DNA from: Erythrobacter sp. KY5
Lineage (GTDB): Bacteria; Pseudomonadota; Alphaproteobacteria; Sphingomonadales; Sphingomonadaceae
Length of the DNA: 64,000 nt
NCBI RefSeq assembly: GCF_003264115.1
Contig: NZ_CP021912.1
Span: 3,145,001-3,209,000, forward strand
Reading direction: 5' to 3'
Below the pieces are notes generated by a model. That model had not been told where the DNA came from. It saw only the letters and a program-made list of their open reading frames with translations, and ran no database searches. The position numbers and the translations under genes were made by a program. This document shows positions 1 to 64,000 of the stretch, piece after piece (position 1 is the first letter of the stretch; each line of letters opens with the position of its first letter).

Positions 1-119
1 CTCCAGACACCTCGATGGATGGCCACTGCGTCAGGGTCGATGATCACCTAGAGAATCTCTAATCTGAGGTGGCGAAGCCTCCCTTTCCTACACCGCCCAA
101 ATCTGCCTTAACCTCGCAG

Positions 120-464
120 ATGGCACCCTCCCCGACCCCTCCCCGCTCGCCCTCTCTCCAATCCGACAACACCCGCTGGACCGGCGCTAAAGCCGCCGCG
201 TTTCTCAAGGCGCTGGCTCGCATGGGTAAGGTTGCGCCTGCGGCTCGTTCGGTGGGGATGAGTCGGCAGGCGGCTTATCGGTTGCGGGCGCGGGCGCCTC
301 GGTTTGCTCGGCTTTGGGACATGGCGCTTGATAACGCCCGGCGCGAGGCGGCGGGGCGGCGTGCGGGGCGCTCTGCCACTCATCCCCTGCTGGCTCGCGA
401 ACCCGAAGCGCATGGTTGGGCGGATGGTTCGGCACAGGCTTTTGCGGCAAATACGCTACGGTGA
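120..464 (+). CDS. Small helix-turn-helix protein, function unknown
   Basis: This encodes about 114 residues from the ATG at 120; an in-frame GTG at 69 would add 17. The middle of the protein reads KVAPAARSVGMSRQAAYRLRAR, compatible with a helix-turn-helix of the kind seen in small sphingomonad proteins and terminase-small-subunit-like regulators. The N-terminus is Pro/Ser-rich and probably disordered. There is no signal peptide or membrane segment. The TGA stop (462-464) lies inside the first unit of a 20-21 bp direct-repeat array that continues to about 550, so the protein may bind those repeats; that link is inference. No strong Shine-Dalgarno marks either start. The gene is real by composition and the HTH, but its function is not established. 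Confidence 0.55.
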   Translation: MAPSPTPPRSPSLQSDNTRWTGAKAAAFLKALARMGKVAPAARSVGMSRQAAYRLRARAPRFARLWDMALDNARREAAGRRAGRSATHPLLAREPEAHGWADGSAQAFAANTLR

Positions 465-550
465 CACTTTGCGCGGGTAAGGTGACACTCTCGCGCGCCA
501 GGGTGACGCTTTTGCGCGCAGGGTTACGCTTTGGCGCTCAAGGTGACACT
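460..550. repeat. Five-unit direct-repeat array, 20-21 bp period (iteron-like)
   Basis: Copies of GGTGACRCT followed by a pyrimidine/GCGCG-rich tail begin at about 460, 481, 502, 522 and 542. The fourth unit reads GGTTACGCT and the fifth has a different tail. The period equals about two helical turns, so every copy faces the same side of the DNA. The first unit contains the stop codon of the HTH gene. The arrangement suits a cooperative protein-binding array. I cannot tell whether it is an operator, a plasmid/phage-type iteron remnant or a low-complexity repeat. Confidence 0.6.
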
Positions 551-568
551 TCGGGGTGTTTTTGCCCT

Positions 569-589
569 GGACCGTGTAACATGCGGTCC
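569..589. promoter_or_regulatory. Inverted-repeat site GGACCG-N9-CGGTCC containing GTGTAACATG
   Basis: GGACCG (569-574) and CGGTCC (584-589) form a perfect inverted repeat around TGTAACATG. The same 21 bp recur exactly at 23277-23297, and a related GTGTAACAT lies upstream of the symporter gene near 63770. This copy has only the left GTGTAACATG half-site; the right half has decayed. A TetR-type operator or a mobile regulatory repeat is the simplest reading. Confidence 0.45.
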
Positions 590-929
590 ACTTCTCGAAC
601 AAAGCACTGGAATCGCTCGGCTTGTAGGAAAGGCGGCTGGCGGCGCTCTGCCCGGTGCTGCGACGGGCGCGGCTGCTGCGCGGGCGAGAGGTGGTCGCCA
701 TGCGCGTGGCTGACGGTGTCGTCGGGGACCTCAGAACACGCAGCAAGCGCCATGATGGCGGCAAAAGGATGAGCGGAAAGGAGCAGGCGGAAGGCGCGCA
801 TGAACAGGCCCTTCGCGACAGGGCTGCGGCGAAAGGGAAGCCGGGTACAGCGGGCGCGGGTGCCAGATGCCTCGAAAGTGGAGCCAGTTGCGCGGGCGGG
901 AGGGGCGCTCAAATGGCAGGTTGGCGCGC
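590..929. other. Long leader region without a convincing gene
   Basis: Between the inverted-repeat site and the autotransporter gene, several frames are open, but none has a ribosome-binding site, recognisable domain or biased composition. I see no tRNA, terminator or insertion sequence here. It probably holds the promoter and leader of the autotransporter gene, but no clear sigma-70 element can be named. Confidence 0.4.
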
Positions 930-2504
930 ATGGCCCATCACCGCAACTCTCATCGCAGCCTTGGCCTCGCGCTTGGAGCGCTGGTCGTCGGCATCGCCAC
1001 TCACTCCCTCGCACACGCCGATGCGACCGCTTCGTGCAATGTCGCGAGGGGGCCGGACTTCGTCCTTGTCACGCAAGATGACAGCCTCGAATGCGGGGAG
1101 AACTCGGCGGCGGGCGGCGCCAATGCGACGGCGGTCGGCAACGATGCGGATGCCAGCGGCGACCTCAGCCTCGCCGTGGGCGACAGCGCCAGCGCCATGG
1201 GGGATCGCGGCACGGCGGTGGGGCAATTCGCGCAAGCGGGCAGCGCCAGCACCGACGCAAGCGCGAGCGCGTTCGGCCAGTCGGCTCAGGCCACAGCCAG
1301 CGGCGCGACCGCTCTGGGTGCAGGATCGGATGCGACGGCGAGCAATGCAATCGCCATCGGCATCCTCTCGGTCGCTGGCGGGGCCGATACGATTGCCGCA
1401 GGCCGGCTCGCACAGGCCAGCGTCGCAGATGCGATCGCCATCGGCAGAGCCTCGAATGCATCGGGTACGGGGTCGGTCGCGATGGGATCGGGAGCCAGCG
1501 TGAGCGCCGCGAGAGCGATCGCCATCGGAGACCTCGCCACGGCGCAAGGTACAGCCGGCGTCGCGCTGGGCTCGGGCGCGCTGGCGCAGGGGCTCAACAC
1601 GACTGCCATCGGAACGGGCGCGCAGGCGATCCGCGACGAAGCGCTTGCCATCGGAACAGGCGCGGTGGCGTTCGACTTCAACAACGTGGCAATCGGGACA
1701 GGCGCGCAATCGACCGCGCTCAACTCGACCGCTTTCGGCAACAGGGCGCGGGCGACGGGGACAAGCTCTGGCGCATTCGGGCAGGAGGCGCTGGCGACCG
1801 GAACGTTCTCGACCACCACGGGCACGGCCTCGGTCGCGGCCGGGCTTTCGAGCGCGGCTTACGGTGTGCTCGCCAGTGCGGTTGGCGATCAGGCGACGGC
1901 TATCGGCGCCAACGCCTCGGCCAGTGCGGCGCGGGCGACTGCGATCGGGCAAGGCGCGGTGGCGGCCAATACGGGCTCTACCGCCCTCGGTCAGGGAGCG
2001 GTGACGACGGCGGACAATCAGGTCGTGCTTGGCGGGCTGGGCACCTCGGTCAAGCTGGGCGACATCGCTGCCAGCACCGCCGCGCAGGTCGGGCCGGTCG
2101 ACGTGGTGACGGTCGATGCGAACGGAACGCTGGGGCGCGAGGCAGTGGTAAGCCCGCTGGCGGTCGAGAATGTGCGGGTGGCGGTGAACTCGCTCGCCAT
2201 GGTCTCCGACCGCCAGTTCGACGCGCTGACCACGCGGGTCGCAGGCCTCGAATTCGCTCTGGAGGATCTGGACGAACGCACCAGCGGCGGCATAGCGGCG
2301 GCGATGGCGATGGGCGGCGCAATGGTTGTGCCCGGATCGGCGATCTCGCTCAGCGCCAACGTGTCGACCTATGAGGGCGAGCAGGGCTTCTCGGGCGCGG
2401 TGTCGGCGAGGCTTGGGGAAAGGGTCTACGTCTCAGCCGCGATCGCCGGATCAAGTGCGCCGGACAGCACCGGAGGCAGGGTCGGCGTCGCTTTCGGCTT
2501 CTGA
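930..2504 (+). CDS. YadA-like trimeric autotransporter adhesin
   Basis: This is a surface adhesin of the type Vc secretion class, about 524 residues. The ATG at 930 is preferred because it gives a clean signal peptide (basic n-region, then LGLALGALVVGIATHSLAHA); an in-frame ATG at 867 would add 21 residues. Residues about 50-400 are low-complexity Ala/Gly/Ser sequence with repeated AIAIG, ALG and AVG motifs at roughly 14-residue spacing, typical of YadA/Hia head repeats. A neck-like segment follows, then a short coiled coil (FDALTTRVAGLEFALEDLDE) and a C-terminal membrane anchor of about 75 residues with alternating hydrophobicity that ends in Phe, as expected for trimeric beta-barrel insertion. 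It is small for the family. No dedicated partner gene is adjacent. Confidence 0.85.
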   Translation: MAHHRNSHRSLGLALGALVVGIATHSLAHADATASCNVARGPDFVLVTQDDSLECGENSAAGGANATAVGNDADASGDLSLAVGDSASAMGDRGTAVGQFAQAGSASTDASASAFGQSAQATASGATALGAGSDATASNAIAIGILSVAGGADTIAAGRLAQASVADAIAIGRASNASGTGSVAMGSGASVSAARAIAIGDLATAQGTAGVALGSGALAQGLNTTAIGTGAQAIRDEALAIGTGAVAFDFNNVAIGTGAQSTALNSTAFGNRARATGTSSGAFGQEALATGTFSTTTGTASVAAGLSSAAYGVLASAVGDQATAIGANASASAARATAIGQGAVAANTGSTALGQGAVTTADNQVVLGGLGTSVKLGDIAASTAAQVGPVDVVTVDANGTLGREAVVSPLAVENVRVAVNSLAMVSDRQFDALTTRVAGLEFALEDLDERTSGGIAAAMAMGGAMVVPGSAISLSANVSTYEGEQGFSGAVSARLGERVYVSAAIAGSSAPDSTGGRVGVAFGF

Positions 2505-2540
2505 GGTGAAGTGTGTGTGGGGCGGCACTTGCGCCTCGCC

Positions 2541-3485
2541 CTACCCGCCTTCGACCAGGCAGTGACGATCCCCCCGCCGCGCGATGGCAAAGCTCTTGTC
2601 GGCAACCATCAGGCTCTGTGCGCTGCCGGGATCGCGGATCGGGTTGGTGTGGTTGTAATGGATGAAGTGCACCTTCGCGCGCTCGGCCTCAGGGAGATGC
2701 GAGAGCCGCTTCATCGTATGCACGACACGCGGGTGAGGGATCGCGCTCATATCGCGGCCCGGCAGTTCGTCATCGTCGAAAAAGGTCGCATCGACAAAAG
2801 CAAAGTCGACGCGCGAGACAAGCGCTTCGAGGCTGTCGCCGCTCATCTCTTCCCACTCTTCCCAACTGTCGAGGTCGGGGATGAAAACGGCGCTCTTGCC
2901 GGGCGTGGTCAGAAGGTAGCCGACCGTCTCGGAGAACTCGTCGCGGTGCGGCATGCGCATCGGCTCGACGGTCAGGGTATCGGAGACCCTCGCGCGCTCA
3001 CCCTCGACGAGCTCGATAATCTCGATGTTGCCCAATTCGACCAGCTGGCTCCACGGGCCATTGCGCCTGAGGAACTGCGCCATCCGCTCCATCGCAAAAA
3101 CGCGCTGCCCGTCAGCGCCCGCGCTCTCGACGCCAAATTGCGCAAGGCCAAGATAATGCCCGATGTGAGCGTGAGTGAGGAACACGCCGTCAAGACCCAG
3201 ACCGCCGGGCGCATCGTCCCTGCCCGGCTCGACCCGGTCGAGCGCGTGGACCTGCTGCGTGATGGCGGGCGTGGCTTCGAACAGGAAGCGCTTCCTCCCA
3301 TCGCGATCGATCAAACCGAGCGAGGTCGGAAGCAGATGCGGCCCATCGTCGGAAGGGTTGCCGAGTTGCGGCGCTCCCGCATCCTGCCCTGCCCCCAGCA
3401 CCACCAGTTCAAGATCGCATGAGGGCGGCTCTTTCACAGCCTCTCCGGCCAGCAAAAGCGCGAGCAACGGGCCCATCGTGATCAT
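2541..3485 (-). CDS. PqqB-like metallo-beta-lactamase-fold hydrolase
   Basis: This 314-residue protein starts with a short hydrophobic leader, suggesting export. It has the metallo-hydrolase motif THAHIGH at about residue 105, later metal-ligand candidates (MPHRDE, DLDSWEE, DATFFDD) and a late HYNHTNP. This architecture is that of PqqB and relatives, which bind divalent metal. No pqqA, C, D or E is nearby, so a role in PQQ synthesis is not supported; a stand-alone hydrolase is more likely. It is the last gene of a three-gene minus-strand operon and overlaps the upstream S41 protease gene by 4 bp. Confidence 0.75.
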   Translation of the reverse strand: MITMGPLLALLLAGEAVKEPPSCDLELVVLGAGQDAGAPQLGNPSDDGPHLLPTSLGLIDRDGRKRFLFEATPAITQQVHALDRVEPGRDDAPGGLGLDGVFLTHAHIGHYLGLAQFGVESAGADGQRVFAMERMAQFLRRNGPWSQLVELGNIEIIELVEGERARVSDTLTVEPMRMPHRDEFSETVGYLLTTPGKSAVFIPDLDSWEEWEEMSGDSLEALVSRVDFAFVDATFFDDDELPGRDMSAIPHPRVVHTMKRLSHLPEAERAKVHFIHYNHTNPIRDPGSAQSLMVADKSFAIARRGDRHCLVEGG

Positions 3486-4756
3486 TCGCTCACCCCGCTC
3501 GCAAACCAGTCCAGCGCCACTTCAAGCGCTGCATCCCCGCCGTCCTCGCCCGTGTCGCTGGCCTCCATCACAGTGCCGGGCAGCCAGTCTTCGCGCGGGG
3601 TCATGTCGCGCGAGAACAGGCTGTCCCATGCGAAAGCGAAGCTCAGGCAGCGATTGTCGGTGCTGGTGCGGTTCAACGTGCCGAGGAGGTCGGCCAGAGG
3701 GGAGCCGATTGTCGTGGCTCCGACGGTACGATCGAAAGCCATCGCCAGCGCCTCGCCAGCGCTTCCTGTCCAGCGCCCGGCAAGGACCACGACCGGACCT
3801 GAAAAATGCGATCCGCGAGGGAACACATACTCCGCATATTGGCGCGGCACGCCGAACACGGCGTCTTCATAGGCGTTGCGGTGCACCTGATAGACACTGG
3901 CCTCGGTTACGAAGTGGCCAAGGATCGTGCGCGCGACAGTCGTGTTGCCGCCGCCGGGCGTGTCGCGAAGGTCGATGATCAGGCCGCGCGCTTCTGCGAC
4001 TTCCATCATGGCGCTGTCAAAGGCTTCGACCATCGCATTGTCGCCGAGCGAATCGTGGAACCGAATGCGGGCGACGCCGCCGTGATCGGTTATCTCAAGC
4101 CCGCCGTCCGGTCGCTCACCCAGCGCCTGTTGAGCAGGTGCGAGGGTCAGCGTGCGCTCGCCTTCAGGCGTTGCGAAAGTGAGCTTACGCTCATGCCCCA
4201 GAAAGCCGGTGGTCACCACGTTGACCGCATATTCGACCTGCCCAGCGTCCGGGTCGGCTTCGACAGGCGCAAGCGCCGCTTTCGCCCGCGCTTCTATCGC
4301 CTCGCCGTCCATGCTGATGAGCTGCCAGCCCGGGCGCACGCCAAGAGCGGCAGCATCGCTGCCCTGCTTCACATCTGCGACGATCCATCTGTCGCCCGAC
4401 CGGATCGTCCAGAAATCCGACGAGGACGGGATCCATGCACGCTCAGGGGAGGATACGGGGCGCACGTGAAAGTGCCCGTCGCGAAAGGCATAGCCGAGCG
4501 TTTCGGCAATCCGCGCCAATTCGCCGACGGTCTGGGCCTTTCGCGCGCTTGCCCCTGCTTTTGACAGCAGCGCATCGACATCGGGAACCCGGCCAAGATA
4601 GGCGTAGTTCTCGCGCAGGATGACCTCAACCTCGTCCCACGCCTCCGGTGTCTGCGCCCACGCATCGCAATCCTTCGCGTCCGACGCTGTCGCCGGAACG
4701 GGCCAAGCCGCAACCGCAAGACTTGCGGCAACCGCCGCTCGCCAGTTCAGCTTCAC
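3482..4756 (-). CDS. Secreted S41-family peptidase
   Basis: This 424-residue protein begins with a Sec signal peptide (MKLNWRAAVAASLAVAAWPVPATASD). A PDZ-like segment is visible around residues 125-160 (DVKQGSDAAALGVRPGWQLISMDG). The C-terminal half has the tail-specific protease core, with IIDLRDTPGGGNT and a probable nucleophile Ser in GRWTGSAGEALAMA. S41 enzymes use a Ser/Lys dyad or Ser/His/Glu triad; the exact general base cannot be fixed by eye. It probably acts in the periplasm on peptide or protein C-termini. The start overlaps the amidohydrolase gene by 4 bp and the end overlaps the PqqB-like gene by 4 bp, so the three are translationally coupled. Confidence 0.85.
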   Translation of the reverse strand: MKLNWRAAVAASLAVAAWPVPATASDAKDCDAWAQTPEAWDEVEVILRENYAYLGRVPDVDALLSKAGASARKAQTVGELARIAETLGYAFRDGHFHVRPVSSPERAWIPSSSDFWTIRSGDRWIVADVKQGSDAAALGVRPGWQLISMDGEAIEARAKAALAPVEADPDAGQVEYAVNVVTTGFLGHERKLTFATPEGERTLTLAPAQQALGERPDGGLEITDHGGVARIRFHDSLGDNAMVEAFDSAMMEVAEARGLIIDLRDTPGGGNTTVARTILGHFVTEASVYQVHRNAYEDAVFGVPRQYAEYVFPRGSHFSGPVVVLAGRWTGSAGEALAMAFDRTVGATTIGSPLADLLGTLNRTSTDNRCLSFAFAWDSLFSRDMTPREDWLPGTVMEASDTGEDGGDAALEVALDWFASGVSE

Positions 4757-6084
4757 TCGATCACGCGCCCGCGCACCATGACCCAGTCGACCTGTTCGAG
4801 CACGGTCGCATCGCTGATAGGATTGCCATCAACCGCGATGATGTCAGCCGAATAGCCCGGCATCAGCCGACCGATCTGGTCGCTCATCCCGAGGATGTCG
4901 GCAGCGACAGTCGTAGCGCTGGCAAGCGCATCGCGGCTCGACATGCCGCCGCGGATCATCAGGCGAAACTCGCCTGCGTTAAGTCCGTGGGGGAAGACGC
5001 CCGCATCGGTGCCGAACGCAATACGCACGCCGTTTGCACGGGCACGTTCGACAATGGTGTCAGCGACCTTTGCAACTTCTCGGATCTTGGCTTCGACCAC
5101 GGGCGTGTAGAAGCCCTTGCCAAGGTTCTGGCGAATGCCCTCGAATGCCATGAGAGTGGGCACCAGCGTCGTGCCGCTTTCATTCATCGCCCGTGCGGCC
5201 GCGTCGTCGATGTAAGTGCCGTGCTCAATCGTATGCACCCCGGCGCGCGCCGCAGCCTCGATCCCGCGCGCACCGTGAGCGTGCGCTGCGACCTTGAGGC
5301 CAAGGCTTTCGGCGGTGTCGACGATCGCCTTCATTTCGTCATCGGAGAAATGCGCTTCGAGCCCGCGGCCCTGCTGCGAGAGGACGCCGCCGGTTGCGGT
5401 GATCTTGATAAGGTCAGCGCCATATTGCGAGGCGAGCCGCACCTTGGACGCGCACTCCACCGGGCCGGTACAGGTGAAGCCTGAATCGAGCGCGTCGTTC
5501 ACATGCTCGACGAAACCGTTGGTGTCGCCATGCCCGCCGATGATGGAGATCGTGCGCGCGCTGGTCACAACGCGCGGTCCCGGAGCAAGCCCTTCGGCGG
5601 TCGCGCGGCGTAGCATCTGCGTCACCTGATCCGTTCGCGAACCCAGGTCGCGGACGGTGGTAAAGCCTGCAAGCGCGGTGATACGCGCGTTCTTCGCAGC
5701 GATCAGGGTGAAGTATTCAGGCGGGGTGGTCGCCGCACGCCAAAACTCGCCCGAAGGATCGCCGGACAAATGCGTGTGCAGGTCGATAAGGCCGGGCAGG
5801 ACCGTCTTGTCGGACAGGTCGATATAATCCCACACCCACTCGCCGGCCTCATTGGTCGCAGCCGCTTCATAACCGCGCGCCTGATCGCTGTCGGCGGCGA
5901 CGATATCGTGGATGCGGCCATCCTTGACGATGATGTAGCTGGGCCCGGATGGCTCGTTCGCTGCATCGGTGATCACGCTGCCCGCGTCGATCAGCGTCTC
6001 GGCGAAGGCTGGCGCTCCGGCCAGCGCCGCCAATCCTGCGGCAGTTCCAACAAGCGCGAACCGAATGGTCTTGAGCAGTCCCAT
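4753..6084 (-). CDS. Exported metal-dependent amidohydrolase
   Basis: This 443-residue enzyme has a signal peptide ending near AFAE. Amidohydrolase-superfamily metal ligands are in order: LIDLHTHLSG (HxH), DLIKITATGG (candidate bridging Lys), KVAAHAHG, HTIEHGT and the catalytic Asp in IAFGTDAGVFPHG. The composition resembles the Xaa-Pro dipeptidase/imidazolonepropionase-like branch of secreted amidohydrolases, so cleavage of a dipeptide or other cyclic or linear amide in the periplasm is likely; the substrate is unknown. It is the first gene of the three-gene hydrolase operon. It is divergent from an S9 peptidase gene, and both may act in peptide scavenging. Confidence 0.85.
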   Translation of the reverse strand: MGLLKTIRFALVGTAAGLAALAGAPAFAETLIDAGSVITDAANEPSGPSYIIVKDGRIHDIVAADSDQARGYEAAATNEAGEWVWDYIDLSDKTVLPGLIDLHTHLSGDPSGEFWRAATTPPEYFTLIAAKNARITALAGFTTVRDLGSRTDQVTQMLRRATAEGLAPGPRVVTSARTISIIGGHGDTNGFVEHVNDALDSGFTCTGPVECASKVRLASQYGADLIKITATGGVLSQQGRGLEAHFSDDEMKAIVDTAESLGLKVAAHAHGARGIEAAARAGVHTIEHGTYIDDAAARAMNESGTTLVPTLMAFEGIRQNLGKGFYTPVVEAKIREVAKVADTIVERARANGVRIAFGTDAGVFPHGLNAGEFRLMIRGGMSSRDALASATTVAADILGMSDQIGRLMPGYSADIIAVDGNPISDATVLEQVDWVMVRGRVIE

Positions 6085-6100
6085 GTCTTTCTCCCTGCTT

Positions 6101-6118
6101 CTCCTGATCCCTCAGGAG
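6101..6118. promoter_or_regulatory. Inverted repeat in the divergent promoter region
   Basis: CTCCTGA (6101-6107) and TCAGGAG (6112-6118) are perfect complements separated by TCCC. The element lies 17 bp upstream of the amidohydrolase start, within the 164-bp region shared with the divergent S9 peptidase gene. It could be an operator or a 5'-leader hairpin. Confidence 0.35.
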
Positions 6119-6248
6119 CAGGTGATGCCGGTGTCCAGCGGCCCTGACAACCCCTACCCGTTAAGCGCGCTCGACATTTGCGATTCATCCGGTGGTCGCT
6201 ATGACGGCACGCATTGACTAAAATTTGAGAGGACTGAACGACAAACCT

Positions 6249-8321
6249 ATGAACCGACTGACCGTTGTTACCGCCGCGCTGTTCGCGACCGCTTCGCTGA
6301 CCGCCACCGCACATGCCCGCCCGATGACCCCCGAAGACGTTGCTAAGATCGAAAGCGTTGGCGCCATCGCCATTTCGCCCGACGGTATGCGCATCGCCTA
6401 CACCACCGGCAGCCTGCCTGACGTCACCGAAGGCGAGGACAATGGCGGCATCAAATCGCAGCTCAGCATTGCGACCGGCCCGGACATTGCGCGCCAGTTC
6501 CTGCCAGAGGATGTGTCGCCGGGCGATGTTGCCTTCTCGCCCGATGGCCGGATGCTGACCTTCACCTGGTCCAAGGACGACGAGGACGCAGCGGTATGGG
6601 GCATTCCCGTTGACGGCGGTACCTACATGAAGCTCGCTGCGATCGAGGATTCGGGCGTTCGCGATTACCGTTTCAGCCCCGATGGCCGCACGATCTACAT
6701 GATGGTCGGCCCGGCCAAGGACGAACAGCGCGAGGCGCAAGCCAAGGGCGGCTTCACGAGCAAGGTCTATGAGGAAGAATTCCGCCCGGCTCGCATGTTC
6801 GCCGCCAACGTGATGATGAACGGCGAGATTGACGACGAGCCGCGCGAAATCGCTTTGCCCGGTTATGTCTCGGCATTCGACATCGCGCCTGACGGATCGT
6901 TCGGCATCATTGAGACAACGCCGACCCCGCTGGTCGACGACAGCTACACCTCCAAACGGGTCAACGTCATCGACCTTGCCAGCGGCGATGTGCGCGCCGT
7001 GGTCGAAACGCCGGGCAAGCTGGGTGATGTCGAGATTTCGCCTGATGGTTCGCAGCTTTCGCTGATCGCGGGCATCGATATGAACGATCCGGCTGCGACC
7101 ACGCTTCACCTTGTTGACACAGCGACGGGCGATTACCGGGCCATCAATGCGGGTGAGCCGCTTGCCACCGTCGATGCAGAATGGATGTCCGACGGGCGCC
7201 TGATGACGGTTGTGCATCGCGGTGTTCAGTCCGAGGTGCACGTGCACAATGCCGATGGCACCCTCGCCGAAGTCATTGATCCGGGCGAGCTGATCCTCAC
7301 CGGCGTCGAAGCGGCAGGCGACCGGGTCGCCTTTACCGCCAGCGCTCCGCAGCATCCGACCGAGCTTTTCGTCTGGAACAACGGCGCTTTCGAACGCTGG
7401 ACGCAGCATAATGAGTGGCTGTCGGACATCACCTTCGGCGAACAGCGCGCCTACACCTTCACCGCAACCGACGGTCAGGAAGTCGAAGGCGTGCTGATCC
7501 TGCCCGTAGGCGGCGTGGCGGCGGGCGGCGCCCCGACGATCATGAATGTCCATGGCGGGCCGGAAGCGCACGATTCGAACGGTTGGCAGACCGCCTATTC
7601 AAAGCCGGGTCATGTGGCAGCGGGTCAGGGCTATGCCGTGTTCCTGCCAAACTATCGCGGCTCGACCGGCTATGGCACCGCGTTTTCAAAACAGCATCAG
7701 GGCCGCTACACCGACCCTGAATTCCGTGACATTGTCGATGCGAAGAATGCGCTTGCCGCTGACGGCATCACCGACCCTGATCGCACCGGCATCACCGGCG
7801 GATCGTATGGCGGTTATGCAAGCGCCTGGGGTGCGACCTATTATTCCGCTGAGTTCGCAGCGAGCGTCATGTTCGTCGGCATCTCGGACCAGATCAGCAA
7901 GTTTGGCACGACCGACATCCCTTACGAGATGTACAACGTGCACAGCCTCGCCTGGCCGTGGGATAACTGGCAGAAGATGCTTGAGGTTTCGCCGATCTAC
8001 TACACCGAACGGGCCGAAACACCGCTGCTCATCATGCATGGCGAAGAAGACACGCGCGTCGATCCGTCGCAGTCGATGGAGCTTTATCGCTTCATCAAGG
8101 TGAGAAAGCCCGACACGCCGCTGCGTCTCGTGTTCTTCCCTGGCGAAGGGCACGGCAACCGGATGGCTTCGCACCGCTATGACTACAACCTTCGGATGAT
8201 GGAGTGGTTCGACACCTATCTGAAGACCGGCGACCGCGATGCGGAAATGCCGCCTGCGCGCCCGCAACTGGCCGAAGGCGCCAAGGGTGCGAGCGCTGAA
8301 GAGGACGACAGCGAGGACTGA
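6249..8321 (+). CDS. Secreted S9-family prolyl-oligopeptidase-like peptidase
   Basis: This is a 690-residue serine peptidase from the ATG at 6249, which gives a clear signal peptide ending THAHARP; an upstream in-frame TTG at 6225 would only lengthen it. The first ~400 residues show WD/PD40-type beta-propeller repeats (ISPDGMRIAY, FSPDGRMLTF, FSPDGRTIYM, ISPDGSQLSL). The C-terminal alpha/beta-hydrolase domain has the nucleophile in GGSYGGYAS (Ser at about residue 519), Asp in EEDTRVDPSQ and His in GEGHGNRMASHRYD. The family removes dipeptides or acyl-amino acids from short peptides. Relatives in sphingomonads include lasso-peptide isopeptidases, but nothing here ties this gene to the lasso precursor 53 kb away. 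Confidence 0.9.
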   Translation: MNRLTVVTAALFATASLTATAHARPMTPEDVAKIESVGAIAISPDGMRIAYTTGSLPDVTEGEDNGGIKSQLSIATGPDIARQFLPEDVSPGDVAFSPDGRMLTFTWSKDDEDAAVWGIPVDGGTYMKLAAIEDSGVRDYRFSPDGRTIYMMVGPAKDEQREAQAKGGFTSKVYEEEFRPARMFAANVMMNGEIDDEPREIALPGYVSAFDIAPDGSFGIIETTPTPLVDDSYTSKRVNVIDLASGDVRAVVETPGKLGDVEISPDGSQLSLIAGIDMNDPAATTLHLVDTATGDYRAINAGEPLATVDAEWMSDGRLMTVVHRGVQSEVHVHNADGTLAEVIDPGELILTGVEAAGDRVAFTASAPQHPTELFVWNNGAFERWTQHNEWLSDITFGEQRAYTFTATDGQEVEGVLILPVGGVAAGGAPTIMNVHGGPEAHDSNGWQTAYSKPGHVAAGQGYAVFLPNYRGSTGYGTAFSKQHQGRYTDPEFRDIVDAKNALAADGITDPDRTGITGGSYGGYASAWGATYYSAEFAASVMFVGISDQISKFGTTDIPYEMYNVHSLAWPWDNWQKMLEVSPIYYTERAETPLLIMHGEEDTRVDPSQSMELYRFIKVRKPDTPLRLVFFPGEGHGNRMASHRYDYNLRMMEWFDTYLKTGDRDAEMPPARPQLAEGAKGASAEEDDSED

Positions 8322-8344
8322 TCGCCGTCGAAGTCAGATAAAGG

Positions 8345-8376
8345 AAGGGCCGCCCGGTGAGGCGGCCCTTTCGCAT
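8345..8376 (+). terminator. Intrinsic terminator after the S9 peptidase gene
   Basis: A perfect 10-bp stem (AAGGGCCGCC, 8345-8354, with GGCGGCCCTT, 8361-8370) and 6-base loop is followed by a T-rich run (TCGCATTTT). It lies 24 bp after the S9 stop codon and before the end of the convergent MipA-like gene, so it may act in both directions. Confidence 0.8.
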
Positions 8377-8416
8377 TTTGAGCTCAAGCAAATCGGCCCG
8401 GATGGGCGCTCACAAA

Positions 8417-9397
8417 CTAAAACGTATAACCAAGCCCGATGCCGCCGATGAACTGGTTGGCGCTGCCACGCTCTGCGGTGAACGGGGTATCAGCGGCATC
8501 GCCCACCATCCGCGTGTAGCCCGCGACGGTGTAGATGTTCAGGCCGCCGTTCAAAGCATTGCCATCGAAGTCGAAGGTGAGGATCGCGATTGAACCGACG
8601 CTGTTCAGCCCGCCATCGGCAGTGAACTCGGCAAGCCCCGTCGCTGCCGCATCGGATGGCGTGACGGTGTAGTAATAGTCGGCAAAGTCATCGTCGACGA
8701 AGCTTGCATTGACGCTCAATTGCAGGGCGGCGCTGTTCCCGAACGGCCTGAAATAGCTGATACCGGGTTCAAACAGCATGCCGTTATGCGCATCGAGAAT
8801 ATCCCAGCGAACTTGCGCGTTGAGGGTGATGCTGTCGCGCTCTGCGAAGATCCCGGGAAAGCTTACGCCGCCATTGACGCCCACTTCGATTGCCACATCG
8901 AGTTCGGTTGCAAGCTCGACCACTTCGTCTTCGATCTGGTTTGCCCGGTCATTGCGAAAACGGAAGGACGGGCCGAACGAAAAGCTTGTCTCGGGCGGCA
9001 TCAGCGAAGGGCCCTGTGAAAGCAGGTCGAGATTGAAGCCGGGACCGTTCGGGCTGATCCCGACACCGGCCACGCGCCCGACAATCAGCGGCAGCGGGAA
9101 AACGATGTAATCGTCCGATCCCGAATAGCTTGGAACAAGCCCTGCCCCGATGCCGACCGTGGCCCATGTTTCGTCGAATACGAATTTGAACGGCGCAACG
9201 CCCGATGGCGGGCCGCTCGCCACTGGCCCCTGGGGCGGACGTTCCTCTTGGGGCACGCTCTCAGCGCTTTCTGATGCGGTGTCTTCTGGCTCGCTGGCAG
9301 CATCGGCAAGGTCGAAGCCGGTTAGATCATCGCCAGTTTCGGCCGCTACAGGGGCCGCAAAGAGGGCCGAGAGCGCGAGAACGGGTACAGCGAGCAT
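8417..9397 (-). CDS. MipA/OmpV-family outer-membrane protein
   Basis: About 326 residues when started at the ATG near 9397, which opens a normal signal peptide (MLAVPVLALSALFAAPVAAE). A longer open frame reaches 9625, but its extra 76 residues do not look like a leader and would overlap crtY. After a Glu/Ser/Pro-rich linker, the protein shows MipA/OmpV features: VGIGAGLVPSYSGSDDYIVFPLPLIVG near the start, alternating beta-barrel strands, and a C-terminal strand ending GGIGLGYTF with terminal Phe. MipA/OmpV proteins are outer-membrane barrels sometimes linked to murein enzymes or stress. It is divergent from the carotenoid operon. Confidence 0.8.
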   Translation of the reverse strand: MLAVPVLALSALFAAPVAAETGDDLTGFDLADAASEPEDTASESAESVPQEERPPQGPVASGPPSGVAPFKFVFDETWATVGIGAGLVPSYSGSDDYIVFPLPLIVGRVAGVGISPNGPGFNLDLLSQGPSLMPPETSFSFGPSFRFRNDRANQIEDEVVELATELDVAIEVGVNGGVSFPGIFAERDSITLNAQVRWDILDAHNGMLFEPGISYFRPFGNSAALQLSVNASFVDDDFADYYYTVTPSDAAATGLAEFTADGGLNSVGSIAILTFDFDGNALNGGLNIYTVAGYTRMVGDAADTPFTAERGSANQFIGGIGLGYTF

Positions 9398-9462
9398 TCG
9401 GGGATTGGGGTACAAGGGTGTCTCCAGTCGGGGATAGGGTGTAGAGTGCGCTCGAGAATTGA

Positions 9463-9476
9463 TGCACACAATGCAC
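9463..9476. promoter_or_regulatory. TGCAC-N4-TGCAC direct repeat in the mipA-like/crtY divergent region
   Basis: Two TGCAC half-sites (9463-9467 and 9472-9476) with 9-bp period lie in the roughly 200-bp region between the divergent MipA-like and crtY genes. The same arrangement occurs upstream of the glycine-cleavage riboswitch (44602-44615). A shared regulator is possible but unproven. Confidence 0.25.
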
Positions 9477-9596
9477 TTAGAGGCGAGCGGTTCCGGTTGC
9501 ATGACACCCCGAGCACACCGTGCGCAAGGCCTGCCGGGATCAAAATCCAGCGCGTCATTGCTCATGCTCTCACCCTCGCCTAGGGCCTTGAAACAG

Positions 9597-10874
9597 ATGA
9601 GCGACTCACAATTCGATTGCGTCATTGTTGGCGGAGGCCTTGCTGGCGGTCTGATCGCGCTTGCGCTTCACAAGGCGCGGCCCGAATTTCGTATCGCAGT
9701 GGTCGAAGCCGGGCGCACGATCGGCGGCAATCACCGCTGGAGCTGGTTCGACAGCGACCTGTCGGACAAGGGCCGCGAACTGCTCAGCACATTCCGCCAG
9801 ACCGGCTGGGACGATGGCTACGAAGTCCGGTTTCCCAAGTATCGCCGCAAGCTCAAGACCGCCTATCGCTCCATGGCGTCGGGCGACTTTCACGAAGGTC
9901 TTACCCGCGAACTGCCCGATAGCGCGCTTTATCTGGGGCGCAAGGCGGTCGGGCTTGACGCGGGCGGCGTCGATCTGGCGGCGACGGAATATGGCGAGCC
10001 GGAGCGGCTGAACGCGCGCAGCGTGATCGATTGTCGCAGCTTCAAGCCAAGCCCGCACCTCAATGGCGGCTGGCAGGTGTTCCTTGGCCGCCACATTCGT
10101 TTGAGCGAACCGCACGGGCAGGAACGCCCGATAATCATGGATGCAACGGTCGACCAGCATGCCCCCCATGGCAACGGCTCGGCCTATCGGTTCGTTTATG
10201 TTTTGCCGCTGGGCGCGCACGACGTATTCCTCGAAGACACCTACTACGCCGACGATCCGAGGCTCGACCGCAGCGCGTTGTCGGGCCGGATCGATCAGTA
10301 CGCGCGGGCGCATGGCTGGGACGATGGCGCAATTGTCGGTCACGAGGCAGGCGTACTCCCGGTCCTGACCGGCGGCGACTTTCCTGCGTATCAGGACACG
10401 ATTCGGATACAAGGCGTGGCGGTTGCAGGGGCGCGTGGCGGCTTTACCCACCCGTTGACCAGCTACACGATGTGCATCGCGGTTGAAAATGCCCTCGCGG
10501 TTGCCGAAAACGCCGACCTGCCCGGAGAACAGCTGGCCGCGATGTTCGACTTTCGCGCGCGCAGGCACTGGCGCAAGACCGCGTATTACCGGCTGCTCGC
10601 CCGCTTTCTGTTTTTCGCCGCCCGTCCAGACCGGCGGGTCAAGGTTTTCCAGCGCTTCTATCGGCTGCGCGAAGGGTTGATCGAACGCTTTTACGCGGCC
10701 CGCTCAAATCCTTTCGACAAGGTCCGCGTCCTGTGGGGCGAACCGCCCGTACCTATCCCAAGCGCGATTACCGCCATGTTCAAACGCGGCGCGCCTCTCA
10801 AGACAGATACGCAAACCGAGTTTGAATGCTCTGAGTTTGCACAAAGTGAAATTCCAGCGGAGAATGAGGCATGA
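9597..10874 (+). CDS. crtY: Lycopene beta-cyclase CrtY
   Basis: A 425-residue FAD/NAD-dependent cyclase that turns the psi ends of lycopene into beta-ionone rings, yielding beta-carotene. The ATG at 9597 gives the N-terminal dinucleotide-binding motif DCVIVGGGLAGGLIALAL at about residue 6. Further CrtY-type signatures are the GNHRWSWFDSDL segment and GARGGFTHPLTSYT near residue 280. Enzymes of this class associate with the inner membrane without spanning it. It heads a four-gene operon: crtI starts within its stop codon (4-bp overlap), then a LOG-family gene and crtB follow with the same overlaps. crtE is not in the window. Confidence 0.93.
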   Translation: MSDSQFDCVIVGGGLAGGLIALALHKARPEFRIAVVEAGRTIGGNHRWSWFDSDLSDKGRELLSTFRQTGWDDGYEVRFPKYRRKLKTAYRSMASGDFHEGLTRELPDSALYLGRKAVGLDAGGVDLAATEYGEPERLNARSVIDCRSFKPSPHLNGGWQVFLGRHIRLSEPHGQERPIIMDATVDQHAPHGNGSAYRFVYVLPLGAHDVFLEDTYYADDPRLDRSALSGRIDQYARAHGWDDGAIVGHEAGVLPVLTGGDFPAYQDTIRIQGVAVAGARGGFTHPLTSYTMCIAVENALAVAENADLPGEQLAAMFDFRARRHWRKTAYYRLLARFLFFAARPDRRVKVFQRFYRLREGLIERFYAARSNPFDKVRVLWGEPPVPIPSAITAMFKRGAPLKTDTQTEFECSEFAQSEIPAENEA

Positions 10875-12460
10875 ACGTCAATTCGACAATCCAGGGCGGG
10901 CTTGACCTCAACCCGCCGGTGAACCGCGAAAAGGGCATCAATCCCGCCATGGCCGAAAAGTATGCGGGCAAGCGCGCCTGCGTGATTGGATCGGGCTTTG
11001 GCGGAATGGCGCTTGCGATCCGGCTGCAATCTCATGGTATCGAGACAACTGTCGTGGAAGCACGCGACAAGCCCGGTGGCCGCGCTTATTTCTGGGACAA
11101 GGAAGGCTTCACCTTCGATGCTGGCCCGACCGTCATCACCGACCCGCCTTGCCTCAAGGAACTGTGGGAATTGACCGGGCACGACATCGCTGAAGATGTC
11201 GAGCTGATGAAGGTCATGCCGTTCTATCGCCTCAACTGGCCCGATGGCACCAACTTCGATTATTCGAACGACGAGGAACAGCTCGCCGCCGAAATCGCCA
11301 AGCTGAACCCTGACGACGTGGTCGGTTACCAGCGCTTCCTCGAATATTCGGCGGAAGTGTACGAGGAAGGCTATCTCAAGCTTGGCACTGTGCCGTTCCT
11401 CGACTTTAAGTCGATGCTGAAAGCCGCGCCTGCCCTCATCAAGAAGCAGGCCTGGCGCAGCGTCTACGACATGGTGTCGAAATACATCAAAAGCGAAAAG
11501 CTGCGCGAGGCGTTCAGCTTCCACACGCTTCTGGTCGGCGGCAGCCCGATGAAGACCTCGAGCATCTACGCCCTGATCCACAAGCTTGAGAAAGACGGCG
11601 GCGTCTGGTGGGCGCGCGGCGGGACCAACCGCCTGATCGCTGGCATGGTACGCCATTTCGAGCGCCTCGGCGGCACGATGCGCGTCGGCGATCCAGTGGT
11701 GCAGGTTCACACGATCGGCACCCGCGCAAGCGAAGTCGAGACCAAGTCGGGGTGGAAGGAACGCTTCGACGCGGTCGCCTCCAACGCCGACATCATGCAC
11801 TCATACAAGGACTTGCTTTCGGGTTCGGAGCGCGGGCCGAAATACGCAAAGTCGCTGGCGCGCAAGAGCTACAGCCCTTCGCTGTTCGTCGTGCATTTCG
11901 GGCTGGAAGGCACGTGGCCGGGCATCCCGCACCACATGATCCTGTTCGGTCCACGCTATCACGGACTTGTCGACGACATCTACAAGCACGGCGTGCTGCC
12001 GCAAGATTTCTCGATCTATCTTCACCACCCGACCGTCACCGATCCAAGCATGGCACCGCAGGGCAAGAGCACGTTCTACGCGCTGGTCCCCGTCGCTCAC
12101 ATGGGCAAGCTCGCGGTTGATTGGGATGCGGTTGGTCCGCAGCTTGAAAAGGCGATCCTCGATGAAATCGGGCGCCGCCTGATCCCCGACATCCACGACC
12201 GGATCGTCACCAAGTTCAGCTACGCACCCAAGGATTTCAAGCAGGACCTTTCCGCCCACATGGGCAGCGCCTTCAGCCTTGAACCGGTCCTGTGGCAAAG
12301 CGCATACTTGCGCGGCCACAACCGCGATGACGTGATCGAGAACTTCTACCTCGTCGGCGCGGGCACGCATCCGGGCGCAGGCATTCCGGGGGTTGTCGGC
12401 AGCGCCAAGGCGACAGCGGGTATTGTGCTGGAGGACTTGGCGGCTAAAGCGACCGCATGA
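10871..12460 (+). CDS. crtI: Phytoene desaturase CrtI
   Basis: A 529-residue FAD-dependent desaturase that inserts double bonds into phytoene to make lycopene. The N-terminal FAD motif is VIGSGFGGMALAIRLQSHG at about residue 37, followed by GGRAYFWDKEGFTFDAGPTV, and the C-terminal bacterial CrtI signature is GAGTHPGAGIPGVVGSAKAT near residue 496. The first ~30 residues precede the Rossmann fold and are longer than usual; an internal ATG at residue 27 is an alternative start. The start overlaps crtY by 4 bp and the stop overlaps the LOG-family gene by 4 bp. Confidence 0.95.
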   Translation: MNVNSTIQGGLDLNPPVNREKGINPAMAEKYAGKRACVIGSGFGGMALAIRLQSHGIETTVVEARDKPGGRAYFWDKEGFTFDAGPTVITDPPCLKELWELTGHDIAEDVELMKVMPFYRLNWPDGTNFDYSNDEEQLAAEIAKLNPDDVVGYQRFLEYSAEVYEEGYLKLGTVPFLDFKSMLKAAPALIKKQAWRSVYDMVSKYIKSEKLREAFSFHTLLVGGSPMKTSSIYALIHKLEKDGGVWWARGGTNRLIAGMVRHFERLGGTMRVGDPVVQVHTIGTRASEVETKSGWKERFDAVASNADIMHSYKDLLSGSERGPKYAKSLARKSYSPSLFVVHFGLEGTWPGIPHHMILFGPRYHGLVDDIYKHGVLPQDFSIYLHHPTVTDPSMAPQGKSTFYALVPVAHMGKLAVDWDAVGPQLEKAILDEIGRRLIPDIHDRIVTKFSYAPKDFKQDLSAHMGSAFSLEPVLWQSAYLRGHNRDDVIENFYLVGAGTHPGAGIPGVVGSAKATAGIVLEDLAAKATA

Positions 12461-13047
12461 GCTCCATGAAACGACTTGCCGTTTATTGCGGCTCCGCCAC
12501 CCCTGCCGATCCGCGCTATATCGAACTCGCCGAAGATGTCGGCGCAGCGCTCGCTCAGCGTGGGATTGGTGTTGTCTATGGCGGTGGTCGTCTAGGGCTG
12601 ATGGGCGCGGTGGCCAAGGGGGCCTTGCAGGAGGGCGGCGAGGTCATCGGGGTCATCCCGGAGGCGCTTGCGGGCTCCGAGGTCGCCAATAACGACTGCA
12701 CCGAGCTTCACACCGTGCGCGGTATGCACGAGCGCAAGCAGAAGTTCACCGACCTGTCCGACGGCTTCGTGACCATCCCCGGCGGGGTCGGCACCATGGA
12801 CGAATTATGGGAGGCGATGAGCTGGGCGCAGCTTGGCTATCACTCGGACCCTGTGGGACTGCTCAACGCGTTCGGGTTCTATGACGACCTTATCAAGTTC
12901 AACGCCCGCATGGCCGAAGTCGGCTTCGTCCGACCTGCTCACCAGAACATTCTGATCCATGCAGAGCGGCTCCCCGACCTGCTCGAAAAGATGGCGGCCT
13001 ACAAACCGCACACCCCGATATTCAGAATGAAGGCCGAGGATTTGTGA
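12457..13047 (+). CDS. LOG-family (TIGR00730) nucleoside 5'-monophosphate phosphoribohydrolase
   Basis: This 196-residue Rossmann-fold protein carries the LOG hallmark PGGVGTMDELWE at about residue 109 and the GGGRLGLMGAVAKGAL segment near residue 41. Family members cleave ribose-5-phosphate from AMP or cytokinin nucleotides; they were once misnamed lysine decarboxylases. It sits inside the carotenoid operon, overlapping crtI and crtB by 4 bp each, so it must be co-translated with them. No direct role in carotenoid synthesis is known from the family. Function in the pathway is open; the family call is firm. Confidence 0.85.
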   Translation: MSSMKRLAVYCGSATPADPRYIELAEDVGAALAQRGIGVVYGGGRLGLMGAVAKGALQEGGEVIGVIPEALAGSEVANNDCTELHTVRGMHERKQKFTDLSDGFVTIPGGVGTMDELWEAMSWAQLGYHSDPVGLLNAFGFYDDLIKFNARMAEVGFVRPAHQNILIHAERLPDLLEKMAAYKPHTPIFRMKAEDL

Positions 13048-14054
13048 GCACGAGGCAGCGCCCGCTTTTCCTGAAGGACCGGCGGGACACGCCCCGCGTC
13101 CCCGGCGGCGGGCGCAAACGCGAGGCTTTGGTCGAAAAATCCCGCATCGCGATCCGCGAAGGTTCGCACAGCTTCCATGCCGCCGCGCGCCTGTTCGACA
13201 AGACCACGCGTGAACGCGCATGGCTGCTCTATGCCTGGTGCCGCCGGTGCGATGACATTGCCGACAATCAGCATATGGGCGGGGAACTTGGCGACCAGTC
13301 GAATGCCGAGGACAGGCTCAAGTCGATCCGCCTGCTGACCCGCCGCGCTCTCGATGGTCTGCCCACCGCTGACCCGGCTTTTGACGCATTCGGTCTGGTC
13401 GCAGCCGAGGTTGGCATAACCGAACAGATGGCCGAAGATGTGATCGCGGGTTTTCAGCTCGATGCCGAAGACTGGCGGCCGCGGACTGAGGCCGACATGA
13501 TGCGCTATTGCTATCATGTCGCGGGCGCGGTCGGTGTGATGATGGCGGTGGTGATGGGCGTCGACCCCAAGGACACCGACACGCTCGACCGGGCGAACGA
13601 CCTGGGGCTCGCCTTTCAGCTTTCCAACATCGCCCGCGACATTGTCGAGGACGATGCGGCGGGGCGCTGTTACCTCCCTGAGATGTGGTTGGTCGAACAG
13701 GACATCGAACCGGGCCAGCACACCAAGCCGCACCACCGCGAAGAACTCGCCGAAATGGCAGCGCGCCTTGTCGACCTTGTTGAAAAGCACGAAGCCGCCG
13801 CGCGCGTTGGCGCAGCACGCCTGCCCCTCCGCAGCCGCTGGGCCGTTCTCTCCGCCGCGCGCATCTATGGGGCGATCGGGCGCAAGGTCAGAAAGCGCGG
13901 GATCGAGGCATGGAACCACCGCGTCTATGTGCCACGCTGGGAAAAGGCATGGTACGGTGTGCGCGGTTTCGTATCGGCAGTCATCAACCGCCCGCACGAA
14001 CCCGATGAGCCAATCGACTGGGGTATCGCGGATTATCGTCCCGATCCCGCTTGA
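13044..14054 (+). CDS. crtB: Phytoene synthase CrtB
   Basis: A 336-residue squalene/phytoene synthase that joins two geranylgeranyl diphosphates into phytoene. It starts with GTG at 13044, overlapping the LOG-gene stop by 4 bp. Both Asp-rich metal-diphosphate motifs are present: CRRCDDIADNQ near residue 67 and NIARDIVEDDAAGRCYLP near residue 195, as is the FQLSNIARDI helix. The order Y-I-LOG-B gives all steps from GGPP to beta-carotene in one transcript. The C-terminal ~30 residues extend past the catalytic fold and are weakly conserved. Confidence 0.94.
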   Translation: MSTRQRPLFLKDRRDTPRVPGGGRKREALVEKSRIAIREGSHSFHAAARLFDKTTRERAWLLYAWCRRCDDIADNQHMGGELGDQSNAEDRLKSIRLLTRRALDGLPTADPAFDAFGLVAAEVGITEQMAEDVIAGFQLDAEDWRPRTEADMMRYCYHVAGAVGVMMAVVMGVDPKDTDTLDRANDLGLAFQLSNIARDIVEDDAAGRCYLPEMWLVEQDIEPGQHTKPHHREELAEMAARLVDLVEKHEAAARVGAARLPLRSRWAVLSAARIYGAIGRKVRKRGIEAWNHRVYVPRWEKAWYGVRGFVSAVINRPHEPDEPIDWGIADYRPDPA

Positions 14055-14087
14055 AGCGAGCGCGCTTGCGGCGTAGCGCTGCGAGGC

Positions 14088-14561
14088 ATGAGAGGATTTC
14101 ACACAATCGCTGCCAGCGCGCTCGCGCTCGTCGCCACCCCGGCCCTGGCCGAAGCCCATAATGAAGCTGCCAGCCCCGAGGCCGCCGTCACCGCATTCAT
14201 GACCGCGTTCGACGCGCAGGATGCAGACGCAATGCGCGCGATGGTCGTTGAGGGCGTGAGTGTCACGGTCATCGAAGAGCGCGAGGGGTCGGACCGTGTC
14301 CGCGCGGTTCCGCTTGCGACGCTCATCGAAAACATCGGGTCTTCGCCGAATGATCTCGAGGAACCCATTTACGGTCTGCGATGGCTCGAAATGGGCTCAG
14401 TGGCCACCGTGATGGCCGAATATGAATTTCTAATCGACGGCGAGCGGTCGCATTGCGGGACAAACGCCTTCAACCTCGTGCGCGTTGATGGGGACTGGAA
14501 GATCGCAGGGATCGCCTACAGCCATATCGAAGACGATTGCGATGTGGAGGCGCCGCAATGA
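14088..14561 (+). CDS. Exported NTF2-like (SnoaL/DUF4440-type) protein
   Basis: A 157-residue protein with a signal peptide (MRGFHTIAASALALVATPALAEA) followed by one cone-shaped NTF2-like domain: AVTAFMTAFDAQDADAMRAMVVEG at the start and GDWKIAGIAYS near the end. Such domains serve as small-molecule binding folds or simple enzymes; no catalytic residue is obvious. It probably resides in the periplasm. Its stop codon overlaps the biotin-carboxylase gene start by 4 bp, so it may be co-transcribed with the carboxylase pair, though a functional link is not clear. Confidence 0.65.
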   Translation: MRGFHTIAASALALVATPALAEAHNEAASPEAAVTAFMTAFDAQDADAMRAMVVEGVSVTVIEEREGSDRVRAVPLATLIENIGSSPNDLEEPIYGLRWLEMGSVATVMAEYEFLIDGERSHCGTNAFNLVRVDGDWKIAGIAYSHIEDDCDVEAPQ

Positions 14562-16450
14562 TCTCCAAGCTCCTCATCGCCAATCGCGGCGAGATCGCCT
14601 GCCGCATCATGCGCACGGCCCGCGAAATGGGCGTGGCAACGGTTGCGGTCTATTCGGACGCCGATGCCAAGGCGCTGCATGTGCGCATGGCAGACGAAGC
14701 GGTTCATATCGGCCCCTCTCCCGCTGCCGAGAGCTATCTGGTAGGTGAGAAGATCATAGCGGCGGCCAAAGAAACGGGCGCCGAGGCGATCCATCCTGGC
14801 TACGGCTTTCTGTCGGAAAACGCCGGTTTCGCGCAGGCCGTGATCGATGCAGGGCTGATCTGGGTCGGGCCCAAGCCTGAAAGCATCGAGGCGATGGGTC
14901 TCAAGGACGCTGCAAAAGAGCGCATGATCGCTGCGGGCGTGCCGGTAACGCCGGGCTATCTCGGCGAGGACCAATCGGTCGAACGGCTAAAATCAGAAGC
15001 GAACGCCATCGGCTACCCCGTGCTGATCAAGGCGGTCGCAGGCGGCGGTGGCAAGGGGATGCGCAAGGTCGATGCGCCCGGCGACTTCGAAGCCTCGCTC
15101 GAAAGCTGCCGGCGCGAAGCCAAGGCCAGTTTCTCCAACGACGAAGTGCTGCTCGAAAAGTGGATCACCTCCCCCCGCCATATCGAGGTGCAGGTGTTCG
15201 GCGACAGCCACGGCAATGTCGTCCACCTGTTCGAACGCGACTGCTCGCTCCAGCGCCGCCACCAGAAGGTGATCGAGGAAGCCCCCGCCCCCGGCATGGA
15301 CGAGGCCACCCGCGAAGAAATCTGCGCCGCCGCCGTGCGCGCCGCCAAGGCGGTCGATTACGAGGGTGCAGGCACGATCGAATTCATCGCCGATGCCAGC
15401 GAAGGCCTGCGCGCGGATCGCATCTTCTTTATGGAGATGAACACCCGCCTGCAGGTCGAACACCCGGTGACCGAGGAGATCACCGGCGTTGATCTGGTGG
15501 AATGGCAACTGCGAGTGGCGAGCGGGGAGCCGATCCCGCTGAAGCAGGAAGACCTCTCGATCAACGGCTGGGCGATTGAAGCGCGGCTGTATGCGGAGGA
15601 CCCGGCAAAAGGGTTTTTGCCGAGTACGGGGCGGCTCGACGTCTTGCGCTTGCCTCGCGGTGCGAGGATCGAAACTGGGGTGGAAGAAGGCAGCGAGGTT
15701 TCTCCCTTCTACGATCCAATGATTGCCAAGATTGTCGTCCATGAGGAAACGCGCGATGAGGCCATTTCCGCTATGGACGAGGCTTGTCGTGGTGTTGCAG
15801 CCCTGCCCGTCAAGCACAATGCTTGGTTCCTCAGCCGCTTGACCGGGATGGAAGAATATCAGCAAGCCACGATGACAACCGGCACAATTGAAGCGCGACA
15901 TAACGAGCTTCAGGCCGAACCCAAGCCATCAAAGTCGCTTTTGGCAGCTGCCGCCATGGACGCATTTTTCGAGCATGTCCCGTTTGGCGAGACTGAGCGT
16001 GCCAAGGGATTGTTGGGCTTTCGCCTCAATAGCGCTCCGCAAAAAGAGGTGGCGCTTTCGCTTTCTGGATCACGGATACACGCACCGCTGGATTTGCCCT
16101 CAGGCTATGAGTTCTTTGATGGCGAGGCGACTTGGTGGGCATCGCAGCATCACGCCTATTTCGAAGATGGTGCAGCCTTCGTTTTACCCGCCTATCGAGC
16201 AGAAGGCACCGGCCACGCCTCAGCCGCCGATGGCGCGATCATCGCGCCCATGCCAGGCAAGGTCATCGCGGTCGATGTGGCCGAGGGCGATACCGTAACC
16301 GCAGGGCAGCGGCTGATGGTGCTCGAGGCGATGAAGATGGAGCACGCGCTCACCGCGCCGTTCGACGGGACCGTGACCGAGCTTTCCGCCAGCGAAGGCG
16401 GGCAAGTGCAGGTCGAGGCGGTGCTGTGCGTGGTGGAGCCGTCGGAGTGA
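14558..16450 (+). CDS. Acyl-CoA carboxylase alpha subunit (biotin carboxylase + BCCP)
   Basis: A 630-residue biotin-dependent subunit. The ATG at 14558 is chosen because GGAG precedes it by 11 bases and it overlaps the previous stop by 4 bp. The N-terminal biotin-carboxylase domain begins LLIANRGEIACRIMRTAREMG; the ATP-grasp region includes AVAGGGGKGMRKV and EMNTRLQVEHPVTEEITG. The C-terminal biotinyl domain has the biotin-accepting lysine in EAMKMEHAL near residue 598. The carboxyltransferase subunit lies downstream across a repeat. The substrate (propionyl-, methylcrotonyl- or other acyl-CoA) cannot be decided by eye; valine degradation genes elsewhere in the window make a propionyl-CoA role attractive. 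Confidence 0.88.
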   Translation: MISKLLIANRGEIACRIMRTAREMGVATVAVYSDADAKALHVRMADEAVHIGPSPAAESYLVGEKIIAAAKETGAEAIHPGYGFLSENAGFAQAVIDAGLIWVGPKPESIEAMGLKDAAKERMIAAGVPVTPGYLGEDQSVERLKSEANAIGYPVLIKAVAGGGGKGMRKVDAPGDFEASLESCRREAKASFSNDEVLLEKWITSPRHIEVQVFGDSHGNVVHLFERDCSLQRRHQKVIEEAPAPGMDEATREEICAAAVRAAKAVDYEGAGTIEFIADASEGLRADRIFFMEMNTRLQVEHPVTEEITGVDLVEWQLRVASGEPIPLKQEDLSINGWAIEARLYAEDPAKGFLPSTGRLDVLRLPRGARIETGVEEGSEVSPFYDPMIAKIVVHEETRDEAISAMDEACRGVAALPVKHNAWFLSRLTGMEEYQQATMTTGTIEARHNELQAEPKPSKSLLAAAAMDAFFEHVPFGETERAKGLLGFRLNSAPQKEVALSLSGSRIHAPLDLPSGYEFFDGEATWWASQHHAYFEDGAAFVLPAYRAEGTGHASAADGAIIAPMPGKVIAVDVAEGDTVTAGQRLMVLEAMKMEHALTAPFDGTVTELSASEGGQVQVEAVLCVVEPSE

Positions 16451-16459
16451 TCCGGGTTT

Positions 16460-16585
16460 CCTTGTCATTGCGAAGAGCCGGAGGCGACGCGGCAATCCAT
16501 GGACCAATTCTTGCCTCACACAATTGCCGTCGTGGTGGCCGCGATCAGCCGTCCATGGATTGCTTCGCAACGCTCGCAATGACGA
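16460..16585. repeat. Palindromic CATTGCGA...AATCCATGGA intergenic repeat (REP/MITE-like)
   Basis: Two inverted arms flank a short centre: the left arm begins GTCATTGCGAAGAG and ends CGGCAATCCATGGA; the right arm begins TCCATGGATTGCTTCGCAA and ends CGCTCGCAATGAC. This resembles a dispersed palindrome common between genes of sphingomonads and other alphaproteobacteria. It lies between the two carboxylase genes and could form a large hairpin in their mRNA, altering the ratio of the subunits. Confidence 0.8.
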
Positions 16586-16592
16586 GATAGGG

Positions 16593-18143
16593 ATGAGCTG
16601 GGAAAAAGAACTCGAAGAACTCCGCCAGCGCGAAGCCTTCGCCGATCAGATGGGCGGCGCAGACAAGGTCGCCCGCCAGCATGGGCGCGGCAAGATGGAT
16701 GCCCGCGCGCGGCTCGCTGCGATCTGCGATCCCGGCTCCTTCCGTGAAATCGGCAAGATCGCAGGTAAAGGCCATTACGACGAAAACGGCGACCTGACCG
16801 GCGTCACCCCTGCCCCTTTCCTGTTCGGCAAGGCCACGATCAATGGTCGCCCTGTGGTCGCCACCGCAGACGACTTCACCATTCGCGGCGGTGCGGCGGA
16901 CGCGGGCATCGCGCGCAAGATGGTGCAGGCAGAGACGATGGCGCACGAACTCAAGCTGCCTATCATCCGCATGATCGACGGGACAGGTGGCGGCGGCAGC
17001 GTCAAGACGCTCGAACAGATCGGCGCAACCTACATCCCCGCAGTGCCGGGATGGGATGCGGTGGTCGAGAACCTCGATACGGTCCCGGTGGTCGCACTCG
17101 CGCTTGGCCCGACCGCAGGGCTTGGCGCGGCGCGCACGGTCGCAAGCCATTACTCGATCATGGTGCGCGGCCTCTCACAGCTTTTCGCCGCCGGACCTGC
17201 CGTTGTCGATGGACTGGGCGAGGCGTATAAGAGCGCAGAGGATCACAGCCAGGCAAAGGAAGAGCTTGGCGGGGTCGACATCCACACGCGCAACGGCGTG
17301 GTCGATGACGAGGTTGCGAGCGAAGCCGAAGCCTTTGCCCGCGCGCGTTACTTCCTCTCCTTCATGCCCGAACATGTCGGCCAGCTTGCGCGGCGCTCAA
17401 CCTGCACGGACCCGGTGGACCGCAAGGATGAGGCGCTGCTCAGCCTCGTGCCGCGCGATCCCAAACAGGTCTATTCGATGCGCCGCTGCATGGAGATGGT
17501 CCTCGACCAGGGCACCGTTTTCGAAATCGGCAAAAACTGGGGCCGCGCTGCGATCACGGCGCTCGCCCGTCTCGATGGCTGGCCCGTTGCTGTGGTGGCG
17601 AGCGATCCGTCCTATCTCGGCGGATCGTGGGAAGCGAAGACCAGCGAAAAGGTCGAACGTTTCGTGCGTCTCGCCGACCAGTTCCGCTTGCCTATCGTTC
17701 ATCTCGTCGACAATCCCGGCTTCATGATCGGGCGCGAGGCGGAAATGGCGGGGACGATCCGCTACGGCGTGCAGGCGATGAATGCGATCTACAAGGCCTC
17801 AGTCCCGCTCGCCAGCATCGTGCTGCGCCGCGCCTATGGCATTGCGGGCAGCGCGATGAGCAATGCGGAGCGTTACCAGTATCGCTTCTGCTGGCCGAGC
17901 GGCGATTGGGGAAGCCTGCCTATCGCAGGCGGGATCGAGGTCGCTTACAAGTCCGAACTCGAAGCGTCGCAAGACCCCGAAGCCGAGCTTTCCGCGATCC
18001 GCGAAAGACTGGCGAAGGTCACCTCGCCCTTTCGCAGTGCCGAAAGGTTCAACGTCGAGGACATTATCGACCCGCGCGATACGCGGCCATTGCTGTGCGA
18101 ATTCGCACAGCTCGCCTGGCGCAAGCTTGAGGCCGAGGCCTAG
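16593..18143 (+). CDS. Acyl-CoA carboxylase beta subunit (carboxyltransferase)
   Basis: A 516-residue carboxyltransferase that moves CO2 from carboxybiotin to an acyl-CoA. It starts at the ATG at 16593. The two crotonase-like halves are visible: the N-terminal half with RMIDGTGGGGSVKTLEQIG and ALGPTAGLGAARTVASHYSIM, and the C-terminal half with HLVDNPGFMIGREAEMAGTIRYG and RRAYGIAGSAMS. It pairs with the upstream alpha subunit. Its TAG stop and the stop of the convergent MFS gene share one palindromic CTAG (18140-18143), so the two genes abut without a spacer. Substrate specificity is not determined. Confidence 0.88.
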   Translation: MSWEKELEELRQREAFADQMGGADKVARQHGRGKMDARARLAAICDPGSFREIGKIAGKGHYDENGDLTGVTPAPFLFGKATINGRPVVATADDFTIRGGAADAGIARKMVQAETMAHELKLPIIRMIDGTGGGGSVKTLEQIGATYIPAVPGWDAVVENLDTVPVVALALGPTAGLGAARTVASHYSIMVRGLSQLFAAGPAVVDGLGEAYKSAEDHSQAKEELGGVDIHTRNGVVDDEVASEAEAFARARYFLSFMPEHVGQLARRSTCTDPVDRKDEALLSLVPRDPKQVYSMRRCMEMVLDQGTVFEIGKNWGRAAITALARLDGWPVAVVASDPSYLGGSWEAKTSEKVERFVRLADQFRLPIVHLVDNPGFMIGREAEMAGTIRYGVQAMNAIYKASVPLASIVLRRAYGIAGSAMSNAERYQYRFCWPSGDWGSLPIAGGIEVAYKSELEASQDPEAELSAIRERLAKVTSPFRSAERFNVEDIIDPRDTRPLLCEFAQLAWRKLEAEA

Positions 18144-19408
18144 GCTCTGTTCGGGGCATCCTTTGCGCCCAACCCCATCTCAGGCTCCGGCGGACCGAAC
18201 AGCTTGCCCTTTTCGCTGAACAGGACGAGCGCAAGGCAGGCGAGCCCTGCTGCAAGCAGCGAGAGCGCAAGCGGCTGCGGTGTGCCGTCATAGGCATAAC
18301 CAACCGCTGCGCCCAGCAAGGCCGCGACCGTCAACCGGATGAAGCCGTGGACCGAGCTCGCAGCGCCTGCGATATCGAAGAACGGGTTCATCGCGATCGA
18401 GCCGAAATTGCTGCCGATAAAGCCGAGAAGCATCATGTTCACAGCCATTAGCGGCACGAACTGCCACAAGGTCTCGTCCGGCTGGAACGCGAAATAGACC
18501 TGCAGGCTGGCGACGAAAATGAAGGTGATGAGCGCGGTGTGGCTCACCCTGCGCGCGCCAAACCTTTCGACGATGCGCGAGTTCGACCAGCTCGCAAACG
18601 CCATGGAGCCTGCGCAGATGCCGAAGATGATCGGAAACAGATCGGGAGCGCCGAAGCTCTCTGAAATGAGCTGCTGCGAGGAATTGATGAAACCGAACAG
18701 CGCTCCGAAAACGAGCGAGGAGCCGATCACGTAGCCGATGATGCTGGGCATGCTGACAGCGCGCAGCATATTGCCGCCGATCACTCGCGGGCGGATTTCC
18801 TGGCGGTTCTCTTCGGTGAGGCTCTCAGGCAGGCGGAAATAGACCCATGCGCCGATGATGAGACCCTGCAACGCCATCGCGCCGAAGATCATCCGCCAGT
18901 CGCCGACGAGCAGGATGACCTCGCCAATGCTGGGGGCGATGGCGGGGACCATCAGGAAGATCACGAAGATGAGGCTCATCATGCGGGCCATCTTGTCACC
19001 GCCCACCCTGTCGCGAATGATCGCCGGCGGCAAAGCGACAATGCCCGCTCCGAAAAAGCCCTGCGCCGCGCGAACGGCGATCAAGGCCTCGTAAGTTGTG
19101 ACAAGCGCGCTTGCGATGGAAAGAAGGATATAGACCGCAATGGACCCCAGCAGGATCGGGCGTCGACCGAAGCGGTCCGCCAGCGCTCCCGGGATGAGCG
19201 CGCCGATGCCCGCGGCCAGCAGGTAAACTCCCACCACGAACTGACGGTCATTGCCCTCAACGGACAAGGACACGGCAAGCTCATCAAGCGCAGGCAGGAT
19301 CGCGTCGATCCCGAAGGCCTGAAGCGCCATCAGCAGGGCCATCATCCAGATCATCTCGGTTTCGCCGAGACGTTTGGTGGGCGCAGAGAGCGGGGCAGCG
19401 GTTGCCAT
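18140..19408 (-). CDS. MFS drug-resistance transporter, Bcr/CflA type
   Basis: About 422 residues and roughly 12 membrane helices. The ATG at 19408 is favoured by the AAGGGAG sequence just upstream; a longer frame reaching 19498 lacks this. The loop between helices 2 and 3 has the MFS signature GALADRFGRRPILLGS, and helix 4-5 carries the drug:H+ antiporter-type segment AAQGFFGAGIVALPPAIIRD. Bcr/CflA proteins export drugs such as bicyclomycin or chloramphenicol by proton exchange; the actual substrate is unknown. It is divergent from dinB. Confidence 0.82.
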   Translation of the reverse strand: MATAAPLSAPTKRLGETEMIWMMALLMALQAFGIDAILPALDELAVSLSVEGNDRQFVVGVYLLAAGIGALIPGALADRFGRRPILLGSIAVYILLSIASALVTTYEALIAVRAAQGFFGAGIVALPPAIIRDRVGGDKMARMMSLIFVIFLMVPAIAPSIGEVILLVGDWRMIFGAMALQGLIIGAWVYFRLPESLTEENRQEIRPRVIGGNMLRAVSMPSIIGYVIGSSLVFGALFGFINSSQQLISESFGAPDLFPIIFGICAGSMAFASWSNSRIVERFGARRVSHTALITFIFVASLQVYFAFQPDETLWQFVPLMAVNMMLLGFIGSNFGSIAMNPFFDIAGAASSVHGFIRLTVAALLGAAVGYAYDGTPQPLALSLLAAGLACLALVLFSEKGKLFGPPEPEMGLGAKDAPNRA

Positions 19409-19536
19409 TGCCGCTCCCTTGCCTTGCGGCTCACCCGATGACCACTGTTCTTTTCGCATATGCACAAAATCGCTGCGTTCGCCGAAAGTTCCAGCCACGC
19501 TTTCTTCGCAGGCACGAAGCGCCTATTTCGTGAACG

Positions 19537-20712
19537 ATGTCCGAGCCTGCTCCCGACCATGCCAATGACGCGGCCAAAGACGAGGCCGAAGACGGGGCCG
19601 AAGCCTCCGAAAGCGCGGGTTTGCGCAAGATCATCCATGTCGACATGGATGCCTTCTTCGCGAGCGTGGAACAGCGCGACGATCCGAAATTGCGCGGAAA
19701 ACCGGTCGCTGTCGGCGGGTCAGGCGGACGCGGCGTGGTGGCAGCTGCGAGCTATGAGGCGCGCAAATTCGGCGTGCGCAGCGCAATGCCATCGGTGACC
19801 GCCAAGCGGCTGTGCCCCGATCTCGTTTTCGTGCGCCACCGCTTCGATGCTTACAAGGAAGCGAGCCGCCAGATCCGCCGCATTTTCGAGCACCACACCC
19901 CGCATGTGGAACCGCTCAGCCTCGATGAGGCCTATCTCGATGTGACCCAGGACCGGCTCGGGATCGGTAGCGCGACGCGCATTGCCGAGCTCATCAGGCA
20001 GGAAATTCGGGCCAAGACGCAGCTCACTGCAAGCGCCGGGGTCAGTTACAACAAGTTCCTCGCAAAGCTGGCAAGCGACCAGAACAAGCCCGATGGCCTG
20101 TGCGTCATCCGGCCGGGCCAAGGCGCCGACTTCGTGGCTGGCCTGCCGATCCGCCGGTTCCACGGCGTCGGCCCCAAGGCGGAGGAGAAGATGAAGCGCC
20201 TCGGCATCGAAACGGGCGCTGATCTTGCGGCCAAGGATATCGACTTCCTGCGTGCCAATTTCGGCTCGTTCGCCGATTATCTCTACCGCGCCGCCCGAGG
20301 CATCGACCTGCGTCCGGTAAGAGCGCACCGCAACCGCAAGTCGGTCGGCGGCGAACGCACTTTCAGCGACGACATCTCCAGCGGATCGGCCCTGCGCGAC
20401 ACGCTGGAGAACATCATCGAAATCGTCTGGGGCCGGATCGAGAATTCAGCGAAGGATGGCAAACCGACGCGCGGACGCACGATCACTCTGAAGCTTAAAT
20501 TCACCGATTTTCAGATCATGTCGCGCGCCAAATCCGTGCCCCACTGGATCGGCGACAAGCAGGAGTTTGCCCGGCTCGCGCGCGAATTGCTCGAAGAAAC
20601 TCTGCCGCTGCCAATGCCGATCCGGTTGATGGGACTGACGCTGAGCAATCTTGAAGGCGCGCAGGAGAAAAGCAAGCAGCCGCGTGACGATGCGCAGCTC
20701 AGCCTGCTTTAG
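19537..20712 (+). CDS. dinB: DNA polymerase IV (DinB, Y-family)
   Basis: A 391-residue error-prone translesion polymerase. After an acidic 28-residue leader comes the catalytic Y-family core: IIHVDMDAFFASVEQRDDP (first metal Asp), YEARKFGVRSAMP and the SLDEAYLDVT motif with catalytic Asp-Glu near residue 126. HhH-type segments follow (RFHGVGPKAEEKMKRLGIETG), then the little-finger domain. The C-terminus ends DAQLSLL, a good beta-clamp binding peptide (QLxLF-like). No LexA box can be confidently named in the 128-bp divergent region shared with the MFS gene. Confidence 0.93.
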   Translation: MSEPAPDHANDAAKDEAEDGAEASESAGLRKIIHVDMDAFFASVEQRDDPKLRGKPVAVGGSGGRGVVAAASYEARKFGVRSAMPSVTAKRLCPDLVFVRHRFDAYKEASRQIRRIFEHHTPHVEPLSLDEAYLDVTQDRLGIGSATRIAELIRQEIRAKTQLTASAGVSYNKFLAKLASDQNKPDGLCVIRPGQGADFVAGLPIRRFHGVGPKAEEKMKRLGIETGADLAAKDIDFLRANFGSFADYLYRAARGIDLRPVRAHRNRKSVGGERTFSDDISSGSALRDTLENIIEIVWGRIENSAKDGKPTRGRTITLKLKFTDFQIMSRAKSVPHWIGDKQEFARLARELLEETLPLPMPIRLMGLTLSNLEGAQEKSKQPRDDAQLSLL

Positions 20713-20715
20713 CGA

Positions 20716-21213
20716 TCACTGCCGCGCGCCGGTTTTCCATTGCTCGATCCGTCTGCGGGTGACCCGTCCCAAAGGCTCGGGCAGCGAGTGTGACGGGAAG
20801 AAGCGCGCATCAACGACCTCCCTGCCATCGGGCTTGGGCCGCGTATCGCAGATCGCGTGAAACAGGTACGCGGTGTGAGGAGAGCCTGAGATGCTCTCGG
20901 TCAAAGCACCCAGCGTCTCGATTTCGGCAAGCGCAATGCCGACTTCTTCCATCACTTCGCGGCGCGCGCCTTCCTTCGGGTCTTCGCCGCGCTTGATCCC
21001 TCCACCGGGAAGCGCCCAGACGTCAGGACCATAGGAATGCTTGAGCAGCAGGATATCGCCGGCAAGATTGGTCACGATCACGCTTGTCCCGGCAATCGGC
21101 GCGCCTGAAAACTTGCGCCATCTGTGGCGAACCGAATGAGCAATCGGCAGCAGGCGGCGATGCAGCGGCCTGGGCAGCAATCGCTCTGCAAGACTGACGA
21201 TCAGGTGAAGCAT
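20716..21213 (-). CDS. NUDIX hydrolase
   Basis: A 165-residue pyrophosphohydrolase. The Nudix box is intact: GGGIKRGEDPKEGARREVMEEVG near residue 70, with the REVMEEVG helix carrying the metal-binding Glu residues. The N-terminal ~35 residues are basic and amphipathic. The substrate, some nucleoside diphosphate-X compound, is unknown. The start lies 13 bp inside the end of the 6-phosphogluconolactonase gene, so the two are transcribed together. It is convergent with dinB, leaving a 3-bp gap. Confidence 0.85.
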   Translation of the reverse strand: MLHLIVSLAERLLPRPLHRRLLPIAHSVRHRWRKFSGAPIAGTSVIVTNLAGDILLLKHSYGPDVWALPGGGIKRGEDPKEGARREVMEEVGIALAEIETLGALTESISGSPHTAYLFHAICDTRPKPDGREVVDARFFPSHSLPEPLGRVTRRRIEQWKTGARQ

Positions 21214-21839
21214 GTCACACGAATGCCGCGTGCCTTCGCTGCGCCGAGCAGGCGCGCAATCGGCAGATCGTGCTCGCCAGCCATCGCGGCCTTGAACACG
21301 CCAAGCTTTTCAGCGGAGCCGCCAAGCGTAAGCACCACTTGCTGCGTGTCGAGAAGAGCGGGCAAGGTCAGCGTGATGCGGTCGAACGGTGCGTTTTCGG
21401 GCAAGGGATCGGGTGTGATACGGCGGATCGCCTCGGCGTCGTCGACCTGCGGATCGGTGTTGGGAAACAGCGAGGCGATGTGCCCGTCCGCTCCCATCCC
21501 GAGCCAGGTCAGCGCGAAATGCGGTGGCTCGCTCAATTCGCCAAGCGCCGTGATCTTCGCGCCGGTCGTGCCAAGCAGTTCGCGCATTTTCCCTGTATTC
21601 GACGCCTCGTGATCTTCCGGCACGATACGATCATCATTGGGAATGAAGCACGCACGCTCCCATTGAGGCCCCGGTTCGCGCGCGATCATTGTTTCGAGGA
21701 TCGGAAACGGCGTCGATCCGCCCGGCATCGTGATGAAATACGCGCCGTCGCCAGCGGCTTCGGCTGCCTTCATCCGATCGTTCAGCCAGCCAGCGATCGT
21801 GTCGATATCGGCGTCGTTGACAATGTCGATAGTGCTCAT
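21201..21839 (-). CDS. pgl: 6-phosphogluconolactonase
   Basis: About 212 residues from the ATG at 21839; the longer frame up to 22007 runs into the dps gene and is not credible. DevB/SOL family motifs are present: TMPGGSTPFPILETM near residue 35, the FIPNDDRIVPEDHEASN segment, and WLGMGADGHIASLFP near residue 112 with the catalytic His. The enzyme hydrolyses 6-phosphogluconolactone in the oxidative pentose phosphate and Entner-Doudoroff routes. zwf and edd are not adjacent here, but eda lies 7 kb away, consistent with Entner-Doudoroff glucose use. Confidence 0.88.
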   Translation of the reverse strand: MSTIDIVNDADIDTIAGWLNDRMKAAEAAGDGAYFITMPGGSTPFPILETMIAREPGPQWERACFIPNDDRIVPEDHEASNTGKMRELLGTTGAKITALGELSEPPHFALTWLGMGADGHIASLFPNTDPQVDDAEAIRRITPDPLPENAPFDRITLTLPALLDTQQVVLTLGGSAEKLGVFKAAMAGEHDLPIARLLGAAKARGIRVTCFT

Positions 21840-21844
21840 CGCAC

Positions 21845-21902
21845 CCGCATAGCAAAAGGGCCGCTCCCGCAAAGCGGAAACGACCCTTGATTGCCTATGC
21901 GG
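21845..21902 (-). terminator. Nested hairpin between dps and pgl
   Basis: Three concentric inverted repeats: CCGCATAG (21845-21852) with CTATGCGG (21895-21902), AAGGG (21856-21860) with CCCTT (21884-21888), and CCGCT (21861-21865) with AGCGG (21873-21877). It follows the dps stop by 7 bp and precedes the pgl start by 5 bp on the same strand. It may terminate dps or attenuate read-through into pgl; it leaves no room for a normal pgl ribosome site downstream of the hairpin. Confidence 0.6.
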
Positions 21903-21909
21903 TCGAAAT

Positions 21910-22389
21910 TCAGGCGGCGGTCGGTTCTTCACCGAGGATCGAGCTGAGGAACCACACGCGCTCTTCGGCCATGTCGGTCCAGTCGTCGATAAGGCCATCG
22001 GTGGCATTGTCGCCGGCGTCTTCTGCGAGCGGCTTCATGCCCTTGAGGCGGTCGACCATCTTCTTGTTGTCGTCGCGCAGTTCGCGAACCATCGCGTCGG
22101 GATCGAGGCCTGCCGAATCCTGGTCCTTGATGTTGGTATGCTTGGTGATCGAGCCGATCGAGGTCAGCGTTTCGCCGCCGATCTTGCGCACGCGCTCACC
22201 AATTCCGTCGATCTGGTCGCGAATTTCAATGGCCTGTTCGTCGAACAGCAGGTGAAGGTCGCGGAAACGCGGACCCTTGATGTGCCAGTGGAAATTCTTG
22301 GACTTGGTATAAAGTGCGAAGTGATCGGCCAGAAGACCGTTCAGTTCAGTGATCAGGGCGTTTTTCGAATTGTCGTTTGCGTCTGCCAT
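21910..22389 (-). CDS. dps: Dps-family mini-ferritin
   Basis: A 159-residue four-helix ferritin-like protein that assembles into 12-mers, oxidises Fe(II) with peroxide and shields DNA. The ferroxidase residues are visible: NFHWHIKGPRF near residue 36 and LFDEQAIEIRDQID near residue 51, in the usual inter-subunit pattern. A good Shine-Dalgarno (GGAG) lies 8 bases before the ATG. A Fur-box-like palindrome at 22412-22426 overlaps the presumed promoter, consistent with iron or oxidative-stress control. The C-terminus (LGEEPTAA) has no Lys-rich DNA-binding tail. Confidence 0.92.
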   Translation of the reverse strand: MADANDNSKNALITELNGLLADHFALYTKSKNFHWHIKGPRFRDLHLLFDEQAIEIRDQIDGIGERVRKIGGETLTSIGSITKHTNIKDQDSAGLDPDAMVRELRDDNKKMVDRLKGMKPLAEDAGDNATDGLIDDWTDMAEERVWFLSSILGEEPTAA

Positions 22390-22411
22390 CGGGGGTTCTC
22401 CAAATTAATAA

Positions 22412-22426
22412 TGCGAATAGTTCGCA
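22412..22426 (-). promoter_or_regulatory. Fur-box-like 7-1-7 palindrome upstream of dps
   Basis: TGCGAAT-A-GTTCGCA is a near-perfect 7-1-7 inverted repeat (6 of 7 positions pair), similar in form to alphaproteobacterial Fur/Mur boxes. It is centred 30 bp upstream of the dps start. Regulation by Fur is inference from the shape and the target. Confidence 0.45.
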
Positions 22427-22517
22427 AAGCATTGCTTTCCGATTGTTACATCACTCTAACGCACCAGCTTGGGAATCGTTTCGAGGAATAGCCGCAAAGA
22501 CTGATCGCATCAGTCGA

Positions 22518-23081
22518 TCAAAGAAATACGTAACGCGCATTTAATCCGATCATAAGAGCCGCGAGAAACAAACAGACCGACAAAGCGAGCCGCATGGCGC
22601 GCAGCGGGAACCGTTCGAGCTTGTCGAGGCCCAACGCCCAGCCAAGTCCAACTGCAGCCACCCCTCCCATGGCCCCGCCAAGCAATGCCGTCGTCGGATA
22701 GATCGCCCATGCGGCAAGCGCGAACACGACAAATCGCGCCGCATCGCCGATCTGCCGAAAGATGAGCACGGCTCCAATCGCGACATAGGAGCGCGTCGGC
22801 TCCTTCATGCGCTTTAATTTGACAGGCCATGCAAGTTCAAATGCAGCAATCGCCAGCGCAAACGCGACCAGCATCTCAGCTGCGCGGCGGGGAAGGATCG
22901 CGGCGATGCTCGACCCGGCATAGGCCATGACCACGGCGCTCACGACGGCGCAGGCTCCGGCAATCAGGAGCAGCGGAACATTGCGATCAAGCTGCGATGA
23001 AAACAGCGCGACGATGCTCTGCTCTCGCCCGCCAAAGGCGATGACAAAGGTAAGGATCATGGCAAGGAGGAAGGCGTCCAT
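22518..23081 (-). CDS. GDT1/UPF0016-like membrane protein with degenerate motifs
   Basis: A 187-residue, six-helix-type membrane protein. Its layout (two homologous halves of three helices) and the segments IAFGGREQSIVALFSS and FRQIGDAARFVVFALA match the positions of the two ExGD(K/R)(T/S) motifs in GDT1/TMEM165 cation exchangers, which move Mn2+ or Ca2+. Here the first motif reads AFGGRE and the second QIGDAA, so key acidic residues are changed. It could be a divergent transporter or a non-transporting relative. It sits upstream of dps on the same strand but with a 128-bp gap. Confidence 0.55.
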   Translation of the reverse strand: MDAFLLAMILTFVIAFGGREQSIVALFSSQLDRNVPLLLIAGACAVVSAVVMAYAGSSIAAILPRRAAEMLVAFALAIAAFELAWPVKLKRMKEPTRSYVAIGAVLIFRQIGDAARFVVFALAAWAIYPTTALLGGAMGGVAAVGLGWALGLDKLERFPLRAMRLALSVCLFLAALMIGLNARYVFL

Positions 23082-23276
23082 TTTCGTGCTCTAGCATGCT
23101 TGCCGGGGCGCGCCAGCGGGTTGCCGGACCGCGTTGTGCAGCGCAACCAGGTGAGCGCTGTCACACGCCGTTTTCCTACTGCGGCGCGATGCGGTAAGTC
23201 GGCTTCTATGCCCCGGTTCTGCGCCATTTGTGACGATCATGTGCCGCAGCTGAGGGACGCGGGAATTTTACCTCCA

Positions 23277-23306
23277 GGACCGTGTAACATGCGGTCCATG
23301 TTGCAC
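23277..23306. promoter_or_regulatory. TetR-type operator-like palindrome
   Basis: GTGTAACATG (23282-23291) and CATGTTGCAC (23297-23306) form a 10-bp inverted repeat with one mismatch and a 5-bp spacer, overlapped by GGACCG/CGGTCC (23277-23282 and 23292-23297). The 21-bp left part is identical to the site at 569-589. It lies 75 bp upstream of the SDR gene. The rest of the 299-bp gap (23082-23380) holds no convincing gene. Confidence 0.5.
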
Positions 23307-23380
23307 AGTATCATGCCGCTGGCCAATGCCCGTGATGGCGGGTAGGCAGGAGGGTAGACTGACATGAGGAGCGGCACGCG

Positions 23381-24175
23381 ATGAAACTGGAAACTGGAAT
23401 GGCCGCCGTCGTAACCGGCGGTGCATCGGGACTTGGCCGGGCGAGCGCCGCGGCGCTTGCCGAGGCCGGGCTCAAGGTCGCGATCTTCGACATCAACGAC
23501 GAGGCGGGAGAGGAGCACGCCGCCGCAATCGGCGGGACCTTCCACCACGTCGACATCATGGACGAAGAAAGCGTCGAGGCTGGCTTTGCCGCCGCACGCT
23601 CAGCCAACGGTCAGGAGCGCGTGACGGTTCACTGCGCCATGGCATCGAAGCGCGGCAAGACGATCGGCTGGGACAAGGAGAACGGTCGGTACAAGCGCCT
23701 TCCAACCGAAGACTACGCTTTTGGTGCCGAGGGCATCCTCGTCGCCAGCTACCGCATCGCGAGCATCTCGGCTCTCGGCATGGCGAATTCGGAGCCTCTG
23801 AACGACGATGGCGAGCGCGGGTCGATCACCCTGACCGCAAGCGTTGCGGCACAGGACGGCCAGATCGGACAGGTCATATACGGGTCATGCAAATCCGGAG
23901 TGAACGGGCTTGTGCTGCCGATGGCGCGCGACCTTATGGACCTCGGCATAAGGGTGAACTCGGTCATGCCGGGCATCTTCGCGACGCCGCTGATGCTGGG
24001 CATGAAGGATCGCAATCCGCAGATGTGGGACCAGCTAAATGCCAGCGTGCCCTTCCCCAAACGGCTCGGCAAGCCGGAGGAATTCGCCTCGCTAATCTGC
24101 GAGATCGCGCGCAACTCCTACATCAACGGCCACCAGTTTAGGCTGGACGGAGCGATCCGGATGCCGCCGAAATAG
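23381..24175 (+). CDS. Short-chain dehydrogenase/reductase
   Basis: A 264-residue NAD(P)-dependent oxidoreductase of the classical SDR family. The cofactor motif is VVTGGASGLGRASAAALAEAG at residue 10; an Asp in IFDINDEAGEE suggests NAD preference. The catalytic Ser is in LTASVAAQDG and the Tyr/Lys pair in YGSCKSG (about residues 167-171). It resembles type II 3-hydroxyacyl-CoA dehydrogenases (HSD10-like), so beta-oxidation of a branched acyl-CoA is possible. AGGAG precedes the ATG. An operator-like palindrome upstream suggests repression by a TetR-type protein, not encoded in this window. Confidence 0.83.
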   Translation: MKLETGMAAVVTGGASGLGRASAAALAEAGLKVAIFDINDEAGEEHAAAIGGTFHHVDIMDEESVEAGFAAARSANGQERVTVHCAMASKRGKTIGWDKENGRYKRLPTEDYAFGAEGILVASYRIASISALGMANSEPLNDDGERGSITLTASVAAQDGQIGQVIYGSCKSGVNGLVLPMARDLMDLGIRVNSVMPGIFATPLMLGMKDRNPQMWDQLNASVPFPKRLGKPEEFASLICEIARNSYINGHQFRLDGAIRMPPK

Positions 24176-24194
24176 GGAGCTTGAAAGCTGGGTT

Positions 24195-24268
24195 TGGAGC
24201 GGGTGAAGGGAATCGAACCCTCGTCGTCAGCTTGGGAAGCTGCTGCTCTACCATTGAGCTACACCCGC
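24195..24268 (-). tRNA. tRNA-Gly (anticodon CCC)
   Basis: Read on the minus strand, the sequence begins GCGGGTG and ends CACCCGC-T-CCA, so the acceptor stem pairs fully and CCA is encoded. The D stem is GCTC/GAGC, the T arm contains GGGTTCGATTCCC, and the anticodon loop TTCCCAA places CCC at positions 34-36. The outermost anticodon-stem pair is a G-A mismatch. It lies just downstream of the SDR gene on the opposite strand. Confidence 0.93.
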
Positions 24269-24446
24269 AAGGCATCGTCGAACATCAGGCAAGTGACCAT
24301 AAACCGGAACCGGCAAAACAGTCAGCTTGCATCGAAGTTCATGATGAGCCACCCGATTGCCACGAGAGCGTGCCTTGGGTCAACACAGGTTAGACCACGG
24401 TGCGAGGCTGATGCCTACCCAGCACGTGGTCCACCGGTACGAAGGC

Positions 24447-25544
24447 CTAGAACCATGCCCTTATGCCGACCAAGAGCTTGAAGCCGTCGGGATCTTCTCC
24501 AGCGGCTCGGGCAATGTCGGCCGTCTCACCAATCGCTGCCTCATATTCGATACCGATGTAAGGGGCGAACTCGCGCTCGATCTCGTAGCGTAGCCGCACC
24601 CCCGGCTCGACCTTGGTGATGCCAGCACCGATGCCGCGTTCGGGGATGTCCTGTGCAGCGAGCTCTACCTCGACCCTTGGCTGAAGTATAAGCCGCTGGG
24701 TGATGAGTTGATCGTATTCACCTTCGATCCGCGCGGTCAGATCGCCGCGATCTGAGAGGAACAATGCTCCATCTACGTGGAACATGTAGGGAGCAAGGCC
24801 CTGCACGCCGACGACCAGATGCCCGCGAGTGTCCGGTTCAGGATCGAACCGCACACCGGCTTGCAGATCAAAGAACGGTCCGATTGCGCGGCTGAAGAGC
24901 GCCTGTATCTCTGCCTCTTCCAATCGCTCGCCGAACTCGCCTTCGCCCTCGGTCTTGAGCACGAAGCGATTGATGTCGCCGCCATAGAAGGCTTGTGCAT
25001 CCCAGACATATCCGTCTTCGCCGCCGTCGGGAGCGATGCGTGCTTCCAGCCGTTCGATCAGAACGCTGCCAGTACGCAGACCGCCATTCTCGCGGGCCAG
25101 GTTCTTGCGGCTTGGCTCCATCGCATTCGGCCCCCAGATCGCATCGGCCGCATGGCGCGGCCCATCAAATGCACGCTCCGGGATGGCGTTCTCGGGCGCA
25201 GCACCCGGAACCGATTTGTCGACCGCAGAAGTATGCGCACTGTGGTCCATCTGTGAGTGGTCCATCTGCGGATGATCCGCGTGCTCAGGCGCATCAGCAT
25301 CGCTCTGGCCATGAGAGGAATGATCCATCTGGCCGTGGTCGTCGCGGCCCTCCTTTGGCGAGCATTGGTCTGGCGGCAGGTGTCCCATCGCGCAATGATC
25401 GACTTCGGGCTTGCTCTCGGCAGGCGCTTGAGCCTGGGGTTCGCCATGCGCGGCATGAGCGCCATGCGCAGCGTGCTCCGAATGGTCCTGGGCTGCGACC
25501 GGGGCGGCGAGAAGCGCCGCGCCTGCAAACAGAATTGAGCGCAT
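24447..25544 (-). CDS. copB: Copper resistance protein B (CopB/PcoB)
   Basis: A 365-residue outer-membrane protein. A signal peptide ends PVAAQ, followed by a ~110-residue His/Met-rich metal-binding region with many HAAHG, MDHS and QMDHSAH elements. The remaining ~230 residues form the CopB beta-barrel, from IWGPNAMEPSRKNLARENGG to the terminal LLVGIRAWF. CopB binds or exports copper together with the multicopper oxidase CopA. It overlaps copA by 1 bp at its start, so the pair is one transcript starting from the csoR-copA divergent promoter. Confidence 0.9.
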   Translation of the reverse strand: MRSILFAGAALLAAPVAAQDHSEHAAHGAHAAHGEPQAQAPAESKPEVDHCAMGHLPPDQCSPKEGRDDHGQMDHSSHGQSDADAPEHADHPQMDHSQMDHSAHTSAVDKSVPGAAPENAIPERAFDGPRHAADAIWGPNAMEPSRKNLARENGGLRTGSVLIERLEARIAPDGGEDGYVWDAQAFYGGDINRFVLKTEGEGEFGERLEEAEIQALFSRAIGPFFDLQAGVRFDPEPDTRGHLVVGVQGLAPYMFHVDGALFLSDRGDLTARIEGEYDQLITQRLILQPRVEVELAAQDIPERGIGAGITKVEPGVRLRYEIEREFAPYIGIEYEAAIGETADIARAAGEDPDGFKLLVGIRAWF

Positions 25545-27271
25545 CAGGAGGGCGTGCCTTCGGGAAACGGGCGCACTGTGACGACCTGCATCATGCCGGC
25601 ATGCATGTGATAGAGCAGGTGGCAGTGAAATGCCCAGTCGCCGGGTTCGTTCGCAGTAAGATCGAAGGTCGCCGTACCCCCGGGCTGCACCACCATCGTG
25701 TGCTTCAATGGCTGATGCATGTGATCCGCACCATTCACCATCTCGAAGAAGTGGCCATGCAAGTGGATCGGGTGAGCCATCATGGTCTGGTTGACAAGCT
25801 TCACCCGAACACGCTCGTCATAGCCGAAGCGGATCGGGTCGTCGGTGACCGACGTGAACTTCTTGCCATCGAAGCTCCACATGTAACGCTCCATGTTGCC
25901 GGTGAGATGGATCTCCATCTCGCGGTCTATCTCACGGTGCGGGTTCATGCGCTTGGCCTTGAGATCGGTGTAGCGCAGCACGCGGTGCGGCACTTTGTCG
26001 AGGCCGAGGCCGGGAAAATCCATCCGGTCCATCGGCATCGGCGCAACCATGTCGAGGCCGGGGCCGACCTTCACATCCTCGGGCAGCTTCGATGTATCGC
26101 GCATATTATGGTCGCCAGATGACATTGGGCCGCCCATGCCGCCCATATCGCCCATGTCGTGACCCATCGCAGCGTGGTCCATCATGCCCATGTCGGTCAT
26201 GCTCAGCGTCGGTGTCTCGCGCAGCGCTGGCGGCGTGGCGATATGCCCCTTGAGGCTGGTGAGACTGGCCACTCCCATGCCGCTGCGATCCATCGCCTCA
26301 GCGACAATGGCGTGGCTACCATCGGCTGGCGCGACGATTACGTCGTACGTTTCTGCAACGCCGATCTGGAATTCGTCCACCTCGACCTCGTCGACGTCTT
26401 TGCCGTCTGCCTGAATGATCGTCATCGGCACGCCCGGAATGCGGACGTTGAAGAACGACATCGCGCTTCCATTGATGACGCGCAGCCGGACCCGCTCGCC
26501 GGGACGGAACTCAATTTGAAGATTATCGGCGGGGCCGTGCCCGTTGATGAGATAGGTATAGGTCGAGCCGGTCACGTCAGAAATGTCGCGCGGGTTCATG
26601 CGCATCTGGCCCCACATGCGGCGCATCTCGCCTGACATGTCTCCTTCACTCGCCGTTTGCATCTGGCGATTGAAGTAATGCTCGCCGACCTTGAGCTTGC
26701 GCATGATTTCATGCGGGTGGATCGGCGTGAACTCTGACAAGAGCACCACATAATCGCGATCGTAGCGCGGGTCGGGCTCTGCGCTTTCGATGACTATTGG
26801 ACCATAGTGCCCAGCCTGCTCCTGAAGGCCGGAATGCGAGTGCCACCAATATGTGCCGTTCTGCCTGATCGGAAACTCATAGGTGAAGGTTTCACCCGGC
26901 TTGATGCCGGGAAAGCTGACACCGGGAACGCCATCGAATTGAAAGAGCAAGAGCAGACCGTGCCAATGGATCGAGGAATCCTCGGCAAGATTGTTGGTCA
27001 CGTGCAGGCGCACGTTTTGTCCTTCGCGCAAACGGATCAGCGGCCCCGGCACCGTGCCGTTAACGGCAAAGGCGTGGCCAGAGCGACCGCCTGTCATGAA
27101 GTGAGCATCGCCGATAGAAAGCTCGATGTCTTCGCCTGACAACTCCCCAAAGCCGTTTCGGGCATGGGCCAGCGAACCGCCCCGAGCCCAGGCCGGCATG
27201 GGCAGGCTCGCCGCGGCAGCGAGTGCGGCTGAGCTAGAAATGAACGCACGGCGAGAGGAAATCAGTGTCAT
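25544..27271 (-). CDS. copA: Multicopper oxidase CopA (copper resistance)
   Basis: A 575-residue periplasmic cuprous oxidase. The N-terminus (SSRRAFISSSAALAAAASLPMPAWARG) is a twin-arginine signal. Copper ligand motifs are complete: SIHWHGLLLLF, WWHSHSGLQEQ, AHPIHLHGHFFEM and the C-terminal WAFHCHLLYHMHAGMMQV, giving the type 1 and trinuclear sites. A Met/His-rich insert near residues 360-385 (MTDMGMMDHAAMGHDMGDMG) probably binds Cu(I). With CopB it detoxifies copper in the periplasm. It is transcribed divergently from csoR, and the shared region has a CsoR-like palindrome. Confidence 0.93.
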   Translation of the reverse strand: MTLISSRRAFISSSAALAAAASLPMPAWARGGSLAHARNGFGELSGEDIELSIGDAHFMTGGRSGHAFAVNGTVPGPLIRLREGQNVRLHVTNNLAEDSSIHWHGLLLLFQFDGVPGVSFPGIKPGETFTYEFPIRQNGTYWWHSHSGLQEQAGHYGPIVIESAEPDPRYDRDYVVLLSEFTPIHPHEIMRKLKVGEHYFNRQMQTASEGDMSGEMRRMWGQMRMNPRDISDVTGSTYTYLINGHGPADNLQIEFRPGERVRLRVINGSAMSFFNVRIPGVPMTIIQADGKDVDEVEVDEFQIGVAETYDVIVAPADGSHAIVAEAMDRSGMGVASLTSLKGHIATPPALRETPTLSMTDMGMMDHAAMGHDMGDMGGMGGPMSSGDHNMRDTSKLPEDVKVGPGLDMVAPMPMDRMDFPGLGLDKVPHRVLRYTDLKAKRMNPHREIDREMEIHLTGNMERYMWSFDGKKFTSVTDDPIRFGYDERVRVKLVNQTMMAHPIHLHGHFFEMVNGADHMHQPLKHTMVVQPGGTATFDLTANEPGDWAFHCHLLYHMHAGMMQVVTVRPFPEGTPS

Positions 27272-27311
27272 TTTCGCTTCGAAGTTGTTGCAAGGTCCGG
27301 GGCGCGATACT

Positions 27312-27328
27312 ATACCCCCCTATGGTAT
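27312..27328. promoter_or_regulatory. CsoR-type operator palindrome in the copA-csoR divergent region
   Basis: ATACC (27312-27316) and GGTAT (27324-27328) flank a C-rich 7-bp centre. This layout, TAT-ACCCCCC-TAT-GGTAT, resembles operators of CsoR/RcnR-family repressors, which favour G/C tracts between AT flanks. It lies 41 bp upstream of copA and 20 bp before the csoR start, so one site could control both. Confidence 0.6.
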
Positions 27329-27347
27329 GCAAACAGGAATTTCCCGT

Positions 27348-27614
27348 ATGAGCGGAACGGACAAGATTAAGCGACTGAACCGCATCGCGGGACAGGTACG
27401 TGGTGTCGCCCAGATGATTGAGGACGACCGCTACTGCATGGACATCCTGCACCAGATTAGCGCGATCAAGTCAGCCTTGGCGAAGGTCGAAAGCCTGGTT
27501 CTGAAGGACCACGCGGCGTGTTGTGTCGCAGAAGCAATCACAAGCGGTGACGAAAAAGAACAGCGCCAGAAATTCGAAGAACTCGTCGAGCTTCTTGAAC
27601 GCACGCGCAGATAG
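27348..27614 (+). CDS. csoR: CsoR-family copper-sensing repressor
   Basis: An 88-residue all-helical repressor (DUF156 family). The ATG at 27348 is chosen because AGGA precedes it and an upstream in-frame ATG at 27327 lies inside the operator palindrome. The Cu(I) ligand set C-x24-H-x3-C is present as Cys30, His55 and Cys59, matching CsoR; no His3 is found, which argues against RcnR, and the neighbours are copper genes. Members bind DNA as tetramers and release it on Cu(I) binding. It is divergent from copA-copB and followed by the glutaredoxin fusion gene. Confidence 0.88.
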   Translation: MSGTDKIKRLNRIAGQVRGVAQMIEDDRYCMDILHQISAIKSALAKVESLVLKDHAACCVAEAITSGDEKEQRQKFEELVELLERTRR

Positions 27615-27628
27615 CGGTTAGCCCAGAC

Positions 27629-28375
27629 ATGAAACAGCCCAAAACAGCCAAGCTCTATCGCATGGTCATGGAAGACCATGTGTGCCCGTATGGCATCAAG
27701 TCGAAGTGGCTGCTGGAGCGCAGCGGTTTTCAGGTGGACGACCATCACCTCACCACCCGAGAAGAAACCGACGCTTTCAAAGACAAGCACGACGTGAAGA
27801 CCACGCCCCAGACATGGATCGGCGATGATCGGATCGGTGGCTACACCGACCTCGCCGCTCATTTCGGCTCGCCGGTCAAAAGCGAGGGCAAGTCCTACCA
27901 GCCCATAGCCGTGCTCTTCGGGATGATGGCGCTCATGGCGCTGGGTGCAGCCTGGGTTGCCACCGGAGAACCCGTCTCGGTCCTGTCCGCCGAGTGGTTC
28001 GTCAGCTTCTCGATGTGCGCACTTGCCTATCTCAAGCTGCGCGATGTCGAAAGCTTCTCGACCATGTTCTTGAATTACGACCTGCTGGCAAAGCGCTGGG
28101 TCCCATACGGCTATATTTACCCGTTTGCGGAAGGGTTGGCGGGCGTTTTGATGACAGCGCATGTGCTGAATGTGGTTTCCATCCCCGTGGCCCTGTTCAT
28201 TGGCACGATCGGCGCGGCCAGCGTTCTCAAGGCTGTCTATCTCGACAAGTGCGAGCTCAAATGCGCGTGTTTGGGCGGCGACAGCAACGTGCCGCTTGGG
28301 TTTGTCTCACTCACCGAGAACCTCTTCATGATCGCAATGGCGATCTGGATGCTGGTGAAGCCGACCGTAATCTGA
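27629..28375 (+). CDS. Glutaredoxin-MauE/DoxX-like membrane fusion protein
   Basis: A 248-residue two-domain protein. Residues about 8-85 form a glutaredoxin-like fold with active-site motif CPYG (VCPYGIKSKWLLERSGF) and the cis-Pro segment TTPQTWIGDDRIGGYTDL. The C-terminal part has about four membrane helices with a conserved Cys-rich loop (LDKCELKCACLGGDSNVPLGFVSLTEN), as in MauE-type redox membrane proteins. It may pass electrons between cytoplasm and periplasm to keep Cu-binding thiols reduced; that role is inference from the neighbours. It starts 14 bp after csoR and ends at a hairpin. Confidence 0.75.
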   Translation: MKQPKTAKLYRMVMEDHVCPYGIKSKWLLERSGFQVDDHHLTTREETDAFKDKHDVKTTPQTWIGDDRIGGYTDLAAHFGSPVKSEGKSYQPIAVLFGMMALMALGAAWVATGEPVSVLSAEWFVSFSMCALAYLKLRDVESFSTMFLNYDLLAKRWVPYGYIYPFAEGLAGVLMTAHVLNVVSIPVALFIGTIGAASVLKAVYLDKCELKCACLGGDSNVPLGFVSLTENLFMIAMAIWMLVKPTVI

Positions 28376-28377
28376 TC

Positions 28378-28399
28378 GGCGCGGATTCATGTCCGCGCC
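28378..28399. terminator. GC-rich hairpin between convergent genes
   Basis: GGCGCGGA (28378-28385) and TCCGCGCC (28392-28399) form a perfect 8-bp stem with a 6-base loop. It lies between the stops of the glutaredoxin fusion and eda. There is no strong T run, so it is a weak or Rho-assisted terminator. Confidence 0.55.
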
Positions 28400-28421
28400 T
28401 CAGCTTCGCATCAGAGCGAAA

Positions 28422-29060
28422 TCAGCGCGCGCCCTTCGCGATCGCCAGTGCCTCAGCGGCCAGAGCGGTTACCTCACTGAAGCGGCCCTCAGCGACCGCA
28501 TTCTTGGGCGTCAACCAGCTTCCGCCGCAGGCGATCACGCTGGGAACTTTCAGAAACTCGGCAAGGTTGCTGGGCGAGATGCCGCCAGTTGGCATGAACC
28601 GCATCTCGCGGAAGACCGATGAGAACGCCTTGAGCATAGGTACGCCGCCTGCAAGGCTGGCCGGGAAGAACTTTACCTCTCGCAGCCCCATCGCGTAAGC
28701 GCGCTGGACTTCGCCTGCGGTCATCGTGCCCGGGAAAATCGGGACCCCTTCAGCAAGGCAGTATTCCGCGATCTCATCGACAAGACCCGGGCAGACGATG
28801 AATTGCGCACCGCTCGCCAGAACCGACTTCGTCTGATCAAGCGTGAGCACTGTGCCTGCGCCGACGAAAAGATCGTCTGTCTCGGCGATAATGGCTTCCA
28901 TCCCTGCCTGTGCATTCGCACTGCGCATCACCACCTCGATCACGGTCAGGCCACCTGAAGCAACGGCGCGCGTGATTGCGACTGCTTTGGCAGGGTCACC
29001 CTCGGCAATGAGAGGCACCACAGGCGCCGCTTCAAGTCGTGTGGAAAGGTCAGTGCTCAA
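28422..29060 (-). CDS. eda: 2-dehydro-3-deoxy-phosphogluconate aldolase (KDPG aldolase)
   Basis: A 212-residue class I aldolase of the Entner-Doudoroff pathway, splitting KDPG into pyruvate and glyceraldehyde-3-phosphate. Features are the TVIEVVMRSANA segment with the catalytic Glu near residue 42, the GAGTVLT strand, the Schiff-base lysine in VKFFPASLAGGVPMLK (about residue 130) and the FMPTGGIS phosphate-binding loop. It stands alone on the minus strand, divergent from mmsA, with a 182-bp gap. edd, zwf and glk are not in the window. Confidence 0.92.
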   Translation of the reverse strand: MSTDLSTRLEAAPVVPLIAEGDPAKAVAITRAVASGGLTVIEVVMRSANAQAGMEAIIAETDDLFVGAGTVLTLDQTKSVLASGAQFIVCPGLVDEIAEYCLAEGVPIFPGTMTAGEVQRAYAMGLREVKFFPASLAGGVPMLKAFSSVFREMRFMPTGGISPSNLAEFLKVPSVIACGGSWLTPKNAVAEGRFSEVTALAAEALAIAKGAR

Positions 29061-29242
29061 TGCCGGTCTCCTGATGTGTTATGCCACGCGATAGAAAGTT
29101 TTGGCCGCGCCAGCAATCACGCGACGAATGCGTCCCAAGGAAAGCCCTACGCGCACGATTTCGCTTACTCGCGACCATGCTCTTGCAACGCGTCAAACGC
29201 CGCGTCATGTGAGGCGCAACTGGAGAGGAGTTTCAAGTAACC

Positions 29243-30736
29243 ATGCGTCAGGTTGACCATTTTATCGTAGGCGAGCGTCCAGCCCCTACCCGCAAGGCAA
29301 ATGTCTGGAACCCGTCGACCGGCGAAGTTCAGGCCGAAGTCGTACTGGGAGACCGCGACCTGCTCGAACGCGTGGTTGCAACGGCCAAGGAAGTGCAGCC
29401 CGCTTGGGCAGCGACCAATCCCCAAAAACGCGCCCGCGTCATGTTCCGCTTCAAGGAACTGATCGAGGCGAACATGCAGGAATTGGCAGAGCTTCTGTCC
29501 TCAGAGCATGGCAAGGTCGTCGATGACGCGAAAGGCGATGTGCAGCGCGGGCTCGAAGTGATCGAGTTCGCCTGCGGCATCCCGCAGGTGCTCAAAGGGG
29601 AATACACGCAGGGCGCTGGGCCCGGCATTGATGTCTATTCGATGCGCCAGCCTCTTGGCATTGGTGCGGGCATCACACCGTTCAATTTTCCTGCGATGAT
29701 CCCGATGTGGATGTTCGGCATGGCCATCGCAGCTGGCAATGCCTTTATCCTGAAGCCCTCGGAGCGCGATCCGTCCGTACCGGTTCGCCTGGCAGAGCTG
29801 TTTGTCGAAGCAGGCGCTCCTGAAGGTCTGCTTCAGGTTGTACACGGCGACAAAGAGATGGTCGACGCGATGATCGAGCATCCCGACATTCCGGCGATCA
29901 GCTTCGTCGGGTCATCCGATATTGCGCACTATATTTATCGTCGTGGAGCAGAATTCCATAAGCGGGTCCAGGCCTTCGGTGGGGCCAAGAACCACGGCAT
30001 CGTGATGCCGGATGCCGACCTTGATCAGGTGGTGAATGACCTGTCCGGCGCCGCTTTCGGTTCTGCGGGAGAGCGTTGCATGGCGCTGCCTGTCGTCGTT
30101 CCGGTCGGCGATGAAACTGCCGATAGGCTGCGCGAGAAACTTATACCGGCGATCAACGCCCTGCGTGTCGGTGTTTCGAATGATCCCGATGCGCATTACG
30201 GCCCCGTCGTAACGCCCCAGCACAAGGAGCGGATCGAACAGTGGATCACCACTGCAGAGCGCGAGGGCAGTGAAATCGTGATCGACGGTCGTGGTTTCAC
30301 ACTCCAGGGGCATGAGAAGGGCTTTTTCGTCGGCCCCACCCTGATCGACCACGTCACCCCGAACATGTCTTCCTACAAGGAAGAGATCTTCGGCCCCGTC
30401 CTGCAGATTGTCCGCGCCAAGGATTTTGAAGAGGCGGTTCGCCTGCCAAGTGAGCACCAGTACGGTAACGGTGTCGCAATCTTCACGCGCAACGGTCACG
30501 CCGCCCGCGAATTCGCAAGTCGCGTCAATGTGGGAATGGTCGGCGTGAATGTGCCGATCCCGGTGCCGGTCAGCTACCATACGTTCGGCGGTTGGAAGCG
30601 CTCTGGCTTCGGTGACATCGACCAGTACGGTACTGAGGGTCTGCAATTTTGGACCAAGAAGAAGAAGATCACGCAGCGCTGGCCCGATGGCGGCGGTGAT
30701 GGATCGAACGCTTTCGTCATTCCGACGATGAGTTGA
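29243..30736 (+). CDS. mmsA: Methylmalonate-semialdehyde dehydrogenase (CoA-acylating)
   Basis: A 497-residue aldehyde dehydrogenase that converts methylmalonate semialdehyde to propionyl-CoA in valine (and thymine) degradation. The NAD-binding segment GITPFNFPAMIPMWMFGMAIA is typical of MmsA. The catalytic Cys is in GSAGERCMALPVVV near residue 283, with GGAKNHGIVMPDADL preceding it. AGGAG lies 10 bases before the ATG. It starts the valine-degradation region that continues, after small genes, with acyl-CoA dehydrogenase and mmsB. Confidence 0.94.
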   Translation: MRQVDHFIVGERPAPTRKANVWNPSTGEVQAEVVLGDRDLLERVVATAKEVQPAWAATNPQKRARVMFRFKELIEANMQELAELLSSEHGKVVDDAKGDVQRGLEVIEFACGIPQVLKGEYTQGAGPGIDVYSMRQPLGIGAGITPFNFPAMIPMWMFGMAIAAGNAFILKPSERDPSVPVRLAELFVEAGAPEGLLQVVHGDKEMVDAMIEHPDIPAISFVGSSDIAHYIYRRGAEFHKRVQAFGGAKNHGIVMPDADLDQVVNDLSGAAFGSAGERCMALPVVVPVGDETADRLREKLIPAINALRVGVSNDPDAHYGPVVTPQHKERIEQWITTAEREGSEIVIDGRGFTLQGHEKGFFVGPTLIDHVTPNMSSYKEEIFGPVLQIVRAKDFEEAVRLPSEHQYGNGVAIFTRNGHAAREFASRVNVGMVGVNVPIPVPVSYHTFGGWKRSGFGDIDQYGTEGLQFWTKKKKITQRWPDGGGDGSNAFVIPTMS

Positions 30737-30738
30737 CG

Positions 30739-31215
30739 ATGCGCACAGCAATCCTCCTGATCGGCGCTTTTGCCCTTGCCGCGTGCGGCAGTGATCCGGC
30801 ACCCAGCGAACCTGACGTTACCGAGAGCCCCATACCCGTCGAACCCGATGGCGGGATCGGCGATGGCGCGGGTCCACCGCCGGAAGAAGCTCTCGCCAAC
30901 CGCATCCCGACGCGCTTTCATGGTGCGTGGGATTATGTTGGCGGCACCTGCGATCTGGCATCTGATTTGCGAATGGAGGTCAGCGGTAGCGAGATCCTGT
31001 TCTACGAATCCGTCGGAATTGTAACCGCAACCGAGGCAGAGGGAGACGCTGTCATTGTCGATCTCGCCATGGAGGGCGAAGGCGAGACCTGGCAACAGCG
31101 CACCCGGCTGATGATTGAGGGCGAAGGCAATGATGAGCGGTTGCTCACTTCTGATGGCGATCAACCGCGTGTCGTAGACGAGTATCCAAGCAAGCGGTGT
31201 CCGCCGCAACAGTGA
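30739..31215 (+). CDS. Putative lipoprotein, function unknown
   Basis: About 158 residues from the ATG at 30739. The N-terminus MRTAILLIGAFALAACGS is a lipoprotein signal with a lipobox LAAC. A Pro/Glu-rich linker (about residues 20-50) precedes a small domain beginning IPTRFHGAWDYVGGTCDLASD, a fold of beta strands with two Cys. A role cannot be assigned. It follows mmsA by 2 bp and is probably co-transcribed. Confidence 0.7.
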   Translation: MRTAILLIGAFALAACGSDPAPSEPDVTESPIPVEPDGGIGDGAGPPPEEALANRIPTRFHGAWDYVGGTCDLASDLRMEVSGSEILFYESVGIVTATEAEGDAVIVDLAMEGEGETWQQRTRLMIEGEGNDERLLTSDGDQPRVVDEYPSKRCPPQQ

Positions 31216-31236
31216 GAAGTATGAAGGGTTGTTGCG

Positions 31237-31548
31237 ATGAAAAGAACTGTTGCAGCGTTTGCCGGCCTCTTTCTGCTGGGCGGTTGCGCGGCTGCGATGG
31301 AGCAGACGCCCGCACCATCGCCCGAACCGCTGCGTCCGCCTGCCGGAAACTGCGATGCCTCCGCAGTGCAAGACTATCTAGGCCAGATCGCCAATCAGCA
31401 AAACGGCGCTGCCATTCTGGCCGCCAGCAAGGCGCGCGTGCTTCGCTGGGGGCCACCCGACAGCGCGTGGACCATGGATTACCGCGATGATCGCGTGAAC
31501 GTTCGCTATGACGCGAACATGGAGATCACCGCGGTGACTTGCGGATAG
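31237..31548 (+). CDS. Lipoprotein with I78-family peptidase-inhibitor domain
   Basis: A 103-residue protein with a lipobox (LFLLGGCAAAM). The mature part has the potato-inhibitor-like I78 pattern: NCDASAVQDYLGQ at the start, then RVLRWGPPDSAWTMDYRDDRVNVRYD and the terminal MEITAVTCG, with two Cys that can form a disulfide. I78 proteins inhibit serine peptidases in the periplasm. It is the third gene of the mmsA-lipoprotein run. Confidence 0.75.
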   Translation: MKRTVAAFAGLFLLGGCAAAMEQTPAPSPEPLRPPAGNCDASAVQDYLGQIANQQNGAAILAASKARVLRWGPPDSAWTMDYRDDRVNVRYDANMEITAVTCG

Positions 31549-31558
31549 AGCTAGCAAC

Positions 31559-31945
31559 ATGTCCAAACGTCAGCGCGCAACCTCGGGATCACCCTATGAG
31601 GAGCAATTCGGCTTTTGCCGCGCTGTGCGGCAAGGCAATCGGATCATTGTCGCAGGCACCGGGCCGATCGAAGAGGACGGTTCGACCACAACTGGCGGGG
31701 CAGCGCAGCAGGCAGAACGTTGCTGCGAGCTGATTGTTGCTGCCATCGAGGAACTCGGAGGATCGGCAAACGATGTCGTTCGCACACGCATGCTGCTCAC
31801 CGATTTCGAAGATCAGGATGCGGTCGGCGCTGTCCATGCGCGTTATTTCGGCAGTGCAAAGCCTGCTGCTACGATGGCCGGGGTTTCGTGGCTGTGCCGT
31901 AAGGAATGGAAAGTGGAGATCGAAGCCGAAGCGCTTGTCGACTAA
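31559..31945 (+). CDS. RidA-family protein
   Basis: A 128-residue YjgF/YER057c/UK114-type protein. Conserved features include GSPYEEQFGFCRAVRQGNRIIVAGTGP, VVRTRMLLTDFEDQDAVGAVHARYF and the closing PAATMAGVSWLCRKEWKVEIEAEA. The Arg in VRTRML corresponds to the active-site Arg that binds imines in true RidA. It would hydrolyse reactive enamine/imine intermediates from amino-acid metabolism, fitting the valine-degradation setting. It overlaps no neighbour. Confidence 0.82.
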   Translation: MSKRQRATSGSPYEEQFGFCRAVRQGNRIIVAGTGPIEEDGSTTTGGAAQQAERCCELIVAAIEELGGSANDVVRTRMLLTDFEDQDAVGAVHARYFGSAKPAATMAGVSWLCRKEWKVEIEAEALVD

Positions 31946-31949
31946 TCGA

Positions 31950-32357
31950 TCAGGCGACGATCCGCAGTTCGGGTGCGCGGAAATGGGCCGCCACAAGTGC
32001 TTGCCTCACTCTCTCAATGAGCTTGGAAGTGGTTTGCATTCGGTCGAGCTCGTCTTTCGAAATGATGACCTCTGGATACTCATCGCCTGAATCGATTGCG
32101 ATCGCTGGCAACGCGATACTGTGCCCGGGGAAGACTTTCTCGAAGTCGTCCTTATGATGGAACACGACTTCGACAGGCAAGCTCTCCAGAAAGCGTCGCC
32201 AGTCGCTGTGCATCGAAACCGCGCCATGGGTTATGGCACAAAGCGAGCACGGATAGGTGTCAGGAGAAGCGATTTTCCAGACCGTATCTCTGAGCGCGTT
32301 GATGATGCCGCTGTCGGCATTGTAAATGAGCAGCAGACGAGTTCGTTTCTGGGTCAT
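31950..32357 (-). CDS. Conserved CxxC protein, function unknown
   Basis: About 135 residues from the ATG at 32357; the longer frame to 32471 would add a Cys-rich tail that reads like non-coding sequence. The N-terminus is a Rossmann-like strand-turn (RLLLIYNADSGIINALRDTVWKI), then SPDTYPCSLCAITHGAVSM with a CxxC, and FHHKDDFEKVFPGH. The CxxC and His residues could bind metal or support redox. I recognise the sequence type as one common in sphingomonads but cannot name a function. It is convergent with ridA and divergent from the acyl-CoA dehydrogenase gene. Confidence 0.65.
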   Translation of the reverse strand: MTQKRTRLLLIYNADSGIINALRDTVWKIASPDTYPCSLCAITHGAVSMHSDWRRFLESLPVEVVFHHKDDFEKVFPGHSIALPAIAIDSGDEYPEVIISKDELDRMQTTSKLIERVRQALVAAHFRAPELRIVA

Positions 32358-32494
32358 GCGAAAAGATACGTTGCAATAGCACAAAAGGTTACATGATTGC
32401 GTGATCTTTGCGCCAGATGCGCGAAAACAACCACTCGTTGCTCTTGCGCGGATCGCACTTTTCTCGGCCACGCTCAGGGGCTAAACGGCCTCCC

Positions 32495-33640
32495 ATGACA
32501 GGACAATTCGCACTCACCGACGACCAGCTCGCGATCCAGGAAATGGCGCAGCGCTTCACCGCCGACAACATCACACCGCACGCCGGCGAATGGGATGAGA
32601 AACACATCTTCCCCATCGACACGATCAAACAAAGCGCCGAACTTGGCTTTGGTGCGATCTATGTTTCGGAAGAAAGCGGCGGGATCGGGCTTGGACGCCT
32701 CGAAGCCGCGTTGATCATGGAGGCCATGGCCTATGGCTGTCCGTCGACCAGCGCCTTCATCTCGATCCACAACATGGCCGCATGGATGATCGACCGGTTC
32801 GGCTCGCAAACGGTGAAGGACAAATACCTTCCCGAGCTCGTCGGAATGGACAAGATCGCAAGCTACTGCCTTACCGAACCGTCGAGCGGATCGGATGCGG
32901 CTGCGCTCAAGACCACTGCAAAGCGTGATGGCGACCACTACGTGTTGAACGGGACCAAGCAGTTCATCTCGGGCGCAGGTTCCAACGAAATCTATGTCGC
33001 AATGGTGCGCACCGGAGAAGACGGGCCCAAGGGCATCACCTGCATGGTGATCGAAAAGGACATGGACGGCGTAAGCTTCGGCGCGAACGAGAAAAAGCTT
33101 GGCTGGCACTCGCAACCTACAGCGCAGCTTATCCTCGAAGATGTGCGTGTGCCGGTTGAAAATGTCGTTGGCGGCGAAGGTGAGGGCTTCCGTATCGCGA
33201 TGATGGGTCTCGATGGTGGGCGCCTCAATATCGGCGCATGTTCGTTGGGCGGGGCTCAGCGCTGTCTCGACGAGGCGATCCGTTACACCAAGGAACGCAG
33301 CCAGTTTGGCAAGGCCGTCGCCGAGTTTCAGAACACCCAGTTCACCCTCGCCGACATGGCTACCGATCTCGAAGCCGCGCGCGCGCTGCTTTATCTCGCT
33401 GCCGCCAAGGTCACCGAGAACGCGCCTGACAAGACACGCTTCTCCGCCATGGCGAAGCGGCTTGCGACCGATAATGGATCATCCATCGTCGATCGCGCGC
33501 TCCAGCTCCACGGCGGCTATGGCTATCTTCAGGATTACCCGATTGAGCGCTTCTGGCGTGACCTGCGCGTCCACTCCATCCTCGAAGGGACCAATCAGAT
33601 CATGCGCATGGTCGTTGGCCGGGATCTTCTGCGTCAGTGA
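32495..33640 (+). CDS. Isobutyryl-CoA dehydrogenase (acyl-CoA dehydrogenase family)
   Basis: A 381-residue FAD enzyme from the ATG at 32495. Family signatures are YCLTEPSSGSDAAALKTTA, the KLGWHSQPTAQLILEDVRVP segment, RSQFGKAVAEFQNTQF, and the catalytic Glu in HSILEGTNQIMRMVVGR. Its position with the 3-hydroxyisobutyryl-CoA hydrolase, enoyl-CoA hydratase, mmsB and mmsA genes supports isobutyryl-CoA to methacrylyl-CoA oxidation in valine degradation. Its stop overlaps the VOC-protein start by 4 bp. Confidence 0.88.
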   Translation: MTGQFALTDDQLAIQEMAQRFTADNITPHAGEWDEKHIFPIDTIKQSAELGFGAIYVSEESGGIGLGRLEAALIMEAMAYGCPSTSAFISIHNMAAWMIDRFGSQTVKDKYLPELVGMDKIASYCLTEPSSGSDAAALKTTAKRDGDHYVLNGTKQFISGAGSNEIYVAMVRTGEDGPKGITCMVIEKDMDGVSFGANEKKLGWHSQPTAQLILEDVRVPVENVVGGEGEGFRIAMMGLDGGRLNIGACSLGGAQRCLDEAIRYTKERSQFGKAVAEFQNTQFTLADMATDLEAARALLYLAAAKVTENAPDKTRFSAMAKRLATDNGSSIVDRALQLHGGYGYLQDYPIERFWRDLRVHSILEGTNQIMRMVVGRDLLRQ

Positions 33641-34032
33641 CCACGCTGACGCTTTCTACGATCACCCTTGTCGTCCCCGACTACGACGCTGGCATTGAAT
33701 TCTACCGCGATCGGATCGGCTTCGAATTGGTCGAAGACACTGATCTTGGCAACGGGAAACGCTGGGTTGTGGTTGCGCCAGACTGTGGCGGTCATCTGCT
33801 TCTCGCCAAGGCAATGGGTGCCGAGCAGCGCGCGGCGATTGGCAACCAGACAGGTGGGAGGGTGGCCTTTTTCCTTGAAACAGACAGTTTTACAGAGACT
33901 TACGATCGTTTCGCGCGCGCGGGAGTAAAATTTCTCGAACAGCCGCGCGAAGAGCCTTATGGCAAGGTGGTTGTATTCAGCGATCCTTTTGGCAATCGCT
34001 GGGACCTGATCGAACCGAAAGCAGCTGAATGA
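33637..34032 (+). CDS. VOC/glyoxalase-superfamily protein
   Basis: A 131-residue protein starting with GTG at 33637, 4 bp inside the dehydrogenase gene. Two beta-alpha-beta-beta-beta modules are visible: STITLVVPDYDAGIEFYRDRIGFELVEDT and VAFFLETDSFTETYDRFARAGVKF, ending FSDPFGNRWDLIEP. VOC proteins bind metal and act as lyases, dioxygenases or resistance proteins; the exact reaction is unknown. Coupling to the dehydrogenase and hydrolase genes suggests a role in, or protection from, branched-chain acyl-CoA metabolism. Confidence 0.78.
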   Translation: MTTLTLSTITLVVPDYDAGIEFYRDRIGFELVEDTDLGNGKRWVVVAPDCGGHLLLAKAMGAEQRAAIGNQTGGRVAFFLETDSFTETYDRFARAGVKFLEQPREEPYGKVVVFSDPFGNRWDLIEPKAAE

Positions 34033-35099
34033 CAGACGACGTCCTTATCCGTACAAACGGCCCGATCGGGCACATCTCACTAAACCGTCCCAAAGCGCTT
34101 CACGCGCTCACGCTCGACATGTGCCATGCGATGAGCGCCGCTTTGACTGAATGGGCGCAAGATCATGCCATCGAAGCCGTCATTCTCGACCACCACGAAG
34201 GACGGGGCTTTTGCGCTGGCGGCGATATCAACCTGCTGCGCGAATCCGCCTTGAATGATGGGGGCGTCAGTGGACGCAAGTTCTTCCACGACGAATATCA
34301 GCTGAACCATCAGATGTTCACCTATGAAAAACCGATTGTCGCCTTCATGGACGGGATCACGATGGGCGGCGGCGTCGGAATTGCGCTCCCGTGCAAATTC
34401 CGCGTCGCGACCGAAAACACGCGCTTTGCGATGCCGGAGACGGGCATTGGCCTGTTTCCTGATGTTGGCGGTGGCTGGTACCTCTCGCGCCTTGGCGGCC
34501 GCTTGGGCCAGTTTCTCGCGCTGACGGGAGCACGGCTTGACGGTGCAGAAACGCTCTGGACCGGTCTGGCAACACACTACTTGCCCAGCGAAATGCTCGA
34601 CGACATCAAGGCACGCATTGTTGAGCGACCGGGCCGCATTTCGGGCATCCTCTCTGAACCCGTCGGCACCCCGCCAGAGGCGCGGATTGAGAAGAACGCG
34701 CTGAAGATCGCCAAGCACTTCGCCTCGGACCGGTTGGAGGACATTCTCGAAAGCCTGGAATACGAGATCGAGAATAATGAGAATGGTGGCGCGGAATGGG
34801 CGCAGAAGGAGCGCGACACGCTTGGGACCAAAAGCCCGCAGACCTGCAAGGTCGCGCTGCGACAGCTTGCGACCAGCGCAGAGCTGACGGACTTTGCTGA
34901 GAACATGGCGATGGAGTACCGCATCGCGAGCCGCGTCATTACGAGGCCCGATTTTGCCGAGGGGGTCCGCGCGGTCATCGTTGACAAAACCCACGATCCC
35001 AAATGGGACCCCGCAACGCCCGAAGAGACGAGCGAAGAGCTGATCGACAGCATCTTTGCACCGCTCCCGGCTGACGAAGAATGGAAACCGATCAAATGA
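34029..35099 (+). CDS. 3-hydroxyisobutyryl-CoA hydrolase
   Basis: A 356-residue member of the crotonase superfamily, HIBYL-CoA-hydrolase branch. The acyl-CoA cradle [17 protein letters not shown] near residue 57 and the oxyanion-hole segment [23 protein letters not shown] are clear. The [22 protein letters not shown] segment is typical, and the ~100-residue C-terminal extension distinguishes hydrolases from short hydratases. It releases free 3-hydroxyisobutyrate for mmsB. It overlaps both neighbours by 4 bp. Confidence 0.88.
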
Positions 35100-35902
35100 C
35101 CGAAACCCAAGGCTACGAAACGATTCAGGTCGAAACAGACGCCCACGGGACGAAAGGCGTCACCCTGATCACGCTCATCCGCCCCAAGGCGTTGAATGCG
35201 CTTAACTCAAAGGTGCTCGACGAGCTTACCTGCGCTTTTGCCGGATACCAGGCCGATGACAGCCAGCTTTGCGCTGTAATCACCGGTTCGGGCGACAAGG
35301 CTTTCGCAGCAGGTGCCGACATCAAGGAAATGTCAGAGAAGCCGGCGTCGGACTTCTACCTCGACGACTTTTTCTCACCGTGGACGAGCGAGATCGTCAA
35401 GAAGACCCGCAAACCGTGGATTGCCGCAGTCAATGGGTTCGCACTGGGCGGCGGGTGCGAGCTTGCGATGATGGCAGACTTCATCATCGCCTCAGATAAC
35501 GCCAAGTTCGGACAGCCTGAGATCAAGCTCGGCGTTGCCCCTGGCATGGGCGGTTCGCAGCGTCTCACCCGTGCGATTGGCAAATCAAAATCGATGGAAA
35601 TGTGCCTCACTGGCCGCATGATGAGCGCCGAGGAAGCTGAGCGTGCGAACCTCGTCGTGCGCGTCGTGCCCCAGGCCGACCTTGTCACCGAAGTCCTCAA
35701 GACCGCAGCCGTCATCGCCAGCATGCCTCCGATGGCCGCAATCGCGAACAAGGAAATGGTCAACGCCGCGTTTGAGACCACGCTCGACCAGGGGCTGATC
35801 ATGGAGCGCCGAATCTTCCAGATCCTCACGGCCAGCGAAGACAAGGCCGAAGGCATGGCCGCGTTTATCGAGAAGCGTGAAGGAAACTGGAAAGGGCGCT
35901 GA
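35096..35902 (+). CDS. Enoyl-CoA hydratase
   Basis: A 268-residue crotonase from the ATG at 35096, 4 bp inside the hydrolase gene. Key parts are [19 protein letters not shown], the oxyanion hole [23 protein letters not shown] with catalytic Glu in GGCELA, and [24 protein letters not shown] with the second Glu. It would hydrate methacrylyl-CoA to 3-hydroxyisobutyryl-CoA, the step before the hydrolase encoded upstream. Confidence 0.9.
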
Positions 35903-35925
35903 ACCCAATCCAGCGGGAGAGAGAC

Positions 35926-36798
35926 ATGACGATCGCATTCATTGGCCTTGGCAACATGGGCGGCGGTATGGCCGCAAATCTCGTAAAGGCGGGTTTCAAA
36001 GTCCGCGCCTTCGACCTCAGCGAAGAGGCGCTGGCGGCTGCAAGACAAGCGGGCTGCGAGACATTCACGAGCGCCCGGGAAGCGGTCGAAAGGGTGGACG
36101 CGGTCGTCTCGATGTTGCCAAACGGCGCAATCGTGAAAGGCGTCTATACCAATGACGTCATTGGCCACGCGCCACACGCCGCGACGCTGATCGACTGCTC
36201 AACCATCGACGTCGCCACCGCGAAAGAAGTTGCCAATGCGGCGCATGCAGAGGGCTACAAAATGGTCGACGCGCCGGTTTCTGGTGGCATCGCAGCAGCC
36301 AATGGCGGGACGCTGACCTTCATGGTCGGCGGTGAGCACCATGCATTCGAAGCCGCAGAGCCGATCCTTTCGGCCATGGGCAAGGCGGTGATCCATGCAG
36401 GCGCAGTCGGCGCGGGCCAGACCGCCAAGATCTGCAACAACATGCTGCTTGCCATCACGATGATCGGCACTTCAGAGGCCATGAAAATGGCGGAGAAGCT
36501 CGGTCTGGACCCGCAGAAATTCTACGAGATCAGCTCGCAAAGTTCGGGGTACAACTGGTCGCTCAACGCTTACACCCCGCTACCCGGCGTGGGTGTCGAG
36601 AGTCCCGCTGACAACGACTACAAGGGAGGCTTTGCAACCCCATTGATGGTCAAAGATCTGCGGCTTGCAATGGAAGCCGCCGAAACAGCAGACGCCGCTG
36701 TTCCGCTCGGCTCACGGGCCGCAGCGCTGTACGAGGACTTCCTTGGCGCAGGCAACGAAGCGCTCGATTTCTCCGCAATCATCAAGACCTATACCTGA
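35926..36798 (+). CDS. mmsB: 3-hydroxyisobutyrate dehydrogenase
   Basis: A 290-residue NAD-dependent beta-hydroxyacid dehydrogenase. Motifs are AFIGLGNMGGGMAANLVKAG at the N-terminus (NAD), the substrate-binding DAPVSGGIAAANGGTLTFMVGG, and the catalytic-Lys segment GAGQTAKICNNMLLA near residue 170. It oxidises 3-hydroxyisobutyrate to methylmalonate semialdehyde, the substrate of mmsA. A GAGAGAG sequence lies before the ATG. It ends the valine cluster; the convergent Nmad3-like gene stops 8 bp beyond. Confidence 0.93.
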   Translation: MTIAFIGLGNMGGGMAANLVKAGFKVRAFDLSEEALAAARQAGCETFTSAREAVERVDAVVSMLPNGAIVKGVYTNDVIGHAPHAATLIDCSTIDVATAKEVANAAHAEGYKMVDAPVSGGIAAANGGTLTFMVGGEHHAFEAAEPILSAMGKAVIHAGAVGAGQTAKICNNMLLAITMIGTSEAMKMAEKLGLDPQKFYEISSQSSGYNWSLNAYTPLPGVGVESPADNDYKGGFATPLMVKDLRLAMEAAETADAAVPLGSRAAALYEDFLGAGNEALDFSAIIKTYT

Positions 36799-36805
36799 TC
36801 GCTTG

Positions 36806-37534
36806 TCAGAGTGGGCGATTGATGTCTGCAATCACCCAATTGAGCCATTCGCGCGGGGCCTTCCGGCGGCCGATGTCGGCGACGAATTCCTGACCGCGTG
36901 CGACGCTCTTCAGCCTGCCGCCACGCAGCCAGCGATCTGCGCGGTCGTGGTAGGACAATCCGCCACGCTTTAGCCACGGAGGTCGCTGCCAGAGGCTTGG
37001 CGGTCCTTCCGGCACGGTCAGGCGAAGCGCATCGCTTGCGCTGCGCGCCTGCCGCCCCTCACCTCGCCAGATAACGTCGTTGCGATGATGCAGCGCCAGC
37101 GCGTGCGGATGCGCGAGTTCGGTGAACTCTTCTGGAACCTGCTGCGATAGAGGGAAAACCTCTTCGACCCGAAGGTATCCGAATATCCTGTGGTGAGGCT
37201 CACGCGTTTGTTCGTCAGCAAACAGACCGAAGAATATGAACACGTCGCCCACGACCACCCCCTGTCGTTCGAGATGAGTTTGCGCTGCGCCGCATTGTCC
37301 AAAAACGCAGATTCCATCGTTTAGAAACATGGGATCGTGGTGACAGAGATCGTTCTCCGCCAGTTTCCCGCGACTGGCCGCGTGCGCCAGCTGGCCGAGC
37401 CCCAGATCGCCGTAGGTCGTGTTGCTCGCTGCTCCGGCCGGAATCGGCAAACTGACCGGCTTCCCTCCGACAATCGGTGACGGGCCACCGCCGGCGCTTG
37501 AATCGAACCCTTTGCGTGAGAAGATGATGCGCAT
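36806..37534 (-). CDS. Nmad3-family putative nucleotide-modification protein
   Basis: About 242 residues from the ATG at 37534; the frame runs open far upstream (to 38422) but that part is antisense to the nucleotidyltransferase gene. The N-terminus MRIIFSRKGFDSSAGGGPSP, followed by PVSLPIPAGAASNTTYGDL and LCHHDPMFLND, is the conserved start of the 'nucleotide modification associated domain 3' family, predicted from genome context to act in DNA or nucleotide modification. No biochemical function is established. It is divergent from a nucleotidyltransferase gene, with a 90-bp gap, and no restriction or phage genes are near. Confidence 0.75.
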   Translation of the reverse strand: MRIIFSRKGFDSSAGGGPSPIVGGKPVSLPIPAGAASNTTYGDLGLGQLAHAASRGKLAENDLCHHDPMFLNDGICVFGQCGAAQTHLERQGVVVGDVFIFFGLFADEQTREPHHRIFGYLRVEEVFPLSQQVPEEFTELAHPHALALHHRNDVIWRGEGRQARSASDALRLTVPEGPPSLWQRPPWLKRGGLSYHDRADRWLRGGRLKSVARGQEFVADIGRRKAPREWLNWVIADINRPL

Positions 37535-37624
37535 GAGCCTCTCTTTGCCATGCGACAAAAAGTTGCACAAACGAACGCTTTCCTTGCTTTGCGCAGAAGT
37601 CCGAATGACGCTAAAGGCGCGGCC

Positions 37625-38434
37625 ATGACACAAGAAACCAAAATCACTGCCCTCATCATGGCGGGCAAGCGTTCGGGTCGGCTCGATCCACTCGCAGCCA
37701 ATGCTGGCGTGTCGCAAAAGGCGGTTGTGCCGGTACTCGGTGTGCCTATGGTCGAGCGTGTGGTCCAACAGGTCGCAGCCTGCGACCAGATTGGCGCCAT
37801 CCGCATTGTCGCGCATGAACCCGATGAAATTGCAGAACTTCCCACCATCGCCGCCCTGATGAAGGAAGGTCGGCTGAAATTTGCAGAGGGCAAGTTCAAC
37901 ATCGTCGACAGCGTATTCTCTGGCGCAGAAGGCGTGACGTTCCCGATGCTCATCACGACAGCGGACAATTGTCTCGTGACGCCTGAGGGCTACGGTGAAT
38001 TCATCACCAAGTGCCTCGCAAAGGACGCAGGCGCCGCTGCCGGGCTCGCTCGAAAGGAAGACGTGATTGCTGCGGATCCTGAGGGGCAGAAAAAGTTTTA
38101 TCAGTTCCGCGACGGCGCATTTTCCAACTGCAACCTCTATTGGCTTGGCGGTCAAAAAGCACTCGGTGCCGCCGAGATCATGCGCGGTGGCGGTCAGTTC
38201 GTGAAATTCCCGAGCCGCATCATCAAGGCATTCGGCCTGATGAACCTCATCCGGTTTCGCCTCGGCACCGGCTCGAAGGAGAAGCTGTTCGAACAGGCTT
38301 CCGGGCGTTTCGGGGTCAAGCTTGTGCCTATCGAACTGTCGAACGGCCAATACGCCATAGATGTCGACAACCAGCGCACTTTTGACGTGACCGAACGGCT
38401 TCTCAAAAAGCGCGAGGAGCAAAGCGCGGCCTAG
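37625..38434 (+). CDS. Nucleotidyltransferase (MobA/GlmU-like NTP transferase)
   Basis: About 269 residues from the ATG at 37625. The N-terminus ITALIMAGKRSGRLDPLAANAGVSQKAVVPVLGVPMVERVV has the NTP-transferase fold opening, and MLITTADNCLVTPEGYGEFI matches the metal-binding Asp strand. The family transfers NMP from NTP to sugar phosphates, molybdopterin or alcohols; the substrate here is unknown. The following gene is a polysaccharide-type flippase starting 18 bp downstream, so a role in making an activated sugar or lipid head group is plausible. Confidence 0.75.
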   Translation: MTQETKITALIMAGKRSGRLDPLAANAGVSQKAVVPVLGVPMVERVVQQVAACDQIGAIRIVAHEPDEIAELPTIAALMKEGRLKFAEGKFNIVDSVFSGAEGVTFPMLITTADNCLVTPEGYGEFITKCLAKDAGAAAGLARKEDVIAADPEGQKKFYQFRDGAFSNCNLYWLGGQKALGAAEIMRGGGQFVKFPSRIIKAFGLMNLIRFRLGTGSKEKLFEQASGRFGVKLVPIELSNGQYAIDVDNQRTFDVTERLLKKREEQSAA

Positions 38435-38452
38435 TCGGCCGATGTTGCGCAG

Positions 38453-39748
38453 ATGAAGCGTCTTTTCACCAATATGGGCTGGCTGCTCGGTGGGCGCAGC
38501 ATCAATGCGGTACTCAGCCTCGTCTACCTTGCTCTCGCCACGCGAACGTTGGGGCTGGAGGGCTTTGGCTACTTTGCGGCAATTGTCGCGCTAGGGCAGG
38601 CGGTCACGGGACTGGCCAATTTCCAGACATGGCAATTCATCGTGAGATGGGGCGCCAATGGCGAAGGCGCGAGCGAGGCGACAGGCTTCGCTATCGCGTT
38701 GGATAGCCTGTCGGTTGTGATGGGGACAGCGATTGCGGCGCTGCTCGTGTGGAGCGCGCCGTTTTGGCTACCCCTGCCGTCCGAGCTGTTGTGGCTTACG
38801 TTCGGGTACTGCGTCATATCGCTGCTCTCAATCCGCACGACGCCGACAGGACTGCTGAGGCTGCGCTTCGAATATGCGACCGCCACTGCGGCTGAGGCAG
38901 TGCAACCAATCGTGCGCGCGGCGGGCGCGGTCCTCGCTTGGTTGTTCATGCCGACAGTGACCGGTTTCATTCTGGCCTACGCGGTGTCTGAGGTGGCCGT
39001 CGCTGCTGCATTGTGGATCGCAGCCGCAAGGAGCGAGCGGATCGACCTGAGCAAGTTCAGTTTCAAGCGCATTCCAGCCAAACACCAAGACGCCTGGCGC
39101 TTCGTCTGGTCGACTAACATGTCAGGAAGCCTCACGATTGCAGGCAAGCAGGTCATTATCCTGCTGGTTGGTACGTTCGGTGGAGCGGCTCTGCTAGGCG
39201 GGTTCAGAGTTGCGAGCCAATTGGGTCAGGCGCTCGTCGAGCTCGCCAAGACAATCTCCAAGGCGATCTTGCCAGAACTGGTCCATGCAAAAGACGACGC
39301 GCTCTACATGGCCCGGCGAATGGCCAACATCGCGCTGATCGGAGGGGTTCTGGCCGTACTGGTCGCGCTGTTCTTTGGACGCTGGGGCCTTGATTTGCTC
39401 GCGGGCGGTGAGTTCAACGGATTTTATTGGGCAATGGTCATTTTGGCGATTGCCGGTGCGGTCGAGCTTGTGGGCGCAAGTTTGGAATCGCTGCTCGTAT
39501 CAGCGGGACGCGCAGGCACTGCATTCATCGTCCGTGCGGTTCCGACCATCCTTGCGCTGCTTTTGCTCGACGTCGCGATCGACTGGAACGGGGCGAAGGG
39601 TGCCGCATTTGCAGTGCTCGGCTCCAGCTCGCTTGCAGTGATCGGCTTTTACGTCGCGATCCTGAACATGCAGCAAATCCGGATTACGCTGGAACCCGAC
39701 GAAGGCGCGGAAATTCCGCCCTCGCCCGGGTCCGGCCCAAATTCCTGA
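38453..39748 (+). CDS. Polysaccharide-type flippase (MOP superfamily)
   Basis: A 431-residue protein with about 12-14 membrane helices. Features of Wzx/MATE-type exporters are the N-terminal WLLGGRSINAVLSLVYLALATRTLGLEGFGYFAAI and the repeated charged loops between helices. It probably moves an undecaprenyl- or lipid-linked saccharide across the inner membrane. With the nucleotidyltransferase gene it forms a two-gene unit. Its TGA and the stop of the convergent gcvPB gene are contained in one palindromic TGATCA (39746-39751). Confidence 0.8.
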   Translation: MKRLFTNMGWLLGGRSINAVLSLVYLALATRTLGLEGFGYFAAIVALGQAVTGLANFQTWQFIVRWGANGEGASEATGFAIALDSLSVVMGTAIAALLVWSAPFWLPLPSELLWLTFGYCVISLLSIRTTPTGLLRLRFEYATATAAEAVQPIVRAAGAVLAWLFMPTVTGFILAYAVSEVAVAAALWIAAARSERIDLSKFSFKRIPAKHQDAWRFVWSTNMSGSLTIAGKQVIILLVGTFGGAALLGGFRVASQLGQALVELAKTISKAILPELVHAKDDALYMARRMANIALIGGVLAVLVALFFGRWGLDLLAGGEFNGFYWAMVILAIAGAVELVGASLESLLVSAGRAGTAFIVRAVPTILALLLLDVAIDWNGAKGAAFAVLGSSSLAVIGFYVAILNMQQIRITLEPDEGAEIPPSPGSGPNS

Positions 39749-41317
39749 TCAGTCTTCAGGCTCTTGCCAAGCAAGCTTGGGCTTGCGCGCAGCTGCCGTT
39801 TCGTCGAGCCGGCGACGCGGCGCATAGTAAGGCGCCTGCTTAAGCGTCTCGTCCCCCGCCCTGGCACGTTCAGCGATGCTACGGATCGCCGTGATAAACT
39901 GGTCGATGGCAGCTTTGCTTTCCGTCTCGGTCGGCTCGATCAACATCGCGCCATGAACCACGAGAGGGAAATACACGGTCATCGGATGATATCCCTCATC
40001 GATCAGCCCCTTCGCAAGATCGAGCGTGGTGAGGCCATTTTCGAACCCTTTATCGCCGAACAGTGCCTCGTGCATGCATGGCCCGCTATCGGCGAACGGT
40101 GCGTAGAGGGTGTCTTCGAGATTTCGCAGGATGTAGTTGGCATTGAGGACCGCATCCTCGGCCACCTGCTTGAGCCCGTCGGCACCGTGGCTGAGCATAT
40201 AGGTCAGCGCCCGAGTGAACATGCCCATCTGGCCATGGAACGCGGTCATCCGGCCAAAGGTCTGGCCACGCGACGCCTCGCGCGCTTCCTCTTCGACAAG
40301 TTCGAAGGTGCCGTCATCGTGTTTGCGAACGAAGGGCAAAGGAGCAAACGGTTCGAGCGCTTCGGAGAAGACCACCGGACCTGAGCCGGGACCACCGCCA
40401 CCGTGCGGTGTCGAAAAGGTCTTGTGCAGATTGATGTGCATCGCATCGACGCCGAGGTCGCCAGGGCGCACGCGTCCTACGATCGCGTTGAAATTCGCCC
40501 CGTCGCAATAAACGTATCCGCCCGCCTCATGGACCGCATCGGCAATCTCACGAAAGTCTTTCTCGAACAGACCGCACGTGTTCGGGTTAGTAATCATGAC
40601 CGCAGCCACATCCGGTCCCAGACGCTCTTTAAGCTTCGCCACGTCAACGCGCCCCTCGGCGGTCGCGGGAATGTCTTCGACACGGTAGCCGGCAAATGCG
40701 GCGGTGGCAGGGTTCGTGCCGTGGGCGCTTTCAGGAACAAGAACCACCTCGCGCGCATCGCCGCGTGCTTCGTGCGCCGCACGGATCGCGAGAATGCCGC
40801 ACAATTCCCCATGGGCGCCCGCCTTCGGGCTCATCGCGACCGCAGGCATCCCAGTGAGGGTCTTCAGCCAGCCACCAAGCTCGTAGATCACCTCAAGTGC
40901 GCCCTGCACGCTGTTTTGCGGCGCCAGCGGGTGGATATCGGCATAACCGGGAAGACGCGCCAATTTCTCGTTGAGCCGCGGATTGTGCTTCATCGTGCAG
41001 CTGCCGAGCGGGAAGAAGCCCAGATCGATCCCGTAATTCTGGCGGCTGAGGCGCGTGTAATGACGCACGGTCTCCGGCTCGGTCAAACCGACCAGACCAA
41101 TCGGCGCTGAACGTTTCAGCGCGCCCAAGCGGGTAGATGCTTGCGGGTCGATTTCAGGAAGATCCACCCCTGTCGTCTCCGCGTGCCCGATCTCGAAGAT
41201 CAAAGGTTCTTCAAGCATCAGAGCGCGGTTGCCGGTCGTGGTTGCAGGGCCGTTATGCAGGCCGTCTTCAGCAACGGTCATTTCAGGCTTCCATCCGGAT
41301 TTGTTGGGCGCGTTCAT
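39749..41317 (-). CDS. gcvPB: Glycine dehydrogenase (decarboxylating) subunit 2, GcvPB
   Basis: A 522-residue PLP enzyme, the C-terminal half of two-subunit P-protein. The PLP lysine lies in [27 protein letters not shown] near residue 290, and [23 protein letters not shown] is typical near residue 95. It decarboxylates glycine and passes the aminomethyl group to the lipoyl arm of GcvH. The start overlaps gcvPA by 4 bp. It is last in the riboswitch-controlled gcvT-H-PA-PB operon. Confidence 0.93.
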
Positions 41318-42690
41318 TGCACCGCCCCCTTCACGCTGGCTTCGAGCTCTCGGGCAAGCGTCTCTATGTCTTCTTCAGTCGTGGTTTCGGTCACAGCCAC
41401 CAGCAAAGCGTGCTCAAGCGCCTCTACCCCCGGATAGAGACGTCCGAGCGACACGCCGCCCAGCACACCGCGATCAGCCAGATCCCGCACGATCTCGCGC
41501 GCAGGCTTACCGTCGAGCATGAGGGTGAACTCGTTGAAGAACGTGTTGTTAAGCAGTTTGACCCCGGGAACCTTCTCGAGCCTGTCCGCCGCCAGGCAGG
41601 CGAGGCGGTGGTTCTCGGCGGCAAGTTCGCGCAGGCCCTTTTCCCCCAGCAAGTTCATGTGGACACTGAATGCCAGCGCGCACAATCCGCTATTGGTGCA
41701 GATGTTGGAGGTCGCCTTCTCGCGCCGAATATGTTGTTCCCGAGTAGACAGCGTCAGCACAAACCCGCGCTTTCCTTCTGCATCGGTCGTCTCGCCGCAT
41801 AGCCGTCCCGGCATCTGGCGAACGTGCTTGGGATCGCGAACGGCGAAAAGACCAAGGTAGGGGCCACCGAATTGAAGGCCGACGCCGATCGACTGTCCCT
41901 CGCCCACGACGATATCAGCGCCCATCTCGCCCGGAGCCTTGATCGCACCCAGAGCGACTGGTTCGGTGTTCACCACAACCAGCAACGCGCCGACCGCGTG
42001 GGCCGCTTCGGCAACCGGGGTGAGATCGCTGATCCGACCGAGAATATCGGGATACTGGACGACCACGCAGGCGGTGTCTTCGTCGATACGCGACGTCAGT
42101 CCGTCAAGATCGGGCTCGGCCTGGATCGCAGGAGCGCTGTCAGCGATCACGTCTCCCGTAAAGTGCGCCATGGTGCGCACAACTTCCGAATAGTGCGGAT
42201 GCAGCGCCCCGGACAGAACCGCGCGCTTCTTGCGAGTAACCCGCGTCGCCATTGCGACCGCTTCCCAGCAGGCGGTCGAACCATCGTAGAGCGATGCATT
42301 TGCGACTGCGCAGCCATAGAGCCGAGCGACCTGGCTCTGAAACTCGAAAAGCATCTGAAGCGTGCCCTGCGCAATCTCGGGCTGGTAAGGTGTGTAGGCC
42401 GTCAGGAACTCGCCTCGCTGGATGATATGATCGACGCTGGCGGGGACATGGTGGCGATAAGCCCCTGCGCCAAGGAAGAACGGTGCGTCTCCCGCAGCGA
42501 GATTCTTTGCCGCGCGCGCCTTCATATGGCGTTCGACAGCCATCTCACTCGCGTGCATCGGCAGATCGCGGATCGGGCCATCAAGCCGGGCCACTTCTGG
42601 CACGTCGACGAAAAGGTCGTCGATCGAGCCCGCGCCAATCTTGGCCAGCATTTCGGAGCGGTCGGTGTCAGTCAGCGGGAGGTAGCGCAT
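41314..42690 (-). CDS. gcvPA: Glycine dehydrogenase (decarboxylating) subunit 1, GcvPA
   Basis: A 458-residue protein, the N-terminal half of split P-protein. Characteristic segments are [19 protein letters not shown] at the start, [45 protein letters not shown] and [14 protein letters not shown]. It lacks the PLP lysine, as usual for subunit 1, and forms the active site with GcvPB. It sits 43 bp downstream of gcvH. Confidence 0.93.
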
Positions 42691-42733
42691 TGGGGGAATT
42701 CCTAAGGTGAGCCGTCAGGCTCGTGTCACACGG

Positions 42734-43105
42734 TCACAGACTGTCTACGAAGGCCTTGTAACCCTTTTCGTCCATCAGGCCTTCGAGTTCGGCAGTGTCG
42801 GAAATCGAAAGCCGGAAGAACCAGCCTTCCTCTTCAGGCGATGAGTTGACGAGTGCGGGGTCTTCTTCGAGCGCGCCGTTGGTCTCAGTCACCTCGCCCG
42901 AGATGGGCGCATAGACATCGCTCGCAGCCTTGACGCTCTCAACCACTGCCGCATCTCCGGCTTTGTCGAGAACGGTGCCGACACTCGGCAATTCGACGAA
43001 CACAATGTCGCCGAGCTGTTCCTGAGCATAATCCGTGATGCCGACGGTGGCGCTGTCGCCCTCCACGTCGATCCATTCGTGTTCATCAGTGTAATAGCGA
43101 GGCAT
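42734..43105 (-). CDS. gcvH: Glycine cleavage system H protein
   Basis: A 123-residue lipoyl carrier protein. The lipoylation lysine is in [21 protein letters not shown] near residue 64, in the normal sandwich-fold context (YYTDEHEWI at the start, FFRLSISD towards the end). It shuttles the aminomethyl group between P-, T- and L-proteins. It begins 3 bp after the gcvT stop, so it is translated as part of the same operon. Confidence 0.95.
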
Positions 43106-43108
43106 TGG

Positions 43109-44254
43109 TCAGTTCCCCCTGAAATAGCGATGCGGGACAAACGGCATTGGTGTTACGGATGCTGGAAGGCGGCGGTTGCGAACCTCGCATTCCAGCTGTG
43201 TTTCGGGAGCAGCATAGGCTGCATCGACGAAAGCCATGGCGATCGGGTGGCCGAGCGTCGGCGAAAACCCGCCGCTAGTGACAATCCCGACTTTCTTGTC
43301 GCCACTGAAGACCTCCGCGCCTTCGCGAGCGGGGAGGCGCCCGTCGAGCTTCAGGCCGACGCGGCGCTGGGCAAGCGTACCGGACTCAAGATCGGCAAGT
43401 CGGCCGAGAACGGCAGTGTGCCCTGAATAGCCGCCAGCTTCCCGGCGCTTCTTCGATAGCGCGAAGGTGAGGTCGGCGCTGACCGGGTCGGTGTCGATGG
43501 TAAGGTCGTGACCGTATAGCGGCAGACCTGCCTCAAGACGCAGGCTGTCACGCGCGCCAAGACCTGCAGGCTTTACCCGCTCATCGGCGACCAGAGCGTC
43601 TGCCAGCGCCTCTGCCTTGTCTTCCTGCACGGCAATCTCGAAGCCATCTTCGCCGGTATAGCCAGCACGGCTGACCCAAAGGTGACCGCCGTTCCATTCG
43701 AACAGGCCAGCAGTCATGAAGGTCAGGGCGCCGGTGCCGGGAACGAGGTTTTCCAGCACCTCACCCGCACGCGGCCCTTGCAGGGCGAGCAAGGCGAAAT
43801 CGTCGAGATGGGTGAGCGTGACATCATCATCGAGATGTTCTCGCAGGTGAGCGATATCGTCCCACTTGCAAGCACCGTTGACCACCAGCGCCAAATGGGA
43901 ACCGGTGTTGGTTACCATCAGATCGTCGATGATGCCGCCGTCTTCGGTCAGGAGCAGCGAGTAGCGCATCTTGCCAGGTTTCAGGTTGGTGATCGCTCCG
44001 GGAAGCAGCTTTTCGAGCTCGCGCGCTGCAAGCGTGGGGTCAATTTCCGGTGACTTGAGAGCAAGCTGGCCCATATGCGAGACATCGAACAGGCTCGCGC
44101 TGGTTCGCGTCCATTCATGCTCAGCCACGATGCCTTCATACTGGATCGGCATCTCATAGCCCGCAAAAGGCACCATCCGTGCGCCGCGATCCCGGTGCCA
44201 GGCATCCAGAGGTAGCGTCCCCAGCGGGAGTTCCTCAGGCAGTTCTTCTTCGCT
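43109..44254 (-). CDS. gcvT: Aminomethyltransferase (glycine cleavage T protein)
   Basis: About 381 residues. No ATG fits the N-terminus; TTG at 44254 is preferred because GGGGA lies just upstream, while another TTG at 44278 would add 8 residues. Family features are GTLPLDAWHRDRGARMVPFAGYEMPIQYEG, VFDVSHMGQ and RAGYTGEDGFEI, with the folate-binding Asp region near residue 95. It transfers the methylene unit to tetrahydrofolate and releases ammonia. It is first in the operon below a glycine riboswitch. Confidence 0.9.
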   Translation of the reverse strand, partial: SEEELPEELPLGTLPLDAWHRDRGARMVPFAGYEMPIQYEGIVAEHEWTRTSASLFDVSHMGQLALKSPEIDPTLAARELEKLLPGAITNLKPGKMRYSLLLTEDGGIIDDLMVTNTGSHLALVVNGACKWDDIAHLREHLDDDVTLTHLDDFALLALQGPRAGEVLENLVPGTGALTFMTAGLFEWNGGHLWVSRAGYTGEDGFEIAVQEDKAEALADALVADERVKPAGLGARDSLRLEAGLPLYGHDLTIDTDPVSADLTFALSKKRREAGGYSGHTAVLGRLADLESGTLAQRRVGLKLDGRLPAREGAEVFSGDKKVGIVTSGGFSPTLGHPIAMAFVDAAYAAPETQLECEVRNRRLPASVTPMPFVPHRYFRGN

Positions 44255-44304
44255 CAAATCATGTCCCCGAACAGGCAATCAAACGCTTCGAAGTGAAGCG
44301 AGTT

Positions 44305-44510
44305 CCTGCCCCCTCTGTCGGGTGAACCTGAGAGCTTAGCCGTATCGCAGATGCGCACAGCCTTCCCCTTCGGTGGCTCCGAACCGAATGGCTCGCAGCG
44401 CTTTCCAGAGTGCCTATGCCTTTTCGCGGTCCATTTGCCTGAGAGTTTCCGGGGCGGTTGCTCCTTCGGCGCCGGATCGGGGCTTGGCCCAGACCAGTCT
44501 CTCCCGCGAA
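44305..44510 (-). promoter_or_regulatory. Tandem glycine riboswitch
   Basis: On the minus strand two aptamers follow one another. The first begins CGGGAGAGAC and contains CGCCGAAGGAGCAA and AACTCTCAGGC (about 44430-44507); the second contains CCACCGAAGGGGAAGG and AGCTCTCAGG and ends near CGACAGAGGGGG (about 44311-44413). These are the diagnostic conserved blocks of glycine aptamers, in tandem as usual. It lies directly upstream of gcvT and would switch the cleavage operon on when glycine is high. Confidence 0.93.
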
Positions 44511-44601
44511 AGACGCCGGAATCACCCCCGGCAGGCGCGCTCTATGTTGCGGATGCGAAAAGAGGCGTCAATCGCTCGATAGCGCTTAGAGCAAAATAAT
44601 T

Positions 44602-44615
44602 ATGCACAAAGTGCA
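44602..44615. promoter_or_regulatory. TGCAC repeat/palindrome upstream of the riboswitch
   Basis: TGCAC-AAA-GTGCA (44602-44614) is a perfect palindrome and also part of a TGCACAAA direct repeat with 9-bp period. It lies in the presumed gcv promoter, between the riboswitch and the end of csgH. It matches the TGCAC-N4-TGCAC arrangement before crtY. Confidence 0.35.
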
Positions 44616-44626
44616 CAAATGGGGTT

Positions 44627-45007
44627 TCAACCTTGCGCGCAGGTTCCGGCTGTCAGCGTATATTGCTCGCCATCGGCCTCGGTCACGTCGACCGTCGCGC
44701 ACCAGGTTTCACCGAAACTGGTCTTGAGCCGCGACAGCACATGCCTTTCGCCTGCGGAGACGTTCGTGCTTCCCGAATGGCGAGCGGTCGAAGATCCCGT
44801 AAGCTTGAGCTTGTAATCGACCTGTTGGTTGGTTTGGGAATCGGCGATGAGTTCGAGTTCAACGTTGTTGCCCTGCTCAACCACTGAAAGCGTGAGCGCC
44901 CTGCCCGAATTGTCCATGGTCTTGGCTCCCACCACACTCCCGATTGCAAGCGCAGGTATAAGAGCAAGCCAAGCTGTAAGTGAGTTCCGCATCACGATGA
45001 GCCTCAA
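44627..45007 (-). CDS. csgH: Curli assembly chaperone CsgH
   Basis: A 126-residue exported protein with an N-terminal hydrophobic segment (SLTAWLALIPALAIGSVVGA) and a small beta-sandwich domain (SVVEQGNNVELELIADSQTNQQVDYKLKLTG through TWCATVDVTEADGEQYTLTAGTC). Pattern and context fit CsgH, the alphaproteobacterial counterpart of CsgC, which stops curlins polymerising in the periplasm. Two Cys near the end could form a disulfide. Its ATGA start overlaps the preceding gene, and it is last in the curli operon. Confidence 0.72.
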   Translation of the reverse strand: MRLIVMRNSLTAWLALIPALAIGSVVGAKTMDNSGRALTLSVVEQGNNVELELIADSQTNQQVDYKLKLTGSSTARHSGSTNVSAGERHVLSRLKTSFGETWCATVDVTEADGEQYTLTAGTCAQG

Positions 45008-45759
45008 TTCCCGCCCAGCTGCGTGACGATAGCGTTCACGACTGCCTGCGTCTCGGGCGACAGGCTGTCGATGCCATCGCCTTCAGCCGCTGTCGCCTGT
45101 GCGTCGCTTAATGTCTGTTGCCCCAAAGCAACCGATGCGACCGCCTGATCGGAAAAATTCTGAGCGCGACCGGTGTTCTGCGCCAGTCGCGAAATCGCGG
45201 ATTCAAGCGTTGCGATCCGGTCGCTGTCGAAGCGCCCGCCCAGTAATGCATCCTCTGCCGAAGCCGTGCGACGCTGGCCAAACTCCGCCGATCGGTTCTC
45301 GATCCGATCTTCGCACAGTGCGCGGATTGCCGCGATATTGTTTGCCTGCTCGCAAATGTCCGTACCTTCAACCGCTTCGAGAAGGACCTGTCGCTCAGCC
45401 GGACTGAGCTGCGCAAGCGCCTCCGAAGATTTTCCATCGGAAAGTTGAGCCACATCGCGAGCGCCCTCGCCCGTCGACACCTGCGCGAGTTCGCTTTCTT
45501 CAGCAGCTGCGCGCTGGCGCGCCAGCTGTTCCTGCTGCGCAGCGCGCGCGCGTGCTTCAGCGACCGTTTCAGGGGTTATCTGGTCCGGATAGTAAACCGG
45601 CGAGCCGATATGTTGAACTGGCGGCGCGACTGGCTCAACCTTGGACGACTGATCTGGAGCCTGATTGACGAACGCGCTTTCTTCGCGCGGAACGTCATTG
45701 GGATTAGCCTGAGCTAACGCGTAACCGGGTACAGCAAGCGAGAGGCCGAAAAGGGCCAT
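45004..45759 (-). CDS. Curli-locus periplasmic protein, function unknown
   Basis: At least 251 residues from the ATG at 45759. A CTG at 45792, with GGAGGA 5 bases upstream, would add LTKTRAWPATG and give the signal peptide a basic n-region that the ATG form lacks; CTG may be the true start. The mature part is Gln/Glu/Ala-rich with coiled-coil potential (AEARARAAQQEQLARQRAAAEE), a Cys pair in GTDICEQANNIAAIRALCEDR and helical C-terminal third ending VVNAIVTQLGGN. No named family is recognised. It lies between the CsgB-like gene and csgH, coupled to both, so it probably acts in curli export or assembly. Confidence 0.65.
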   Translation of the reverse strand: MALFGLSLAVPGYALAQANPNDVPREESAFVNQAPDQSSKVEPVAPPVQHIGSPVYYPDQITPETVAEARARAAQQEQLARQRAAAEESELAQVSTGEGARDVAQLSDGKSSEALAQLSPAERQVLLEAVEGTDICEQANNIAAIRALCEDRIENRSAEFGQRRTASAEDALLGGRFDSDRIATLESAISRLAQNTGRAQNFSDQAVASVALGQQTLSDAQATAAEGDGIDSLSPETQAVVNAIVTQLGGN

Positions 45760-45794
45760 TCCAGTGGCCGGCCAGGCACGCGTTTTGGTCAGGA

Positions 45795-46433
45795 CTATCC
45801 TCCGTTGGTTTGCAGGATAAACATGGTCTGTCCGCCCGTCTGTTCAACGGCCATATCCGACAGTCCTGAGCCATCCTGCACCCACTCAAGCCGGTTCCCC
45901 GAATTGAGCTGCGACGCCGTCATTGTATTGTTATTTCCATTTTGCACAAGTCGCGCCTGATTGTCAGAGCCGTCTTGCACGAGACCGATCATGTTATCGT
46001 TGCCCGACTGGGCGATTTCGGCAGCTGTTCCAAGCAGGCCGTTATCGGTCTGGGAAAGCAGGATCGCGTTGCCATCGCCTTCCTGAATGAGGTTCGCGAC
46101 CGCTTCGCCATCGCCCGACTGAGCGATCTCAGCGGCGTTACCCACACCGTTCTGGCCAAGGACGGCAATGTGCGCGCCATTGCCACTCTGTTCGAGCGTG
46201 GCTTCGTTGTCGCTGCCTTCCTGCCGAACCTCTGCCGTTTGCGTGTTGGTCGATTGTTCGACCGTCACCTCGTGACGCTCGCCGACTTGTTCGACGAAAA
46301 CGTTGAATGCTTCGGTCGTGGGCGTTTCGACCGGCGTGAAACTCTGAGCCGAGAGCGGTGCGGTTGTAACACCTGCGCCAAGCATGAGAGCAGCCGCTGC
46401 TGAGAGAGATATCCGATTGAAACGCATTGTCAT
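45795..46433 (-). CDS. Small curlin-repeat protein, CsgB-like
   Basis: About 212 residues from the ATG at 46433 (AAGG upstream). A signal peptide ends APLSAQ. About 15 strand-loop units follow, each centred on a [VIL]xQxG-x2-N type motif (VRQEGSDNEATLEQSGNGA, LIQEGDGNAILLSQTDNG), as in curlins. Unlike the three larger paralogues it lacks the Cx6CS motif and the GTGN-TATV ending, and it closes with MAVEQTGGQTMFILQTNGG. The size and divergence suggest the minor subunit/nucleator role of CsgB; this is inference. It is translationally coupled to the two downstream genes. Confidence 0.72.
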   Translation of the reverse strand: MTMRFNRISLSAAAALMLGAGVTTAPLSAQSFTPVETPTTEAFNVFVEQVGERHEVTVEQSTNTQTAEVRQEGSDNEATLEQSGNGAHIAVLGQNGVGNAAEIAQSGDGEAVANLIQEGDGNAILLSQTDNGLLGTAAEIAQSGNDNMIGLVQDGSDNQARLVQNGNNNTMTASQLNSGNRLEWVQDGSGLSDMAVEQTGGQTMFILQTNGG

Positions 46434-46459
46434 AATACACCTTGGCATTCTTTGATGGG

Positions 46460-46490
46460 ATGCCGGACGAACCCCCCGTCCGCCCGGCAT
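46460..46490 (-). terminator. Hairpin just upstream of the CsgB-like gene
   Basis: ATGCC...GGCAT arms enclose a second stem GGACG/CGTCC. The element lies between the 46509 stop of the preceding curlin gene and the CsgB-like start, and probably ends the upstream transcript. No long T run follows. Confidence 0.5.
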
Positions 46491-46508
46491 GCCTGGCTCA
46501 TGAGCCTA

Positions 46509-47516
46509 TCAGGGGGTGCCCTGCGTAACGGTTGCAAGTGAGCCCGTACCGCTCTGGGTAACGAACGAAGAGCTACCGTCATACTGGGTTACGAATGCCT
46601 GATGATCGCTTCCGTTCTGAGTGATGCGGCTGAAGTTGCCGTCACTGCCGAACTGGTCGACATCGGCAAGGTTGTTGCCGCCTGCAGCCTGATCGTTCTG
46701 ATAGATCTCGCTGAAATTGGCGTCGCCCTGCTGATTGACGAGGGCATCATTGTCAGCGCTCAGCGCACCCGAACCCTGAACCACGAGAGCGAAATTGCCG
46801 AAAGCGGCGCCGCCGCTGCTGTTCTGATCGACGTCTGCGAACTGATCGGTGCCGCCCTGAACAACCGAACCGACATTCAGGTCGCCGATCTGGTCGATCG
46901 TGGCAACGCCTCCGTCAGAGTCCGTAACGGTGCCGGGCGCGATGCCGCGGATCGTATCGGTGAACACAGTCGTGCGCCCCTGAACGATCGCTGCATCATT
47001 GAGGAAACCATCTGTCTGGACGATGGTCGCCGTGTTCGCTCCGCCGCCCGCAGCGCCAGTCTGTTCGACTGTGGCGAAGCTGAAATCGGTAAGTGCGTTC
47101 TGCGCAACGGTGGCAGTACCGCCGGCCTCGTTGCCAACCTGATCGATGTCAGCGAGCGAGTTTACCCCGTCCTGAATGACAGTGGCTCTGACGCGCGCAG
47201 TGTTGGTTGCACTCGTGTCCTGAGTCACGAAGGCAAAGTTTTCCGTACCGGTCTGATCGACCGTCACGAGATTTCCCGGTGCCGCGAACGTGCCGGTCTG
47301 GCTTACATCCGCAACGTTGTCGCTGCCAGTCTGGTCAACAGTCGCATCGTTTTCTTCGCCCGTTTGCTCGACCAAAGAACAGTTATTGACGCCAACCGGG
47401 CATCCTGCAGGAGTGGCAGCAGCAGGGGTTGGGCCGTTGCCTGCATTCTGAGCCATTGCCGGAACGGCAAATGCCAATGCAGCGACTGATGCACCTGCAA
47501 GAATTACCTTCGTCAT
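46509..47516 (-). CDS. Curlin-repeat amyloid subunit (335 aa)
   Basis: A 335-residue secreted protein. A signal peptide (MTKVILAGASVAALAFAVPAMAQ) is followed by a Pro/Ala linker and GCPVGVNNCSLVEQ, the Cx6CS motif shared with the two larger paralogues. About 22 Gln-centred strand units follow (VDQTGSDNVADVSQTG, IDQIGDLNVGSVVQGG, VDQFGSDGNFSRITQNG), the pattern of CsgA-type amyloid repeats. It ends SGTGSLATVTQGTP. E. coli CsgA has only five double repeats, so this subunit is about twice as long. It is presumably secreted through CsgG and polymerises on the cell surface. Confidence 0.82.
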   Translation of the reverse strand: MTKVILAGASVAALAFAVPAMAQNAGNGPTPAAATPAGCPVGVNNCSLVEQTGEENDATVDQTGSDNVADVSQTGTFAAPGNLVTVDQTGTENFAFVTQDTSATNTARVRATVIQDGVNSLADIDQVGNEAGGTATVAQNALTDFSFATVEQTGAAGGGANTATIVQTDGFLNDAAIVQGRTTVFTDTIRGIAPGTVTDSDGGVATIDQIGDLNVGSVVQGGTDQFADVDQNSSGGAAFGNFALVVQGSGALSADNDALVNQQGDANFSEIYQNDQAAGGNNLADVDQFGSDGNFSRITQNGSDHQAFVTQYDGSSSFVTQSGTGSLATVTQGTP

Positions 47517-47588
47517 TCCATATTCCTCACGCAGTCAGGTTTGAACCAAATTCGTTCGGGTTACCTTGAGCGGCAAGCTCGGGAATTT

Positions 47589-47620
47589 CCTGAAGGGGAC
47601 GCCGGTGCGCCCCCTTCAGG
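47589..47620 (-). terminator. Terminator-like hairpin between curlin genes
   Basis: CCTGAAGGGG (47589-47598) and CCCCTTCAGG (47611-47620) are perfect 10-bp arms with a GC-rich 12-base loop. It lies 15 bp after the stop of the 576-residue curlin gene and 73 bp before the next curlin start. Confidence 0.7.
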
Positions 47621-47634
47621 CGTATTCATGGCAA

Positions 47635-49365
47635 TCAGGGGACCACAGGACCCTGATTGACGGTAGCGGTGTTGCCCGTGCCGGTCTGGTCAACGGACGA
47701 GAAGTCGCCCGTGCCCGCCTGGGTCACGTTGGCGGTGTTCGACGTACCGTCCTGGAAGATGACCGAGATGCTCGTGTCAGATGTCGACTGCTGGAACACG
47801 TTCGCATCGTTGAGCGTGCCGGTCTGTGCGATGCCGGATTCGCTGAAGATACCGTCCTGATTGACGTTTGCGTCGTTTCCGCCGCCAGCGCCATTCTGGT
47901 CGATCTGCGAGAAGTTACCCTCACCGATCTGGTCAACGAAAGCGATGTCGCCAGCGCCCAACTGGAAAACATACGAAATGTTGTCCGTGCTCGTACCGGT
48001 TACGCCCTGACGAACGGTCGCCGTCGAAGCGTCGTCCTGATCGATGTCAGAGTTGTTGCCGGTTCCGTTCTGCGTGACGAACGCGATCGCGTCGCCGCCA
48101 GCGTTATTGTTGGTCTGACGAGCGTCCGAACGGTTGCCGAAACCGGTCTGATCGACTGTGATTTCCGTACGCTCAGCACCATCCTGAACAATGTTCGAAT
48201 AGTTGGCCCGAACCGAATTTGTCACAGGGTTCAACGGGTCAGTCGTATCGAGAATGGCGAGACGATCGACGCCTGCAACGCTGCCCGACGTATCGGTCGA
48301 GGTCTGCGTCACCTGAGCGCGGCCGGTTCCCGACGACTGCGAAACGAAGCTGTCGTTGCCGTCTTCGTTTTGCTCAACGAGAATACCGCTGGCATCCGCG
48401 CCGGTGGACACGTTGTTCTGCTCGACGCGCGAGAGGTTGTCGCTACCGCTCTGAATGATGTCGACGTTCACGCCATTGAAGATGCCGTTACCGGCAACAC
48501 CGGTCTGGACGATCGACGAAATGTTGTCATCGCCAAGCTGGTCAACGCGTGCGTCGACATTGCCATCGTTGCTCTGGATGATGATCGAATCGTTGCGATC
48601 ACCTTCCTGATCAGTCCGAGCGGTCACGGCGCGGCTGCCTGAGAGCTGGAAGACGTCCGAGAAGTTGTCGTTGCCGATCTGGGTGATGCCGTTGCCGTTG
48701 GTGTTGCCGTTACCAACACGGACGCTATTACCTTCTTGGATCGCGAAGGCGTTGTTACCTGTACCGCCAGACTGACGAACGGTTGCACGCGGCTCGAAGC
48801 CGCTGTCGCTCTGCTCGACATAGGAATCGTTGTCTCCATCCTGGACGACGCTGACGCTTGAGTTACGGGTTTCTAGCTGGAAGATCACCGAAGACGCACC
48901 AACGCCGGTTTGCTGGACAGTTGCGCGAGTTGGAAAGTCACCCCCACCCGACAATCCTACATTGTCTTGGACAACCGACGAGCTGGCTTCGTCACCAGAC
49001 TGCGTGACATTTACTAAACCGCGCCGTGAGCCGTTTAGCTGATCAATATCTGAATCGTTGTTGTCGCCCGACTGAGTGACTGTGGCTTCGTTGCCGAGCA
49101 TGGCTCCACCGTTAGTCGTATTGCCTGGTCCATCCTGCTCGATGTTCGATGTATTGCCGTCGCCTGTTTGAGTAAGCGTTGCCTCGTTGAGAGCGCCGCT
49201 CTGCTCGATGATCGAGCAGTTATTTGCACCCGGAGGGCAGTCCTCGATAACAGGTGCCGTGTCAGGCGTACGCGGATCGGCGGGTGCCGAGACGGACTGC
49301 GCCATTGCGGTTCCGGCCATGCTCAGGGCAATGATTGATGCCCCCGTCATTGCTAGCTTTCTCAT
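47635..49365 (-). CDS. Giant curlin-repeat amyloid subunit (576 aa)
   Basis: A 576-residue secreted protein. A signal peptide (MRKLAMTGASIIALSMAGTAMAQ) and short Pro-rich linker precede DCPPGANNCSIIEQ, the conserved Cx6CS motif. About 40 Gln-centred strand units follow, for example IEQDGPGN, VTQSGDNNDSDIDQ, VDQLGDDNISSIVQTG and VDQIGEGNFSQIDQNG, and it ends TGTGNTATVNQGPVVP. The residue set (Gln, Asn, Gly, Asp, Ser, Val, Ile, Thr; no Cys in repeats) is typical of functional amyloid. It is roughly four times the length of E. coli CsgA. Hairpins at both ends suggest its own transcript or strong processing. Confidence 0.82.
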   Translation of the reverse strand: MRKLAMTGASIIALSMAGTAMAQSVSAPADPRTPDTAPVIEDCPPGANNCSIIEQSGALNEATLTQTGDGNTSNIEQDGPGNTTNGGAMLGNEATVTQSGDNNDSDIDQLNGSRRGLVNVTQSGDEASSSVVQDNVGLSGGGDFPTRATVQQTGVGASSVIFQLETRNSSVSVVQDGDNDSYVEQSDSGFEPRATVRQSGGTGNNAFAIQEGNSVRVGNGNTNGNGITQIGNDNFSDVFQLSGSRAVTARTDQEGDRNDSIIIQSNDGNVDARVDQLGDDNISSIVQTGVAGNGIFNGVNVDIIQSGSDNLSRVEQNNVSTGADASGILVEQNEDGNDSFVSQSSGTGRAQVTQTSTDTSGSVAGVDRLAILDTTDPLNPVTNSVRANYSNIVQDGAERTEITVDQTGFGNRSDARQTNNNAGGDAIAFVTQNGTGNNSDIDQDDASTATVRQGVTGTSTDNISYVFQLGAGDIAFVDQIGEGNFSQIDQNGAGGGNDANVNQDGIFSESGIAQTGTLNDANVFQQSTSDTSISVIFQDGTSNTANVTQAGTGDFSSVDQTGTGNTATVNQGPVVP

Positions 49366-49466
49366 CGTTCTTGTCCTTCTTTTCTATCTCTAGTTTTTTT
49401 CGGTCGCGACGTGCGGAGCCTTGAGCTCCATCATTATCGTTAGAGGCCTGCTGCCTCAGAAAATCT

Positions 49467-49500
49467 GGGAAGGCCGCTCCATTGAAAGAGCGGCCTTCCC
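49467..49500 (-). terminator. Strong hairpin after the 579-aa curlin gene
   Basis: GGGAAGGCCGCTC (49467-49479) and GAGCGGCCTTCCC (49488-49500) form a perfect 13-bp stem with an 8-base loop, 12 bp after the stop codon. On the minus strand an AGATTTTCT tract follows. Confidence 0.82.
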
Positions 49501-49512
49501 AACCCGTGTTGT

Positions 49513-51252
49513 TTAGAAAACCGGCTGAACCGGGACGGTCGAACCTTGCTGGACCGTAGCGGTGTTGCCAGTGCCGTTCTGGGTGATGCTCGAGAAGCTG
49601 CCATCGTCCTGCGCGACGAGCGCGTAGTTGCTGCTTCCGTCCTGCGTGATGATGCTCACGTTGTCGTCGCCAAGCTGGATCGAATACGCTTCGTTCGAGC
49701 CGCCAGCAGTCAGTCCGTTCTGGGTGATCGTGCTGCTGTTGTTGCCGCCGAGCGACTGATCGATGCTGGCCGTATTGGCGTCGCCTCCACCGAACAGGCC
49801 CTGATCGATCGTCGCAAAGTTGGTCAGACCGGTCCCGGCCTGATCGACATTCGCGAAGTTGGTCGAGCTGTTCTGCGTGACGTCCGCAAAGTCGTTCGTG
49901 CCGATCTGGTCGATGAACACATCGTTGTCAGCGCCGCTGGTACCGCCCTGATCAGTGAGAACCAGGTTACCGGTTCCAGTCTGATTGACCTGTGCATTCT
50001 GGAGGTCGCCGTACTGCGCTACGTTTGCTTCGTTGTCCGAACCTTCTTGTGTGATATCCGCATCGGCATTCGATGCACCAAGAATGGTCGGAGCAAAGGC
50101 GGGCACATTTTCACCCTGCGCAATGGAAGCCGCGTTATCGCTGCCACCGCGCTGAGTGATATCGGCATCACTGTTTGTCGCATCGGTTTGGAAGACCTGT
50201 GCGCTGGTACCAAAGACCGCAGCGGTAGCGGTCGCCTCCTGTGTGATCGTAGCGGTGTTGTCGCCCGACGTTCCGGTTTGGAAAATATCGGCAAAACCGC
50301 CCGTCCCGTCCTGGTTGACGTCGGCGTTGTTATTGCCGGTGCTACCAGTTTGCTCGACAATCGAAGCGTTGTCCGATGAGGTCTGATCAACGGTCGCTAC
50401 CTGCAAGGTCCCCGACTGTGTCACATCGGAGTCGTGCCCGTTACCGGTCTGATCGACAGAAGCCGAAAGGCCGCCGTCGTTGAGACCAAGCGCATCCTGC
50501 GTCACGGTTGAGGTGCTTATACCGTCCTGATCGATGTCTGCAAAAACGTCATCCGCGCCGTCGCCAGTTGCTGTCTGAAAGACGTCAGAGGTCGCCCCAC
50601 CAGTCTGATCGACGGTCACCCGAACGTTCGGATTCGCATTGCCTGACTGGCTTGCGATCTGCTGGACATTCGAGATCGAGTCGGTCTGGTTAACGTCAGC
50701 GCGAATGTTCTTGCCGCCATCGAAACCAAGCTGGGAAACGGTCGAATTCGACGTCCCGTTCTGAGTGACGAAGGCACGCAGCGTACCGCTGAAGCCGCCG
50801 CCGGTCGAAGTCTGGTCAACCTGCGAGACGTTGCCGTCGTTATTCTGCTCAACCTCGGCGAGCTGGTTGAAGCCCGAATTGGCATCGATCGTCTGATTGA
50901 CGACCGAATCGTTGCTGTTGCCGTTTTGGGCGACAATCGCTTCAGGGTCACCCACCAGGCCGACGGAACCGGTCGATGCATTCGCATCCAGCTGAGTCAC
51001 ATTGGAGATATTACCATCGCCATCCTGGGTGACATCAGCCAGGGCACCGAGCGAATCCTGATCAATATCCGAAACGTTGTCGTCGCCGTCCTGGTCGACG
51101 TCGGCTGTGTTGTTATCGCCATTCTGGTCGACGATACTGCAGTTTCCAGCAACCGTATTACAAGCAGCAGGTTCAGTTGCCTGCGCGAAAAGTGGCGCCG
51201 TCGCGAGCGACAAAGCCGCCATCGAAACGCCGCTTAGGATTATCTTCTTCAT
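49513..51252 (-). CDS. Giant curlin-repeat amyloid subunit (579 aa)
   Basis: A 579-residue secreted protein; the ATG at 51252 is used because GGGGGGA precedes it and the signal peptide (MKKIILSGVSMAALSLATAPLFAQ) starts there. ACNTVAGNCSIVDQ carries the Cx6CS motif. About 42 Gln-centred units follow, the first four in a strict 11-residue period (QNGDNNTADVD, QDGDDNVSDID). It ends GTGNTATVQQGSTVPVQPVF. The Asp-rich loops could bind Ca2+. This is the first curlin gene after csgG and the largest of the set, probably a major fibre subunit. Confidence 0.84.
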   Translation of the reverse strand: MKKIILSGVSMAALSLATAPLFAQATEPAACNTVAGNCSIVDQNGDNNTADVDQDGDDNVSDIDQDSLGALADVTQDGDGNISNVTQLDANASTGSVGLVGDPEAIVAQNGNSNDSVVNQTIDANSGFNQLAEVEQNNDGNVSQVDQTSTGGGFSGTLRAFVTQNGTSNSTVSQLGFDGGKNIRADVNQTDSISNVQQIASQSGNANPNVRVTVDQTGGATSDVFQTATGDGADDVFADIDQDGISTSTVTQDALGLNDGGLSASVDQTGNGHDSDVTQSGTLQVATVDQTSSDNASIVEQTGSTGNNNADVNQDGTGGFADIFQTGTSGDNTATITQEATATAAVFGTSAQVFQTDATNSDADITQRGGSDNAASIAQGENVPAFAPTILGASNADADITQEGSDNEANVAQYGDLQNAQVNQTGTGNLVLTDQGGTSGADNDVFIDQIGTNDFADVTQNSSTNFANVDQAGTGLTNFATIDQGLFGGGDANTASIDQSLGGNNSSTITQNGLTAGGSNEAYSIQLGDDNVSIITQDGSSNYALVAQDDGSFSSITQNGTGNTATVQQGSTVPVQPVF

Positions 51253-51391
51253 TTCATTCCCCCCGGTTGGGTCAGAGACCATATCAACCTCGCAAGCCCG
51301 GCCATTGCCACCGAGCCACGAGAGCCTCTTGTTTCATCCATTGAGAGATCGGGACCATTCCCTCACCCTCGACTGTAACGACCCTTCAGGC

Positions 51392-51425
51392 GCGCTTATT
51401 TCAGCGTATTGCACGCGCCTTGAAA
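51392..51425 (-). terminator. Hairpin after csgG
   Basis: TTCAGGCGCG and CGCGCCTTGAA pair around a 19-base loop, about 18 bp after the csgG stop on the minus strand, separating csgFG from the curlin genes. The loop is long and the stem carries a one-base bulge, so confidence is moderate. Confidence 0.4.
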
Positions 51426-51442
51426 CATTTTGCCCGCCTAAA

Positions 51443-52411
51443 TCACGAGCCTTCTTCGTCATCCTCTCCGCTATCCACGACTGTAAGTGCGGTCAGCGAA
51501 CCGGCGCGCTCAACGGCATTCTGCACGTCGCCCGCGTCGTAAATTCCGTCGCGCTCAGCGCGATAGGTGCTCATAAGGGCCTCGGCGCTCGCCATGTCGG
51601 CAAAGCGCCACAAGCCCAGATCCACGCCTTCAAGGACGAGGCCATAAACCGCCTTCTCAATCGCCTGCTGCAAGGCAACCTGATCAGGCTCGTTCGAGGT
51701 AATACCCGCCTCGGCTTCGAGCAGTTCGCGGAAGGCGACGAAGCGATATGCGCTCGCACCGATGGCCTGACTGGCGATAGTCTTGGACGCCTGAACGTTG
51801 GTGAGAACCTCACCAGTGCGAACCGAAACCGCGCGCAGATAGACCGTCACGGTGTCCTGGCGATATTCGGTGCGAGCACCAATTCCGAGGAAGGCCGCGC
51901 CTGCACCGCCAGTAACGGTGTTGGTGTCATACCCGATGATCCCGCCCTCAAGCAGCACGCCCGCAAACAGCAAGGCGGGCAGCGCATTGGGATCGGTCTG
52001 CTCTTCGCCAAGATAACGGCGACGCATCTCGCCGATGATCTGGCGCTCTTTGAGAAGGTTATCGAGACGCTCGCGCTCAACCACGGTGAACCACTGACGA
52101 CTGCCAGCATCCTGGAGAGCCTTGACCAGAATGGAGCCGGCACCCTGCGTTACCGCACGCGAAAGCGTCTGACCGGTGTTGGTCGGACGGAACTGACCGG
52201 TCTGATCAGTAAACCCGTAAACCGCTATAGCCACCTGCCGCTGAGGCGCGGGAAGCTGGTTCAGCAGACCTTGCGTCTGCGTCTTCTTCGGGAAGTAGGC
52301 AAGGCTTGTGGTTTCAGGCAGGAAATCGCGCCCGTCTTCGCCGATGGACATACATCCACCAAGACCAAGCGCCAGCGCTGCGAGCACGCCAATTTTCGCA
52401 AACAACCGCAT
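51443..52411 (-). CDS. csgG: Curli secretion channel CsgG
   Basis: A 322-residue lipoprotein with lipobox LGLGGCMS; CsgG forms a nonameric outer-membrane pore for curlin export. Conserved parts are LPAPQRQVAIAVYGFTDQTGQF, WFTVVERERLDNLLKERQII, GGIIGYDTNTVTGGAGAAFLGIGARTEYRQDTVTVYLRAV, TNVQASKTIAS and TSNEPDQVALQQAIEKAVYGLV. The constriction loop reads RPTNTGQTLSRAV where E. coli has KPYPASNFSTAV, so the usual Tyr, Asn and Phe are absent. The C-terminus has an acidic extension (SGEDDEEGS). Its ATG shares a base with the csgF stop. Confidence 0.93.
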   Translation of the reverse strand: MRLFAKIGVLAALALGLGGCMSIGEDGRDFLPETTSLAYFPKKTQTQGLLNQLPAPQRQVAIAVYGFTDQTGQFRPTNTGQTLSRAVTQGAGSILVKALQDAGSRQWFTVVERERLDNLLKERQIIGEMRRRYLGEEQTDPNALPALLFAGVLLEGGIIGYDTNTVTGGAGAAFLGIGARTEYRQDTVTVYLRAVSVRTGEVLTNVQASKTIASQAIGASAYRFVAFRELLEAEAGITSNEPDQVALQQAIEKAVYGLVLEGVDLGLWRFADMASAEALMSTYRAERDGIYDAGDVQNAVERAGSLTALTVVDSGEDDEEGS

Positions 52412-52833
52412 CAGTTCACCTCGATGAAGAGCGGTATAACGATGCGGGTCTCTTCACCCGTATCGTCGTTGCGGATTACCAGCGTCACCTCGTCGAGGCC
52501 GCGGAAGAATTCGATCGTCTGACCGCCGAAAGTGATCGTCCCCTGCTCTTGCGGGTTATCGCCGAAGATCGCGTCAACGATCTGCGAAGACAGCGCCGAA
52601 AGCAGCCGCGATTCAAGCTGGCGGGCGAAAATGCTGGACTGATCATTGCGATCAACCGCATCAGGATTGGTCGTATTGTTCTGGGCATTGGCAGTGCCGA
52701 GAATGTGTGCCGAATTGAATGGGTTACCCCCGAAAGTCGGACTGATCGGCTGATGCACGAGATCTTGTGCAAGTGCCGGACCTGCAATCGTGGCACTGGC
52801 CAGAGCCAGTGTCACCGCTGCTATGCGTAGCAT
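52411..52833 (-). CDS. csgF: Curli assembly factor CsgF
   Basis: A 140-residue exported protein. After the signal peptide (ending PALAQ) comes LVHQPISPTFGGNPFNSAHILGTANAQN, the conserved CsgF start that plugs into the CsgG pore from outside. A helix (QSSIFARQLESRLLSALSSQIVDAIFG) and the C-terminal EFFRGLDEVTLVIRNDDTGEETRIVIPLF follow. CsgF couples secretion to nucleation on the cell surface. It heads the csgFG unit. Confidence 0.92.
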   Translation of the reverse strand: MLRIAAVTLALASATIAGPALAQDLVHQPISPTFGGNPFNSAHILGTANAQNNTTNPDAVDRNDQSSIFARQLESRLLSALSSQIVDAIFGDNPQEQGTITFGGQTIEFFRGLDEVTLVIRNDDTGEETRIVIPLFIEVN

Positions 52834-52847
52834 TGTCTTTCCCCTCT

Positions 52848-52868
52848 GCCCTAACGGACAGCCCTAAC
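52848..52868. promoter_or_regulatory. GCCCTAAC direct repeats upstream of csgF
   Basis: GCCCTAAC occurs at 52848-52855 and 52861-52868 (13-bp period), 15-35 bp upstream of the csgF start, within the likely promoter. No known curli activator site (CsgD) can be named here. Confidence 0.3.
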
Positions 52869-53030
52869 CGAAAATTAAGACTCTCGCACGGGTTAGTACG
52901 GTGAGTCGCCCTCAAAGTCGACCCGTTTAATACATCATCGCGCTGAAATGGCCAGCAATCCAGCGGCTTGCCAACCGGTCAGTTGCAAATCTGTGCCTTA
53001 ATGGCACGTCCGGCTGCAAAGCCTTGCGAA

Positions 53031-53055
53031 GGCTCGAAATGGTTAATTTCGAGCC
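53031..53055 (-). terminator. Perfect hairpin after metH
   Basis: GGCTCGAAAT (53031-53040) and ATTTCGAGCC (53046-53055) are perfect 10-bp arms with a 5-base loop, 31 bp past the metH stop on the minus strand. It separates the methionine genes from the csgF promoter region. Confidence 0.6.
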
Positions 53056-53085
53056 CATCCGGCGACTATCGAGCAACTCGGTCGT

Positions 53086-55713
53086 TTACAGATTGGGGCG
53101 CAGCCAGCGCTCCGCCGTGGCAAGGTCGACCCCGCGACGCTCGGCATATTCCGTTAGTTGATCGCGGCCAATTTTCGCGACCCCAAAGTATTGGGCTTCA
53201 GGATGCCCGAAGTAAAAGCCGCTGACAGCAGCCGTCGGCCACATTGCGAAGCTTTCGGTCAGACTGAGCCCGGTATTCGCCTCGGCATCGAGCAGATCGA
53301 ACAGGATCGGTTTAAGCGAATGATCGGGGCACGCGGGATAACCGGGAGCGGGGCGTATGCCGCGATACTGCTCTTTTATCAGAGCTTCATTGGTTAGTTG
53401 CTCATCAGGGGCATATCCCCACAAGTCCTTGCGCACGTGTTCATGCAGCGCCTCTGCAAACGCCTCAGCGAAACGGTCGGCCAGCGCCTTCAGAAGAATG
53501 TCGGAATAGTCGTCCTTGTCCGCCTGGAAACGTGCCGAGTGCGGCTCGATCCCGTGGATGCCGACCGCAAAGCCCCCGATCCAGTCGCCGTGAGGGTCGA
53601 TGAAATCGGCAAGGCACATATTGGCCCTGTCGCGGCTCTTCTTGATTTGCTGACGAAGAAACGGAAGGCGCACGTGCTCTTCGCGCTTCACCCGATGAAT
53701 GGTCACGTCGTCGCCGTCGCGTGCACACGGCCAGAAGCCGCATGCGCCGCGCGCGGTCAGCCACTTTTCTTCGATAAGCCGGTCGAGCATCGCGTCTGCG
53801 TCTGCCTTGAGACTGCGAGCGCTTTCTCCAACCACCTCGTCGTCGAGGATTTTGGGATAGGTCCCGTGCAACTCCCATGCGCGAAAGAACGGGGTCCAGT
53901 CGATATATGGACGCAAGTGTTCGAGCGACCAATCGTCGAACACGTGGACGCCGGGCTTAAGCGGCGGTGCAGGCTTGTCCGACAGATAGGCGTCGTAAAA
54001 GTTAGCCCGCGCTTCTTCGAGCGGCATCAATTGCTTTTCCGCTTTGCCTTCGCGCGCATCGCGGACATGTGTGTATTCGCTCGCGACTTGGGCAACATAA
54101 TCGTCACGCAGCGTATCCGACAACAGCTTGGAAGCAACGCCGACCGCACGGCTCGCGTCGAGAACGTGGATCACCGGCCCTTCGTAATTCGGGTCGATCT
54201 TGAGCGCGGTGTGAACCTTGCTCGTGGTCGCACCACCGATGAGCAGCGGCATGGTCATCTGCGCGCGCTGCATTTCCTCGGCAACTGTGACCATCTCGTC
54301 GAGCGAGGGAGTGATGAGACCCGAAAGCCCGATCATGTCGGCCTTGTTGTCATTGGCGCTCTTAAGGATGTCCTGCCATGGGACCATCACGCCCATGTCG
54401 ATCACTTCATAGCCGTTGCACTGCAGCACGACGCCCACGATATTCTTGCCGATATCGTGCACGTCGCCCTTTACGGTCGCCATGATGATCGTCCCCTTTG
54501 AGCTGCGCTCGGCTTCCGGCAGCAACTCTTTCTCGGCTTCGATAAAGGGGATGAGGTGCGCGACGGCCTTTTTCATGACGCGCGCGGACTTGACCACTTG
54601 TGGCAGGAACATCTTGCCGGACCCGAACAGATCACCGACCACGTTCATCCCGTCCATCAGCGGGCCTTCGATCACTTCGATCGGCCGACCGCCCGACGCC
54701 TCGAGCGCGGCGCGCGCCTCCTCAGTGTCTTCGACAACATGCGCGTCGATACCCTTGACGAGCGCATGCTCCAGCCGCCGCGAAACTTCCCAGCCGCGCC
54801 ACTCCTCGGCGGCCTTTTCGTCAGCGACCGACCTGCCTTTGTAGCTTTCTGCAAGCTCGATCAGCGCTTCGGTCGCGCCGGGTTTGCGCATCAGGATAAC
54901 GTCTTCGCACGCCTCGCGCAGCGCAGGGTCGATCGTGTCGTAGACATCAAGTTGCCCTGCATTGACGATCGCCATGTCGAGGCCAGCCGGGATCGCATGG
55001 AAGAGAAAGACCGAGTGCATGGCGCGGCGCACGGTCTCATTCCCGCGAAAGCTGAAGGAGAGATTGGAAAGCCCGCCACTCGTTTTCGCGTGAGGGCACT
55101 GCTCCTTGATCTCGCGCACCGCCTCGATGAAGTCGAGGCCGTATCGGTCATGGTCTTCAATCCCCGTCGCCACAGCGAAGATATTAGGGTCGAAGATGAT
55201 GTCCTCGGGCGGGAACCCGATGCCGGTGAGCAAATCGTAGGCGCGTTTGCAAATCTCGACCTTGCGCCGCTTGGTATCGGCCTGGCCGACCTCATCGAAC
55301 GCCATGACCACCACGGCCGCGCCATAGGCCATGCATTTGCGCGCCTGATCGAGGAATGGCTCTTCGCCTTCCTTCATGCTGATCGAGTTCACGATCGGTT
55401 TGCCCGAGACGCATTTAAGCCCGGCTTCGATGACATCCCATTTCGAGCTGTCGATCATCACCGGCACGCGGGCAATGTCGGGCTCTGCGGCAATCAGCTT
55501 GAGGAAGGTCGTCATCGCGTGCTGCGCGTCGAGCAAGCCTTCATCCATGTTGACGTCGATCACCTGCGCGCCGTTCTCAACCTGCTGGCGAGCGACTTCG
55601 ACTGCGGTGGCGTAATCGTCCGCCATGATGAGCTTCTTAAAGCGAGCCGAGCCGGTGACATTGGTGCGCTCGCCGATATTGATGAAGCGGGCGCTTGAGT
55701 TCGTGCTGGTCAT
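53086..55713 (-). CDS. metH: Methionine synthase, pterin-, B12- and activation-domain subunit
   Basis: About 875 residues from the ATG at 55713 (1 bp after the upstream stop). It holds MetH modules 2-4: the pterin-binding barrel ([20 protein letters not shown]), the cobalamin region with the His-on motif in [24 protein letters not shown], and the C-terminal SAM activation domain ([44 protein letters not shown]). The homocysteine-binding module is encoded by the preceding gene. Together they total about 1,220 residues, equal to one E. coli MetH, so this is a split enzyme. Confidence 0.93.
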
Positions 55714-55714
55714 G

Positions 55715-56761
55715 TCAGGACGCCACCACGAATGCTTCGAGGCCCGACAGCCGCATCGCAGTTTCCGGGGTGGGAACTCTGCGCGGGGGCAATCCGTCGA
55801 CCGCCTCTGCAATCGCCTTGATATGAGCGGGCGAAGAACCACAGCATCCGCCAAGTATGTTGGCCTGCCCGCTCTGCGCCCAAAGCTTTACGAGACCGGC
55901 GGTCGTCTCGGGCATCTCGTCATATTCGCCCAGCTCGTTGGGAAGGCCGGCATTGGGATAGGCCATCAGAAGGGTGTCCGCGATAGCCGAGAGCGATTGA
56001 ATATGCGGTCGCAGCTGATCGGCGCCGAAGCTGCAATTGAGGCCGATAGTAACCGGGTTTGCATGTCGCACTGCGTACCAGAACGCCTCGACCGTGTGGC
56101 CTGACAGGTTGCGGCCAGACAGGTCAGTGAGCGTCATCGAGATCATCAGCGGCAAGTCGCGGTCAAGCTCTTGCTCGAGCTGTCTGACAGCCATGATCCC
56201 GGCCTTGGCGTTGAGCGTGTCGAACACCGTTTCGATAAGGATGAAGTCCACCCCGCCTTCGACCAGGGCGGCAGCCTGCTCCTTGTAAACGGCGGTCAGT
56301 TCGTCAAAGTCGATCTCGCGAAAACCGGGGTCCTCGACGTCAGGTGAAAGCGAGAGCGTTTTATTGGTGGGCCCGATAGCGCCTGCGACGAACCGGGGAC
56401 GACCATCCCTCGCCTCGTACTCATCGGCCAGTTGGCGCGCGATCCTGCCGCTCGCGATGTTGATCGCCGCCACCTGACCCTCGGCTGCATAATCCGCCTG
56501 ACTGATGGAATTTGCCGAGAATGTGTTGGTGGAAATGACGTCGGAGCCTGCCTCGAGATAGCTGCGCGTGATATCGGTAATCACATCTGGCCGGGTCAGG
56601 GCGAGAATATCGTTGTTGCCCTTCTGGCCGACCTTCAACCCAAGATCGCCCGCATAGTCTTCCTCGCTAAGCTTGCGCTCCTGAATCTGCGTTCCGAACG
56701 CACCATCGAAGATGAGTACGCGCTTTTTGGCGGCCTCGTTCAGCCTTTGACGTGCGCTCAT
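55715..56761 (-). CDS. Methionine synthase, homocysteine-binding subunit
   Basis: About 348 residues from the ATG at 56761, 4 bp inside metF. It corresponds to the N-terminal module of Met[25 protein letters not shown] at the start, [16 protein letters not shown], and zinc-ligand Cys in [14 protein letters not shown] and [14 protein letters not shown]. It binds homocysteine and delivers it to the cobalamin carried by the next protein. The stop is 1 bp before the second metH gene, so they are made together. Confidence 0.92.
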
Positions 56762-57687
56762 GCGGTATCTCCTGCAGGACGCTTGCCGAGCATGTGGCAA
56801 ATTGCATAGCTGAGCTCGGCGCGATTGAGTGTGTAGAAGTGGAACTGGCGCACGCCGCCCGCATAAAGCTTGCGACATAATTCGGCTGCGATGGTTGCAC
56901 TCACCAGCTGGCGGGCGGCTGGGCGTTCGTCGAGGCCGTCGAAAAGACCCTCCATCCACGATGGGATCGCCGTTCCGCACATCGCGCTCATCCGCTGGAC
57001 CGCAGCAAAGCTCATCACGGGCATAATGCCGGGCACAACCTCGGCAGTGATGCCTGCTGCAGCGACCTCGTCGCGGAAGCGGAAGAAGCATTCGGGATCG
57101 AAGAAGAATTGCGTAATTGCACGGTCAGCGCCCGCGCCGAACTTGGCCTTCAAGTTTTCGATATCGGCCTGAGCATCAGGGGAGTCCGGATGCACCTCCG
57201 GGTATGCAGCCACCGAGATTTCGAAGTCGGCGACTTTCTTGAGCCCTGCAATCAGGTCAGCGGCGTTTTCATAGCCACCAGGATGCGGCGCATAAGCGGA
57301 CGCCCCGTCGGGTGGATCGCCGCGTAGGGCGACGATGTGGCGGATGCCCTCTTCCCAGTAATGGCGGGCGACCTCGTCCACTTCGTCTTTCGTCGCGTTG
57401 ACGCAGGTGAGGTGTGCCGCCGCCGGAATTCCAGCCTCTTTCTGAATGCGCACGACCTGTTCGTGGGTGCGCTCCCGCGTCGAACCGCCTGCGCCGTACG
57501 TGACCGACACGAAGCGCGGCCCGAGCGGTGAGAGTGTCGCCACCGAGCTCCATAACGTCTCGCCCATCTTCTCGGTCTTGGGCGGGAAGAACTCGAAACT
57601 GATGTCGATATCGCCGGGGAGGTCGGAGAACAGCGGCGCGTCAAGCGCTGTCTTCGCCTCGTGAAGCTGGTTGAGTGTAGGGGTCAT
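56758..57687 (-). CDS. metF: 5,10-methylenetetrahydrofolate reductase
   Basis: About 309 residues from the ATG at 57687, overlapping the upstream regulator gene by 4 bp. MetF signatures: ISFEFFPPKTEKMGETLW, FVSVTYGAGGSTRERTHEQVV, HLTCVNATKDEVDEVARHYWEEGIRHIVALRGDPP and TQFFFDPECFFRFRDEV. It is an FAD TIM-barrel making methyl-THF for methionine synthase. With split metH it forms one methionine-synthesis operon. Confidence 0.94.
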   Translation of the reverse strand: MTPTLNQLHEAKTALDAPLFSDLPGDIDISFEFFPPKTEKMGETLWSSVATLSPLGPRFVSVTYGAGGSTRERTHEQVVRIQKEAGIPAAAHLTCVNATKDEVDEVARHYWEEGIRHIVALRGDPPDGASAYAPHPGGYENAADLIAGLKKVADFEISVAAYPEVHPDSPDAQADIENLKAKFGAGADRAITQFFFDPECFFRFRDEVAAAGITAEVVPGIMPVMSFAAVQRMSAMCGTAIPSWMEGLFDGLDERPAARQLVSATIAAELCRKLYAGGVRQFHFYTLNRAELSYAICHMLGKRPAGDTA

Positions 57688-58691
57688 GCGTTTGCTTCTT
57701 TGAGAGAAGGATCGGTCTTGTGATCGTGAGTTACGGAAGGAAGCTTGCGGCGGGTGCCAATCCAAATTTTCACCACGAGTTCGCCCCCTTCGAGCGCGAT
57801 AGGCGCCTTGGGCGAGAAGCCCGCATCGCGAAGCAGCCTTGCCATTTGCCGATCGCTGAAGCCGAGCCGCGCATGTTGGTAGCGGCTGCGCAGCTCTTCG
57901 CGATCATGCGCCGCAAAATCGACTATCGCAATCCGCCCTCCTGCCCGCGTCACGCGCGCTGCTTCGGCCAGCGGCAATGCCGGGTCTTGCGCAAAGTGCA
58001 GCACCTGATGAAGCAGCACGGTGTCGAAGCTTTTCGCCGGGAAATCGAGTGCAGTGAAATCGCCCTGCACAAGCTCGATCTGCGAAGTCGGAAGGTGCTG
58101 AAGCTTGGCCCTTGCTACGCGCAGCATCTCCAGGTTCTTGTCCAGAGCCACGATGCGTTCGGCATCTTGCGAGAACAGTTCCGCCATGCGGCCCGTGCCC
58201 GTACCGATGTCGAGCACGGTGCCCAGCGGTGCGTCGCCAAGAGCTTTGGACAGCTGCTGCTCCACCTGCGCATCGGGTGTATGAAGCGCGCGCAATTCGT
58301 CCCATTCGCCTGCATGGCGCGCGAAGTAATCCTCGGCATTGGCTTCGCGCGACTTGTGAATGGCGGCGAGCTTGCGTCGATCATCGTCGCATTGTGCGGC
58401 AAATTCGGGATTTTCCCGCTCCGCCGTCGCGAGCAATCGGTCAAGCGCGGCAAGCGTTGCATCTGCATCGTCGCCGCTGCCGGTCGATCGCAGGAACACC
58501 CAGCTGCCCTCACGCCGTCTCTCGGCAAGACCAGCGTCACACAATATGCCGACATGGCGGGAAACACGCGGCTGGCTTTGGCCCAGCACCTGTGCAAGTT
58601 CACCCACCGCAAGCTCCATCGCCGAAAGCAACCGCGCAATGCGCAGCCGGGTCGGATCGGCAAGGGCCTTGAAGATGGTGTCGATAGCCAT
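57684..58691 (-). CDS. ArsR-family HTH regulator fused to a SAM-dependent methyltransferase (SahR-like)
   Basis: A 335-residue two-domain protein. Residues about 1-95 form an ArsR winged helix (DTIFKALADPTRLRIARLLSAMELAVGELAQVLGQSQPRVSRHVGILCDAGLAERR). Residues about 150-320 form a class I methyltransferase with LDIGTGTGRMAELF and ALDKNLEMLRVARAKL. Its place at the head of the metF-metH operon and a palindrome over its promoter fit the SahR-type methionine-cycle regulators, which sense S-adenosylhomocysteine. Whether the methyltransferase is active or only a ligand sensor is unknown. Confidence 0.83.
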   Translation of the reverse strand: MAIDTIFKALADPTRLRIARLLSAMELAVGELAQVLGQSQPRVSRHVGILCDAGLAERRREGSWVFLRSTGSGDDADATLAALDRLLATAERENPEFAAQCDDDRRKLAAIHKSREANAEDYFARHAGEWDELRALHTPDAQVEQQLSKALGDAPLGTVLDIGTGTGRMAELFSQDAERIVALDKNLEMLRVARAKLQHLPTSQIELVQGDFTALDFPAKSFDTVLLHQVLHFAQDPALPLAEAARVTRAGGRIAIVDFAAHDREELRSRYQHARLGFSDRQMARLLRDAGFSPKAPIALEGGELVVKIWIGTRRKLPSVTHDHKTDPSLKEANA

Positions 58692-58702
58692 GGTCAGGCT
58701 AT

Positions 58703-58724
58703 CATATAAAGATATTTAGATATG
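58703..58724. promoter_or_regulatory. AT-rich palindromic operator before the ArsR-methyltransferase gene
   Basis: CATATAAAGAT and ATTTAGATATG form a 22-bp imperfect palindrome (outer CATAT/ATATG exact), starting 12 bp upstream of the ATG. Its AT-rich form stands out against GC-rich surroundings and is like ArsR-family/SahR boxes. It probably mediates autoregulation of the methionine operon. Confidence 0.6.
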
Positions 58725-58829
58725 TGTAAATGCAGTCATTGCCGATGGTGTCGGATCGCGCCAGCACACCGGCGATGCTGCATTTCCTAGCTTGCCAATC
58801 CAGCGCCGTGCGCACAAGAGCACGCGAAT

Positions 58830-59909
58830 ATGAGCGAGAGCAGACGATACGCAATCATCGGCTGCGGCATGATGGGCCGCGAGCATATGGCAAACCTCGC
58901 TCTGGTACCCGGCGCTCACCTTGTCGCGATAGCCGATCCGGATGAAGGATCGCGCAAAGCCGCGCTCACTCATGCGCAAGGGCTCGGCCAGCAGATCTCC
59001 CTCTTCGACGACACGCAGATCATGCTGGCCGAGGCGAAGCCAGAAGCCGTTATCATCGCCTCGCCCAACTTCACCCATTTTGACGTCGTTCGCCCGGTGA
59101 TGGACGCGGGATGCGCGGTGCTGATGGAAAAGCCGATGTGCACCGCCATCGACGAAGCGCTGGTTCTGTATGAGAAAGCGCGCGATTATCCGAGCTTGTT
59201 CTGGGTCGGGCTCGAATACCGCTACATGCCTCCCGTCACCAACTTCATCAGCCGCGTTCATGCGGGCGATGCCGGTGACATCAAGATGCTGGCCATTCGC
59301 GAGCACCGTTTCCCTTTCCTCGTGAAGGTGGGTGACTGGAACCGTTTCAACCGCAACACCGGCGGCACGCTGGTCGAGAAGTGCTGCCACTTCTTCGACC
59401 TGATGCGCCACATATTGCGCGATGAACCGGTCCGCATCTTCGCCAGCGGTGCGCAGGACGTGAACCACCTTGATGAGCGATACGATGGTGAGGTGCCCGA
59501 CATCATCGACAATGCCTTTGTGCTGGTCGACTTCGCAGGCGGAGCGCGCGCGGTGCTCGACCTGTGTATGTTCGCCGAGGGTTCTCAGGAGCAGGAAGAG
59601 ATCAGCGCAGTCGGTCCTGAAGGCAAGCTTGAGGTGAAGTTGCCCGGCGGTTTCGTCACATGGTCGCCGCGCGACAAATCGGGGCCTTTCGCGCAGCACA
59701 TCGCGACCCCGCCCGACGCGCTGGCTGCAGGCGACCACCACGGCGCAACCTACTACCAGCAGCGCGACTTTCACGAGGCCCTCGTGAGCGGCACCGCGCC
59801 GCTTATCACTGCACGCGACGGCTATCGCTCTGTCGTGATGGGAGCCGCCGCCCAGCAGAGCATTGCCACCGGCCTTCCGGTCGCGATCCAGTTCGAGGAC
59901 GAGGATTAA
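58830..59909 (+). CDS. Gfo/Idh/MocA-family oxidoreductase
   Basis: A 359-residue NAD(P)-dependent sugar/polyol dehydrogenase. The N-terminal Rossmann motif is YAIIGCGMMGREHMANLALVPG, and EKPMCTAIDEAL contains the conserved E-K-P Lys near residue 99. The C-terminal alpha/beta domain carries GGTLVEKCCHFFDLMRHI with the catalytic His. Family substrates include inositols, glucose and amino sugars; the exact one is unknown. It begins a plus-strand set with an aldo/keto reductase and a dioxygenase. A very long open frame opposite it is an antisense artefact. Confidence 0.85.
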   Translation: MSESRRYAIIGCGMMGREHMANLALVPGAHLVAIADPDEGSRKAALTHAQGLGQQISLFDDTQIMLAEAKPEAVIIASPNFTHFDVVRPVMDAGCAVLMEKPMCTAIDEALVLYEKARDYPSLFWVGLEYRYMPPVTNFISRVHAGDAGDIKMLAIREHRFPFLVKVGDWNRFNRNTGGTLVEKCCHFFDLMRHILRDEPVRIFASGAQDVNHLDERYDGEVPDIIDNAFVLVDFAGGARAVLDLCMFAEGSQEQEEISAVGPEGKLEVKLPGGFVTWSPRDKSGPFAQHIATPPDALAAGDHHGATYYQQRDFHEALVSGTAPLITARDGYRSVVMGAAAQQSIATGLPVAIQFEDED

Positions 59910-59912
59910 GAC

Positions 59913-60869
59913 ATGCCCCAATCCATGCCTCCAGTTGGCTTCGGCCTTTGGAAGATCCCTCGCGAAGACACCGCAGCAAGCGTGGTCGAGGCGGTGCACG
60001 CAGGCTACCGCCATTTCGACAGCGCAGCCGATTACGCCAACGAGGCCGAGACCGGCGAAGGTCTTGCCGAGGCGATGGCGGACGGCCATGTCACCCGCGA
60101 CGATCTCTGGATCACCTCCAAGCTGTGGAACACGTTCCACGCGCCCGACCATGTGGAGGAAGCGTGCCGCAAGACGCTCGCCGATCTTCAGCTCGACTGT
60201 CTCGACCTTTACCTGGTCCACTTCCCGATCGCGCTTGAATATGTGCCGATCGAGACGCGCTATCCGCCTGAGTGGCTGCACGATCCGGACGCTACCGAAC
60301 CGGTCATGAAGCCCGCCAGGGTTCCGCTGCACCGGACCTGGGCGGCGATGGAGGCGCTCGTCGACAAGGGGCTCGTGAAACAGATCGGCGTCTGCAACTA
60401 CAACTCCGCGCTGTTGCACGACCTGATGACCTATGCCCGCATCGAACCGGCGATGCTTCAGATCGAGGCGCATCCGTATCTGACGCAAGAGAAGCTGATC
60501 CGCTGTGCGCAGGGTTATGGCATTGATGTCACCGCCTTCTCCCCCTTGGGCGCGCAAAGCTACTTTGAGCTCGGCATGGCCGACGAAGGCGAGAGCCTGC
60601 TTGGCGCTGCGCCGGTGATGGTGGCAGCCCAGGCTCACGGCAAGACGCCCGCGCAAGTGCTGCTGCGCTGGGGCGTGCAGCGCGGGACTGCGGTGATCCC
60701 CAAGACCTCGAAGCCGGAGCGGATGCGCGAGAACCTCGACATCTTCGACTTCGAGCTTTCGTCCGTCGAGATGGCCGCGATCAGCGCGCTCAACCAGGAC
60801 CGCCGTTTCAACGATCCCGGCGTCTTCACCGAGGCCGCCTTCAACACCTTCCACCCGATCTATGACTGA
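59913..60869 (+). CDS. Aldo/keto reductase
   Basis: A 318-residue NADPH-dependent TIM-barrel enzyme. The catalytic tetrad is readable: Asp in HFDSAADYANEAE (about residue 43), Tyr in the same segment, Lys in ITSKLWNTFHAP and His in LYLVHFPIALEYVP. NADPH-binding residues appear in AVIPKTSKPERMRENLDIFDFELS. It resembles aldose or xylose reductases. It starts 3 bp after the Gfo/Idh gene and overlaps the dioxygenase start by 8 bp, so the three are an operon probably acting on one sugar or sugar-derived aldehyde. Confidence 0.88.
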   Translation: MPQSMPPVGFGLWKIPREDTAASVVEAVHAGYRHFDSAADYANEAETGEGLAEAMADGHVTRDDLWITSKLWNTFHAPDHVEEACRKTLADLQLDCLDLYLVHFPIALEYVPIETRYPPEWLHDPDATEPVMKPARVPLHRTWAAMEALVDKGLVKQIGVCNYNSALLHDLMTYARIEPAMLQIEAHPYLTQEKLIRCAQGYGIDVTAFSPLGAQSYFELGMADEGESLLGAAPVMVAAQAHGKTPAQVLLRWGVQRGTAVIPKTSKPERMRENLDIFDFELSSVEMAAISALNQDRRFNDPGVFTEAAFNTFHPIYD

Positions 60870-61785
60870 GACACCGACGAGCGAGTTTCCCGGCATCATT
60901 CCGGGCGGAGGCGATCTGGCCGCGTTCCTTGCGGCCAACAGGGGCGCGGTCAATGCCGCGCTTGCCGATGCGGGAGCGTTGCTGTTCCGCGGTTTCGACG
61001 TGCCCGACCCGCAAGCGTTCGACGCCGCGGTCGAGGGGTATGGCGAACCCGGCTTTACCTACGAGGACTCGCTTTCCAACGCGGTGCGCACCAATGTCAC
61101 GCCGCGCGTTTTCACCGCCAATGAAGCCCCGCCCACGACCGAGATCTTCCTCCATCACGAGATGGCGCAGACCCCGCTCTATCCGTCCAAGCTGTTCTTC
61201 TATTGCGAGATCGCACCGCAAGCGGGCGGCGCAACGCCGCTGTGCCGGTCCGACTGGGTGCTCGAACGTCTGGCCAACGAAGCGCCGGGCTTCGTGTCGC
61301 GTGTCGAGGCAGAGGGCGTGCGCTACACCAATGTCATGCCGGGCGACGACGATGCGGGATCGGGTCAGGGGCGCAGCTGGCGCAGCACCTTGAGCGTTGC
61401 GGATCGCGACGGAGCCGAAGCGCGGCTCAGGCAACTTGGCTATGACTGGGAATGGCTCGATGATGGCAGCCTTCGGGCAACCACGCCGAGGCTGGACGCC
61501 GTGCGCGAGCTTCCCGATGGTCGCCGCACCTTCTTCAACCAGCTGATCGCCGCCTTCCGGGGCTGGGCCGACAGCCGCAACGATCCGAACCGTGCGATCA
61601 CGTTCGGCGATGGATCGCCGATAACGAGCGATGACATGGCCCCGGCCATCGCGATCGCGGACGAGCTGACCAATGACCTTGCCTGGCAGGCGGGCGACGT
61701 CGCGCTGGTCGACAACTTCCTCGTCATGCATGGCCGCCGCCCGTTCGAGGGCAAGCGCCGGGTGCTCGCCAGCCTTGTGGCCTGA
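60862..61785 (+). CDS. TauD/clavaminate-synthase-like Fe(II)/2-oxoglutarate dioxygenase
   Basis: A 307-residue non-heme iron oxygenase. The metal ligands are His and Glu in FLHHEMAQTPLYPSKLFFYCE (an HxE pair as in clavaminate synthase) and the distal His in LVDNFLVMHGRRPFEGKRRVL. GGATPLCRSDWVL is the characteristic strand after it, and the 2-oxoglutarate Arg is likely in the GRRPFEGKRR region. It hydroxylates or desaturates an unknown substrate. It is last in the three-gene plus-strand operon and convergent with the lasso-precursor-like gene. Confidence 0.85.
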   Translation: MTETPTSEFPGIIPGGGDLAAFLAANRGAVNAALADAGALLFRGFDVPDPQAFDAAVEGYGEPGFTYEDSLSNAVRTNVTPRVFTANEAPPTTEIFLHHEMAQTPLYPSKLFFYCEIAPQAGGATPLCRSDWVLERLANEAPGFVSRVEAEGVRYTNVMPGDDDAGSGQGRSWRSTLSVADRDGAEARLRQLGYDWEWLDDGSLRATTPRLDAVRELPDGRRTFFNQLIAAFRGWADSRNDPNRAITFGDGSPITSDDMAPAIAIADELTNDLAWQAGDVALVDNFLVMHGRRPFEGKRRVLASLVA

Positions 61786-61793
61786 TCGCCGCG

Positions 61794-61931
61794 CTAGAAG
61801 CGCGAGCGCTGGATCGCCCCGTCCCGAGCGCGGGTGAAGCTTCCCCCGGTGAGGTTGCGGACCGTGCCGAGCCTTTGCAAGCGCGGGCGTGTGTAGCGCC
61901 GCTTTGAGCGAGGATCCTTCGTAGATGACAT
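61794..61931 (-). CDS. Lasso-peptide precursor-like small protein (orphan)
   Basis: A 45-residue gene with GGAGG 6 bases before its ATG. Residues 13-30 read Y-T-R-P-R-L-Q-R-L-G-T-V-R-N-L-T-G-G, an exact match to the lasso leader pattern YxxPxLxxxGxxxxxTxG. Cleavage after Gly29 (Thr at -2) would give a 16-residue core, GSFTRARDGAIQRSRF, with Gly1 amine and Asp8 side chain placed for an 8-residue ring. The core has four Arg. No RRE (B1), protease (B2) or asparagine-synthetase-like cyclase (C) is in the window, so it is an orphan. It lies between the convergent dioxygenase and the upstream symporter. The family call is by motif only; production is unproven. Confidence 0.72.
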   Translation of the reverse strand: MSSTKDPRSKRRYTRPRLQRLGTVRNLTGGSFTRARDGAIQRSRF

Positions 61932-62011
61932 TAGCGACCTCCAGTTCGAGATTCGCCCCCGTCACCATTGTACGCCCGCCCGTTTCGCTCACAATCCGGC
62001 CAGGCGCCCGA

Positions 62012-63745
62012 TCAGGCACTCTGGCCCGCTTTGCTACCGGCCCGTCGTAAGCTTAACGCCCATAACGCGATATTGCCCGCAATCAGCGCTCCCACCAGCA
62101 TCGCAAAGGTTAACGATGGCCCTTGCGGCGATGCCGCGCCGAGCGGGGAGAACAGCAGATAGGTGGCGACCACGCAGCTGAACAGAGTCACCGCCAGCGG
62201 CCTTGCGAAAGGCCACGGCGTCAGGTCCACCTGCTCATTTCGGGTGAACTGCCATGGCGTCTTGCGCGGGGCGAGCCAGCCGCAGGCGAGCATGATGCCG
62301 ACCTCGATCACAAACAGGATCGCATATTGGTGGAGGAAGTGGATCGTCACCACGTCGTCGAACGCGAAGCGCAGCAGGCCGTATGCGATAACGTGGAAGA
62401 CGATCACGATCTTCGCGCCCAATGCCGGAACCCGCGCCGTGAACAGACCGACGATCACGATCACCACGGTGGGTATGTTGTAGAAGCCGGTGAAGATGCG
62501 GATGATCTGCCACAGCCCCTCGGGCGAGAACCACAGGAGCGGTGCGACCACGAAGCTGAACAGCGCGATCACCACGCTTGCGATCTTGGCGACCCGCACC
62601 AGCTCGGCATCGCTCGGCAGCGCGCCGTTCACGCTCTGCCTTGCCGGGCCGTACACGTCGAGGCTGAACAGCGTTGCTGCACTGTTAAGCAGCGAGTTGA
62701 AGGACGAGAACACCGCGCCCAGCAGCACGGCGAGGAAGAAGCCCGACATCCATAGTGGCAGCACGTCGCGGATCAGGCGCGGATAGGCCTCGTCGATGGT
62801 GCCAAGGCCGGGGCCGTACATGTGGAAGGCGATGACGCCGGGGATCATCATCAGGAACGGGACCATGATTTTGAAGAAGCCTGAAAGCAGCACGCCCTTC
62901 TGCCCCTCTGCCAGCGACTGCGCGCCGAGCGTGCGCTGGATCACGTATTGGTTGGTGCACCAGTAGAACAGGTTGGCGACGATCATGCCGGTGAACAGCG
63001 TTCCGAACGGCGTCGGCGCGTTTGCATCACCGATGGCGTTTAGCTTCTCGGTATGCTCGCTGCCGAGCGTCGCCAGCCCTGCGCCAAAGTCGCCGCCGCC
63101 CAGCGCGATCAGCCCGAAGACCGGCACCGCAATCCCGATGATGAGCAAGCCCACGCCGTTGAGCGTATCCGACACCGCCACCGCGCGAAGCCCGCCGAAG
63201 ATCGCGTAGATCGCCCCGATGCCTCCGATCGCGATAACCGTGACCACCAGCGCTTCAAAGTTGCCAAGGCCTGTCAGCTCAGGCACGTCGAAGAAGGCGA
63301 TCACCGCAAGGCTGCCCGAGTAGAGCACGCTGGGGATCGTCACGAGGCCATAGCCGAGCATGAACAGCACCACCGACATGCGCCTCACCACGGGATCGAA
63401 CCGGTCGCCGAGGAACTGCGGCAGGGTTGTGAAGGCGCCGGCGAGGTATCTGGGCAGGAAGATGAGCGCCATCGCGATGGTTGCGACCGCCGCCGTCACC
63501 TCCCAGCCCATGCTCGATAGGTTGTATCCGTATGCAGAGCCATTGAGCCCAATCAGCTGCTCTGCCGACAGGTTGGTCAGCAGCAGCGAACCGGCGATGA
63601 AGGTCGCGCCCAGCCCGCGTCCGGCGAGGAAGTAGCCGTCCTTCGTCTCCGCACTTCCGCGCGTCTTCATCCAGCTGATCCATCCGACCAGCGCCATGAA
63701 CGCAATGCAGGTGCCAAGCGTGAAGGCGATGTTGGTTCCCGTCAC
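62012..63745 (-). CDS. Sodium:solute symporter (SSS family)
   Basis: A 577-residue inner-membrane transporter with about 14 helices. SSS features include ETKDGYFLAGRGLGATFIAGSLLLTNLSAEQLIGLNGSAYGYNL (helices 1-2), FFLAVLLGAVFSSFNSLLNSAATLFSLDVY and the conserved long helix 3-4 region FLPRYLAGAFTTLPQFLGDRFDP. It resembles SGLT-type sugar or inositol carriers. The sugar-oxidoreductase genes downstream on the other strand suggest a sugar substrate. A GTGTAACAT sequence lies 20 bp before the start. Confidence 0.86.
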   Translation of the reverse strand: MTGTNIAFTLGTCIAFMALVGWISWMKTRGSAETKDGYFLAGRGLGATFIAGSLLLTNLSAEQLIGLNGSAYGYNLSSMGWEVTAAVATIAMALIFLPRYLAGAFTTLPQFLGDRFDPVVRRMSVVLFMLGYGLVTIPSVLYSGSLAVIAFFDVPELTGLGNFEALVVTVIAIGGIGAIYAIFGGLRAVAVSDTLNGVGLLIIGIAVPVFGLIALGGGDFGAGLATLGSEHTEKLNAIGDANAPTPFGTLFTGMIVANLFYWCTNQYVIQRTLGAQSLAEGQKGVLLSGFFKIMVPFLMMIPGVIAFHMYGPGLGTIDEAYPRLIRDVLPLWMSGFFLAVLLGAVFSSFNSLLNSAATLFSLDVYGPARQSVNGALPSDAELVRVAKIASVVIALFSFVVAPLLWFSPEGLWQIIRIFTGFYNIPTVVIVIVGLFTARVPALGAKIVIVFHVIAYGLLRFAFDDVVTIHFLHQYAILFVIEVGIMLACGWLAPRKTPWQFTRNEQVDLTPWPFARPLAVTLFSCVVATYLLFSPLGAASPQGPSLTFAMLVGALIAGNIALWALSLRRAGSKAGQSA

Positions 63746-63763
63746 GCCGCGACCTGTTTCGAT

Positions 63764-63778
63764 GGCCGGATGTTACAC
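63764..63778 (-). promoter_or_regulatory. GTGTAACATCCGG element upstream of the symporter gene
   Basis: On the minus strand GTGTAACATCCGGCC lies 19-33 bp upstream of the symporter ATG. It shares GTGTAACAT and a following CGG with the inverted-repeat sites at 569 and 23277. TG-N-TAACAT could also serve as an extended -10 promoter element, which is an alternative explanation. Confidence 0.35.
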
Positions 63779-63837
63779 GCAAGGCCCCTTTTGAGAAAAC
63801 CGACTGGGCCGAATACACGTGGGGCTTCAGGGGCTTG

Positions 63838-63852
63838 CAGCGAAAATCGCTG
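63838..63852. promoter_or_regulatory. Palindrome CAGCGA-AAA-TCGCTG
   Basis: A perfect 15-bp palindrome in the intergenic region before the symporter. It could be a LacI/GntR-type operator or a short hairpin; nothing further can be said from the sequence. Confidence 0.3.
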
Positions 63853-63944
63853 TAGGAAGTGTGACTTTCCAGTTTCCAGACGGGCGCATATCGTCATCGC
63901 GCCGGTGCTTACCAAGCCGCGCTCAAGTAGGAAAACGCATAGCC

Positions 63945-64000
63945 TCATGAAGCGGCGCTCAACATCGCGCGGTAGTGATCGCGCAATGTGTCCTCACCGA
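63945..64000 (-). CDS. 3' end of an unidentified CDS running off the window
   Basis: On the minus strand an open frame enters from the window edge and ends at TGA (63945-63947), reading GEDTLRDHYRAMLSAAS. The composition looks coding, but 17-18 residues cannot identify the family. It would lie upstream of the symporter gene on the same strand, so it may encode a related sugar-metabolism or regulatory protein. Confidence 0.3.
   Translation of the reverse strand, partial: GEDTLRDHYRAMLSAAS

Follow-up and report, generated by a model that had tools for sequence, protein, structure and literature searches.

A 45-codon gene standing alone between two unrelated metabolic genes, here called A2, is very probably a functional second lasso precursor, matured in trans by the single lasso machinery of its genome about 225 kb away. 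We base this reading on sequence comparisons within the genome and among its relatives. Clustering of lasso precursors with B and C genes is usual, but the chemistry does not demand it. The window analyzed here is a stretch of 64,000 nucleotides from an Erythrobacter-group bacterium, bases 3145001–3209000 of a single 3,311,272-base contig, for which an earlier note had proposed an orphan lasso precursor.

The A2 gene and the remote lasso cluster

The A2 frame, MSSTKDPRSKRRYTRPRLQRLGTVRNLTGGSFTRARDGAIQRSRF, lies on the minus strand, with its ATG at 61931 and its stop at 61796–61794. The coordinates 61794–61931 given by the earlier note are exact; the strand, which it did not give, can now be added. 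On the plus strand, the same bases contain no open frame. The features of this region are as follows.

60862..61785, plus strand: TauD/TfdA-family dioxygenase, slot neighbor (PF02668; found next to empty slots as well)
61794..61931, minus strand: A2, orphan lasso precursor gene, 45 codons plus stop (NF033521, positional orthologues, comparison with Erythrobacter sp. NAP1)
61797..61844, minus strand: A2 core GSFTRARDGAIQRSRF, with a predicted Gly1-Asp8 ring (invariant Gly1, Ser2, Arg7, Asp8; synonymous-only changes versus NAP1)
61845..61931, minus strand: A2 leader, residues 1–29, predicted cut after T28-G29 (NF033521 match to residues 13–31)
61938..61942, minus strand: GGAGG ribosome-binding site of A2 (from the sequence; GGAG kept in NAP1)
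61967..61994, minus strand: promoter-like TTGTGA-16-TACAAT (comparable element at this position in 5/8 orthologues)
62012..63745, minus strand: sodium:solute symporter, the other slot neighbor (NF007790, PF00474)

Every residue that had been read from this frame was confirmed. GGAGG precedes the start codon at a distance of 6 nt, the leader carries Y13, P16, L18, G22, T28, and G30, and the core starts with Gly and has Asp at position 8. We infer the cut after T28-G29 from the Thr at position −2. The count of four Arg in the 16-residue core holds, but such a content is nothing unusual within this family, where Arg7-Asp8 is the rule and the orthologue of E. longus (L180) reaches the same count of four.

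A six-frame search of the window gave a single occurrence of the strict motif Y..P.L...G.....T.G, against 0.005 expected from order-1 simulated windows. In a profile search, a motif check that the earlier note had suggested for this frame, NF033521 (lasso_leader_L3) matches A2 at 19.4 bits, which only just passes the cut-off of 19; in the whole genome this model passes at two places only, A2 and C1:120772-120828. A2 aligns with the other precursor of the genome, A1, at E 2.4e-7, with 54% identity across 37 aa. By the available sequence tests, A2 is a lasso precursor whose layout is unusual in being unlinked. It has the YxxPxLxxxG leader motif with Thr at −2 and a core with Gly as its first residue and Asp in the 7–9 range, and B1 (RRE), B2, and C are all present in the genome. 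What A2 lacks is the usual clustering with B and C genes: the distance to the nearest B2 and C is ~225 kb on a circular contig and ~3.1 Mb on a linear one. Since the NCBIfam model NF033521 already names proteins with such a leader, the precursor type is known, and the novelty lies in its conserved remote slot.

The earlier note had proposed looking through the whole genome for B1, B2, C, and further precursors; that search returned one full cluster and A1. Whole-genome searches with PF13471 and with NF033537 found exactly one B2 gene, and this gene sits in a complete lasso cluster (locus L032, G000:C1:116271-123389) together with a nucleotidyltransferase (PF14907, NTP_transf_5), an ABC exporter, a PqqD-type RRE, a kinase, A1, and an AsnB-like cyclase C. 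Profile scores were 71.5 bits for PqqD (B1/RRE), 63.7 bits for NF033537 (B2), and 150.9 bits for Asn_synthase (C). The cyclase carries SGGLDS, and B2 has candidate Cys, His, and Asp residues. The kinase is a P-loop protein of the HPr-kinase kind, named from its GLSRSGKT motif and its position; it has no Pfam match. The enzyme set looks intact. The core of A1 is GSGTSFRDGAVTNTRF, and A1 and A2 have in common VRNLTGGS (leader end VRNLTGG), Gly1, Arg7, Asp8, and a core length of 16.

From this common leader and these core residues alone, we infer that A2 would be recognized by the RRE, B2, and C of L032. In the scheme that we propose, A2 would be transcribed from its own small promoter. Following established lasso enzymology, the discrete RRE (B1) would bind the YxxPxLxxxG leader, B2 would cleave after T28-G29, the AsnB-like C would close the ring around the tail by linking Gly1 with the side chain of Asp8, and the ABC transporter would export the product. 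Further groups may be added by the kinase and the nucleotidyltransferase; possible phospho-acceptors in the A2 family are the invariant Ser2 and, usually, a Ser or Thr close to the tail.

The TauD/symporter slot in related genomes

As the earlier note had claimed, no lasso enzyme adjoins A2, whose neighbors are the TauD-family dioxygenase and the sodium:solute symporter. We searched for this TauD in 114 genomes of the genus and found it in 43. Of the 43, 12 have a lasso-leader frame in the slot formed by TauD and the symporter, and in most TauD-bearing genomes without such a frame the two genes nearly abut. A gap of 229 bp in one genome (L088, G099) contains no recognizable precursor. Separately, the TauD of G085 lies in two frames, as if frameshifted (L104, G085:C1:3302719-3303620). 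Since TauD lies next to A2 and 2-oxoglutarate enzymes act on some RiPPs, one might suppose that A2 owes its maturation to enzymes that have nothing to do with the remote cluster, with the dioxygenase as a dedicated tailoring enzyme. However, TauD adjoins the symporter in many genomes whose slot is empty, so it is not tied to A2 and is not a dedicated tailoring gene, and a second B2 is absent from the genome. We therefore regard this explanation as extremely improbable.

A short A2 occupies the identical slot in eight species, including this one. Its core is GSFTRARDGAIQRSRF both here and in NAP1, GSATRARDGAVTRSRF in E. longus, GSGSRARDAGTQTTRFV in G023, GSATVGRDGAVTSSRNSPGGG in G115, GSGSVGRDGAIANSRNTPGGR in G123, GSGRVGRDGAIGFRNTPGGR in G113, and GSGTVGRDGAVGFRNTPGGGGAR in G126. 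Across 11 aligned A1 and A2 rows, the leader Y, P, L, and G, Thr(−2), Gly1, Ser2, Arg7, and Asp8 are invariant. The genome under study thus has one B2 and two precursors, and seven other species have a matching layout. That one gene is kept at one spot in related species suggests that a single enzyme set may serve several scattered peptide genes. The genome has a complete lasso cluster, and none of the eight positional orthologues departs from the leader motif, Gly1, or Asp8; the orphan-precursor reading of the earlier note is therefore supported. Neither of the two observations that the note had set against itself, a lack of lasso enzymes and a lack of conservation of these residues, holds.

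The slot and the cluster also go together. Every one of the eight short-slot genomes has an L032-type cluster whose A1 carries the same leader, and all 12 occupied slots belong to genomes with B2. We counted such clusters in 14 of the 43 genomes: the eight with a short slot, five more examined gene by gene, and G043, counted by an A1-type match only. In G043, the A1-type precursor within the cluster contains a TAG in frame, inside the matched stretch (L166, G043:C1:82629-82754). The chance that all eight short-slot genomes would fall among the 14 is P 2.1e-5 with kinship ignored, a value that is optimistic given the relatedness of the genomes and the repeated changes of the slot. To explain the short-slot state, the TauD tree needs roughly six changes, two of them forced by well-supported branches, which implies repeated gain or loss. 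Several genomes have the cluster with an empty slot; A2 is therefore dispensable.

The codon comparison with NAP1, a check on synonymous bias that had also been proposed, shows that the leader end and core of A2 are under purifying selection. In codons 22–45 there are nine base differences, all of them synonymous (chance ~1e-5), and the two cores are identical at the protein level. Codons 2–21 have 32 differences, including 11 replacements. In addition, five of the eight orthologues have the element TTGNNN-16-TANNNT at 63 to 69 nt upstream of the start, whereas shuffles gave a mean of 0.3, with 0 of 2000 reaching five. Together, the synonymous-only changes and the positioned promoter-like element argue that A2 is a used, separately transcribed gene.

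These data bear on two other explanations. First, A2 could be a decaying relic of a former local cluster or of an A1 duplication, neither made nor processed now. The slot is indeed empty in many relatives, its state has switched repeatedly on the tree, and the N-terminal part of the leader has diverged freely. A relic would not be expected, however, to differ from NAP1 by synonymous changes only in codons 22–45, to retain its start codon, leader motif, Gly1, and Asp8 in eight species, or to keep a promoter-like element in five orthologues, and we consider this explanation very unlikely. Second, A2 could be made and bind the RRE or B2 but stay uncyclized and, linear and with its leader still attached, act on the A1 pathway as a regulator, decoy, or competitor. 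The leader end is the best conserved part of A2 and is the same as in A1, and every short-slot genome has the A1 cluster. But a pure decoy has no need of an invariant core Gly1, Ser2, Arg7, and Asp8 or of a core identical to that of NAP1, which makes this role highly improbable. Maturation of A2 as a lasso peptide by the remote cluster is the reading that we retain.

Peptidase_S74 fusions and further dispersed precursors

In four genomes, G009, G019, G118, and G044, the slot is occupied by a longer frame of 121–130 aa (L217:4109(-), L218:5308(+), L219:5283(-), and L036). Its order is lasso leader, a GS...ND core with Asp8, a Gly/Met-rich stretch, and then Peptidase_S74, a self-cleaving type of domain, matched at 26.5 and 34.3 bits (cut-off 22). 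On the TauD tree, these four genomes group as a single clade (support 99/97). In another genus, three genomes have the fusion within a lasso cluster, beside C and kinase genes (L263, L264:8410-8769(-), and L265). All of the S74 fusions have an invariant Ser and Lys spaced five residues apart, the spacing of the S587/K592 pair that MYRF needs for self-cleavage (PMC3742440). The predicted structure of a fusion is of low confidence (mean pLDDT 55.6), and a Foldseek search with this model gave no meaningful match; the S74 assignment thus rests on Pfam and the Ser/Lys pair. Self-release of the lasso core by the S74 domain is our hypothesis. An S74 profile running past the A2 stop in the genome under study overlaps the antisense of TauD and was judged to be chance.

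We offer a broader reading tentatively, as one that could well be wrong: in Erythrobacteraceae, one enzyme set may mature precursors kept in distant, conserved slots, and the leader/core–Peptidase_S74 fusion, which is the slot precursor of one clade and the in-cluster precursor of another genus, may have its S74 domain cut off by the Ser/Lys pair. If true, the fusion would be a new way of trimming or presenting a lasso peptide.

Further precursors were also noted. G111 and G127 have further remote precursors (L196:5001-5117 and L194:5001-5117, with cores GSANVGQDGALGMTMNP and GSANRGSDGALGMTMNP) beside a SAM-methyltransferase-like gene, 5280-6402(+), with no B2 or C near them. A third precursor of G127 (L193:5001-5093, core GSANRGNDGALGMTMNP) has two genes that look recombinase-like by sequence at a distance of ~500 bp and may be mobile. 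In G049, whose listed completeness is 100%, there is a lasso-like precursor, GSNGPHGDGGGSKRAGTGPK, but PF13471 has no match (L266; L213:4938(+)). Two adjacent lasso precursors with two Cys per core, GSCAFLADSFVGAPGDGGVFINCP and GSCGFDADTLFGVSPAGNDMGFGC (L210:5684(+) and 6121(+)), lie beside a cyclase gene ~400 kb from any B2. Precursors of G075, G044, and G009 (L210, L211, and L212), although far from any B2, were rejected as orphans because each has a C gene alongside.

Mining for precursors beside B and C genes would miss unlinked lasso precursors such as A2, which are also too short for the gene-length cut-offs in common use. Should a single set of lasso enzymes serve dispersed precursors, then lasso diversity is undercounted, and the natural A1/A2 pairs of eight species would demonstrate enzyme tolerance.

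Comparison with known systems

Neither an unlinked lasso precursor nor a lasso–S74 fusion is described in the full-text literature that we searched, which omits most subscription papers, and the structure database copy searched has no structure of the A2 family. The A2-family leader aligns with the TbiA/TfuA leaders (5v1v, 5v1u, and 6jx3) over YxxPxLxxxG and Thr(−2), at E values of 0.056 to 0.8 that are weak alone.

In gene content, the L032 cluster matches the bsf cluster of Bradymonas sediminis, which has A, a discrete B1/RRE, B2, C, an ABC exporter, a kinase, and a nucleotidyltransferase (PMC10368454). Unlike the bsf precursor, A2 is unlinked, ~225 kb from the cluster in a conserved slot, and its penultimate leader residue is Thr, whereas that of bsf is Ile. 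Phosphorylated or glycosylated relatives include paeninodin, SyanA/SyanK, and pseudomycoidin (reviewed in PMC9266682). BsfK modifies Ser3 (PMC10368454), whereas other lasso kinases modify a C-terminal Ser (PMC9266682), a residue that paeninodin has and A2 lacks.

It is useful to set this arrangement beside the ProcM/SyncM lanthipeptides, whose prochlorosin precursors are scattered singly among unrelated genes, away from ProcM (PMC10783134). Both combine one enzyme set with dispersed precursor genes, but the RiPP class and the enzymes differ, and there are one to three precursors per genome here rather than dozens. The nearest lasso precedent that we found is citrulassin, whose pathway is split over the genome (PMC9266682); there the remote part is a tailoring enzyme, PAD, and here it is the precursor itself.
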